37,317 bases of DNA, taken from assembly GCA_017555105.1 (NCBI GenBank), contig JAFZHB010000011.1, forward strand, positions 1 to 37,317, written 5' to 3'. The position numbers were made by a program, and so were the translations under genes. The notes beneath the pieces were generated by a model that saw nothing but the letters and a program-made list of their open reading frames with translations, did not search any database and was not told the origin of the DNA. Position 1 is the stretch's first letter. Every line of letters starts with the position of its first letter. This document shows positions 1-37,317 of the stretch, piece by piece. Source of the DNA: Alistipes sp. GTDB lineage: Bacteria; Bacteroidota; Bacteroidia; Bacteroidales; Rikenellaceae.

Positions 1-165
1 GATCGCCTCGCCCCCGATGAGCGAGCCTTGGTGCAACTTCACTACTACGAAAATCGCCCCCTGGCCGAGTGTGGCGAGATACTTTCGATCAGCGAATCAA
101 ATACAAAGGTGCGCCTGCACCGAATCCGTAAAAAATTAGGACTATGGATCAACGAAAAACAATAA
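1..165 (+). CDS. ECF-type RNA polymerase sigma factor, C-terminal end (partial)
   Basis: The window opens inside a reading frame that runs from base 1 to a TAA at 163-165. The 54 visible residues look like sigma-70 region 4. They begin DRLAPDERALVQLHYYEN, the usual start of the helix before the HTH, followed by a helix-turn-helix around SISESNTKVRLHRIRKKL that would contact the -35/-33 element. ECF sigma factors commonly end this way, with a short tail after region 4. The 5' part, with region 2, lies outside the window, so the subgroup cannot be assigned. The stop lies inside the next gene, which begins at 144, so the two are probably translationally coupled. That suggests the next protein is a partner, possibly an anti-sigma factor. 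Confidence 0.85.
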   Translation, partial: DRLAPDERALVQLHYYENRPLAECGEILSISESNTKVRLHRIRKKLGLWINEKQ

Positions 166-476
166 GCGACAGCGAGTTGCGCCGTGTGGTGCAATCGCGA
201 AAGCAGCCCTTAGAGCCGGCCTTTATGACCGAGAAGATCATGCGCGAGGTAAGGCGTGAACAGGAGCGGATGCTCCGCCGTGAACGACGACTCTTCTTCG
301 CTCCCGTTGTGGTGGCGATTGTGGTGTTGCTGGCCCTCGGAGCCTATGCGATGGTACACTCGTCGCAGACGGAGCTCACGCCCCGCGACGAGATGGCCTC
401 CATGCTCCTCGTGGGCTTCTACCTGCTCTACGAGTTGCAACGCCGGTTGTGTAAAAAATGGAATATCCCCGAATAG
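144..476 (+). CDS. Small membrane protein overlapping the sigma factor gene; possible anti-sigma partner
   Basis: This 110-residue protein starts at an ATG 22 bp inside the end of the sigma factor gene. The N-terminal 50 residues are highly charged (many Arg, Glu, Lys) and probably cytoplasmic. A strong hydrophobic helix follows at about residues 51-71 (FFAPVVVAIVVLLALGAYAMV), and a weaker one at about 85-100. A short basic tail ends the protein. No enzymatic motif is visible, and it lacks the HxxxCxxC zinc motif of ZAS-type anti-sigma factors. Overlap with the sigma gene and a cytoplasmic head with a membrane anchor fit a membrane-bound sigma regulator, but that is inference from position and topology. 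The family is not recognised with certainty. Confidence 0.7.
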   Translation: MDQRKTISDSELRRVVQSRKQPLEPAFMTEKIMREVRREQERMLRRERRLFFAPVVVAIVVLLALGAYAMVHSSQTELTPRDEMASMLLVGFYLLYELQRRLCKKWNIPE

Positions 477-572
477 GAATTTTTGTAACCCAATGATGGG
501 TTTGTCGTCAAACAAAGTGCAAAACCGGTTGCGTGAAAAACCAGAAAGTAAAACCTTAAAAAACAAAAAATT

Positions 573-935
573 ATGGATGAGACCCTTTTTACATTGGTTA
601 TCGCTATTGCGATTTATAAAATTGTCGAATTGTCGCTGAATCGTTTCGAGCGTCTGAAGGCGTTGCAGAAGCTCGAGGGACAAGCGTTGGTCGAGTATCT
701 GGGTAAGGCCGCACCGCAGGAGGACTACCTCAAGCAGACGATGTGGTGGCTGATGCGTATCGGCAGTATTCTAATCGGTGTCGGTATCGGCTTTTTGCAG
801 AGCATATGGATTGAGCAACTTCCTGAGGGAAACTACAACGACACTCCCATGATGGTACTTAGTGGTGCGATGATGCTCGGTGGTGCGTCGTTCCTGATTG
901 TTGAGTTGCTTATCGAGCGCAAACTGCGTAAATAA
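573..935 (+). CDS. Three-TM small membrane protein, possibly DUF6249-like
   Basis: This 120-residue protein has three hydrophobic segments, at about residues 5-22, 57-78 and 91-113. The loop between the first two is charged and contains an amphipathic stretch (RFERLKALQKLEGQALVEYL). The layout resembles the small membrane proteins often found after ECF sigma genes in Bacteroidota (DUF6249-like), an assignment from memory that needs a profile search. It lies 96 bp after the previous gene on the same strand, so it may belong to the same sigma-led transcription unit. No catalytic motif is visible and no function is proposed. Confidence 0.65.
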   Translation: MDETLFTLVIAIAIYKIVELSLNRFERLKALQKLEGQALVEYLGKAAPQEDYLKQTMWWLMRIGSILIGVGIGFLQSIWIEQLPEGNYNDTPMMVLSGAMMLGGASFLIVELLIERKLRK

Positions 936-960
936 ACAAGAACCAACCTCTTTTAACAAC

Positions 961-992
961 AAGCGAGGGCGTCCGTTTGGAGGCCCTCGCTT
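961..992. terminator. Bidirectional hairpin between convergent genes
   Basis: A ten-base arm at 961-970 (AAGCGAGGGC) pairs perfectly with 983-992, around a 12-base loop. A short T-rich stretch follows on the + strand. It lies between the rightward membrane protein gene and the leftward galE, so it can serve both. Confidence 0.7.
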
Positions 993-1008
993 ATCTTTAC
1001 GCGCTTTT

Positions 1009-2040
1009 CTACTCAATACCTCTTACATACTTCTCCCAGGCCCAGGCCGAGCGGAGCGTGTCGTCGAGATTGCGCGTGGCTTTCCAGCCCAGCTCCTCGT
1101 TTGCCAGCGTGGGGTCGGCCCAGATGGCGATGATGTCGCCCTCGCGGCGGTCGGCAATCTTATAGTTGAGTTTCAGGTTGTTGGCCTCCTCGAAACGGCG
1201 CACCAGCTCCAAGACCGAGACGCCGTTTCCGGTGCCGATGTTGAAGACCTCGTACGACTCCTTGTTCTTGCCCTCGATCATGCGGGCGATGGCCACCACA
1301 TGGGCGCGCGCCAGATCCACCACATCGATGTAGTCGCGGATGTTCGATCCGTCGGGCGTGGGGTAGTCGTTGCCGAAGACCGAGAGGCACTCGCGGATGC
1401 CGGCGGCGGTCTGCGTCACGAAGGGAACGAGGTTCTGTGGCACGCCGCGCGGCAGTTCACCGATGAGTGCCGAGGGGTGGGCACCGATGGGGTTGAAGTA
1501 GCGCAGGGCGATACCTTTCAAATCGCCATAAGCCTTCACCGAATCGTGCAAAATATCCTCGCACATGGTCTTCGTATTGCCGTAGGGCGAGGTGGCGGGC
1601 TTACGAGGTGTAAGCTCCGTGACGGGCTGCTTGTCGGGCTCGCCGTAGACCGTGCAGGAGGAGGAGAAGACGATGTTGTGGCGGTTGTAGGTGCGCATCA
1701 GCTCGATGATGTTCATCAGCGAGGTCAGGTTGTTGCGGTAGTACTCGAGCGGCTTGGCGACCGACTCGCCCACCGCCTTGTAGGCTGCAAAATGGATCAC
1801 CGAATCGAACTCATAGCGCTCAAAGAGCTCTTTGGCCAACTTTTCGCGGTCGCAGCAGTCGACCTCGACGAAGGGAACATCTACGCCCGTGATCTTGCGG
1901 ACACCCTCCACACCGCTCATATCACTGTTTGACAGGTTGTCGGCAATGACGACATCGTAGCCTGCCTCGATCAACTCTACAGCCGTGTGTGAACCGATAT
2001 ATCCGGCTCCACCGCTGACCAATACGCACTGTTTTTTCAT
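1009..2040 (-). CDS. galE: UDP-glucose 4-epimerase
   Basis: GalE interconverts UDP-glucose and UDP-galactose using bound NAD. It links the Leloir pathway to cell-surface sugar synthesis in the cytoplasm. The 343-residue protein has the full family length (E. coli GalE is 338). The Rossmann motif GGAGYIG is at residues 10-16. The serine-rich strand before the active site (SSSCTVYGEP) is near residues 126-135. The catalytic pair is Tyr153 and Lys157 in SPYGNTK. The substrate-binding NPIGAHPS region and the C-terminal family pattern (NIGTGNGVSVLE) are also present. The start is the only good ATG before the Rossmann fold. It is divergent from kbl, with a TAnnTTTG -7 element at 2071-2078 on the minus strand. 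No other Leloir gene is adjacent. Confidence 0.97.
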   Translation of the reverse strand: MKKQCVLVSGGAGYIGSHTAVELIEAGYDVVIADNLSNSDMSGVEGVRKITGVDVPFVEVDCCDREKLAKELFERYEFDSVIHFAAYKAVGESVAKPLEYYRNNLTSLMNIIELMRTYNRHNIVFSSSCTVYGEPDKQPVTELTPRKPATSPYGNTKTMCEDILHDSVKAYGDLKGIALRYFNPIGAHPSALIGELPRGVPQNLVPFVTQTAAGIRECLSVFGNDYPTPDGSNIRDYIDVVDLARAHVVAIARMIEGKNKESYEVFNIGTGNGVSVLELVRRFEEANNLKLNYKIADRREGDIIAIWADPTLANEELGWKATRNLDDTLRSAWAWEKYVRGIE

Positions 2041-2070
2041 GATTTTCGTAAAATTGCTTACAAATCTTCA

Positions 2071-2108
2071 CAAAGATAATCCTTTTTCAAAATTAAATCG
2101 TATTTTTG
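2071..2108. promoter_or_regulatory. Divergent galE / kbl promoter region
   Basis: Two Bacteroidota -7 elements face away from each other in the 114-bp gap. TATCTTTG on the minus strand (2071-2078) points at galE, and TATTTTTG on the plus strand (2101-2108) points at kbl. Neither has a perfect TTTG at the expected -33 position. A T-rich run at 2083-2087 lies near the -33 position of the kbl promoter. Confidence 0.6.
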
Positions 2109-2154
2109 TTGCAATAAAATGTGTTTTACCCGATTTTTCTAAAACATCGTCACT

Positions 2155-3342
2155 ATGTATTCGAAAATGCAAGCTCACCTGCAGGCCGAGTTGGAACAGA
2201 TCAAGGCAGCGGGTCTCTACAAAACCGAGCGTGTGATCTGCTCGCCCCAGCGTGCCGAGATTGAGGTAGCAGGCCGTCCGGTGCTGAATTTCTGCGCCAA
2301 TAATTACCTGGGTCTTTCGGACAATCCGCGCCTGATCGAGGCTGCGAAGCGTGCCCTCGATGAGCGTGGCTACGGCATGTCGTCCGTGCGCTTCATCTGC
2401 GGTTGCCAGGATCTGCACAAGGAGCTCGAAAAGGCCATTTCCGAATACTTTGGCACGGAGGATACGATCCTCTATGCTGCCTGCTTTGATGCCAACGGCG
2501 GTGTCTTCGAGCCCCTCTTCACGGAGGAGGATGCGATCATCTCCGATGCGCTCAACCACGCCTCGATCATCGACGGTTTGCGCCTCTGCAAGGCGGTTCG
2601 TTATCGCTATGCCAATGCCGACATGGCCGAGTTGGAGGAGTGCCTGAAGAAGGCGCAGGCGCAGCGCTTCCGCATCATCTGCACGGATGGTGTCTTTTCG
2701 ATGGACGGCAACGCCGCTCCGCTCGATAAGATCGTAGAGCTCGCCGAGAAGTATGATGCCATGGTGATGGTCGACGAGTGCCACTCGGCCGGCGTGTTGG
2801 GTAAGACGGGTCGCGGTATCACGGAGCTCTACAACCTGCGTGGTCAGGTGGAGATCCTCACCGGTACGCTCGGTAAGGCTTTTGGTGGTGCTGTGGGTGG
2901 CTTCACAACGGGTCGTAAGGAGATCATCTACCTCCTGCGCCAGCGTTCGCGCCCCTACCTCTTCTCGAACTCGTTGCCTCCCGCAGTGGTGGGTGCCGGC
3001 ATTGAGCTCTTCAAGATGCTCTCGGAGAGTGATGCGATCCACGATCGCTTGGTTGAGAATGTGGAGTACTTCCGTACGCGCATGATCGCTGCCGGTTTCG
3101 ATATCAAGCCCACGCAGTCGGCTATCTGCGCCGTGATGCTCTACGATGCTAAGCTCTCGCAGGATTTCGCTGCCAAGTTGCAGGAGGAGGGTGTTTTTGT
3201 GACGGGTTTCTACTACCCCGTAGTGCCGAAGGGACAGGCGCGCATCCGTGTGCAGGTGTCGGCTGGCCACACGACCGAGCAGCTTGATCGCTGCATCGCC
3301 GCTTTTGTGAAGGTGGGTAAAGAGTTGAAGATTATTCAGTAA
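2155..3342 (+). CDS. kbl: Glycine C-acetyltransferase (2-amino-3-ketobutyrate CoA ligase)
   Basis: KBL is a PLP-dependent enzyme of the alpha-oxoamine synthase family. It cleaves 2-amino-3-ketobutyrate with CoA to glycine and acetyl-CoA, the second step of threonine breakdown by the threonine dehydrogenase route. The 395 residues align closely, from memory, with E. coli Kbl (398) along the whole length. Shared segments include NFCANNYLGL, SVRFICG, the AIISDALNHASIIDG substrate region, the VDECHSAG cofactor aspartate region, ITGTLGKAFGG with the Schiff-base lysine, and the family-specific VVPKGQARIRVQ near the C-terminus. These favour KBL over serine palmitoyl- or cysteate fatty-acyl-transferases of the same fold. 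The partner dehydrogenase gene tdh is not in the window. The Lrp-type regulator 21 bp downstream is probably co-transcribed. Confidence 0.95.
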   Translation: MYSKMQAHLQAELEQIKAAGLYKTERVICSPQRAEIEVAGRPVLNFCANNYLGLSDNPRLIEAAKRALDERGYGMSSVRFICGCQDLHKELEKAISEYFGTEDTILYAACFDANGGVFEPLFTEEDAIISDALNHASIIDGLRLCKAVRYRYANADMAELEECLKKAQAQRFRIICTDGVFSMDGNAAPLDKIVELAEKYDAMVMVDECHSAGVLGKTGRGITELYNLRGQVEILTGTLGKAFGGAVGGFTTGRKEIIYLLRQRSRPYLFSNSLPPAVVGAGIELFKMLSESDAIHDRLVENVEYFRTRMIAAGFDIKPTQSAICAVMLYDAKLSQDFAAKLQEEGVFVTGFYYPVVPKGQARIRVQVSAGHTTEQLDRCIAAFVKVGKELKIIQ

Positions 3343-3363
3343 ATTAGAACGATACGCATAGCT

Positions 3364-3825
3364 ATGAAAACGAACCTCGACGCCATCGATCATAAGATCC
3401 TGAGCTTTTTGATCAAGAATGCCCGTATGCCCTACCTCGAGATTGCTCGCGAGTGTGGAATCTCGGGCGCTGCCATTCATCAGCGTATCAATAAACTGAC
3501 CGAGTCGGGTGTGATTCAGGGAAGCTACACGGTGGTGAATCCGAAACTGCTCGGCTTCGATGTCTGCGCCCATATCAACATCACGCTCAAGGATCCGAAG
3601 CTGATGCAGCAGACGATTTCGGAGATCAGTCACGTTCCGGAGATTGTCGAGGCGCACTTCATTTCGGGTAAGGGAAGTATTCAGGTGAAACTCTACTGCC
3701 GCGATAATGACCACCTGATGCACACGGTCTATGACAAGGTGCTCTCGTTGCAGGGTGTCGCCTCGACCGAGACGACGATCTCGCTGCATGAGGTGTTCCA
3801 CCGTCCGATCAATTTCTCGGAGTAA
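3364..3825 (+). CDS. Lrp/AsnC family transcriptional regulator
   Basis: This 153-residue protein has standard Lrp/AsnC architecture. An N-terminal winged helix begins with LDAIDHKILSFLIKNARMPY, and the recognition segment is near residues 25-50 (CGISGAAIHQRINKLTESGVI). A short strand (GSYTVVNPKLLGF) leads into a ligand-binding RAM domain (VCAHINITLKDP, then GKGSIQVKLYCRD, then VASTETTISL). These proteins sense amino acids and form octameric discs on DNA. It starts 21 bp after kbl on the same strand, so amino-acid-responsive control of threonine/glycine metabolism is a reasonable inference. The effector cannot be read from sequence. Confidence 0.93.
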   Translation: MKTNLDAIDHKILSFLIKNARMPYLEIARECGISGAAIHQRINKLTESGVIQGSYTVVNPKLLGFDVCAHINITLKDPKLMQQTISEISHVPEIVEAHFISGKGSIQVKLYCRDNDHLMHTVYDKVLSLQGVASTETTISLHEVFHRPINFSE

Positions 3826-3846
3826 GTTATACCCACAAATAAGTAA

Positions 3847-3880
3847 GAGCCCCTCGAGCAATCGAGGGGCTTCTGTTTTG
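3847..3880 (+). terminator. Intrinsic terminator after the kbl-lrp unit
   Basis: A nine-base-pair GC-rich stem (3849-3857 with 3862-3870) closes a GCAA loop and is followed by TTCTGTTTTG. It separates the rightward Lrp gene from the end of the leftward comF gene at 3881. Confidence 0.85.
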
Positions 3881-4603
3881 TTAGGTCGATAGATTGACGC
3901 CGTGGCGGGTGGCAGCCAACGCCGCCACGCTGATGCGGGCATCGGGCACCGCCTCTGCAATCGCCTCGATGCAGGCAACGAGTGTGCTTCCCGTGGTCAG
4001 CACATCATCTACCAGAAGCAGATGTTTGTCGCACAGCCTCTCCGCATGCCGTACGGCAAATGCCCCCTCGACATTGGCGGCGCGTTCGCGGTGGGGCTTG
4101 CGTGCTTGCGAGGAGGTGAAGCGGCTGCGTATCACGCTGTGTCGATCAACCTTTACGCCGAGTTCCTCGGCGATGCCGTCGGCAAGGTATTCCGCTTGGT
4201 TATATCCGCGCCAAAGGAGTTTTAGAGGGTGGAGCGGCATCGGAACCACACAATCCACATCATCATACAGCCCGCTCTCGCGGAGCAACTTCCCATACCA
4301 ACGGCCTAGGCGGCGAGCCCAAAGACGGCGATTGTGGTATTTGAAACCGTGGATGAGGCGTTGCCACCCTCCGCCTTCGACAAAGAAGAGAAGAGCCGAT
4401 CCCTGCTCGATGCGCACCTCGCTCTCGAAACGCTCGGTGACGGGGTTGATCGCCTCCCTCCAAAATCCCGTGAGGGGTGCTAACAACATGCAGTGCGGGC
4501 AGAGGAGCTGCTCGGAGCTCTCCAGCGCCGCGCCACATACGGGGCAGGTGGGCGGAAAGAGTACCCCCGAGAGGGCACTCCACCAACTATTGAGGATCGA
4601 CAT
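3881..4603 (-). CDS. comF: ComF-type phosphoribosyltransferase-like protein
   Basis: ComF proteins are cytoplasmic and needed for DNA uptake in competent species. Their role in many other bacteria is unclear. The 240-residue protein begins with a four-cysteine zinc ribbon (CPVCGAALESSEQLLCPHC). It then has the ComF hallmark VPMPLHPLKLLWRGYNQAEYLA and the PRPP-binding loop LLLVDDVLTTGSTL of type I phosphoribosyltransferases. Length and domain order are typical. The start overlaps the end of priA by 17 bp, indicating translational coupling. Pairing with a replication-restart helicase fits a job in handling single-stranded DNA, though this is inference from context. Confidence 0.92.
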   Translation of the reverse strand: MSILNSWWSALSGVLFPPTCPVCGAALESSEQLLCPHCMLLAPLTGFWREAINPVTERFESEVRIEQGSALLFFVEGGGWQRLIHGFKYHNRRLWARRLGRWYGKLLRESGLYDDVDCVVPMPLHPLKLLWRGYNQAEYLADGIAEELGVKVDRHSVIRSRFTSSQARKPHRERAANVEGAFAVRHAERLCDKHLLLVDDVLTTGSTLVACIEAIAEAVPDARISVAALAATRHGVNLST

Positions 4604-6842
4604 TGATGGAAACGATTACCGATTTGTAGGCCGGCACAGCTTGCAGGCGTGCTACGGCCTCGGACAAGAGATCGTTGGCGCGCAGGTGGGAGGCACCTTG
4701 TTCCACTTTGAGGAGCAGCTGTGCGATATACTCCCCGCGGATGCGATCCACCGGCGGGGTGATGGGCCCCATCAGTCGTCGGCCGAACCGCTTGCGCAGC
4801 TCGGTGGCGAGGGCGAGGGCTGCTCCGTGGAGCGTCTGCGGATCGGTGTGACGCAATGCAACGAGCGTCAGGCGTGCAAAGGGCGGATAGGCATACTCGG
4901 CGCGCTCGGCCAGTTGTACGCGTGCCATGGCGTGGTAGTCGGCATTGAGCACCTGCTGTAAAACGGGGTGGTGCGGGTCACATGTCTGGATCACCACCTC
5001 ACCCGGTGTCGAGCGACGACCGGCACGACCGGCCACCTGCGTTAAGAGCTGGAAGGCTCGCTCCCCGGCACGGAAGTCGGGGTTGTTGATGAGGTTGTCG
5101 GCATTGAGCACGCCGACGAGCGAGACGCGCTCGAAGTCGAAACCCTTTGAGATCATCTGTGTACCGACCAGGATGTCGGTCTTGTGGCTTGCAAAGTCGT
5201 TGATGATGGTGTTGAAGGCTCGCTCCGAGGTAACCTGATCCCGATCCAGGCGCCCGACGCGTGCCTCGGGAAAGAGCTCGGCGATCTGCTCCTCGATCTT
5301 CTCCGTGCCGAAGCCCATCGGTTGCAGGTCGACTACCCGACACGAGGGGCAGCGCACCTCGGCTGCCGTGCGGTGACCGCAGTAGTGGCAGACAAACTCG
5401 TGGCGCTGCTTGTGGTAGGTGAGCGTCACATTGCAGTGGGGGCAACGGGCCGTCCATCCGCAGGTCGGACACTCCAGGTAGGGGGCAAAGCCGCGGCGAT
5501 TCTGGAAGAGCATCACCTGCTCATTGCGGGCGAGCGTCGCCTCGATCTTGTCGAGCAGGAGCTTATTGAAATGGCCTTGTCGCTCGTTGCGTTGTGCGGC
5601 TCGGCGCGTATCCGAGAGGTAGATTGTGGGCGGTTGTGCCTCACCATAGCGCTCCGTGAGCGCGGCGAGGGCATATTTCCCCGTGGTGGCATTCTGCCAA
5701 CTCTCGAGCGAGGGTGTGGCACTGCCGAGTAGCGTGCGGATGCCGCGTGCATGCGCCATGTAGACTGCTACATCGCGCGCCGAATAGCGCGGTGCTGGCT
5801 CTGCCTGCTTATAGCTCGGGTCGTGCTCCTCGTCGACGATGATCAGTTGCAGTCGCTTCAGCGGCAGGAAGATCGAGGAGCGGACGCCCACCACAAACTC
5901 CCCTCCCTGGCTGCGGTTGAGGCGCAGGTAACACTCCGAGCGACGGTGATCTGTGAGACGCGAATGATAGGCCGTAACGCGTGCCCCGAAGATGCGCTCC
6001 ATGCGTTCTATGAGCTGTGCCGTGAGGGCAATCTCGGGCACAAGCAGCAAGACATCCCCTCCGGCCGAGAGTACCTCGGCTATCAGATGGATGTAGAGCT
6101 CGGTCTTGCCCGATCCGGTGATGCCGTGCAGCAGTGCCGTGTGTTTTCCGTTCGTAAACTCCTTCCGCAGGGTGTTGAGCGCCGTCTGCTGCTGCTCCGA
6201 GAGCGTTGGCAGGCGGAACTGCGGTGTGCCATACTCCACCTCAGGCGTATGGTCGTGTTCGAGGAGCGCCTTACGCTTGCAGAGGGCGTTCAGCAGCGTA
6301 CGATCGGCCTCGAGCAGGCGGCGTGCAACCTCGCCTCGAGCCTTGAGATCGGGGTGGGAGACCACCTCTAACAACGCCGCATACTGCTTCGGCGCACGGC
6401 GCTCGAGCTGATCGAAGAGCGTATTGAGAGCCTGCTCGTCAGAGGCATAGGGCTCTGCGAGGGCATAGTAGTGTTCTGTGCGGGGATGAAACTCCTCTTC
6501 GAGGAACTGTTCGGCCGAGTCGGCCGATGGCTTGATCAGGGCAGGCAATGCGCAGCGCATCACCTCACCCAGCGTGGAGCGGTAGTAGCGGGCAATCCAC
6601 TCCCAAAGGGTGCGTTGCTGCGCATCCAGAAGCGGTCGATCGTAGAGCTTCCGCTCGATGGATTTGATACGCTTGGCCTTGGGAGGCTCGTTGTGCAGTC
6701 GCCAGACGATGCCCGTATAGTAGCGTCGAGACCCAAATTGAACCGAAACGGCATCTCCCTCCGACACCTCCATCGTATCCGGCACGGCGAAGGTGTAGGT
6801 CGGCTGTGCCAACGGAAGGACGATATCGGCAAACTGCTTCAA
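4587..6842 (-). CDS. priA: Primosomal protein N', replication restart helicase
   Basis: PriA recognises stalled or collapsed forks, remodels them with 3'-5' helicase activity and starts reloading of the replicative helicase. The 751-residue protein has an N-terminal fork-binding domain (YTFAVPDTM, GDAVSVQFGSRRYYTGIVW). It then has helicase motif I GITGSGKTELY, motif II DEEHDPSYKQ, and motif III-like LLGSATPSLES. The PriA zinc-binding insert with paired cysteines follows (CPTCGWTARCPHC and CHYCGHR...CPSC). Later motifs include GTQMISKGFDFERV and QVAGRAGR. Length fits the family. It lies 60 bp after YitT and overlaps comF, so it sits at the end of a long leftward gene run. Confidence 0.97.
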   Translation of the reverse strand: MKQFADIVLPLAQPTYTFAVPDTMEVSEGDAVSVQFGSRRYYTGIVWRLHNEPPKAKRIKSIERKLYDRPLLDAQQRTLWEWIARYYRSTLGEVMRCALPALIKPSADSAEQFLEEEFHPRTEHYYALAEPYASDEQALNTLFDQLERRAPKQYAALLEVVSHPDLKARGEVARRLLEADRTLLNALCKRKALLEHDHTPEVEYGTPQFRLPTLSEQQQTALNTLRKEFTNGKHTALLHGITGSGKTELYIHLIAEVLSAGGDVLLLVPEIALTAQLIERMERIFGARVTAYHSRLTDHRRSECYLRLNRSQGGEFVVGVRSSIFLPLKRLQLIIVDEEHDPSYKQAEPAPRYSARDVAVYMAHARGIRTLLGSATPSLESWQNATTGKYALAALTERYGEAQPPTIYLSDTRRAAQRNERQGHFNKLLLDKIEATLARNEQVMLFQNRRGFAPYLECPTCGWTARCPHCNVTLTYHKQRHEFVCHYCGHRTAAEVRCPSCRVVDLQPMGFGTEKIEEQIAELFPEARVGRLDRDQVTSERAFNTIINDFASHKTDILVGTQMISKGFDFERVSLVGVLNADNLINNPDFRAGERAFQLLTQVAGRAGRRSTPGEVVIQTCDPHHPVLQQVLNADYHAMARVQLAERAEYAYPPFARLTLVALRHTDPQTLHGAALALATELRKRFGRRLMGPITPPVDRIRGEYIAQLLLKVEQGASHLRANDLLSEAVARLQAVPAYKSVIVSINVDPQ

Positions 6843-6864
6843 AATTCAAATTCAGAATGCAGGA

Positions 6865-6884
6865 TCCAAAATGGGAATTTTGGA
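6865..6884. repeat. Small inverted repeat in the yitT-priA spacer
   Basis: Eight bases at 6865-6872 (TCCAAAAT) pair with 6877-6884 around GGGA. The surrounding 60-bp spacer is rich in AATTCAAATTCAGAATGC-like sequence. There is no T-tract, so it is not a clear terminator. It may be a member of a dispersed repeat family or an mRNA-stabilising hairpin. Confidence 0.4.
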
Positions 6885-6902
6885 TGCGGTATCAGGTGTG
6901 TA

Positions 6903-7796
6903 TTAGATCTTGTTCAGCGTCTCGAAGCCCTGACCATAGACACCCATGACCGAACCTACGGTCATAAAGGCACTCGGATCCACCGACTTGACATACTTGA
7001 GCAGCATCGGGGTCTCGCGCTTGCGGCAAACCACCATCACCACCTTCGTATCCTTCTTCGAGTACCAACCTTGACCATCGAGCAGCGTCACGCCGCGGTG
7101 TACATTGTTGGCAATGGCTTCGGCCATCTTCTCAGGATCCTGTGATACGATGAGCACCTGGTTCGACTGTTGGCTACCCTGCTGAATGGCATCGACCGTG
7201 TAGCCCACGACGGCGGTCATAATGTAACCATAGATGACCGTGGCGATCGAGTAGCCCACGAAGAGCGACGATCCGATGATGAAAAGGTCGCTATAAATGA
7301 GGATCTTACCGTAGCTAATCGTGCGGTAGTGGTTGATGATCACGGCTGCAATATCCGTACCTCCGGTCGATCCGCCCTGTGCAAAACAGATCACGATACC
7401 GACACCGGCGCAGACACCACCGAGCACGATGGCGACGATCGTATCCTGCAGACCGAGGAAGTTACCCGGGGGCAGGATCGTGGTCCACATATTCATACTG
7501 AGCGAGAGTACGACGACGCAGTAGATCGTCTTGAAACCGAAGTTCCATCCCACGATAAAGCCCGATATAAGGAGCAATATCATGTTGATGATCAGAATCA
7601 TTGTACCGATCTGCATGTCCACGATACCGGCGCTCGAGAGAGCCTTCGTAAGCACCAGTGCCAAACCCGAGGCACCACCGCCCGTACCATCGTTCGGGAG
7701 AATGCAGGCTACCCAACCAAACGAGTAGAACAACATACCACAAGCCATGAAGATATACTCCTTGGCGGTCTTGAAAATTTTATCTGCCGAGATCAT
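6903..7796 (-). CDS. YitT family membrane protein
   Basis: This 297-residue protein has an N-terminal membrane region of about five to six helices with the pattern of the YitT (DUF161) family. It includes GMLFYSFGWVACILPNDGTGGGASGLALVL and GVCAGVGIVICFAQGGSTGGTDIAAVIIN, where the Gly-rich GGSTGGTD is typical. A soluble C-terminal DUF2179 domain of about 80 residues follows (VLIVSQDPEKMAEAIANNVHRGVTLLDGQGWYSKK...VVMVVCRKRE). The molecular function of the family is not established. The gene lies between a radical SAM gene (31 bp upstream) and priA. A possible internal -7 element (minus-strand TACATTTG at 7846-7853) lies just upstream. Confidence 0.9.
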   Translation of the reverse strand: MISADKIFKTAKEYIFMACGMLFYSFGWVACILPNDGTGGGASGLALVLTKALSSAGIVDMQIGTMILIINMILLLISGFIVGWNFGFKTIYCVVVLSLSMNMWTTILPPGNFLGLQDTIVAIVLGGVCAGVGIVICFAQGGSTGGTDIAAVIINHYRTISYGKILIYSDLFIIGSSLFVGYSIATVIYGYIMTAVVGYTVDAIQQGSQQSNQVLIVSQDPEKMAEAIANNVHRGVTLLDGQGWYSKKDTKVVMVVCRKRETPMLLKYVKSVDPSAFMTVGSVMGVYGQGFETLNKI

Positions 7797-7827
7797 CGTT
7801 GCAGGTTTTAGTTGGTTTTATTTCGAT

Positions 7828-8799
7828 CTATTCCTTTTCAGGATGCAAATGTATAAAAATTTCCCCTTGATAGGTATCTTGGGCAATTAATCTTTTTTCG
7901 AGCATCGCCCACAACTGCTCATTGCGTACCAAACCCCAATTCGGGCCATGGTGGAAACGGGGCGGAGCCTCCGAGGCAAATCGCTCGACCACCAAGTCGG
8001 GGCGCAGGCGGCGCAGGATCTCGACCATGTGGTCGATGTACTCCTCCACGATCGGAAAGTGGAAGCGCTCGGGGTGGTGGTCATACTCCTCGGCCATGGG
8101 CGTTCCGCGGAAGAGCTGCAGTTGATGAAACTTGATGCTCGTCAGCGGCAGGCGGTTGATCTGCTCCACAGCGGCCAACTGCTTGGCCTTCTCCTCCCCG
8201 GGAAGCCCCAGGATAAAGTGCGCACCCACATGCAATCCGCGTGCGGCACTCGCCTCTACCGCTCGGACGGCTGTTGCGAAGTCGTGTCCGCGCCCGATGC
8301 GCTGGAGCGACTCGTCCCAGACCGATTCGATGCCATACTCCACCGAGATGTAGTGCTTGTGGCTCAACTCGGCGAGGTAATCCAGCTTTGCCTCGTCAAC
8401 ACAATCGGGGCGTGTGCCGATCACCAAACCCTCCACCAGGGGGTGTGCCAGCGCCTCCTCGTAGCGCTCGCGCAACACCTCGAGCGGCGCGTGCGTGTTC
8501 GAGAAGGATTGAAAGTAGACCAGGTAGCGCTGCGCCTCCCGGTAGCGGCGGGCGTGGAACTCGATCCCCTCCTCAATCTGTTGGCGGATCGGCTTCCGTG
8601 CGCTGCAATAGGAGGGGGTGAAGGCTGCGTTGTCGCAGAAGGTGCAACCCTGCGTGCCGAGCGTGCCATCCCGATTCGGGCAGCTGAACCCGGCGTCGAC
8701 CGAGAGCTTCTGCATGCGGCGGCCAAACAGACGCCGAAAGTAACCCGCATAGGAGTTATAGCGTCGGGTGTCGCCCCACGGATAGATCACCTCCTCCAA
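7828..8799 (-). CDS. TIGR01212-type radical SAM protein (YhcC-like)
   Basis: The 323-residue protein has the cysteine cluster of the TIGR01212/YhcC radical SAM group. In SCPNRDGTLGTQGCTFCD, the spacing is C-(11)-C-x2-C rather than the classic CxxxCxxC. After it come YFQSFSNTHAPLEVLRERYEEAL, VIGTRPDCVDEAKLDYL, YISVEYGIES, HFILGLPGE and KFHQLQLFRGTPM, all characteristic of this group and its relatives near the Elp3-like radical SAM enzymes. The enzyme would bind a 4Fe-4S cluster and cleave S-adenosylmethionine. Its substrate is unknown. It lies 12 bp after the nuclease gene in the leftward run. Confidence 0.92.
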   Translation of the reverse strand: MEEVIYPWGDTRRYNSYAGYFRRLFGRRMQKLSVDAGFSCPNRDGTLGTQGCTFCDNAAFTPSYCSARKPIRQQIEEGIEFHARRYREAQRYLVYFQSFSNTHAPLEVLRERYEEALAHPLVEGLVIGTRPDCVDEAKLDYLAELSHKHYISVEYGIESVWDESLQRIGRGHDFATAVRAVEASAARGLHVGAHFILGLPGEEKAKQLAAVEQINRLPLTSIKFHQLQLFRGTPMAEEYDHHPERFHFPIVEEYIDHMVEILRRLRPDLVVERFASEAPPRFHHGPNWGLVRNEQLWAMLEKRLIAQDTYQGEIFIHLHPEKE

Positions 8800-8811
8800 C
8801 TCCGATACCGC

Positions 8812-10092
8812 TTATAAGCCCCACTCTGCGGCCGAGTAGCTCTCCTTCGGAGCGTTCGGCACATTCGTGAAGTAGTTGAATCCGGTCAGCTTCTCCAGGT
8901 CGGCAACCGACATCACCCAACCCTTCTCTACGAACTCCGAGTACTTAACCGTTGCGGAGTAATCCTTGTGCTCGATCATGATCGCAACGCACTGCAACTC
9001 AGCCTTCGAGCAGCTCGTAATGGCCTTGTTTACATGGTTCTTCGTGCGCAACAACACCTTGTAGTAGTGGGTCGGAACCTCCACGCCATTCTTCACAATG
9101 GGGCTCTTCGCCGGATCCCAGTAGGCACCGATTACCTGATAGGTCGTGTCGGCCTGGTTCTGCCACTGCTTGCCCTCCAGGGTCTCAGCCTGCCCCCAGG
9201 TGCCCTGGTTGAAGCTGGCAAGCTGCGGGGCGATGTTCGAGAAGTAGCAGGTCTGCTCGTTGGCCAGGCGGCTTACATAGCGGTCGGCCGAGCCGAGCAT
9301 GTGGCCACGCTGATAGCCGATCTGCGAGAAGGTCCAGGTCATCTGCGTGAAGTCGAACGACGGGTCGGGACCATAGGCATCCGTGCGGCTTGTGTTCTTC
9401 TGCGTATAGAAGGAGTGCATCGGCGCAGCTACCCACACGACGCACTGCTTCGTGCGGCTGTAGCAGGCTGCATAGTTGCGAGCCGTCGTGCCCTGCGGAT
9501 TGTTGACATCGATGTAGTGGCGCGTGTAGTAGTAGTCGCCCTCCTTCTTCACTACGCTCGGGAGCTCGCCCCAACCCGTGTACTTTGCAAGATCGATGCC
9601 GTTGACCGGTGTCGGGTTTACAGGCGTGTCAGGGTTTTCGGGGGTTTCGGGATCCTCGGGGTACGAAGGCACCTCCTCGGGCTTGCCCTCGGGCTGCGTA
9701 AAGGAGATCTCCACCGAGCTGATGCCGGCATAGTTGAGCGTCAGCGTCGCTTTGCGCGCTGCACCGTTGTTGGCTGCGATGTGGTAGCGGACTTTGGCCG
9801 TCATCATCGGCTGCGCGAGGTAGCTGCCCATCGTGCCGGCGGTCGAGACCTCGGGCACGAGCCAAGCCACATCGGAGCTGGCCGTGGCGATCACATCTCC
9901 CAGCGGATAGAGCACCTCATAGACCACCACACCATCCGTGGCGGCTGCACTCGGAAGCGCAATGGTGGTGGCGCAGGTGGTGCGCAGCGTCGGCGTGGTG
10001 TCGAGCGTTACATCGTTCGTGATTTCGTTCTCTCCACATGCGGTGGCGAGCAGTGCCGTGATGGCAACCAAAAGGGTTAGAAAGTGTTTCAT
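8812..10092 (-). CDS. Secreted DNA/RNA non-specific endonuclease lipoprotein with BACON-like domain
   Basis: The 426-residue protein has a lipoprotein signal (MKHFLTLLVAITALLATAC, acylated Cys19), so it is probably outer-membrane or surface attached. Residues about 30-135 form a beta-sandwich resembling Bacteroidota BACON modules, ending in VEISFTQPEG. A Pro-rich linker (about 140-163) follows. The rest is a His-Me finger nuclease of the Serratia type. It has GYQRGHMLGSADR with catalytic His264, CYFSNIAPQ with metal-ligand Asn286, and FNQGTW at 295-299. The usual Asp of the DRGH motif is Gln here. It would degrade extracellular nucleic acid without sequence preference, perhaps for nutrient salvage. 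It lies 23 bp after dtd, in an otherwise housekeeping run. Confidence 0.9.
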   Translation of the reverse strand: MKHFLTLLVAITALLATACGENEITNDVTLDTTPTLRTTCATTIALPSAAATDGVVVYEVLYPLGDVIATASSDVAWLVPEVSTAGTMGSYLAQPMMTAKVRYHIAANNGAARKATLTLNYAGISSVEISFTQPEGKPEEVPSYPEDPETPENPDTPVNPTPVNGIDLAKYTGWGELPSVVKKEGDYYYTRHYIDVNNPQGTTARNYAACYSRTKQCVVWVAAPMHSFYTQKNTSRTDAYGPDPSFDFTQMTWTFSQIGYQRGHMLGSADRYVSRLANEQTCYFSNIAPQLASFNQGTWGQAETLEGKQWQNQADTTYQVIGAYWDPAKSPIVKNGVEVPTHYYKVLLRTKNHVNKAITSCSKAELQCVAIMIEHKDYSATVKYSEFVEKGWVMSVADLEKLTGFNYFTNVPNAPKESYSAAEWGL

Positions 10093-10115
10093 ATAACGAG
10101 TTTATTTTATGCGTG

Positions 10116-10568
10116 TTACATACGGTTTTTTGAATCGATCCAGATCGTTACGGGGCCGTCGTTGACGAGTGCGACCTGCATATCTGCTCCAAATTGACCC
10201 GTGGCCACCGTGCGGCCGGTGAGTTCGCTCATACGCGCCACAAAGCGTTCGTAGAGCGGTCGGGCGATGGGCTCACCCGCAGCAGCGATGTAGGAGGGGC
10301 GGTTGCCCTTGCGTGTCGAGGCCATGAGTGTGAATTGGCTCACGACCATCAGCTCTCCCTCCACCTGCTGCAGGTCGAGGTTCATCACGCCGTTCTCGTC
10401 GTCGAACAGGCGGATCTTCAAGAGCTTCTGCGCCAGGTACTCCAGGTCTTCGTCCGTATCTTCGTGCGTGACACCGAGCAGCACCAAGAGACCCTTTCCG
10501 ATGCGGGACTCCTCCTTACCCTCGATCGTAACCGAGGCCTCTCGAACGCGTTGAATCAAGAGTCGCAT
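10116..10568 (-). CDS. dtd: D-aminoacyl-tRNA deacylase
   Basis: DTD removes D-amino acids (and glycine from tRNA-Ala) mischarged onto tRNA, protecting translation fidelity in the cytoplasm. The 150-residue protein is full length. It starts with the family N-terminus MRLLIQRVREASVTI. It carries the two active-site signatures: VSQFTL at residues 76-81 and NDGPVT at 136-141 (the cross-subunit Gly-cisPro motif, here GP). GNRPSY at 88-93 is also typical. The gene starts 3 bp after the rluA-like gene ends, so they are surely co-transcribed. Confidence 0.96.
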   Translation of the reverse strand: MRLLIQRVREASVTIEGKEESRIGKGLLVLLGVTHEDTDEDLEYLAQKLLKIRLFDDENGVMNLDLQQVEGELMVVSQFTLMASTRKGNRPSYIAAAGEPIARPLYERFVARMSELTGRTVATGQFGADMQVALVNDGPVTIWIDSKNRM

Positions 10569-10571
10569 GGC

Positions 10572-11258
10572 CTATTCCACTTCAAAGTAAGCCCAGAGGT
10601 TGTCTCCCTTGGGTACAGGAGCCGTCACCTCAATCCATTCGTGGCGCGTGGGGTGATCGAAACCCACTCTGCGCGAGTGGAGCGAGATGCCTCCGCCGGC
10701 AATCGAGCGCTTGGCGCCATACTTCAGGTCGCCACGAATCGGACAGCCGATGGCCGAGAGCTGGGCGCGGATCTGATGGTGGCGCCCCGTAAGCAACTCC
10801 ACCTCCAACAGCGTGTAGTGCGTGCCTGCTCCGATCATGCGGTAGTTCAGACGCCCCTCTTTGGCCTCTCCGCGCGGCTGGCGAAGTGCCTTCGAACGGT
10901 TCGTGCGGCCATCGCGCAGGATGTAGTGCGTCAGCGAGCCGGTCTCCGCTTCGGGACGCTCCTCGACCAATGCCCAGTAGTACTTCTTGATCTCGCCTTG
11001 GCGAATCATCTCGTTGAGGCGGGCGAGTGCCTTCGAGGTCTTGGCGAAGATCACCGCGCCACTGACGGGGCGGTCGATGCGGTGCACCACACCGAGAAAG
11101 ACCTGACCGGGCTTCGAGTCGCGACGCTTGATGAAGGCTTTGATCTGATCCTCCAGGGCGCTCTCGCCCGAGGGATCGGGCTGCACCAGGTCGCCTGCGT
11201 GTTTGTTGACCACCAGCAGGTGGTTATCCTCATAGAGGATATCTTCGGGGCTAAACAT
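10572..11258 (-). CDS. RluA family pseudouridine synthase
   Basis: This 228-residue enzyme converts uridines in RNA to pseudouridine. The catalytic motif VVHRIDRPVSGAVIFAKTSKAL holds Asp62. Downstream, EGRLNYRMIG, TLLEVELLTGRHHQIRAQLSAIGCPI and GISLHSRRVGF are the usual RluA-group elements. The N-terminal S4 domain of RluC/RluD is absent and the protein starts directly with DILYEDNHLLVVNKHAGDL. It therefore belongs to the short single-domain form common in Bacteroidota, and the target (rRNA or tRNA) cannot be told. It begins 8 bp after cdd. Confidence 0.94.
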   Translation of the reverse strand: MFSPEDILYEDNHLLVVNKHAGDLVQPDPSGESALEDQIKAFIKRRDSKPGQVFLGVVHRIDRPVSGAVIFAKTSKALARLNEMIRQGEIKKYYWALVEERPEAETGSLTHYILRDGRTNRSKALRQPRGEAKEGRLNYRMIGAGTHYTLLEVELLTGRHHQIRAQLSAIGCPIRGDLKYGAKRSIAGGGISLHSRRVGFDHPTRHEWIEVTAPVPKGDNLWAYFEVE

Positions 11259-11266
11259 AGTTCAAA

Positions 11267-11722
11267 TTACAAGACAAAGGTGAAGGGAAGGAGCAGTTCG
11301 GCCGAACGCACCACGCTCGCTGAGCCGCCTCCAAACATAATGATACGCATGGGCTGCTGCTGGCGTCGCTCGACATCGACCAACACCTGACGGCACTGTC
11401 CACAGGGATAACACTCCCGCTCCGAAGGGTCGGATGCGATGGCGAGTGCCTCGATCGGATCGTCCGCATGGTTTGCTTGTGCATAGAAGAGCAGCGAACG
11501 CTCGGCGCAGAGACCTGCGGGGAAGACTTCGCTCTCCGAGTTGCTGCCCGTGAGAATGCGGCCGCTTTGCAGGCGGGCGGCTGCGCCCACATGGAAGTTC
11601 GAGTAGGGCGCATAGGCGCGCTCGGTGGCCTTTACAGCCTCTTCAACCAGTGCACGATCAGCCGGCGAGAGCTCGTCGGTCGTGTTGTAGTGCTCGTATG
11701 CAAAAGTAAATTGTTTTTCCAT
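11267..11722 (-). CDS. cdd: Cytidine deaminase
   Basis: Cdd deaminates cytidine and deoxycytidine to uridine and deoxyuridine in pyrimidine salvage. Counting from the chosen start (MEKQFTF), the zinc ligands are Cys72, Cys107 and Cys110, with the proton-shuttle Glu74 in CAERS and the PCGQC signature. The Pro-Tyr-Ser-Asn segment APYSNFHVGAA is the substrate pocket. An upstream in-frame ATG at 11746 was not chosen. It would add eight poorly conserved residues and lies only a few bases from the -7 element at 11749-11756. The protein is then 151 residues, a normal length for the tetrameric form. It is the first gene of the leftward run ending at comF. Confidence 0.95.
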   Translation of the reverse strand: MEKQFTFAYEHYNTTDELSPADRALVEEAVKATERAYAPYSNFHVGAAARLQSGRILTGSNSESEVFPAGLCAERSLLFYAQANHADDPIEALAIASDPSERECYPCGQCRQVLVDVERRQQQPMRIIMFGGGSASVVRSAELLLPFTFVL

Positions 11723-11748
11723 GATAGTGACTATTACGGGAATCAAAA

Positions 11749-11779
11749 CAAAGATAGCAATAAAAGGGTAAAGAGCAAA
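11749..11779 (-). promoter_or_regulatory. Consensus promoter of the cdd-to-comF gene run
   Basis: On the minus strand, TTTG (11776-11779) is followed after exactly 19 nt by TATCTTTG (11749-11756). This matches the Bacteroidota primary sigma consensus TTTG-N19-TAnnTTTG. It lies 27 nt upstream of the cdd ATG at 11722. Confidence 0.85.
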
Positions 11780-11848
11780 AGTTTTGCCCCTCGGTTTTGA
11801 GGTTTTTTTGCTTGAAGGAGTGAGATTTCAGAAAAAAACGGTGCAAAT

Positions 11849-11879
11849 TTTGTAAATAATGAAAAAGTGTGTATATTTG
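11849..11879 (+). promoter_or_regulatory. Consensus promoter of tRNA-Cys
   Basis: TTTG at 11849-11852, a 19-nt spacer, then TATATTTG at 11872-11879, a perfect match to the Bacteroidota consensus. The tRNA begins 23 nt after the -7 element, leaving a short leader. Confidence 0.88.
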
Positions 11880-11901
11880 CACTCCCGAAAGGACAAAAGT
11901 T

Positions 11902-11972
11902 GGTCTGATGGCCGAGTGGCTAGGCACAGCTCTGCAAAAGCTGCTACAGCGGTTCGAATCCGCTTCAGACCT
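11902..11972 (+). tRNA. tRNA-Cys (GCA)
   Basis: The 71-nt gene folds as a cloverleaf. The acceptor GGTCTGA (11902-11908) pairs with TCAGACC (11965-11971). The anticodon stem CAGCT/AGCTG encloses CTGCAAA with anticodon GCA. The T arm is AGCGG-TTCGAAT-CCGCT. The discriminator base is T, the identity base for cysteine tRNAs. CCA is not encoded. Its own consensus promoter lies upstream and a strong terminator follows. The last 20 nt plus the following bases are repeated exactly at 12205-12230. Confidence 0.97.
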
Positions 11973-11978
11973 CAAAAA
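11953..11978 (+). repeat. Direct repeat, left copy (tRNA-Cys 3' end)
   Basis: This 26-bp stretch, running from the T loop through the end of tRNA-Cys into the following As, is identical to 12205-12230. The left copy is part of the functional tRNA. Confidence 0.9.
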
Positions 11979-11984
11979 TTCGAC

Positions 11985-12021
11985 AAACGACTGATGCAAA
12001 TCAGTCGTTTTGTTGTTTTCT
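11985..12021 (+). terminator. tRNA-Cys terminator
   Basis: An 11-bp perfect stem (11985-11995 with 12000-12010) closes a GCAA loop and leads into TTTTGTTGTTTT. It is a textbook intrinsic terminator placed 12 nt after the tRNA. Confidence 0.92.
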
Positions 12022-12204
12022 GCGGGGTGGTGTGCGAGCCCACCCCCGCCCAAAACAACTAAGCGAGCCTGCGGCTCTTTGTCGAATTGTGCGATTTGGC
12101 GACTGCTCACCTTTTGCGGGCGGTTGCGGGGATAGGGGTGTTTGACTGCTCGGTCTGCGACCTGCGCTTGTAAGGTATCCCCGCGAGTTCGGGCAAGCCC
12201 TCAC
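12022..12204. other. GC-rich non-coding spacer between the tRNA-end repeats
   Basis: No convincing gene is visible here. The segment contains several GC-rich hairpins, for example GAGCC-TGC-GGCTC at 12065-12077 and an imperfect stem at about 12021-12051. A 67-codon leftward frame exists but is low in hydrophobic residues, rich in Pro, Arg and Ser, and looks non-coding. Flanking by exact copies of a tRNA 3' end suggests the remainder of an integrated element, or a dispersed tRNA-linked repeat. Confidence 0.45.
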
Positions 12205-12230
12205 TTCGAATCCGCTTCAGACCTCAAAAA
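12205..12230 (+). repeat. Direct repeat, right copy (orphan tRNA-Cys 3' end)
   Basis: This is an exact 26-bp copy of 11953-11978, beginning TTCGAATCCGCTTCAGACCT. No tRNA body precedes it. Duplicated tRNA 3' ends are the usual product of tyrosine-recombinase integration into a tRNA gene (established for genomic islands), so this is a candidate attR or remnant. No integrase lies between the copies. Confidence 0.85.
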
Positions 12231-12270
12231 AGTGCGTTACGGATATCTGTAACGCACTTTTTTTGTTTTT
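12226..12270. terminator. Bidirectional terminator at the end of the porin/CYTH/SLC13 cluster
   Basis: Fifteen bases at 12226-12240 pair perfectly with 12249-12263 around an 8-nt loop. The arms begin with A-runs and end with T-runs on both strands. It directly follows the orphan tRNA end. It also terminates leftward transcription from the gene ending at 12289. Confidence 0.9.
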
Positions 12271-12288
12271 TACGCCTCCACGCTTGGT

Positions 12289-13752
12289 TTATTGAATCTC
12301 CTTGATCGACTCGATGCCGTTGCGTGAGAGCGAGACGCGGAAACGCTTGTAGTCGGTCTTGCCATCGAACTGATACTGCATCACGATGTTCAGGAAGTAG
12401 ACCTTCTTGCAGTCGATGCGGCGCAGGTTGTTCTCCTCGTCGAGGCACGGCAGCGAGAGATAGGGGTTGTCCATCTTGTGGATCAGGTTGTTGACATTCA
12501 GACGGATGATATCGTTGATGCCGTCCGTGTGGTAGACATTGTTGGCGGCCATCTCTGCACGGTCGATGTGCACCCACTTGCGGTAGAGCAGCACCTTGTC
12601 GTCCATAATAAACTGCTCGGCGGGAGTGATCCTATCCTTTTCGCGCAATTGCATCACCTCCCGCGGGATTTTGCTTCGTTGCAGGAAGTCGACACCCTCC
12701 TTGATCCAACCGATGTTGCGCTCGCCGATCGAGATTTTCGCCTTGTTGTCGAAGTATTTGCTTCCCTTGCGGTGGGCGAAGTAGTAGCGGGCGAGCTCCT
12801 TAATGCGGTCCTTGCCCATGTAGCTGATCACCAGCACAATGAAGAATGGCCAGGTGAAGTTACCGTAGCGTTGCTGGAAGTAGAAACTCACGATGGTGGC
12901 GAAGATCATCGAGAGTCCGGCCGCGATGCTCAGGTAGAGCTGCTCGATCATCACGCCGTCGCGCTTCTTCGGCACACGCAGGTAGAGGGCGCTCTCGATA
13001 TACTTCTTCAGCACACCATGCGAGTAGATCAGGTCGCGGTTCTCGAGCGGATCATCCTCCTGCACCCTGCGATAATTCATCTGTGTGCGGTACTCCTCCT
13101 CGTGGCGAATCAGGCCGGCGGCCAATTCGATCTGCTCGGCATAATGCTCCTGATCCTGCATCAGGCGCTTAAGGAGGCGGTAGGTCGACTGGTTGAGCGT
13201 ATAGCTGATAAACTCGTCGCCGTAGTGGAAGCACGCCCGCACGGTCGGGCTGATGCTGGGGGTGTTGATGATCGGTCGAAGAGCTCGGTAGGCCTCGACG
13301 ATCGTGGTGGCATTGCGACAGAAGTTCTCGCTCAGCTGACAAACATCCTCTACGCGTTGCCCCTCCGAGCTGATGTGGTGTACCTCCTCGCGCAGTGCGC
13401 TCTTGACGATTGCAGCGAAGATCTTGATCTGCGTTTCATACTCGGCGATGGCCGTGCGTGTCGGATCACTCGCCATGCGCTCCATGGCCGTGCGTAGGCG
13501 TCCCGCAGGGGATTGCGCATCGCCCACGATGTCGCGCATGAGGAAGCGTGGCGTGATGAGGCGGACATTCGACTTCACATCGCGGTAGAAATCCGCCTTC
13601 GAGTAGGTCGATGGGTTGATGTCGAGCGAGTTGGGCACAAAGATCCACATATAGACCGAGAAATCGTTGTGGCGCATCTTGCGGCGCGTCACAAAGCCCA
13701 CCTTGAACTCGATGGAGAACTGATCGTGTATTTTGGTCGTAATGTCAATCAT
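12289..13752 (-). CDS. Conserved protein of unknown function with two TM helices
   Basis: I do not recognise a named family. The 487-residue protein starts with about 100 residues of mixed beta structure (IHDQFSIEFKVGFVTRRK, FSVYMWIFVPNSL). A long helical region follows to about residue 270. Two adjacent TM helices come next (LYLSIAAGLSMIFATIVSFYF and WPFFIVLVISYM), then a C-terminal region with charged helix and beta segments (KWVHIDRAEMAANNVYHTDG, FLNIVMQYQFDGKTDYKRFRVSLSRNG). Both ends are probably cytoplasmic. It is 32 bp after the SLC13 gene and last in the cluster with the CYTH proteins, so a role in the same process is likely. The sequence shows no catalytic motif I can name. Confidence 0.85.
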   Translation of the reverse strand: MIDITTKIHDQFSIEFKVGFVTRRKMRHNDFSVYMWIFVPNSLDINPSTYSKADFYRDVKSNVRLITPRFLMRDIVGDAQSPAGRLRTAMERMASDPTRTAIAEYETQIKIFAAIVKSALREEVHHISSEGQRVEDVCQLSENFCRNATTIVEAYRALRPIINTPSISPTVRACFHYGDEFISYTLNQSTYRLLKRLMQDQEHYAEQIELAAGLIRHEEEYRTQMNYRRVQEDDPLENRDLIYSHGVLKKYIESALYLRVPKKRDGVMIEQLYLSIAAGLSMIFATIVSFYFQQRYGNFTWPFFIVLVISYMGKDRIKELARYYFAHRKGSKYFDNKAKISIGERNIGWIKEGVDFLQRSKIPREVMQLREKDRITPAEQFIMDDKVLLYRKWVHIDRAEMAANNVYHTDGINDIIRLNVNNLIHKMDNPYLSLPCLDEENNLRRIDCKKVYFLNIVMQYQFDGKTDYKRFRVSLSRNGIESIKEIQ

Positions 13753-13784
13753 TGCACCCTGTATTTATCTCAAAAGTACCCTCT

Positions 13785-15464
13785 TTAGAAGAAGAGTCCC
13801 TCGGTGTAGCCCAACCAGCGCAGCACTGTTTCGCCCCAGACGATGATCATAACCCAACCGATGAGCATCATCGTGAAGCCGTAGCGGAAGGTGTCGCTCC
13901 AACTGTAATGGTTGGTCGTATAGAGCAGTGCTGCAGGTTTCGAGTTGAAGGGCAACACATAGACATGCTCGATGAGCAGCGCTACGGGGAAGGCGAGGCT
14001 CATAATCGGATAGCCGAACTTCTGTGCCACACCGATTGCAATCGGGATGAAGATCAGCGCACGCATGGTCTTCGACTGGAAGAGCAGCGCTGAGAACAAC
14101 ATCATGGCCGTCAAGAGCAGATACAATACCCAGAAGGGGGTGCTATCCGTTACGCCGAGGCTGTTGAACATCACATCGACCATGCTCTTGGGCAGTGCCG
14201 TGGCATCCAGACCCGTACCGATGGCGTAAGCACCTGCCGAGAAGAGCATCAAGTGCCACGGAATATCCACATCGTTCCATTTTACAACACCCACACCGGG
14301 CAGCAGCGCAACAACCGCGCCGATGAAGGCTACGGTGGTGGCGTCGATGCCGTGGAGCTTGTCGGTGGCCCACATCAGGAGCACACCTACGAAGATGGCG
14401 ATCGACTTGATCTCCTCCAGATTCATCTTACCCATCGAATCCAACTCGACGCGCAGCTTGGCCAGACCACCCTCGATCTGCGGCACGCGCTGCTCCTTCG
14501 GGATCGGGAAGATCACCTTCACACCGATCCACCAACCGATGAAGAGCAGGATTAGGGCGAGCGGGAAGGCCGCTATGAACCAGTCGCTGTAGCTGATCGA
14601 GGTGATACCCATTGCACCACCGATGAGCGAGGCAGCCAACAGGTTTGCGCCCGAGCCGGTGAGGAAACCGCTTGCACCGATGTTTACCTGGAAGAGGTTC
14701 TGCAATACGATGTTGCGGCCAAAGTTGTTGCGATTTCCGTTCGAGGCGCCATAGACTGCCGCTACGACCATGAAAATCGGCAGCAGAATGGCAGCCTTCA
14801 CCGTCGTGGCCGAGATAAAGGCCGAGAGTACGATGTTAATGACCAGGAAGCTGAAAAATACACCGCTGGCCGAGTGCCCGAAGCGCAGGACAAACCAGAG
14901 TGCCAGGCGGCGTGCCGCTTTGGTTTTAACAAGCATCGAGGCCAAGACAAACGAGAGAATGTTGAGCCACATCACCGGGTGTCCCAACTGTGCAAAGGCC
15001 TCCTTTTGGGAGGTGACCTCCGTGAGTACCAAGCCCAAGATCACGAGCAGCGCCGTGAGGTAATTGGGTATGGCCTCCGTAATCCAAAGGATGATGGCGG
15101 CGATGAAGATGGCGAGCATCGCATAGTTCGCTCGCGTGAACTCCTCGAAACCGTTTGTTTGGATAAACTGCACGGCCTTTTTGACACTCTTGTCGGGTGC
15201 GGGTTGCATCGTGACGAGCGTGCCGTCAGCCTGCTCAACCACCACTTCGGTCGGTATAAAATCGCTCTCCGTTAAGTTGTCGATAAAGGGAATATCCACA
15301 ACCCAATAGACCAAAATGAAGGCGATGATCGCCAAAGGTCCTCCCCAGCGCGCCATCCACTTCTCAAAAGTGGACTTCTGCATCTTGGGAAGTTTCTCGA
15401 TTTTATAGTTGTTCATATCCAGCGGATCGAACGCGGTAGTTTGTTGCAGCTCTTGCTCCTTCAT
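13785..15464 (-). CDS. SLC13/DASS-type anion transporter with altered signature motifs
   Basis: The 559-residue integral membrane protein has the divalent-anion:sodium symporter fold with two inverted halves. Recognisable landmarks include ILWITEAIPNYLTALLVILGLVL, LTGSGANLLAASLI (269-280) and the C-terminal substrate loop LPFNSKPAALLYTTNHYSWSD. In characterised DASS carriers, such as the bacterial succinate transporter VcINDY, two Ser-Asn-Thr motifs bind sodium and the carboxylate. Here the corresponding positions read SAT (218-220) and SKT (464-466), and the second STPPNA-like loop reads NSKPAA. The substrate is therefore probably not an ordinary dicarboxylate. A phosphate or polyanion is possible given the porin and CYTH neighbours. 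About 100 extra N-terminal residues include one TM helix and a periplasmic-looking segment. A strong terminator lies just upstream. Confidence 0.85.
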   Translation of the reverse strand: MKEQELQQTTAFDPLDMNNYKIEKLPKMQKSTFEKWMARWGGPLAIIAFILVYWVVDIPFIDNLTESDFIPTEVVVEQADGTLVTMQPAPDKSVKKAVQFIQTNGFEEFTRANYAMLAIFIAAIILWITEAIPNYLTALLVILGLVLTEVTSQKEAFAQLGHPVMWLNILSFVLASMLVKTKAARRLALWFVLRFGHSASGVFFSFLVINIVLSAFISATTVKAAILLPIFMVVAAVYGASNGNRNNFGRNIVLQNLFQVNIGASGFLTGSGANLLAASLIGGAMGITSISYSDWFIAAFPLALILLFIGWWIGVKVIFPIPKEQRVPQIEGGLAKLRVELDSMGKMNLEEIKSIAIFVGVLLMWATDKLHGIDATTVAFIGAVVALLPGVGVVKWNDVDIPWHLMLFSAGAYAIGTGLDATALPKSMVDVMFNSLGVTDSTPFWVLYLLLTAMMLFSALLFQSKTMRALIFIPIAIGVAQKFGYPIMSLAFPVALLIEHVYVLPFNSKPAALLYTTNHYSWSDTFRYGFTMMLIGWVMIIVWGETVLRWLGYTEGLFF

Positions 15465-15487
15465 GGTGCTTGAAAGTTGTTTGCGTT

Positions 15488-15518
15488 AAAAAAACGGAGG
15501 GGAATTGCTCCCCTCCGT
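15488..15518 (-). terminator. Intrinsic terminator between CYTH and SLC13 genes
   Basis: On the minus strand, ACGGAGGGGA (15509-15518) pairs perfectly with 15494-15503 around a 5-nt loop and runs into seven Ts. Only 23 nt remain before the SLC13 ATG at 15464. No promoter can fit between, so downstream genes depend on read-through or a promoter upstream of the hairpin. Confidence 0.9.
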
Positions 15519-15533
15519 TGTCATAGTCGTTGG

Positions 15534-16004
15534 TTATTTCCAATTCTTGTAGGGGTTCTTCATCAGCATCGAGTTGTAGTACTTCACATCGCCCGTCACC
15601 TCCTCGCCAAGCCATGCCGGCTTGATGAAGGCTTCGTCTTCCGATGCGAGCTCTACCTCGGCTACCGTCAAACCATCGTTGTCGCCGTAGAACTCGTCTA
15701 CCTCGAAGGTGTGCTCGCCCGACTTCACCAGATAGCGCGTCTTGTCGATCACACCCGGCTCGCAGATAGCCAACAGCTGCTCAGCCTCCTCGGTGGGAAT
15801 CTCCTTCTCCCACTCGAAACGGCTTGCACCGCTCTGGCTGCCGATGCCCTTGATGGTGATAAAGCCCTTCTCGCCCTTCACACGCACGCGGACCGTACGC
15901 TCGGGTACCGAGCTCAGGTAGCCCTGAATGATGCGGGTTGCCTTGCAGGCCTCCGGCTTGAAGTCGCCGGCCACCAGGAACTTTCTTTCAATCTCCTGTG
16001 CCAT
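15534..16004 (-). CDS. CYTH domain protein, triphosphate tunnel metalloenzyme
   Basis: The 156-residue protein matches bacterial CYTH/TTM enzymes over its full length. The defining ExExK-type motif is EIERKFLV at residues 4-11. It is followed by RIIQGYLS, the paired basic strand RTVRVRVKGEKGFITIKG, FEWEKEIP, IDKTRYLV, FEVDEFYGDNDGLTVAEVEL and WLGEEVTGD. These closely resemble the NeuTTM/CthTTM group, whose members hydrolyse inorganic tripolyphosphate with divalent metal (established). Hydrolysis of triphosphate is therefore likely here. It is soluble and cytoplasmic. It begins 3 bp after the CYTH-like gene, so the two are tightly coupled. A terminator follows its stop. Confidence 0.95.
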   Translation of the reverse strand: MAQEIERKFLVAGDFKPEACKATRIIQGYLSSVPERTVRVRVKGEKGFITIKGIGSQSGASRFEWEKEIPTEEAEQLLAICEPGVIDKTRYLVKSGEHTFEVDEFYGDNDGLTVAEVELASEDEAFIKPAWLGEEVTGDVKYYNSMLMKNPYKNWK

Positions 16005-16007
16005 AGC

Positions 16008-16652
16008 TTACTCGTTTGCCAAAGGTTTGTTCGACATACCGATCACGCGCTTGATAGCCTGCAGGTAGTTGATGTTCTCAACACCCTCCAAACCTACGTC
16101 GGCGATCGTCTTCTTGATATCCTCGATCTCGGTTGACTCCGAGTTGATCGTCACGACCTTTGCGCCGTTGATCAACACATTGCCTACCTCGCAGATCGTA
16201 TCGTTGACCATGTAGCCGAAGCGCTGCTTGTGTACGCGTACGGCAGCCAGGTCGGGGTGCTGCTCCACCATCGAGATAAACTCCTCGTAGGTGTAGACCT
16301 CCTTCGTCAGCTCGGGCATCTCCACCATGAATGCAGGGAATACCTCCTCCTTGAGCACCTGTGCGGCGATCGGGAACTCGCCCTTCATGAGCGGATTCCA
16401 CTGCTCGAGACCATCGACCGTCTGTACATAGGTCTTGATATCCATCTTGCCGTCACGAATCTTCGTGTTGTTGATGTCGTTCGTGCGCGAGATGATGTAA
16501 ATCTCGTCGCTCTGACGCTCCCATACCTTTTCAGGTACGGGAACCGACAGACGCGCCATACGCTTGTGTGCCTCGCAGAAGCACTGGCCAAACGAGCGGA
16601 ACTCGAAACGCGGTTTCGAGATCGCGCCAATCTCCATTTTCTCTTTTGCCAT
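16008..16652 (-). CDS. CYTH-like protein of unknown function
   Basis: This 214-residue protein is not a classical CYTH enzyme but shows a similar pattern of charged strands. KPRFEFRSFG is near the N-terminus. EIYIISRTNDINNTKIRDG carries Arg56, Lys64 and Arg66, and MDIKTYV carries Lys73. GLEQWNPLMKGEFPI and a later ICEVGNVLING/KVVTINSES region suggest alternating barrel strands. I infer a divergent triphosphate-tunnel-like fold, perhaps binding rather than cleaving a polyanion. No signal peptide or TM segment is visible. It lies 15 bp after the porin gene and 3 bp before the CYTH gene, so the three probably form one mRNA. Fold prediction would test this. Confidence 0.75.
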   Translation of the reverse strand: MAKEKMEIGAISKPRFEFRSFGQCFCEAHKRMARLSVPVPEKVWERQSDEIYIISRTNDINNTKIRDGKMDIKTYVQTVDGLEQWNPLMKGEFPIAAQVLKEEVFPAFMVEMPELTKEVYTYEEFISMVEQHPDLAAVRVHKQRFGYMVNDTICEVGNVLINGAKVVTINSESTEIEDIKKTIADVGLEGVENINYLQAIKRVIGMSNKPLANE

Positions 16653-16667
16653 GGTTCTCTCTACAAA

Positions 16668-18161
16668 TTAGAAGGCGATCTGGAAGCGCATTGCCAGCAT
16701 CTGGTAGTCTACACCACCCTTGCCAACAACCTCCGACGACTTCTTCGTGGGCTTGCCCTTCTCGTCAAGACCTACATAGAACTTACCCTTGTCGGCGCCC
16801 TTACCGTTGGCGTACTTGTCCTGATCGATCGTCGACCAGTTGAGAACGATCTTCACATTCTTGGTCGGGTAGTAGTTCAGACCCAACTCGAACATCTTGG
16901 CCTTACCGCCCGTGATACCGCTCACGAACTTGCCGTCCTTGTCGAACTTAGCGTCGTTGAGGTCCATCTCCTGATAGCGAGCTGCGAGCTCGAGGTCACC
17001 CCAGCTGCGACCGGCCTTCGTACGCGTGTACTTCGCACCGTTCGAGTCATAAGCCTGCTTACCGCCGAAGAGCAGGTACGAACCCTGCAGGTACCAACCA
17101 TCACCGGTGAAGGTCTCGAAGCCCTTCTTGCCATAAACAACCTTATTTACAGCCTCGTTCATGTGAGCCGTGCGCGAGATGTAAGCACCCTCATAACGCA
17201 GACCCTTGTAGTGACCGGCAACCTCGACCGTCCAAGCCGTCTCGTGATCCAGACCAATCAGGTCACCCGAGTTTACATACTTCTTGCGGTTGATGTCCGT
17301 CGAGTTACGAGCGTCCATTGCACCACCAAATACATCGAGCTCGCTGAACTTGCCCTCGTCGATAGCATCCATGATGTCCTCATCCTCCTCGATCAGCTCC
17401 TCGAAGTCCTTCACCTTGAAGCCCGTCGTCTTGGGGTTGCGATACGAGAATGCAGCACCGATGTGCAACGATGCGTCGGGCTTGTTGATCGGGCGGAATA
17501 CAACCTTACCGGTGTACGACAGACCCTCGCTCATACCGTAGTCCTTGTTGTAGTCCTGCATGAAGCCCAGAGCCTCCGAATCCTTCAACTCGGGACCAAA
17601 TACACCGGCCGAAGCCCAAATCCACTTGTGAGCATAGCGTACATTGAAACCAAGGTGACGCGACGGAGCCAGCGAGGTAACCATCGGGCGCTCCATGAAT
17701 ACGAGGTAGCGCGAGGTGGTGTTACGCTGGATCGAGAAGTTCTCCTTGAAGTTACCGGCCTTGAACTCGAAGCCCTTCAGACCCGTGAAGGCGATGTAAG
17801 CGTCCTTCAGCTCGGGCGTACCGCTCGTCCAGTCGGTATCGAGCTCACCGTACCAGTTCTTGTCGAGCTGACCCTTGATCGCGAAACGCGTGCGACGCAG
17901 CGACATACCGTCACCAATCTTATCAGCGTAGCCCGGCTCGCCGAAGAATACGGCAGCGTCGGCCTGGATGCGGATGTCGAACCACATCTTGTAGTTCGCC
18001 TCCTTGTTCTGGAATACCAGCACGCCGTCCTGAGCTACAGCCTCAACGGGAACGGTCTTCACCTCCTGACCATACTGGTTCACCTCCTTAGCGGCGGGTT
18101 CCTGAGCAGATGCTGCTACACCAAAGCATACAAGTGCCATCGAAAGTAAAATCTTTTTCAT
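16668..18161 (-). CDS. OprO/OprP-like phosphate-selective outer-membrane porin
   Basis: The 497-residue protein has a signal peptide (MKKILLSMALVCFGVAASAQ) and ends in Phe after alternating strands (MLAMRFQIAF), the usual mark of an outer-membrane beta-barrel. The barrel pattern LRRTRFAIKGQLDKNWYGELDTDW, AYIAFTGLKGFEFKAGNFKENFS, then MERPMVTSLAPSRHLGFNVRY is that of the phosphate-selective porin O/P family. Such porins favour anions, often phosphate or polyphosphate (known for Pseudomonas OprP/OprO). An acidic stretch at about residues 250-265 (EELIEEDEDIMD) is unusual for an anion channel. It leads the cluster with the two CYTH-type genes, and a -7 element lies upstream. Confidence 0.9.
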   Translation of the reverse strand: MKKILLSMALVCFGVAASAQEPAAKEVNQYGQEVKTVPVEAVAQDGVLVFQNKEANYKMWFDIRIQADAAVFFGEPGYADKIGDGMSLRRTRFAIKGQLDKNWYGELDTDWTSGTPELKDAYIAFTGLKGFEFKAGNFKENFSIQRNTTSRYLVFMERPMVTSLAPSRHLGFNVRYAHKWIWASAGVFGPELKDSEALGFMQDYNKDYGMSEGLSYTGKVVFRPINKPDASLHIGAAFSYRNPKTTGFKVKDFEELIEEDEDIMDAIDEGKFSELDVFGGAMDARNSTDINRKKYVNSGDLIGLDHETAWTVEVAGHYKGLRYEGAYISRTAHMNEAVNKVVYGKKGFETFTGDGWYLQGSYLLFGGKQAYDSNGAKYTRTKAGRSWGDLELAARYQEMDLNDAKFDKDGKFVSGITGGKAKMFELGLNYYPTKNVKIVLNWSTIDQDKYANGKGADKGKFYVGLDEKGKPTKKSSEVVGKGGVDYQMLAMRFQIAF

Positions 18162-18224
18162 GTTACTTGAATTTAGGTTAATAAAAAGTAATGTTAATTG
18201 AGTGTTGTTTTTAATAGTTTAATA

Positions 18225-18256
18225 CAAAAGTAAAGATAAATCTTTAGATGTGCAAT
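18225..18256 (-). promoter_or_regulatory. Promoter of the porin gene cluster
   Basis: On the minus strand, ATTG (18253-18256), a 20-nt spacer and TACTTTTG (18225-18232) form a near-consensus Bacteroidota promoter. The leader to the porin ATG is about 60 nt long and AT-rich. Confidence 0.7.
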
Positions 18257-18264
18257 TTTTTTTG

Positions 18265-18295
18265 GCAAAAAAGAAGGGAGTCGCATGACCCCCTT
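18265..18295 (-). terminator. Hairpin upstream of the porin promoter, ending in T-run on the minus strand
   Basis: Nine bases at 18287-18295 pair with 18274-18282 (one mismatch) around a GCAT loop. The minus strand then runs into Ts. The GH105 gene that ends at 18308 transcribes leftward into this hairpin, so it terminates the GH106-GH105 unit. Confidence 0.8.
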
Positions 18296-18307
18296 GTTCG
18301 TATTTTC

Positions 18308-19441
18308 TTATAATTTGTAGACTTCCGATCCGGCCAGCAGGAAACAGCCCGTGCCGTAGTCCTCAAAGTCAGGCTTCGAGGTGTAGGTCACCGGTTGGCC
18401 ATCTTTGGGTTCTTTACCGGTGCCCTGCACATAGCCTAAGAAGCCGTTTTCGTGAACGGCCTGCTCGACCATGGCGTTCCAGGCCTTCGTCACGAAGGGA
18501 AGATACTCCTCGCGCTTCAGCACGCCGTTGTTGATGCCCCAAGCCATGCCATAGACAAAGAGCGCCGTGCCCGTGAGCTCCTTGCCACCGAAGTTGTTCG
18601 GGTCGTGGAGGCTGACATTCCAGAAGCCATCCTCGCGCTGACACGCCTTGAGTGCCTTACACATCGCCTGCAGGTCGCCGATGTAGAGATCTCGGTGGGC
18701 AGCATCCTGCGGCAACTCCTGCAGCACGCGTACGAGCGCAGCTACTACCCAGCCATTGCCGCGCGACCAGTAGCAATCCTCGCCATTCGGCTCTTGGTAG
18801 GGAGGCGTGAAATCCTTGTCGCGCCACCAAAGGCCCTCGCGCTTGTTGTAGAGACCGCCGGCGAGCGTGTTGCGCGCCCAGGCGTACATCTCGTAAGCCT
18901 TCTCATAGTAACGCGCATCCCCCTGCAGCGTACCCATCTTCGCGAGCACGGGCATACCCATTTGAATGGCATCGATCCAGGTCCAATCCTCCACCTGCGG
19001 CGTGTTGATCAGCATGTTGCAGAGCGCGAGGCTCTTGCGCAGGCGCTCGGGGTGCGGTTCGAGGCGATAGAGGTCGATGTAGGTCTGCGCGCAGCAGTAG
19101 TTGTCGGCGTTGCGCGTCGTGGTGTCGTCGCGGCGCATACCCCACTGGTGGAACTCCGCCCAGCGCGTGGCGTAGTCGTAGTAGCGATTCTCGGGCGAGA
19201 TGGCATAGAGCGCCATCAACCCCTCGTAGTAGACGGCGCGCGTCCAGATGTTCGACTCGTAGACCTTCTTGCGCGAGTAGTAGGGCATGACGGCCGTTGG
19301 GTCGGGGTATTTGCGCAGCATCAGGTAGTCGTTTACGCGCTTCGTCACCTCGAGAATCTCGGTGCGTGAGGGGAGTGTTTGTGCGTGCGAGATTGACGCA
19401 GCGAAACAGCCGCAGAGTAGAGCAAGGAGCAGTTTTTTCAT
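18308..19441 (-). CDS. GH105 unsaturated rhamnogalacturonyl hydrolase
   Basis: GH105 enzymes remove the unsaturated galacturonyl residue left by pectate or rhamnogalacturonan lyases. The 377-residue protein has a signal peptide (cleavage near residue 20, SISHAQ), so it acts in the periplasm. The alpha6/alpha6 barrel signatures are present. NADNYCCAQTYIDLY is at 111-125, WTWIDAIQMGMP holds the likely catalytic Asp157, and SRGNGWVVAAL is at 226-236. GTALFVYGMAWGINNG and the C-terminal DYGTGCFLLAGSEVY also match. Length is typical. It starts 19 bp after the GH106 gene, and together they would strip rhamnogalacturonan side groups. GH88 is a less likely relative. Confidence 0.93.
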   Translation of the reverse strand: MKKLLLALLCGCFAASISHAQTLPSRTEILEVTKRVNDYLMLRKYPDPTAVMPYYSRKKVYESNIWTRAVYYEGLMALYAISPENRYYDYATRWAEFHQWGMRRDDTTTRNADNYCCAQTYIDLYRLEPHPERLRKSLALCNMLINTPQVEDWTWIDAIQMGMPVLAKMGTLQGDARYYEKAYEMYAWARNTLAGGLYNKREGLWWRDKDFTPPYQEPNGEDCYWSRGNGWVVAALVRVLQELPQDAAHRDLYIGDLQAMCKALKACQREDGFWNVSLHDPNNFGGKELTGTALFVYGMAWGINNGVLKREEYLPFVTKAWNAMVEQAVHENGFLGYVQGTGKEPKDGQPVTYTSKPDFEDYGTGCFLLAGSEVYKL

Positions 19442-19460
19442 GGGTGTTGTGTTGTTTTAA

Positions 19461-22280
19461 TTATTTGTCGTAGTAGAGCGGGGTGAGCGTCACGGTGCTG
19501 TTCAAACCCGCCGGATCGGTCCCCCAATCGCCGAAGGTGAAGCTCTTTGCGCCGGTCACGGAGGCGATGTTGGCATCCTTGAAGATGCGCCACGGCGTGC
19601 CGTTGCGTTCCAACTCCGCAATGGCGTTGGCGTGTAGGTTCGTAACATCCACCAGCAGACAGTTTTCGCCCGCACGGAGGTACTTGCCCACCTCCACCGT
19701 GAAGGGGAGCGTGGCGAGGGTTGCCACCCGCTCGCCGTTGATCCATACGACGGCGCTCTCGCGCACATCGCCCAGATCGAGCCGCCACTCGTCGGCCTGC
19801 TGTGGGTTCTCCATCGTAAAGTGTACCTCGTAGCGCGCTGTGGCGCGGTTGATCCGAGCACGCGGATCGGGGAGGTGTGTCCAGGCGGTCAGTGTATCGG
19901 TGAGGAAATGCTCCTCGATGGCAGGTTCGCTCTCGGGAAAGGAGATCGACCAGCCGCTCGTCAAGGGGCGTTTTTCGCCCTCCTGGGCGATGTAGGGCCA
20001 GGCCTCCGCCTCAATGGCGTGGTCGAAGGTCTTCAGGAGCAGCGACTCGCCGGGGCGCAGTTGCAGACGCACGGCAATCGTGCCGTCGTTGTTGTGGCGC
20101 AGCTCGGCTTTGCCCGTGCGACCGCTCATTGGGTCGAGGATAAGAGCCGATTTGGCGGATACGGTGAGTGGCATCCACCCATCGATCGGGTGGTTGGTCA
20201 GCTGGGCGAGGAGGTAGTTATGTCCTCCGACCTCGTTCTTGCGGCGCAACATCGTGCCGTGCCAATCGCGCTTGAAGGGCTCGGCTGCAATGCCGGCGGT
20301 TGTGAGCAGCTCCTCGATGGCCGATCCGGTAATGATGCGTCCGCGCCCGAAGCGGTGGGTGCGGGTGGAGGTGAACTCCTGCGGCTGGGGGAGCGTGGCG
20401 AGCAGGGCCTCGAATTGAGGACGCTCGGCCAGGCGGCGCAATCCCGGCAGGTCGCTCGGATAGTGCTCCGAGAAGAGGATCGTAGCCCCTTGGCGTGCCA
20501 ACTCGGTCAAGGCCTGCAGCGTCTCGGTCGGCATCTTGTGGCAGGCCGGCACGAGGAGAGCTCGGTAGCGAGCGCCCCCCTCCGAGATGAGTACGCCGCG
20601 CTCGACACGCAGCCTCTGCAGGTAGCGGTCCGAAAGGTGGTCGGCGTCGTATCCCGCAGCAACGATGCGGTCCATCATCGCCTTGATGTGGGGCATCGTG
20701 CGGTCCATCTTGTGGATGTCGAAGATCAGGAACGGGTTCTCCTGGTTGGTGTGCCAGATGTCGTACTGTGGGAAGTAGAGCAGCAGGTCGTTATCGGGCT
20801 CACCCGCCGCGAGGAACGATTGGCAGCGTGCTACATAGTGGGTCAGCGGCTCCACATCGCGCCAGAAGGAGGCCGTGGGGCTCATGTTGATCGCCGCATA
20901 GAAGCGCCAAGCGGGGAAGGTTGCCCCCTTGGGTGAGTAGGGTGCGCCGTGGAAGACGATGTGGTTCACGCCGGCAGCCAGCATCTGGTCGATCTCAGGC
21001 TTGCATTGCGCCAGTGAGGTGCGGAAGTGCTCCGTGAGCCAGGTCAGCGCCTCGGCCGAGGTGGTGCGTTTGCCGGTCAGGTGGGCAGCCGAAGAGGCAA
21101 ACTTCAAGACCGCCGGTGTGCCGTCGTTGGGTTTGCGGATTGAGTCGTAGCGTAGGCCTGGGAGGTCAAACTCCGAGCGACCAAAGGACTCGCACTCAGG
21201 GATGTCGACCGCGGCGTAGATGTCGATGATGTTGCCCGGCGAGCCGTGCGCCTGGTTGCGTGTCACCGCACCGTGGCGGTGCGCCCAGGCGGTCCAGGGG
21301 TGTGTGAAGTTCTCGAGCAGGAGCTCGAAGAGCGTTTCGCGATAGTCACTCACCAGGCGGGCACGCACCTCGGGATCCCCCTCGCCGTAGAGTTCGGGGA
21401 GGTAGTCCGTCAGCTTGTAGCCGTTGCGTGCGGCAAAGGCGGCGGGGAGCTTCGCATCCCAGCTCGATCCGTAGACCTCGAACGAGTCGTTGAAGAAGAC
21501 CTTCGGGTAGGGTACGCCGCTGGTGGCAAAGGCCTCCTCGAAGCGAGCGAGGTAGGTGTGCAGGGCGCAGCTGTCGTAGTGGTTCATCACCAACCCCTCG
21601 CCACCCGGTGCTGCGCGCTTCACCTTCTGCAGCGTACGGCCGGCAAACAGGGCGTAGATCTTCCATGTTCCCTCTGTGGGCGCGTTCCAGCGGAGCATAC
21701 GATCCGCTCCCACCTGCTCGGTGAGGTCAATGCGATGATCACCCGACACGGCGGTGAGGGTGACGAGCTCGGCCACGGCGGCCTGCTTGGGGTTGCTTGG
21801 AAGGATTTCTTGGATGAAGGGTTTCCCCTCGGCTATGTGCTCCCAGCGCTCGATGATCATGCGCTGTGCTGCCTCTTCGTGGCCAATCTGTGGGCCACCA
21901 AAGGGCCATCCCGTGCCGTTGTTCATGTCGATCCCTAACCCCAAACGCTCGCCTTCGCGGAGCGTGTGGTCGAGCATCTCCATCCAGCGCGGCGAGAGGT
22001 AGCTGATGTCGTTCTGCTCGTTGCCCTGCACGCCGTAGATTGGCGTGATCTCTACGCCACCAAAGCCCTTGGCGGCAAACTCCTCCAGGTTGTAGGTCAG
22101 CCCCTCACGATCTACGGCGCTGCCCAACCACCACCAACGCAGGTAGGGGCGGTGCTCCTTGGCGATCGGATACCACTCGGTGGGGCGAGGCTGCTGCTCG
22201 GTCGGCTTGGCCGAGAGTGCAAGAGCTCCCAACAAGATAGCTGCTGCGCAGCAGAGATAACGCTTGATATAGCTCTTCAT
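19461..22280 (-). CDS. GH106-like alpha-L-rhamnosidase
   Basis: The 939-residue protein has a signal peptide (CAAAILLGALALSA, cleavage near residue 24). It begins with YLRWWWLGSAVDREGLTYNLEEFAAKGFGGVEI, the opening of GH106 catalytic domains. LGLGIDMNNGTGWPFGGPQIG, PKVFFNDSFEVYGSSWD and RTTSAEALTWLTEHFRTSL, with conserved acidic residues, are also family features. The C-terminus carries a galactose-binding-like beta-sandwich (DEWRLDLGDVRESAVVWINGE, then LRAGENCLLVDVTNL). GH106 enzymes cleave terminal alpha-L-rhamnose and are best known from rhamnogalacturonan breakdown in Bacteroides. Which linkage it cleaves cannot be told. Just upstream are a weak -7-like element and a short hairpin (22396-22412), but no SusC/D pair. 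Confidence 0.9.
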   Translation of the reverse strand: MKSYIKRYLCCAAAILLGALALSAKPTEQQPRPTEWYPIAKEHRPYLRWWWLGSAVDREGLTYNLEEFAAKGFGGVEITPIYGVQGNEQNDISYLSPRWMEMLDHTLREGERLGLGIDMNNGTGWPFGGPQIGHEEAAQRMIIERWEHIAEGKPFIQEILPSNPKQAAVAELVTLTAVSGDHRIDLTEQVGADRMLRWNAPTEGTWKIYALFAGRTLQKVKRAAPGGEGLVMNHYDSCALHTYLARFEEAFATSGVPYPKVFFNDSFEVYGSSWDAKLPAAFAARNGYKLTDYLPELYGEGDPEVRARLVSDYRETLFELLLENFTHPWTAWAHRHGAVTRNQAHGSPGNIIDIYAAVDIPECESFGRSEFDLPGLRYDSIRKPNDGTPAVLKFASSAAHLTGKRTTSAEALTWLTEHFRTSLAQCKPEIDQMLAAGVNHIVFHGAPYSPKGATFPAWRFYAAINMSPTASFWRDVEPLTHYVARCQSFLAAGEPDNDLLLYFPQYDIWHTNQENPFLIFDIHKMDRTMPHIKAMMDRIVAAGYDADHLSDRYLQRLRVERGVLISEGGARYRALLVPACHKMPTETLQALTELARQGATILFSEHYPSDLPGLRRLAERPQFEALLATLPQPQEFTSTRTHRFGRGRIITGSAIEELLTTAGIAAEPFKRDWHGTMLRRKNEVGGHNYLLAQLTNHPIDGWMPLTVSAKSALILDPMSGRTGKAELRHNNDGTIAVRLQLRPGESLLLKTFDHAIEAEAWPYIAQEGEKRPLTSGWSISFPESEPAIEEHFLTDTLTAWTHLPDPRARINRATARYEVHFTMENPQQADEWRLDLGDVRESAVVWINGERVATLATLPFTVEVGKYLRAGENCLLVDVTNLHANAIAELERNGTPWRIFKDANIASVTGAKSFTFGDWGTDPAGLNSTVTLTPLYYDK

Positions 22281-22395
22281 GCGATTTTGCAGGTGTTGTG
22301 GCGGATCGACGGGAGGGGTGTTTTGGCCTCACTCCTTCATGTCCGCCCTGTAATATGAGCGAAAATTACTCAAAATCTGGCAAAAAAACAAATTA

Positions 22396-22412
22396 GGAGC
22401 GAGGAATGCTCC
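22396..22412 (-). terminator. Weak hairpin with T-run upstream of GH106
   Basis: A five-base stem (GGAGC/GCTCC) on the minus strand is followed by a T-rich stretch. No leftward gene ends nearby. It could be a leader attenuator for the GH106 gene or chance. Confidence 0.3.
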
Positions 22413-22509
22413 CCTTTGGTGCGGCAGCGCTTTTTCAGGGACGATCAGTAAAGAGTGAGTTTGAGGTGGAAAAGATCAAAAACGGATAGGATGGAAACCT
22501 CTTTTGTGC

Positions 22510-22517
22510 TATTTTTG
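22510..22517 (+). promoter_or_regulatory. -7 element of the SDR gene
   Basis: TATTTTTG matches the Bacteroidota -7 consensus and lies 16 nt before the ATG at 22534. No TTTG is found at the expected -33 spacing. Confidence 0.5.
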
Positions 22518-22533
22518 CAAAAAATGAGCGCGT

Positions 22534-23268
22534 ATGCGAAGAGTATTTGTTACGGGAGGAGCGCACGGTATCGGCCGTGCCATTGTCGAGGCCTTCACGC
22601 AGGAGGGCGATCGAGTGGCTTTTTGTGATCTGGAGGCGAACCTCGGCGAGGAGGTGGCTGCCGCTACGGGGGCACGCTTCTTTGCCCTCGATGTCTGCAA
22701 CCGCGAGGCTCTGGAGGGTGCTGTTGCGACGCTGCTTCGGGAGTGGGAGGATCTCGATGTGATCGTTAATAATGTGGGGATTAGCGAGTTTGAACCTATT
22801 ACGGCTACCTCGGTCGAACACTTCGATCGAGTGATCCACACCAACCTGCGCAGCGCCTTTATCACGGCGCGTATGCTTGCCCTGCATCGTGAGAAGATGG
22901 GTGCGAAAAATAGCTATGGTCGCATTGTGAACCTCTGCTCGACGCGCTACCTGCAGAGTGAGCCCAATACGGAGGCCTATGCCGCCTCGAAGGGTGGTAT
23001 CTGGTCGATGACCCACGCCCTGGCGGTCTCGCTCGCTCCCTACCACATCACGGTGAACTGCATCGCTCCGGGGTGGATTCATGTCCGCGAGGAGGAGCCC
23101 CTGCGACCTGAAGATCACGCCTTTCACCTCTCGGGCAGGGTGGGGCGCCCGGAGGATATCGCCCGCACCTGCCTCTTCTTGTGCGATCCAAAGAGCGATT
23201 TTATCAACGGGCAGTGCATCACGGTCGACGGCGGTGTCACCAAGAAGATGATCTACCCCGAGGAGTAA
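22534..23268 (+). CDS. Short-chain dehydrogenase/reductase
   Basis: The 244-residue protein has classical SDR architecture. The cofactor motif TGGAHGIGRAI is near the start. NNVG replaces NNAG at about residue 78. The catalytic serine strand is VNLCST, and Tyr/Lys lie in AYAASKGG. The C-terminal INGQCITVDGG is also standard. The acidic residue in CDLEAN after the second strand suggests NAD rather than NADP. The substrate cannot be predicted. Sugar or hydroxy-acid oxidation is common in this group, and the GH genes on the other strand are divergent, not co-transcribed. It stands alone with its own -7 element and terminator. Confidence 0.93.
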   Translation: MRRVFVTGGAHGIGRAIVEAFTQEGDRVAFCDLEANLGEEVAAATGARFFALDVCNREALEGAVATLLREWEDLDVIVNNVGISEFEPITATSVEHFDRVIHTNLRSAFITARMLALHREKMGAKNSYGRIVNLCSTRYLQSEPNTEAYAASKGGIWSMTHALAVSLAPYHITVNCIAPGWIHVREEEPLRPEDHAFHLSGRVGRPEDIARTCLFLCDPKSDFINGQCITVDGGVTKKMIYPEE

Positions 23269-23282
23269 TGCGGGAGCAAAAC

Positions 23283-23317
23283 AAAAAAAGACAGCTCGAA
23301 AGGCTGTCTTTTGTTTT
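23283..23317 (+). terminator. Terminator of the SDR gene
   Basis: GACAGC (23290-23295) pairs with GCTGTC (23303-23308). Flanking A and T runs extend the stem, and TTTTGTTTT follows. It begins 14 bp after the stop codon. Confidence 0.88.
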
Positions 23318-23318
23318 G

Positions 23319-23345
23319 AGAGCGGGAAACGAGCTTTGAGCTCGC
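23319..23345 (-). repeat. Degenerate copy of the tRNA-Gly 3' end
   Basis: These 27 bases match the 3' part of tRNA-Gly at 23431-23457 at about 22 of 27 positions, in the same orientation. The body of a tRNA is missing. It lies downstream of the tRNA-Gly terminator. It may be a decayed duplicate, like the exact one at tRNA-Cys, but the match is short. Confidence 0.45.
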
Positions 23346-23388
23346 ACTGCGCGCGTACATTTGTTCTCGCGAATCGTCGTATTGTATA

Positions 23389-23428
23389 CAAAAAAAATCA
23401 GGCAACTACTTTCGTAACTGCCTGATTT
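23389..23428 (-). terminator. tRNA-Gly terminator
   Basis: Ten bases (23419-23428) pair perfectly with 23395-23404, and the minus strand then enters an eight-base T-run. It follows the 3' end of tRNA-Gly by a few bases. Confidence 0.88.
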
Positions 23429-23432
23429 TCAG

Positions 23433-23505
23433 AGCGGAAAACGAGACTCGAACTCGCGACCCCAACCTTGGCAAGGTTGTGCTCTACCAACTGAGCTATT
23501 TCCGC
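23433..23505 (-). tRNA. tRNA-Gly (GCC)
   Basis: The 73-nt minus-strand gene folds as a cloverleaf. The acceptor GCGGAAA pairs with TTTCCGC. The D arm is AGCTCAGTTGGTAGAGC. The anticodon stem CAACC/GGTTG encloses TTGCCAA with anticodon GCC. The T arm contains GTTCGAGTC. The discriminator is T, as in glycine tRNAs, and CCA is not encoded. A consensus promoter lies at 23549-23580 and a strong terminator follows. Confidence 0.97.
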
Positions 23506-23548
23506 ATTAAAAAAACTGCGCACCGAAGTTTTTATCGGTTTGCGGGTG

Positions 23549-23580
23549 CAAAGATAGGGTGAAAAAATGAATCCTCCAAA
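23549..23580 (-). promoter_or_regulatory. Promoter of tRNA-Gly
   Basis: On the minus strand, TTTG (23577-23580), a 20-nt spacer and TATCTTTG (23549-23556) match the Bacteroidota consensus. It lies about 43 nt upstream of the tRNA. Confidence 0.82.
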
Positions 23581-23689
23581 TAATTTTGCGAAAAATTTCT
23601 AATTTTCTGCAAAAAGAGCTCTTTTTCCGTTGAAAGAGCCCTCTTGGAGGCTTCGCACACCTCGATTCTCTTTCGAGAAGTACCCCTAT

Positions 23690-23717
23690 AAAAAGAAAAA
23701 GATCGGCCAAGCCGATC
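23690..23717 (-). terminator. rpmH terminator
   Basis: GATCGGC (23701-23707) pairs with GCCGATC (23711-23717) around a 3-nt loop. The minus strand then reads TTTTTCTTTTT. It lies about 28 nt after the rpmH stop. Confidence 0.9.
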
Positions 23718-23745
23718 CTATTTCTTTGCAAAAGCGAGGGTTGGA

Positions 23746-23904
23746 CTAGTACTTGAAGGTCGACTCGTCCGATACCGTCAACTTCTTGCGACCCTTTGCG
23801 CGGCGAGCTGCAAGTACCTTGCGGCCGTTAGCCGTAGCCATACGAGCGCGGAAACCGTGCTTGTTGATGCGCTTGCGACGCGAGGGCTGGTAAGTTCTCT
23901 TCAT
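23746..23904 (-). CDS. rpmH: 50S ribosomal protein L34
   Basis: This short gene encodes 52 residues beginning [22 protein letters not shown], the unmistakable L34 N-terminus, followed by the conserved [18 protein letters not shown]34 is a basic protein of the large ribosomal subunit. An in-frame ATG two codons upstream (23910) would add Met-Ala. I chose the second because family members start MKRT, but either is possible. The C-terminal extension [10 protein letters not shown] is longer than in E. coli L34. Usual neighbours rnpA and dnaA are absent. A consensus promoter (23952-23981) and terminator flank the single gene. Confidence 0.97.
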
Positions 23905-23951
23905 TGCCATAGCTGTATCGTTTTTGTTGTTTTAGACTCTTTTACGGACTG

Positions 23952-23981
23952 CAAAAGTACAACAAAAAACTAATCCGCAAA
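23952..23981 (-). promoter_or_regulatory. Promoter of rpmH
   Basis: On the minus strand, TTTG (23978-23981), an 18-nt spacer and TACTTTTG (23952-23959) fit the Bacteroidota consensus, about 48 nt upstream of the start codon. Confidence 0.8.
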
Positions 23982-24032
23982 AATTTTTCGAGAAAATATT
24001 TCAAAAACAGCCTAAAAAGCCCCAAAAGATGT

Positions 24033-24040
24033 TATCTTTG
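24033..24040 (+). promoter_or_regulatory. -7 element of murA
   Basis: TATCTTTG matches the -7 consensus, 87 nt upstream of the murA ATG. The -33 position has no clear TTTG. Confidence 0.55.
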
Positions 24041-24127
24041 TACAGTTGCAGGGCTCATTCCGGCGGCTTTTGTCTGCGTCGGTAAAAAAAGAGCCGTGCA
24101 GTACCTCACACCCCAAAAACACAGATT

Positions 24128-25438
24128 ATGGCTATTTTTAAGGTCGAGGGCGGTCATCGCCTCCATGGATCCATCACCCCGCAGGGTGCTAAAAACGAAG
24201 CATTGCAGATTCTCTGTGCCACACTCTTGACCAAAGAGCGTGTGACGGTTCACAATGTGCCGCAGATCCTTGATATTCTTCACCTGATCGACCTCTTGCG
24301 CAAGATGGGTGTAGAGGTCGAGCAGCACTCCTCGGACTGCTACTCCTTCTGCGCACGCGAGATCAACTTCGACTTCTTGCGCAGCGAGGAGTACCGTCGC
24401 ATCGGTACGAAGCTGCGCGGCTCGGTGATGCTCATCGGCCCGATGTTGGCTCGCTTTGGTGTGGGTTACATCCCCAAACCGGGAGGTGATAAGATCGGTC
24501 GTCGCCGTCTCGATACCCACTTCCTCGGCTTCCAGAAGCTCGGTGCGAAGTTCAACTTCGACCTCGGCGAGGATATCTACGCCATTGAGGCCAAGGAGCT
24601 GAAGGGTACCTATATGTTGCTCGATGAGGCTTCGGTGACCGGAACGGCCAACATCGTGATGGCGGCTGTGATGGCCAAGGGCACGACGACGATCTACAAT
24701 GCAGCCTGCGAGCCCTACCTGCAGCAGCTCTGTAAGATGCTCAACCGCATGGGCGCCAAGATCACGGGCATTGGCTCGAACCTCCTGCAGATCGAGGGCG
24801 TGAGCGAGTTGGGCGGTACGGAGCACACGATGCTGCCCGACATGATCGAGGTGGGTTCGTTTATCGGTATGGCCGCCATGACGCAGTCCGAGCTGACGAT
24901 CAAGGATGTCTCGTTCGAGAACCTCGGCATCATCCCTGCGCAGTTTGCCCGCCTGGGTATCAATTTCGAGCAGCGTGGCGATGACATCTACATCCCGCAG
25001 CAGGATCACTACCGCATCGAGACCTTCCTCGATGGTTCGATTATGACCATTGCCGATGCTCCCTGGCCGGGACTCACGCCCGACCTGCTGTCGGTATTCT
25101 TGGTGGTGGCAACCCAGGCGAAGGGTGCCGTGCTCATTCACCAAAAGATGTTCGAGAGCCGCCTCTTCTTCGTCGATAAGCTGATCGATATGGGTGCGCA
25201 GATCATCCTCTGCGACCCGCATCGTGCAACGGTGATCGGCCACGACCACCAGATGCGTCTGCGCGCTACGCGCATGTCGTCGCCCGATATTCGTGCCGGT
25301 GTGGCGCTGCTCATTGCAGCGATGTCGGCCGAGGGCACCTCGACGATCCAGAACATCGACCAGATCGACCGCGGCTATCGCGACATCGATGGTCGACTCA
25401 ATGCGCTTGGTGCGAAGATCACGCGCCTGGAAGAGTAG
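24128..25438 (+). CDS. murA: UDP-N-acetylglucosamine 1-carboxyvinyltransferase
   Basis: MurA transfers enolpyruvate from PEP to UDP-GlcNAc, the first committed step of peptidoglycan synthesis. The 436-residue protein is full length. It has the N-terminal GSITPQGAKNEALQI substrate segment (Lys22 and Asn23 as in E. coli), KLRGSVMLIGPMLARFG, and the C-terminal halves of the inside-out barrel (VEVGSFIGMAAMTQ, then PWPGLTPDLLSVFLVVATQA). The active-site loop reads KPGGDKIGRRRLDTH, with Asp121 where most bacteria have the catalytic Cys (Cys115 in E. coli). Cys-to-Asp enzymes stay active but are not alkylated by fosfomycin (known for mycobacterial and chlamydial MurA). tdk follows 31 bp later. Confidence 0.97.
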   Translation: MAIFKVEGGHRLHGSITPQGAKNEALQILCATLLTKERVTVHNVPQILDILHLIDLLRKMGVEVEQHSSDCYSFCAREINFDFLRSEEYRRIGTKLRGSVMLIGPMLARFGVGYIPKPGGDKIGRRRLDTHFLGFQKLGAKFNFDLGEDIYAIEAKELKGTYMLLDEASVTGTANIVMAAVMAKGTTTIYNAACEPYLQQLCKMLNRMGAKITGIGSNLLQIEGVSELGGTEHTMLPDMIEVGSFIGMAAMTQSELTIKDVSFENLGIIPAQFARLGINFEQRGDDIYIPQQDHYRIETFLDGSIMTIADAPWPGLTPDLLSVFLVVATQAKGAVLIHQKMFESRLFFVDKLIDMGAQIILCDPHRATVIGHDHQMRLRATRMSSPDIRAGVALLIAAMSAEGTSTIQNIDQIDRGYRDIDGRLNALGAKITRLEE

Positions 25439-25469
25439 AAATTTTACGAAGTATATATAAAGGAGAGAT

Positions 25470-26042
25470 ATGTTTTTAGAGAATGCAAGTAAAAAAGGCT
25501 GGATCGAGGTGGTCTGCGGCTCGATGTTTTCGGGTAAGACCGAGGAGTTGATCCGCCGCTTAAAACGCGCCAAGTTTGCCCACCAGAAGGTGGAGATCTT
25601 CAAGCCCAAGATCGATGTCCGCTACTCGGACGAGGAGGTTGTATCCCACGACTCGAATGCGATTCGCTCTACGCCGGTCGATTCGCCGCAGAACATTCTG
25701 CTCATGACGGCCGATGTGGATGTGGTGGGTATCGATGAGGCGCAGTTCTTCGACGAGAGCCTGGTGGATGTCTGCCGTCAGCTGGCTGATAGCGGTATCC
25801 GTGTGATTGTGGCCGGTCTGGATATGGACTATATGGGCAAGCCCTTCGGCCCGATGCCGACCCTGATGGCTACGGCCGAGTATGTGACGAAGGTACACGC
25901 CATCTGTGTGCGCTGCGGTAACCTGGCACACCACTCCCATCGCCTCACGGCCGACCAGGCCCAGGTGATGCTTGGCGCGCAGGATAGCTACGAGCCGATC
26001 TGCCGCCACTGCTTCAACGAGCTGATGAAACAGGAGCGATAA
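25470..26042 (+). CDS. tdk: Thymidine kinase (type II)
   Basis: Tdk phosphorylates thymidine to dTMP in nucleotide salvage. The 190-residue protein has the P-loop GSMFSGKT at residues 17-24 and the [12 protein letters not shown] magnesium/catalytic region. [16 protein letters not shown], the lasso/substrate segment, follows. Zinc-binding cysteines lie in [13 protein letters not shown] and CRHC near the C-terminus. This is the type II, tetrameric form. A Shine-Dalgarno-like AAAGGAGAG lies before the ATG, which is unusual in this window. It probably shares the murA transcript. Confidence 0.96.
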
Positions 26043-26061
26043 GCCTGCTCCCCTTCCATAA

Positions 26062-26099
26062 CAACGAACCTGCCTAACAATTGTTGGGCAGGTTCGTTG
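26062..26099. terminator. Long perfect-palindrome hairpin between tdk and the leftward operon
   Basis: Nineteen base pairs (one G-T wobble) run without a real loop from 26062 to 26099, with AACAATTGTT at the centre. It lies between convergent genes. There is no long T-run, so termination may rely on the stem or another factor. Confidence 0.65.
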
Positions 26100-26120
26100 C
26101 TTTATGGCCGTTTAGTAGAG

Positions 26121-27311
26121 CTATCGCAGTAACTCGAAGAGCGCAATTATCAGACCGAGAAGCGTCACGCTGATTGAGGCATATTTGATTACCTTCGATT
26201 TCTGCATGATCTTGTGCGTGTTGCCATAGACGCGCTGCTTGACACGCGAGACGCGTTTGTCGTGCTGATGCAGCTCCTTGATGGCAATCTCCAGATCGGC
26301 GGCAAAGTCCTTTAGTAGCTCAATCTGCAGCTCCTCCATGTAGCGGAATGAGCTGTGGGCGAGCGCCTGCTCCTTCTCACTGCGGTGCAGTTCGATCTGG
26401 CGGCGCAGCTCCTCGGGGAACTTCGTGATCGAGTTACTCAGCGGATCGGCCGGGGGTGTTGCTGTAGGATGCTGCTGCGACTCCATCTCGGGCACCTCGA
26501 TCGTGCGCTCCAACACGGGGAGGTAGTTGTAATAGGGGTAGCCGATCAGCGGTTGCGAGTAGGCACCCAGACGCACGATGTTGCAGCGGCGCTGCTCGTC
26601 GTCGGAGGAGATCAGGTGGAGACGGATGTAGCGAATCTGCATGGGGCGATCCAGGTGGAAGACCTGCCAGCCGTTGTAGCCGTCGCGCAGCGTGTCGTAG
26701 AGAACCTGCCAACGCACGGTCGAGCCATCCGTAGCAACCACCTCATCCTGCTCGTTGCAGTGCAGGTCGCCCGCATAGTCCGAAACCAAGAGTCGGTAGC
26801 CGACCTTGATGTCACACGCCTCGCGCTTGTCGCAACCGCGGTTGTCCCAGATCAGGAACTGAATGGTTTGCACCGTGTAGAGCGATGCGTCGTTGTTGTT
26901 GCTCCCCTTCAGGTCGAAGGTGAGGTAGTTCGGCGCGACAACGGTGGTGCAGCCGCTGAACTCCGAGTATTCGAGCTTTGGAATACCCTTTTCGTTGAGG
27001 AAGGGCGAGGTGACCATTTTGGGCGAGAGCACGCGGCGGCAGTTGCGCACATCGGGACACTCCTTGCAGCGAATCAACTGGATCGAGGGGTCGTACTGCT
27101 CCTCGTTGTAAGAGCGACCATCCTCCCAGCAGCGCGGGCAGGGACGCTCGACGACGAAGAGCGGCAGGCCGTTATCGTTGCGCTCAGCGAGCATCAGGTT
27201 TCGGTTGTAGTCGGGGCAGGTGCGCTTGTTGATGCTGCACTTCAAATCGCAGATCGCCTTGTTAAACTCCGCGCAACCCTCCTGGTAGCATTTGTGGCTG
27301 TTTTTGTTCAT
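26121..27311 (-). CDS. Tail-anchored protein with Cys-rich N-terminus and discoidin-like domain
   Basis: I do not recognise a named family. The 396-residue protein has no signal peptide. Ten cysteines occur within residues 8-91, in pairs such as CDLKC, CPRC and CKEC, suggesting one or more zinc-binding modules. Residues about 114-254 read like a discoidin/F5-8C beta-sandwich (EYSEFSG, YLTFDLKG, IQFLIWD, GWQVFHLDRPMQIRYIRLHLISSD, VRLGAYS). A helical, charged region (about 300-365) may be coiled coil. One TM helix ends the protein (about 374-395, KYASISVTLLGLIIALFELL), placing the rest in the cytoplasm. It is paralogous to the gene 19 bp upstream and last in the two-component operon. Function is unknown. 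Confidence 0.8.
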   Translation of the reverse strand: MNKNSHKCYQEGCAEFNKAICDLKCSINKRTCPDYNRNLMLAERNDNGLPLFVVERPCPRCWEDGRSYNEEQYDPSIQLIRCKECPDVRNCRRVLSPKMVTSPFLNEKGIPKLEYSEFSGCTTVVAPNYLTFDLKGSNNNDASLYTVQTIQFLIWDNRGCDKREACDIKVGYRLLVSDYAGDLHCNEQDEVVATDGSTVRWQVLYDTLRDGYNGWQVFHLDRPMQIRYIRLHLISSDDEQRRCNIVRLGAYSQPLIGYPYYNYLPVLERTIEVPEMESQQHPTATPPADPLSNSITKFPEELRRQIELHRSEKEQALAHSSFRYMEELQIELLKDFAADLEIAIKELHQHDKRVSRVKQRVYGNTHKIMQKSKVIKYASISVTLLGLIIALFELLR

Positions 27312-27330
27312 GGTTTTCAGCGATTTGATG

Positions 27331-28542
27331 TTATTTGAAGAGGTGAATCAGGAGTCCCAACAGGTAGGGAAGACCCATCGCTATGAGCGACCACCAGAAG
27401 GCGGTCGTATCCTCGCGATTGCCCTTGTCGAGCTGGGCGTTCACCGGATCGAGCACCACGCGCTCCATATTCTTCGGATCGCGCTCCACGATGGCGATGT
27501 CGTCGGCAATGCTGGCCAGGATCTGGTAGATGTTGCGCCAGTCGAGTTGCACGAGGTTGGGGTCGGTGGGGTCTTGGAAGGCTTCAACCTTCTTTGCAAT
27601 CGTGGTGTTGATGCCGTCGAGGTAGCGACGGTCGATGGCAAAGGTCATACCCGGTTCTTCGACCGTGATCCCCTGCTTATGGCTGCCGCGGCGACCCTGC
27701 TGCTGTGCTCCGGCAATGATGTTGTGGGCAAGCTCGGACTCGCGGTCGGCGATCAGCTGGATGAAATTCATAGTGTCGTAGATGCGCTTCGAGAGGGGAA
27801 AACCGTCGCCCAACTCGATCTCTGTGCGCGTAGGATCTACGGCGTAGTAGCACATCGATCGCGAGGGGTCGATCGCAATCTTCTCGCCCGACGGAGTCGG
27901 CACGATCGCCTCCTCCTGCACATAGCGACGCAGCGCCTCGAAGTCGATGGCCGAGGCTACTTTGTGGGTGTAGGCACGCAGGCGCACCATGTGGAAGGCG
28001 TTGTTCTTGAGGCCTGCCATGCAGTGGATGCGGATGTAGCGAATCCCCTTCAAACCCTCCTTAAGGTGGATGAACTGCCAGTTGCGACACCACCCCGTGC
28101 GCTGGCTGTCGAAGATGAGCTTCCACTCCCAGCAATCCTTGTCGGTCTGCGCCGTGGCGAAATCCTCCGCTACGAGTACGCGGTAGTGATAACGGCGTTG
28201 TGCCCCCTCGCGGCCGTGGTTTTTGTCCTCGATCGGGTCGAAGAGCAGGAGCTGAATCAGACCCAGGTCGCGCTCCTCGTCGGGGGTGATCTCGCCCAGG
28301 TCGATCGTGAGCGCTGCGGGCGTATGCACACCGCAGTAACCCGACTTGCCGTCGTAACCGCTAAATTCGGTGCTGGTCAACTGCTCGTAGTGGTTGCAGA
28401 GCTCGAGTACGGGTTTGTCGGCTGCCAGATCGCTGACTTCGTCGCGCGGGAACTGCGGATCGAGAAACTGCTCGATGCGCACATCCTGCATGCGGGTTGC
28501 AGCCTTGTGGTCAAAGGGTTGAGTATTTTTCGAGGTTTCCAT
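27331..28542 (-). CDS. Tail-anchored protein with discoidin-like domain
   Basis: The 403-residue protein has no signal peptide and a single C-terminal TM helix (about 382-401, WWSLIAMGLPYLLGLLIHLF). Residues about 56-193 form a predicted discoidin-like sandwich. TSTEFSGYDG, ALTIDLGE, IQLLLFD, YRVLVAEDFA, WQFIHLKEGLKGIRYIRIH and MVRLRAYTHK align with the neighbouring protein. The middle (about 195-375) is predicted mixed/helical with no known motif. It lacks the Cys-rich head of its paralogue. It lies 36 bp after the response regulator gene. I infer a membrane-anchored cytoplasmic sensor or effector controlled by the two-component system. F5/8C domains normally bind sugars or lipids outside the cell, so the topology is odd. 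Confidence 0.8.
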   Translation of the reverse strand: METSKNTQPFDHKAATRMQDVRIEQFLDPQFPRDEVSDLAADKPVLELCNHYEQLTSTEFSGYDGKSGYCGVHTPAALTIDLGEITPDEERDLGLIQLLLFDPIEDKNHGREGAQRRYHYRVLVAEDFATAQTDKDCWEWKLIFDSQRTGWCRNWQFIHLKEGLKGIRYIRIHCMAGLKNNAFHMVRLRAYTHKVASAIDFEALRRYVQEEAIVPTPSGEKIAIDPSRSMCYYAVDPTRTEIELGDGFPLSKRIYDTMNFIQLIADRESELAHNIIAGAQQQGRRGSHKQGITVEEPGMTFAIDRRYLDGINTTIAKKVEAFQDPTDPNLVQLDWRNIYQILASIADDIAIVERDPKNMERVVLDPVNAQLDKGNREDTTAFWWSLIAMGLPYLLGLLIHLFK

Positions 28543-28578
28543 TGTTGGGATCGGTTCGTTTGTTTCTTCGGGGTGGGG

Positions 28579-29214
28579 TTACAGATCTACGATGCCGTTG
28601 CGGATGGCGTAGACCACCAGTGCGGCGCCGTTCTTGCAGCCGCTCTTTTCGAGGATGTTAGCGCGGTGCTTGTCGACCGTGCGCTTCGAGATGAAGAGCT
28701 CGTCGGCGATCTCTTGGTTCGAGAGGCCCCGACAGATCCCCACTACGATCTCGCGCTCGCGTTCCGAGAGGAGCTCCTCGTTCTGATCGGGTTGCGAGTG
28801 GAGGTTGCGCGAGATGCTCTGCAGGAGTTGAGCCGAGAAGTAGTTTCCGCCGTTGGCTACCACCTCGATGGCCTCGATCACCTCGTCGATGGCCGAGTCT
28901 TTCAGCAAGAAGCCGCGTGCTCCGGCCTTGACCATGCGCGAGTAGTAGCTCTCCTCGCCAAACATCGAGAGGGTGATGATCTTCATCTCGGGTCGCTCGC
29001 TGAGGGCACGCTCGGTGGTCTGTGCACCGTCGATGCCGCCCATCGAGAAGTCCATGAATACCAGGTCGGCCTCCAACGAGGGCAGCAGGGCAAGAAACTC
29101 CTCTCCGGAGGCTGCCTCGGCAACAATTTCGCAGTCGAGGCTGTGCTCCAGCAGGCCGCGCAGCCCCATGCGGAAGAGGGCATGATCGTCAACTAATGCA
29201 ATGCGATAGCTCAT
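28579..29214 (-). CDS. NarL/FixJ-type response regulator
   Basis: The 211-residue protein has a receiver domain with the acidic pair Asp9-Asp10 (LVDDHALFR), phospho-acceptor Asp55 (VFMDFSMGG) and the conserved Lys in GFLLKDS. A LuxR-type helix-turn-helix follows at about 147-205 (LSEREREIVVGICRGLSNQEIADELFISKRTVDKHRANIL). It would bind DNA as a phosphorylated dimer. The start overlaps the kinase stop by 4 bp (ATGA), so the two form a cognate pair. The two discoidin-like genes downstream are the obvious operon partners. Confidence 0.96.
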   Translation of the reverse strand: MSYRIALVDDHALFRMGLRGLLEHSLDCEIVAEAASGEEFLALLPSLEADLVFMDFSMGGIDGAQTTERALSERPEMKIITLSMFGEESYYSRMVKAGARGFLLKDSAIDEVIEAIEVVANGGNYFSAQLLQSISRNLHSQPDQNEELLSEREREIVVGICRGLSNQEIADELFISKRTVDKHRANILEKSGCKNGAALVVYAIRNGIVDL

Positions 29215-30200
29215 AGTCTTTCTTTTCTTTTGCGGATCCCTTTGCGGGCGGGTTTTGGTTGGCTCTCCACCTCAAACGGTATGGTCACCACGGCCTGCAT
29301 ACCACACCCCTCCTTCGAGGTGATCTGGCTGCTGCCACCCAGCGAGCCGATGCGCGAGGCGATGTTCGAGAGTCCCATGCCCAGATCACTCATCACCTCG
29401 GCTTTGAAGCCGCGTCCGTCGTCGGCATACTCCAGATGCAGCGCCTCGGGTGTATGGGTGAGGGCGAGGGTAATCGTATGACAGGCGGCGTGCTTGAGCG
29501 AGTTGTGTATCAGCTCGCAGATCACGCGGTAGAGAATCACCTCGACATCCGTCTCGAAGCGTTCGCGGTTGAGGTTGGTCGTGAAACGGATCTTGACGCG
29601 GTGGATTGCTACACTCTTGTCGATGAAGTTTTGGATGCCGCGTGCCAGGCCGAAGTCGTTCAGCACATGGGGCGAGAGGTTGTTCGAGATCTCGCGAATC
29701 GAGCGGATCGCCTCGTCGATGATGTAGGTGGTGTTGCCCAGCAGCTCGCGGCGTGCGGGATCCTGCTCCTCGCGCACGAGGGTCGTGAGCGACATCTTGG
29801 CCGACGAGAGCAGCGGTCCGAGCCCGTCGTGCAACTCCTTCGAGAAGTTCGAACGCGCCTTCTCCTCGGTGCGGAGCACGGCGGTCAGGATGCGGCGGTT
29901 CCAGAGTTGTCGTTGGAGGTTGAGGCGATCGATGTACTTAAAGAGCTTGTGTGTGTACATCACGCCGATCGAAAGGCAGATCGAGACGATGATGCCCAGA
30001 TCGGCCAGAAAGTAGCGCGGAATGGGCAACCCCTCGAGGATCAGATACTGCACCATGCGCTCGACCGAGAGGATCGAGAATCCGATGATGAAGAGCACCC
30101 AGATGGCCTTGTATTTGGTTGCCCGCACCAACTTCAGGGCATAGACCGTAGCCACGCTCTGCACCAGAATTGCGATGATCAGCAGAATCTTGATTACCAT
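29211..30200 (-). CDS. Sensor histidine kinase (HisKA_3, NarX/DesK type)
   Basis: The 329-residue protein has three N-terminal TM helices (about 3-22, 31-50 and 65-83) with short loops and no large periplasmic domain. The signal is therefore probably membrane-embedded or cytoplasmic. The dimerisation/phosphotransfer helix has the H-box SKELHDGLGPLLSSAKMSL with His124. ATP-binding elements follow: CELIHNSLKHA (N box), YADDGRGF (G1) and MGLSNIASRIGSLGG (G2). It pairs with the NarL-type regulator, whose ATG overlaps its stop. A minus-strand -7 element (TATATTTG, 30226-30233) lies 25 nt upstream of the start. Confidence 0.95.
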   Translation of the reverse strand: MVIKILLIIAILVQSVATVYALKLVRATKYKAIWVLFIIGFSILSVERMVQYLILEGLPIPRYFLADLGIIVSICLSIGVMYTHKLFKYIDRLNLQRQLWNRRILTAVLRTEEKARSNFSKELHDGLGPLLSSAKMSLTTLVREEQDPARRELLGNTTYIIDEAIRSIREISNNLSPHVLNDFGLARGIQNFIDKSVAIHRVKIRFTTNLNRERFETDVEVILYRVICELIHNSLKHAACHTITLALTHTPEALHLEYADDGRGFKAEVMSDLGMGLSNIASRIGSLGGSSQITSKEGCGMQAVVTIPFEVESQPKPARKGIRKRKERL

Positions 30201-30225
30201 ACTCTGACAAGCTCTTTTCGATACA

Positions 30226-30273
30226 CAAATATAGAATATTTTTGGGGAAATCGGAAAATATCCACTATTTTTG
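30226..30273. promoter_or_regulatory. Divergent promoter region: kinase operon and ftsX
   Basis: Minus-strand TATATTTG (30226-30233) points at the histidine kinase. Plus-strand TATTTTTG (30266-30273) points at ftsX, with TTTG at 30241-30244, 21 nt upstream. The two promoters share about 50 bp, so regulation could be mutually linked. Confidence 0.65.
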
Positions 30274-30310
30274 CAGATGACCCGCTGTTGACGGGCGCAA
30301 GAACCAAGAG

Positions 30311-31192
30311 ATGAAAGACGACAAACGCTTGAAGCGCAAGGTGCGCAACTCCTACCTGATCTCCACCCTCAGCATGGCCCTCGTGCTCTTTTTGCTGGGC
30401 TCGGTGGGGTATCTGATGATGGCCGCCATGAAGGTGGCCGACACGCTGCAAGAGAGCGTGGAGGTGATGGTCGAACTCAAACGCGGCTACACCTACGACG
30501 AGCGTGACGCCCTGGTGGAGCGTCTCTCGCGGGAGGAGATGGTTGCCGATTTGCGCTTTGTGTCGAAGGAGGAGAAGGCCGACGATGCGGAGTTTCGCAA
30601 GGTCTTTGCCGGGAGTTTCGAAGAGGTGTTGGGCGAGAACCCGCTGCTCGACTCCTACGAGGTGAAGTTGACGGCCGCGTCGGAGGATCGCGCTCAGGTG
30701 GATCTCTTCCTGGCCGAGTTGGAACAGTTCTCGGCGGTGGATCGTGCCACCTATCCGGCACAGATGGCCGAACGCCTCCACCACACCGTGGGGCGTATCC
30801 GCTTTGTGCTGCTGCTCTTTGGCGGTGCGCTGCTGGCGATCTCGATCATCCTGCTCAACAATACGGTGCGTTTGGCGATCTTCTCGAAACGCTACATCAT
30901 CAATACGATGAAGCTCGTCGGCGCGACGAAGTGGTTCATCATGCGCCCCTTCCTCGCCAGCAGCATCTCGCAGGGGCTCTGGTCGGGCCTTTTGGCGGCT
31001 GCACTCTTTGCTGCGGCGCTCTATGGTGTGGGTGAGGTAGTGCCGGAGCTCACCACGCTGGCCGACCTGCACCGCGCAGCCATCATCCTGGGGGGCATGA
31101 TTGGCTTTGGAGTGCTCCTCTCGCTCCTCTTCACGACCTTTGCCGTGAATAAATTTGTCAACATGAAGTCGAACAAGATATACCTGTATTAA
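30311..31192 (+). CDS. ftsX: Cell division protein FtsX
   Basis: FtsX is the membrane half of the FtsEX ABC-like complex that activates peptidoglycan hydrolases at the septum. The 293-residue protein has a cytoplasmic N-terminus and a first TM helix at about 15-36 (YLISTLSMALVLFLLGSVGYLMMAA). A large periplasmic domain follows. The FtsX-like permease domain with three TM helices completes it (RFVLLLFGGALLAISIILLNNTVRLAIFSKRYIINTMKLVGAT and the last pair). The gene for the ATPase FtsE is not beside it, as often in Bacteroidota. It lies 2 bp before the DUF3098-like gene. Confidence 0.94.
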   Translation: MKDDKRLKRKVRNSYLISTLSMALVLFLLGSVGYLMMAAMKVADTLQESVEVMVELKRGYTYDERDALVERLSREEMVADLRFVSKEEKADDAEFRKVFAGSFEEVLGENPLLDSYEVKLTAASEDRAQVDLFLAELEQFSAVDRATYPAQMAERLHHTVGRIRFVLLLFGGALLAISIILLNNTVRLAIFSKRYIINTMKLVGATKWFIMRPFLASSISQGLWSGLLAAALFAAALYGVGEVVPELTTLADLHRAAIILGGMIGFGVLLSLLFTTFAVNKFVNMKSNKIYLY

Positions 31193-31194
31193 CG

Positions 31195-31458
31195 ATGGAT
31201 CAGAAACAGCAGAACAACACCCCTGCACCGCAGGAGAACCCCAAGATGCCGCTCACACACAAGAACTACCGCCTCCTCTTGATCGGTTTTCTCGTCGTGC
31301 TCGTCGGCCTGCTCCTGATGGGTGGCGGCGGCAGCTCCTCGCCCGAGGAGTTCAACGAGGCGATGTTCTCGTTCCGTCGCATCACGCTCGCCCCGATTTT
31401 GGTGGTGGGTGGCTTTGTGATCGAGATTGTGGCGATCTTGTGGCGCCCGAAGCAGTAA
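31195..31458 (+). CDS. DUF3098-type small membrane protein
   Basis: The 87-residue protein has a polar N-terminal tail and two TM helices (about 23-42 and 63-82), with a short Gly-rich loop (LLMGGGGSSSPEEFNEAMFSFRRITLAP). The pattern matches the DUF3098 family found just after ftsX in Bacteroidota. The start codon follows the ftsX stop by 2 bp, so the two are co-translated. A part in FtsX function or envelope assembly is plausible, but nothing in the sequence shows it. Confidence 0.85.
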   Translation: MDQKQQNNTPAPQENPKMPLTHKNYRLLLIGFLVVLVGLLLMGGGGSSSPEEFNEAMFSFRRITLAPILVVGGFVIEIVAILWRPKQ

Positions 31459-31473
31459 ATCGCACCGAGGAAT

Positions 31474-31513
31474 AAGAGCAAGGGGTTGTACCATCGTACA
31501 ACCCCTTGCTCTT
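31474..31513. terminator. Strong bidirectional terminator between ftsX unit and S9 peptidase
   Basis: Eighteen perfect base pairs (31474-31491 with 31496-31513) close a CATC loop. The stem lies between convergent genes and could serve both. Confidence 0.92.
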
Positions 31514-31530
31514 TGTGTGTCTTCATCAGC

Positions 31531-33651
31531 TTAGCGCAGGTAATCCTCGAAGTAGTCGGTAACCTTCTGCATCAGGTGCACTCGATCCTTGCCGCGCACA
31601 TTGTGCTCGTGGGTCGGGTAGGGGAAGTAATCCACCTGCACACCTGCCTCGATGCAGGCACGCACGAAGCTCAGACTCTGCTGCCACACCACCACCGGGT
31701 CGATCGCGCCCTGGCAGATCAACAGTTTGCCTTTGAGCTCCTTCGCCATCGGGATCAGGCTCGTGGCGGCGTAGCCTTCGGCGTTGCGCTCGGGGTGTCC
31801 CATATAGCGCTCGCCATACATCACCTCATACCACTTCCAGTCGATCACCGGACCGCCGGCAACGCCCACCTTGAAGAGTTCGGGATAGTTCGTCATGAGC
31901 GAGATCGTCATGAAGCCTCCATACGACCAGCCATGCACGCCGACGCGCTCACGATCGACCCAGGGGTGTGCAAGCAGCCACTCCAGGCCAGCAATCTGAT
32001 CGGCCATCTCTGCCTTGCCACATTGGCCGTGGATCGCCTGCTCGAAGGCCTGACCGCGGTTTGAAGTGCCTCGGTTATCCATCACAAAGACCACATAGCC
32101 GCGCTGAGCCATATACATCTCCCAACGGCGCAACTGTGCCTGGAAGGTGTTGGTCACCATCTGCGAGTGAGGACCGCCATAGACATAGAGAATGACGGGG
32201 TACTTCTTCGCGGGATCGAAGTCGTGGGGCTTGATCAGTCGGTAGTAGTTCTCGTATTTGCCGTCGGCACTCGGCACCGTGCCGAGCGTGATCTCGCCAA
32301 AGTTCAGCTCCGCACTCGGATCCTGGGCGCGCAGCAACTCGCGTACAAGCTTGCCCTCGGTGGTGCGAAGTTCTACGACGCGCGGCACTTTGAGCGAGGA
32401 GTAGTGATCGATCACATAGCGGCCGTCGGGGCTGATCTGGCAGGTGTGCCAACCCTCCGCACGCGTGATGCGCTTCGCCTTGCCGCTCGGGAGGTGGAGA
32501 CGGAAGAGGTGCTGCTCGACGGGCGAGCACTCGGCCGAGTAGTAGTAGAGGTAGTCGCCGATGACATCTACCAGCTCCACATCGGCATCCACCTTCGTCA
32601 GTCGCTTCTTAACGCCCTCGGAGAGCGAGCAGAGGTAGATGTTGCGGTAGCCATCACGGTTGTTTGTCGTGTAGAGGAAGTGCTCGCGATCCCCCTTCAA
32701 GAAGCGGATCGGGTGGAGCGGCTCGACATATTTCGGGTTGCTCTCCGTCAGGATCGTGCGCACAAAAGCCCCGTCTGCCACATTGTACTCATTCAGGTGC
32801 ATCGTCTGCTGGGCACGGTCGAGTACCTGGATGTAGATCTTCTCCGAGGTGGGGCCCCAGGCGATGTTCGTCAGGTAGCGCTCCTCGTCGAAGTCGGTCA
32901 CCTGCACGGTTACGGTCGTTCCCTTCTCGAAGTCGTAGATGTCGAGGTAGACGCGCTCGGAGTCCATGCCCGCCATCGGGTATTTGATCTCGACGAGCGA
33001 GCCGGTGCGCGTTGAGATGTCGAGCAGCGGGAATGAGCCGACACGGCTCTCATCTTTGCGGTAGAAGGCTACCTTCATCAGGTCGGGCGAGATGAAACGC
33101 CCCTCGGTGATACCGAACTCGTTGCGGCTGACCACCTGGCCGCAGACCATCTGCTTATCCTCGTAGGTCGTAATGGCATGCTCTGCACCGCTGCGGTCGC
33201 TCCAATAGAGGTTGTTGCCGCGGTTGAAGAGGAAGCGTCCCTCATCGGCGTATGCGGTCAGCTCACCACCCTTGGGCATCGGGTAGTTGTGCACCATCGT
33301 GTCGGCGACGGGGTTGATACCCACCAACGCCTCTCCCGTCGAGAAACGGAGCGTACCCTTGCCCGTCAGGCGATAGGCCGGCATGCGCTTCAGGTCGCAA
33401 CCGACCAGGCGGTTGATCTTCTCAAGCGTTGTCAGCTCCTCCTTCGTGCCCGTGGCAGGATCTACTGCGTAGATCACCCCCTCCTCGACCGTCGTGTAGA
33501 TTGCTCCATCGGCACGCCAGGTGCAGGCGAGCGACTCTACGGTGAGTCCTTTGCCCAATACGGCCTCCTCCATCGTTAGCAGACGCTCGGGGCTCTGCGC
33601 CGAGGTAAGTAGGCAACTCATCATGCTCATCAATAGTAATAGGTGTTTCAT
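31531..33651 (-). CDS. S9 family dipeptidyl peptidase (DPP IV-like)
   Basis: The 706-residue secreted serine peptidase has a signal peptide (MKHLLLLMSMMSCLLTSAQ). Upstream in-frame ATGs add 40 residues lacking a signal and were rejected. An eight-bladed propeller-like N-terminal domain (DPP IV N) is followed by the alpha/beta hydrolase domain. The nucleophile is Ser576 in GVHGWSYGGFMT, the acid likely Asp651 (CQGAIDP) and the base likely His683 (YPTHEHNV). YGGPHSQMVTNTFQ is the oxyanion/entry strand. Such enzymes cleave Xaa-Pro or Xaa-Ala dipeptides from periplasmic peptides. Exact specificity is unproven. A near-consensus promoter (TAAATTTA at 33676-33683) lies upstream. Confidence 0.92.
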   Translation of the reverse strand: MKHLLLLMSMMSCLLTSAQSPERLLTMEEAVLGKGLTVESLACTWRADGAIYTTVEEGVIYAVDPATGTKEELTTLEKINRLVGCDLKRMPAYRLTGKGTLRFSTGEALVGINPVADTMVHNYPMPKGGELTAYADEGRFLFNRGNNLYWSDRSGAEHAITTYEDKQMVCGQVVSRNEFGITEGRFISPDLMKVAFYRKDESRVGSFPLLDISTRTGSLVEIKYPMAGMDSERVYLDIYDFEKGTTVTVQVTDFDEERYLTNIAWGPTSEKIYIQVLDRAQQTMHLNEYNVADGAFVRTILTESNPKYVEPLHPIRFLKGDREHFLYTTNNRDGYRNIYLCSLSEGVKKRLTKVDADVELVDVIGDYLYYYSAECSPVEQHLFRLHLPSGKAKRITRAEGWHTCQISPDGRYVIDHYSSLKVPRVVELRTTEGKLVRELLRAQDPSAELNFGEITLGTVPSADGKYENYYRLIKPHDFDPAKKYPVILYVYGGPHSQMVTNTFQAQLRRWEMYMAQRGYVVFVMDNRGTSNRGQAFEQAIHGQCGKAEMADQIAGLEWLLAHPWVDRERVGVHGWSYGGFMTISLMTNYPELFKVGVAGGPVIDWKWYEVMYGERYMGHPERNAEGYAATSLIPMAKELKGKLLICQGAIDPVVVWQQSLSFVRACIEAGVQVDYFPYPTHEHNVRGKDRVHLMQKVTDYFEDYLR

Positions 33652-33675
33652 GGTTAATCTTTCTGGTTGTGGGTG

Positions 33676-33707
33676 TAAATTTAGATTTTTCACCCCGATT
33701 GTGCAAT
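33676..33707 (-). promoter_or_regulatory. Probable promoter of the S9 peptidase
   Basis: Minus-strand ATTG (33704-33707), a 20-nt spacer and TAAATTTA (33676-33683) lie 25 nt before the ATG. The -7 element has one mismatch. Confidence 0.5.
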
Positions 33708-33727
33708 TTTTTTCTGTTTGAGGGCTT

Positions 33728-33762
33728 TTTTTGCCCCGTTTCATTCGTCCCATTTTTGCCCC
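33728..33762 (+). repeat. Pair of TTTTTGCCCC direct repeats
   Basis: Identical ten-mers occur at 33728-33737 and 33753-33762, 25 bp apart, upstream of the S9 peptidase promoter. They may be a regulator-binding site or chance. Confidence 0.3.
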
Positions 33763-33851
33763 ATTGACCACTTAAACCACCCCTTTCGCCACATAAAACA
33801 GCCATTGGCGGCTTGGTCGAGGATTCCACTTTTCAGATGGGGAAAAATTAC

Positions 33852-33859
33852 TACCTTTG
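33852..33859 (+). promoter_or_regulatory. Rightward -7 element facing the end of the LytTR gene
   Basis: TACCTTTG matches the consensus, with a T-rich -33-like TTTT (33830-33833) 18 nt upstream. No rightward gene follows, so a transcript from here would be antisense to the LytTR gene. Confidence 0.35.
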
Positions 33860-33879
33860 CTCTGCTAAAGCGAGGCGGA

Positions 33880-34737
33880 TTAGGCCTCCTCGTCGAGGTG
33901 AGCCTGCTCCACCTGCTCGGTAATGGCACGGAAGTAGCTCTTTGAGACGGGGATCGGTTTGGCCGATGGATGGCTCAAGAAGATCTTGGCGCGATCGTGT
34001 TCTTTCTTATAACATTTGATCTTCCCCGTGTGGACGATGTACGAGCGGTGACAGCGAATGAGCGGTGTGCCGGCGAGCATCTCCTCGATGGTTTGGGTCT
34101 TGCAGCGGAGCATGTAGCTCACGAGGCGACCCTCCAACTCGTAGTAGATGCGTACATAGTTATCCTGCGACTCTACGAAGTAGAGCGATTCGACGCCAAT
34201 CGACATCTTCAGCGTGCCGTTGTTGTCGTTCAGGTGGAGCTGTCGTGGGTTTTCGGGTTGCTTCTCGGTCGTGCGGTTCAGTCGCATCAGGTTGAGTTCC
34301 TCCTTCTGCTCGCGATAGATCATGTAGAGGGTGATCAAGGCGTATGGGATGGCCAGGATGAGCGTCACGCAGAGGACGACGCGGACAATCCAGATCGGCG
34401 TGAGGAGTTCAGATTCGGGTTCGAAGTTGCTGGTGAAGAGGATATAGAGCAGCGCGATGAGCAACGACTCCCCTCCGATCCAGACGAGGTAGGTTGTCAT
34501 CTTGAGCGGGTGGGCACGGTGGTAGAGGGCAAAAAGTACCTTACTACCAAGCAACAGCACCACGGCTATGAGGTGGAAAACAATGGTTTGTACTCCCTTG
34601 CTTAACGGGTGGAAACCGAACCACGCTGTGGCCGAAAAAGGCTGATAGAGTGCCAGGAAAAGAACAGAGAAGAGCGCTACGAAGAGCACGCACTCCAACA
34701 GATACTTTTTGCGCAATAGAAACTTTGGTACCTCCAT
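33880..34737 (-). CDS. LytTR DNA-binding protein with membrane N-terminus
   Basis: The 285-residue protein has four predicted TM helices (about 15-35, 48-68, 78-100 and 116-138). A linker then leads to a LytTR domain (about 173-275): FVESQDNYVRIYYELEGRLVSYMLRCKTQTIEEML, then LIRCHRSYIVHTGKIK. It has no receiver domain, unlike AgrA/LytR-type response regulators. It belongs to the membrane-bound LytTR class of regulators, which respond to a signal in or near the membrane. The signal and targets are unknown. An 18-bp palindrome (34791-34808) lies in the 111-bp gap to fabF and is a candidate operator. Confidence 0.9.
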   Translation of the reverse strand: MEVPKFLLRKKYLLECVLFVALFSVLFLALYQPFSATAWFGFHPLSKGVQTIVFHLIAVVLLLGSKVLFALYHRAHPLKMTTYLVWIGGESLLIALLYILFTSNFEPESELLTPIWIVRVVLCVTLILAIPYALITLYMIYREQKEELNLMRLNRTTEKQPENPRQLHLNDNNGTLKMSIGVESLYFVESQDNYVRIYYELEGRLVSYMLRCKTQTIEEMLAGTPLIRCHRSYIVHTGKIKCYKKEHDRAKIFLSHPSAKPIPVSKSYFRAITEQVEQAHLDEEA

Positions 34738-34790
34738 AACATGGTTTTTATGGTGCTAAGTTACACAAAAAACCGCAGATAAAAAAGCGA

Positions 34791-34808
34791 ATTCGGAGTA
34801 CTCCGAAT
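34791..34808. promoter_or_regulatory. 18-bp perfect palindrome between the LytTR gene and fabF
   Basis: ATTCGGAGTACTCCGAAT is a perfect dyad in the divergent intergenic region, 41 nt before the fabF ATG. It may be an operator for a dimeric regulator. LytTR proteins usually bind direct repeats, so a different regulator is possible. Confidence 0.5.
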
Positions 34809-34848
34809 AGAACAAGATAAACGATAGATTGTAAAGATAAGAATAGGA

Positions 34849-36093
34849 ATGGAAAAACGCGTAGTTATTACCGGCGCAGGAGTGATCTCTCCGGTCGGTC
34901 AATCGCTCGATGAGTTTTGGAGCAACATCTGCGCCGGCGTGAGTGGCATTCGTCCCATTGAGGGGATCGAGGAGGAGCTCACGGTACATGTGGCCGGACA
35001 GGTGTTTGGATTTGATCCTGCTGCTCAGGGGTTGACTGCGGCAGATGTGCGCCGCAGCGATCTGTATTGCCAATATGCTATGGCCGCATCGATTCAGGCG
35101 ATGGCACAGAGTGGCTTGGTCAGTGGTGAGAATATCGCGCCGGAGCGCTTCGGCGTCTATATCGGATCGGGTATTGGTGGTGTTCATACCTTCGTCGATC
35201 AGACGAAAGTGCTGCTCAACGAGGGAGCACGCCGCATCTCGCCGCTCTTTATTCCGATGATGATCTCGAACATCGCCGCAGGCAATGTGGCGATCCGTTT
35301 CAATGCCCAGGGCGTTTGTCTGCCGGCGGTGTCGGCTTGTGCCACCTCCACGAATACGGCAGGTGAGGCCTACCGCGCCATCAAGCACGGTTACGCCGAT
35401 GCAATTCTGACCGGTGGCTCCGAGGCTGCCGTGCATCCGATCGCCTTTGGTGGTTTTGGCAACTGCAAGGCGCTGACCACCGAGAGCGATCCGAAGCGCG
35501 CTTCGATCCCCTTCGATAAGCGTCGCAGCGGCTTTGTGTTGGCCGAGGGTGCCGGCGTGATGCTCTTCGAGGAGTATGAGCACGCCGTGAAGCGTGGAGC
35601 AACGATTCTGGCCGAGGTGGTGGGCTATGGCAACACCTGCGACGCCTACCACTACACCGCGCCGCGTCCCGATGGCGCAGCGGCAACCCGTGCTATGCGT
35701 CAGGCACTCGACGAGGCCGGCTACCAGGCGGGTGAGGAGCTCTACATCAACGCACACGGCACCTCTACGCCGCTCAACGACAAGACGGAGACGGCCGTTA
35801 TCAAGATGGCTCTCGGAGAGGAGGAGGCGCGTCGTGCCTCGATCAGCTCTACGAAGTCGATGACCGGCCATATGCTCGGTGCTACGGGTGCTGTAGAACT
35901 GATTAGTGCCGTATTGGCACTGCGTGACGGCATTGTGCCCCCGACGGTAGGTCTCGAGGAGGCTGATCCGGAGTGCGACTTGGACTATACGCCCAATGTG
36001 GCGCGCAAGCGCAACCTCGATGTGGCGATCTCCAATTCGCTCGGCTTTGGCGGTCACAACGCCTGTGTCGCCCTGCGTAAGTACAATGGTTAA
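34849..36093 (+). CDS. fabF: 3-oxoacyl-[acyl-carrier-protein] synthase II type
   Basis: The enzyme condenses malonyl-ACP with an acyl-ACP in fatty-acid or polyketide-like chain growth. The 414-residue protein is full length. Cys164 in VSACATSTNT is the nucleophile. The two active-site histidines lie in NAHGTSTPLND and SMTGHMLGATGAVE, and the malonyl-binding NSLGFGGHNAC ends the domain. A FabF-type housekeeping role is plausible, but there is no acpP beside it. The next genes are a ketoreductase and a hot-dog thioesterase. This order is also seen at the start of aryl-polyene/flexirubin-type clusters, so a specialised ketosynthase is possible. Confidence 0.93.
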   Translation: MEKRVVITGAGVISPVGQSLDEFWSNICAGVSGIRPIEGIEEELTVHVAGQVFGFDPAAQGLTAADVRRSDLYCQYAMAASIQAMAQSGLVSGENIAPERFGVYIGSGIGGVHTFVDQTKVLLNEGARRISPLFIPMMISNIAAGNVAIRFNAQGVCLPAVSACATSTNTAGEAYRAIKHGYADAILTGGSEAAVHPIAFGGFGNCKALTTESDPKRASIPFDKRRSGFVLAEGAGVMLFEEYEHAVKRGATILAEVVGYGNTCDAYHYTAPRPDGAAATRAMRQALDEAGYQAGEELYINAHGTSTPLNDKTETAVIKMALGEEEARRASISSTKSMTGHMLGATGAVELISAVLALRDGIVPPTVGLEEADPECDLDYTPNVARKRNLDVAISNSLGFGGHNACVALRKYNG

Positions 36094-36115
36094 CCGCACA
36101 AACAGAGGAAATAGG

Positions 36116-36862
36116 ATGAAAATGCTGGAAGGAAAGGTCGCCCTCATCACGGGCGCTACGCGTGGCATTGGCCGCGCCATCGCCCTGCGCTATGCAGCCG
36201 AGGGTGCCGATATCGCCTTTACGGGTCAGTCGCAGAGCGAGCATTGGCATTCGTTGGAGGCTGAACTCCAGGCGCTGGGTGTGCGTGTGAAGGGCTATGC
36301 CTCCAATGCAGCCTCGTTCGACGAGGCGCATACGGTGGTGAAGGATGTGCAGGCGGAGTTTGGTCGCATCGATATCCTGGTCAACAATGCCGGTATCACG
36401 AAGGATGGTCTGATGATGCGAATGAGCGAAGAGCAGTGGGATACGGTGCTCTCGGTCAACCTGAAGTCGGCCTTCAACTATATCCACGCCGTAACGCCCC
36501 TTATGGCGCGTCAGCGTGGTGGCTCGATCATCAATCTGACCTCGGTGGTGGGGCAGAGCGGCAATGCCGGTCAGTGCAACTATGCCGCCTCGAAAGCGGG
36601 CATGATCGGTCTGGCGAAGTCAATTGCCAAGGAGCTTGGCCCGCGTGGTGTGCGTGCCAACTGCATCGCTCCGGGCTTTATCCTCACTGACATGACGAGT
36701 GCACTTTCGGAGGAGATGCGTGAGCAGTGGACGAAGACAATCCCCCTGCGCCGTGAGGGTACGCCCGAGGATGTGGCCAATGTGGCACTTTTCCTGGCGT
36801 CGGATCTCTCGTCGTATGTGACGGGTCAGGTGATCGACTGCTGTGGCGGTATGCACATCTAA
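36116..36862 (+). CDS. fabG: 3-oxoacyl-[acyl-carrier-protein] reductase
   Basis: FabG reduces 3-oxoacyl-ACP with NADPH. The 248-residue protein has GATRGIGRA near the start, NNAG at the third strand, Ser in NLTSVVGQSG, and Tyr and Lys in YAASKAG. The C-terminal substrate helix and SSYVTGQVIDCCGGM also fit. A longer reading frame starts upstream inside fabF, but the real start is the ATG at 36116, preceded by AGAGGAAATAGG (a Shine-Dalgarno-like sequence). It lies 22 bp after fabF and 11 bp before the thioesterase gene. TGQVIDCCGGMHI has Cys-Cys in place of the usual VDGG. Confidence 0.95.
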   Translation: MKMLEGKVALITGATRGIGRAIALRYAAEGADIAFTGQSQSEHWHSLEAELQALGVRVKGYASNAASFDEAHTVVKDVQAEFGRIDILVNNAGITKDGLMMRMSEEQWDTVLSVNLKSAFNYIHAVTPLMARQRGGSIINLTSVVGQSGNAGQCNYAASKAGMIGLAKSIAKELGPRGVRANCIAPGFILTDMTSALSEEMREQWTKTIPLRREGTPEDVANVALFLASDLSSYVTGQVIDCCGGMHI

Positions 36863-36873
36863 TTGTTGGGACG

Positions 36874-37284
36874 ATGATTCAATTCGACACACAGGTTCGT
36901 GTTTGGTACGAGCATACCGATCAGATGGGTATCTGCCACCACTCGAACTACATCAACTACTACGAGGCTGCACGCAGCGATTTTCTGCGCTCGCTGGGGC
37001 TCTCCTATGCCGAGGTGGAGCGCATGGGGCTGATGATGCCGATCCTCGAGGTGCAGGCCAAGTATCACCGTCCGGCGCGCTACGACGAGTTGCTGACTGT
37101 GCGTGTGTTGCTCGATGAGCTCCCCACGACGCGCGTGAACTTTCGCTACGAGCTCTACAACGAGGAGGGTACGCTCATCAACCGCGGCATGTCCCAGTTG
37201 GGCTTCATGCGCGCCGATACGCGCCGTCCGTGCCGCTGCCCCGAGTGGTTTCTCGATCGTCTGCGCACGGTCTGGAGCGAGTAA
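36874..37284 (+). CDS. YbgC/4-hydroxybenzoyl-CoA thioesterase family
   Basis: The 136-residue hot-dog protein has the catalytic segment RVWYEHTDQMGICHHSNYIN, with Asp (TDQMG) as the likely catalytic acid. The second half reads KYHRPARYDELLTVRVLLDELPTTRVNFRYELYN. Such enzymes hydrolyse acyl-CoA or acyl-ACP thioesters. Given the two acyl-chain genes in front of it, release or editing of an acyl chain is a reasonable inference. The gene ends 33 bp before the window does, so further genes of this unit may lie beyond. Confidence 0.9.
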   Translation: MIQFDTQVRVWYEHTDQMGICHHSNYINYYEAARSDFLRSLGLSYAEVERMGLMMPILEVQAKYHRPARYDELLTVRVLLDELPTTRVNFRYELYNEEGTLINRGMSQLGFMRADTRRPCRCPEWFLDRLRTVWSE

Positions 37285-37317
37285 ACGAATCGTAGGGGTG
37301 GGGGCGAGGCCTTGCCC

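Follow-up and report, generated by a model that had tools for sequence, protein, structure and literature searches.

The locus analysed here raises the question of what two paralogous membrane proteins do at the end of a two-component operon, and whether they and the kinase constitute one system. We have examined a 37,317-nt stretch of Alistipes sp. DNA (the window), in which four ORFs of the minus strand follow one another in the order kinase, regulator, P1 and P2. The first encodes a sensor histidine kinase of 329 aa (29211..30200) and the second a NarL/LuxR-type response regulator of 211 aa (28579..29214). P1 (27331..28542, 403 aa) combines a discoidin-like domain at about residues 45-195 with a helical region and a transmembrane (TM) helix. 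P2 (26121..27311, 396 aa) starts with a Cys-rich N-terminal part (C82-x2-C85-x5-C91) and continues with a discoidin-like domain at about residues 110-255, followed by a helical region and a TM helix. The kinase and regulator genes overlap by 4 bp; regulator and P1 are 36 bp apart, and P1 and P2 19 bp. The ORF coordinates thus match the four-gene layout described in the initial annotation.

The operon is flanked upstream by two divergent genes, ftsX (30311..31192, plus strand), which is the immediate neighbour of the kinase, and a DUF3098 gene; downstream lie tdk and murA, both convergent. The names ftsX, tdk and murA were assigned by eye from sequence, and relatives of these genes were mapped in the compared loci. 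Positions 33880-34737, separated from the kinase operon by a few genes, encode a LytTR-type DNA-binding protein with an N-terminal membrane part recognised by eye. Elsewhere in the window (12289-19441), genes for GH88, Porin_O_P and a sodium:sulfate symporter are clustered together with a 487-aa ORF that has no Pfam match; these genes may form an uptake cluster for glycans or anions.

The Pfam search identified HisKA_3 (7.2e-8) and HATPase_c (2.6e-10) domains in the kinase, and a receiver (Response_reg) plus a GerE (NarL-type) domain in the regulator. Hydropathy placed three TM segments in the first 86 kinase residues, with two overlapping windows for the third, and the protein ends in a basic tail. 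This bore out the earlier description of a kinase with three TM helices and no periplasmic sensor domain. The kinase core scored 78 of 450 bits against NCBIfam LiaS. The ftsX gene adjoins the kinase in all three loci where the pair is linked to it; among the 12 kinase loci fetched without a linked pair (L075-L086, which include the kinase locus of G147), it does so in 5. A role in envelope sensing is suggested by the type of kinase together with its ftsX neighbour.

We have then compared the two paralogues with known domains. BLASTP detected homology between P1 and P2 over their discoidin-like parts (E 3e-10) and their profile-profile comparison gave 99.8%, confirming that the two proteins are paralogous. 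No Pfam or NCBIfam family was reached above its cut-off by either protein. P2 matched PF00754 (F5_F8_type_C) weakly, with 17.8 bits for a Pfam cut-off of 28.2, and P1 gave no match; two canonical F5/8C reference domains have Pfam scores of 64 and 53 bits. Of the 12 aligned members, seven had a PF00754 match with E no higher than 1, the best being 9e-7, and the P2 protein of G275 was the one member above the cut-off (29.4 bits). When compared with these two reference domains using hhalign, the P1 group reached 96.7%, the P2 group 85.9% and two distant singletons 48.5%. Against the PDB, a profile of eight members (A7) retrieved the CBM32 domain 5zu6 (E 1.4e-4); a profile of twelve members (A4) retrieved coiled-coil chains only, and single proteins gave nothing useful. 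The discoidin case was carried by the relatives, since these match PF00754 better than the window proteins do. Based on profile homology, P1 and P2 are both predicted to carry a divergent discoidin (F5/8C, CBM32-like) domain, and the relationship originally proposed for the two proteins was supported, weakly in the window proteins and more clearly in their relatives. The profile homology with PF00754 is accompanied by several differences, namely the lack of a signal peptide, the C-terminal anchor, the Cys-rich insert of P2 and Pfam scores that mostly stay below the cut-off.

Known F5/8C domain proteins are mostly secreted. Judging from their sequences, P1 and P2 would depart from this usual extracellular location. 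Hydropathy gave one C-terminal TM segment in each (P1 381-399, P2 374-392) and non-hydrophobic N-termini in both. The C-terminal hydrophobic segment was found in 12 of 12 pair members, but the single tail anchor is not universal, because P2 of locus L003 has two such segments. A missed signal peptide was ruled out, because the open frames extend upstream by only ~12 codons (415 vs 403 aa for P1 and 408 vs 396 aa for P2), which is too short. Both hydropathy and frame length thus agreed with the single C-terminal TM helix without signal peptide first noted for the two proteins. Of the 12 pair members, 8 are net positive over the 15 residues preceding the tail TM; the values are +4 for P2 and -1 for P1 of the window. 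Two distant singletons (G353 and G413) display the domain followed by two TM segments, which are separated by a ~23-residue loop, and a long polar tail, a layout that fits a cytoplasmic (N-in) domain. The discoidin domains of P1 and P2 are therefore likely to lie on the cytoplasmic side, as had been suggested. Could they instead be exported by an unusual route and act outside the cell? The canonical relatives that were found are GH43 enzymes, which are usually secreted. However, an N-terminal hydrophobic segment was absent from all 14 family members examined by hydropathy and, as described above, the open frames of the window leave no space for a signal peptide; we consider such export highly improbable.

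The order kinase-regulator-P1-P2 was found again in two further genomes of the same genus as that of the window, G215 (locus L002) and G164 (L003), whose P1 proteins are 60 and 39% identical to that of the window. This recurrence indicated that the operon is more than a chance arrangement. The successive gaps in the four-gene unit measure 24, 199 and 36 nt in L002 and 5, 30 and 10 nt in L003, the range across loci being 5-199 nt. The 199-nt regulator-P1 gap of L002 (5805-6003) is a run of near-repeats (ccgaacccac...), and the other two loci have 30-36 nt at that place.

Regarding expression, the promoter-like element TATATTTG (30226..30233, minus strand) ends 25 nt before the kinase start. It fits the -7 element of Bacteroidota promoters. 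Of 14 loci, nine have TATATTTG upstream of the kinase, at -30 to -49, and a tenth has the variant TATCTTTG at -32. Two of the four others, L083 and L086, were scanned from a misplaced kinase start; L079 is outside the 14. In the window, L002 and L003, the 150 nt preceding P1 contain no such element. With an element before the kinase and none before P1, the pair of the window most likely uses the kinase promoter, and P1 and P2 are most likely co-transcribed with the kinase. The 199-nt gap of L002 could be home to another kind of promoter. A scan for sigma-70 promoters and terminators returned no promoters and 5 terminator-like elements, against 3.7 expected.

Profile searches of 268 family genomes matched seven genomes with the P1 profile and seven with the P2 profile, corresponding to eight different genomes. 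Two matches were rejected: that of the P1 profile (A1) in G039 is a GH43 protein with an F5/8C domain, and that of the P2 profile (A2) in G227 falls on a sigma-factor-like ORF, as judged by eye. The tandem pair is thus present in 6 of the 268 family genomes (G000, G215, G164, G147, G275 and G282), and P1 and P2 stand side by side in all six genomes with a true match to either. When used alone against 101 relatives, P1 matched only in the genome of the window. At the order level, matches were obtained in 5 of 393 genomes: the window, the real relatives G413 and G353, and two (G090 and G529) taken as generic given their very long frames of 1279 and 4309 codons. At the phylum level, 8 of 345 genomes matched. 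Besides the window, these comprised G676, rejected as a generic GH43 match, and G762, G841, G666, G671, G689 and G786, taken as generic because their frames were long or broken and the matches partial.

The initial annotation had read kinase, regulator and both paralogues as a single system, and had proposed a comparison of gene neighbourhoods. In this comparison the paralogues stayed together in six of six genomes, but the kinase and regulator lay directly upstream of them in three only (the window, G215 and G164). The pair of G147 is located on contig C5, with kinase and regulator on another contig (C39). Two other genomes, both incomplete, show no close kinase or regulator: G275 (59% complete) has only distant ones, at 33 and 32% identity, and in G282 (82% complete) neither was found; missing data may account for this. 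Conversely, the kinase was found in 244 of the 268 family genomes (cut-off 1e-40), including 105 of 110 good genomes, and 240 of the 244 kinase-bearing genomes have no pair. It was also found in 92 of 178 order genomes (1e-30), at least 42 of the matches spanning from residue 5 or less to residue 302 or more. No P1 or P2 match was detected near the kinase in the 12 fetched loci L075-L086. These results did not support the single-system reading: three of the six pairs are unlinked to the kinase, the outcome that the initial annotation had named as refuting, and the kinase is in 244 of 268 genomes but the pair in six. We rejected an obligate system made of kinase and pair.

The slot after the regulator is variable. 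In G020, G024, G027 and G034 it is directly occupied by a porin-like gene and an SpmAB-like gene, the latter of the CD0519/CD1768 family, and G164 has the pair between this porin gene and the regulator. The pair of G282 comes after the porin and SpmAB-like genes, with no kinase there. In two loci (L036 11107-13278 and L031 6522-8662) the porin-like gene and the SpmAB-like membrane gene adjoin the kinase-regulator genes or the discoidin pair. A search of the genome of the window for the SpmAB-like gene returned nothing at 1e-10. Given this variable slot, the two paralogues behave like a cassette: in a few lineages, a core two-component system is accompanied by this accessory two-gene unit.

Such variable placement also suits the idea that the pair is a passenger that merely shares the kinase transcript and has an unrelated function. 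The position between regulator and porin in G164 and the kinase-free arrangement of G282 point in that direction, as does the unlinked pair of G275, which has a promoter-like element of its own (TACCTTTG at -58). Against it, the pair directly follows the regulator in three genomes, and we regard the passenger explanation as unlikely, if deserving of some weight.

The separability of pair and kinase bears equally on a role as kinase modulator. LiaFSR-type kinases, which have no periplasmic sensor, work with accessory membrane proteins (PMC7492735). By analogy with LiaF or VraT, P1 and P2 might contact the cytoplasmic side of the TM sensor of the kinase and thereby control its activity; the kinase is of that very type, and the pair lies within its operon in three genomes. 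The LiaFSR and VraTSR systems (PMC7492735, PMC9380581) combine, as here, a kinase without periplasmic sensor, a NarL-type regulator and a membrane accessory gene in the operon. Unlike those accessory genes, P1 and P2 end the operon, are missing from most kinase genomes and occur without the kinase, and neither had a LiaF-family match in Pfam or NCBIfam at E up to 1. We have also compared the sensor part (residues 1-95) and tail among the best 29 other kinases by score, out of 244 genomes. Sensor similarity to the window kinase was 71 and 77% in the two pair carriers and overlapped with that of the 27 non-carriers (63-80%), and the basic tail occurred in carriers and non-carriers, so that a special sensor or tail in carriers was rejected. 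Since all but four of the genomes with the kinase have no pair and no peculiar sensor appeared among the 29, a LiaF-like modulator is disfavoured; the two incomplete pair genomes (59 and 82%) that show no close kinase also speak against it, and we hold it to be distinctly unlikely.

The pair itself is cohesive. The P1 and P2 trees showed mirrored branching, with ((window, G215), G164) and (G275, G282) in both, all of these inner groups being starred. The deeper five-member clades (88/91 for P1 and 86/88 for P2) fell below the star. Both G147 copies stood on long unplaced branches, and the six-member group was recovered in 78% of bootstrap trees for P1 and in 22% for P2. From the mirrored branching, the duplication seems to predate the divergence of the pair-bearing genomes, with the two copies kept together. 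The CxxCx5C motif is present in five of six P2 proteins (absent in G147), the five having a further cysteine upstream, and these cysteines could be a Cys4 metal site. P1 conserves C49 and H73 in six of six and C70 in five of six.

Between the window and G215, identity is lowest for P2 (57%) and P1 (60%), followed by ftsX (73%), kinase (75%), regulator (78%), tdk (87%) and murA (88%). This faster divergence, together with the patchy occurrence of the pair in the family and its changing neighbourhoods, would be in line with a conflict or defence module, that is, a membrane-attached sensor and effector directed against phages or mobile elements, for which the kinase operon is one landing site. 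The distant homologues add to this. That of G353 (L074 8042-16965) has an AbiJ_NTD4 gene (PDC-S32) on one side and ZacABC genes on the other; that of G413 (L073 8036-13409) is separated by 18 nt from a preceding gene in which a HEPN-like RNNYTH motif was recognised by eye, and has an MntA-like nucleotidyltransferase nearby. A HAD gene after the G282 pair weakly matches a PADLOC hydrolase model (4.6e-5). However, no PADLOC model matched P1, P2 or four relatives, the G353 protein included, at E up to 1, and no defence gene was recognised adjoining the six tandem pairs, two of these neighbours being covered by the PADLOC scan. In addition, the genes before the G413 homologue match no PADLOC model, phages gave no match to P1 as query, and plasmids none to the G353 protein as query. 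The G353 and G413 singletons do share with P1 and P2 the domain (98% profile match to both), a helical linker and a membrane part without signal peptide, but they are single genes with a different membrane part, made of two TM helices, and a C-terminal part after it, and just one adjoins known defence genes. A defence function is accordingly also improbable in our estimation, to much the same degree as the passenger explanation; the two overlap, so the probabilities of the alternatives do not sum to one.

Discoidin-type folds inside the cell have precedents in APC10, the N-terminal domain of XRCC1 and IFT25. P1 and P2 would share the intracellular location with these proteins, which are set apart by being eukaryotic and soluble. 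Among the papers listed in the literature searches, none was on a cytoplasmic tail-anchored discoidin pair. The pair is real and has no existing name.

As to its function, we tentatively favour, with somewhat less than even confidence, an inner-membrane P1/P2 complex with cytoplasmic discoidin domains that serves as envelope-stress effector, encoded by a cassette under the kinase operon promoter. P1 and P2 would form a two-protein complex anchored in the inner membrane by both C-terminal TM helices, and in this lineage the accessory cassette supplies the last two genes of the conserved kinase-regulator operon. An envelope change would be sensed by the kinase, and the regulator would in response activate the operon in which it is encoded. 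P1 and P2 would then build up at the inner membrane face, where the discoidin folds may bind a cytoplasmic or inner-leaflet ligand (a glycan- or lipid-linked precursor, or a protein), and binding would lead to protection or remodelling of the envelope. Complex formation, the envelope-stress role, the ligand and autoregulation are guesses from the architecture, and the effector reading is our choice among open options. Its support comes from the tandem arrangement and mirrored branching of the pair, the four-gene order seen in three genomes, the placement of TATATTTG, the kinase without periplasmic sensor divergent from ftsX, and the topology features of the pair members and distant singletons. 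Weighing on it are the 240 of 244 family genomes that have the kinase without the pair, the ordinary sensor and tail of the carrier kinases, the three pairs away from the kinase, the presence of ftsX in only 5 of the 12 other kinase loci, the -1 charge of the window P1, the second hydrophobic segment of L003 P2 and the long gap of L002.

A broader reading, which we consider possible but doubtful, is that of a paired family of intracellular membrane-anchored discoidin proteins, with a metal-binding Cys site in P2, that would read ligands at the inner face and could be plugged into various circuits, and whose related singletons may serve in defence islands. Discoidin domains are regarded as modules for extracellular binding and, if true, a cytoplasmic tail-anchored pair without signal peptides would widen their use in bacteria. 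Since the pair of Alistipes-type genomes adjoins a widespread kinase, its study would be informative on both.
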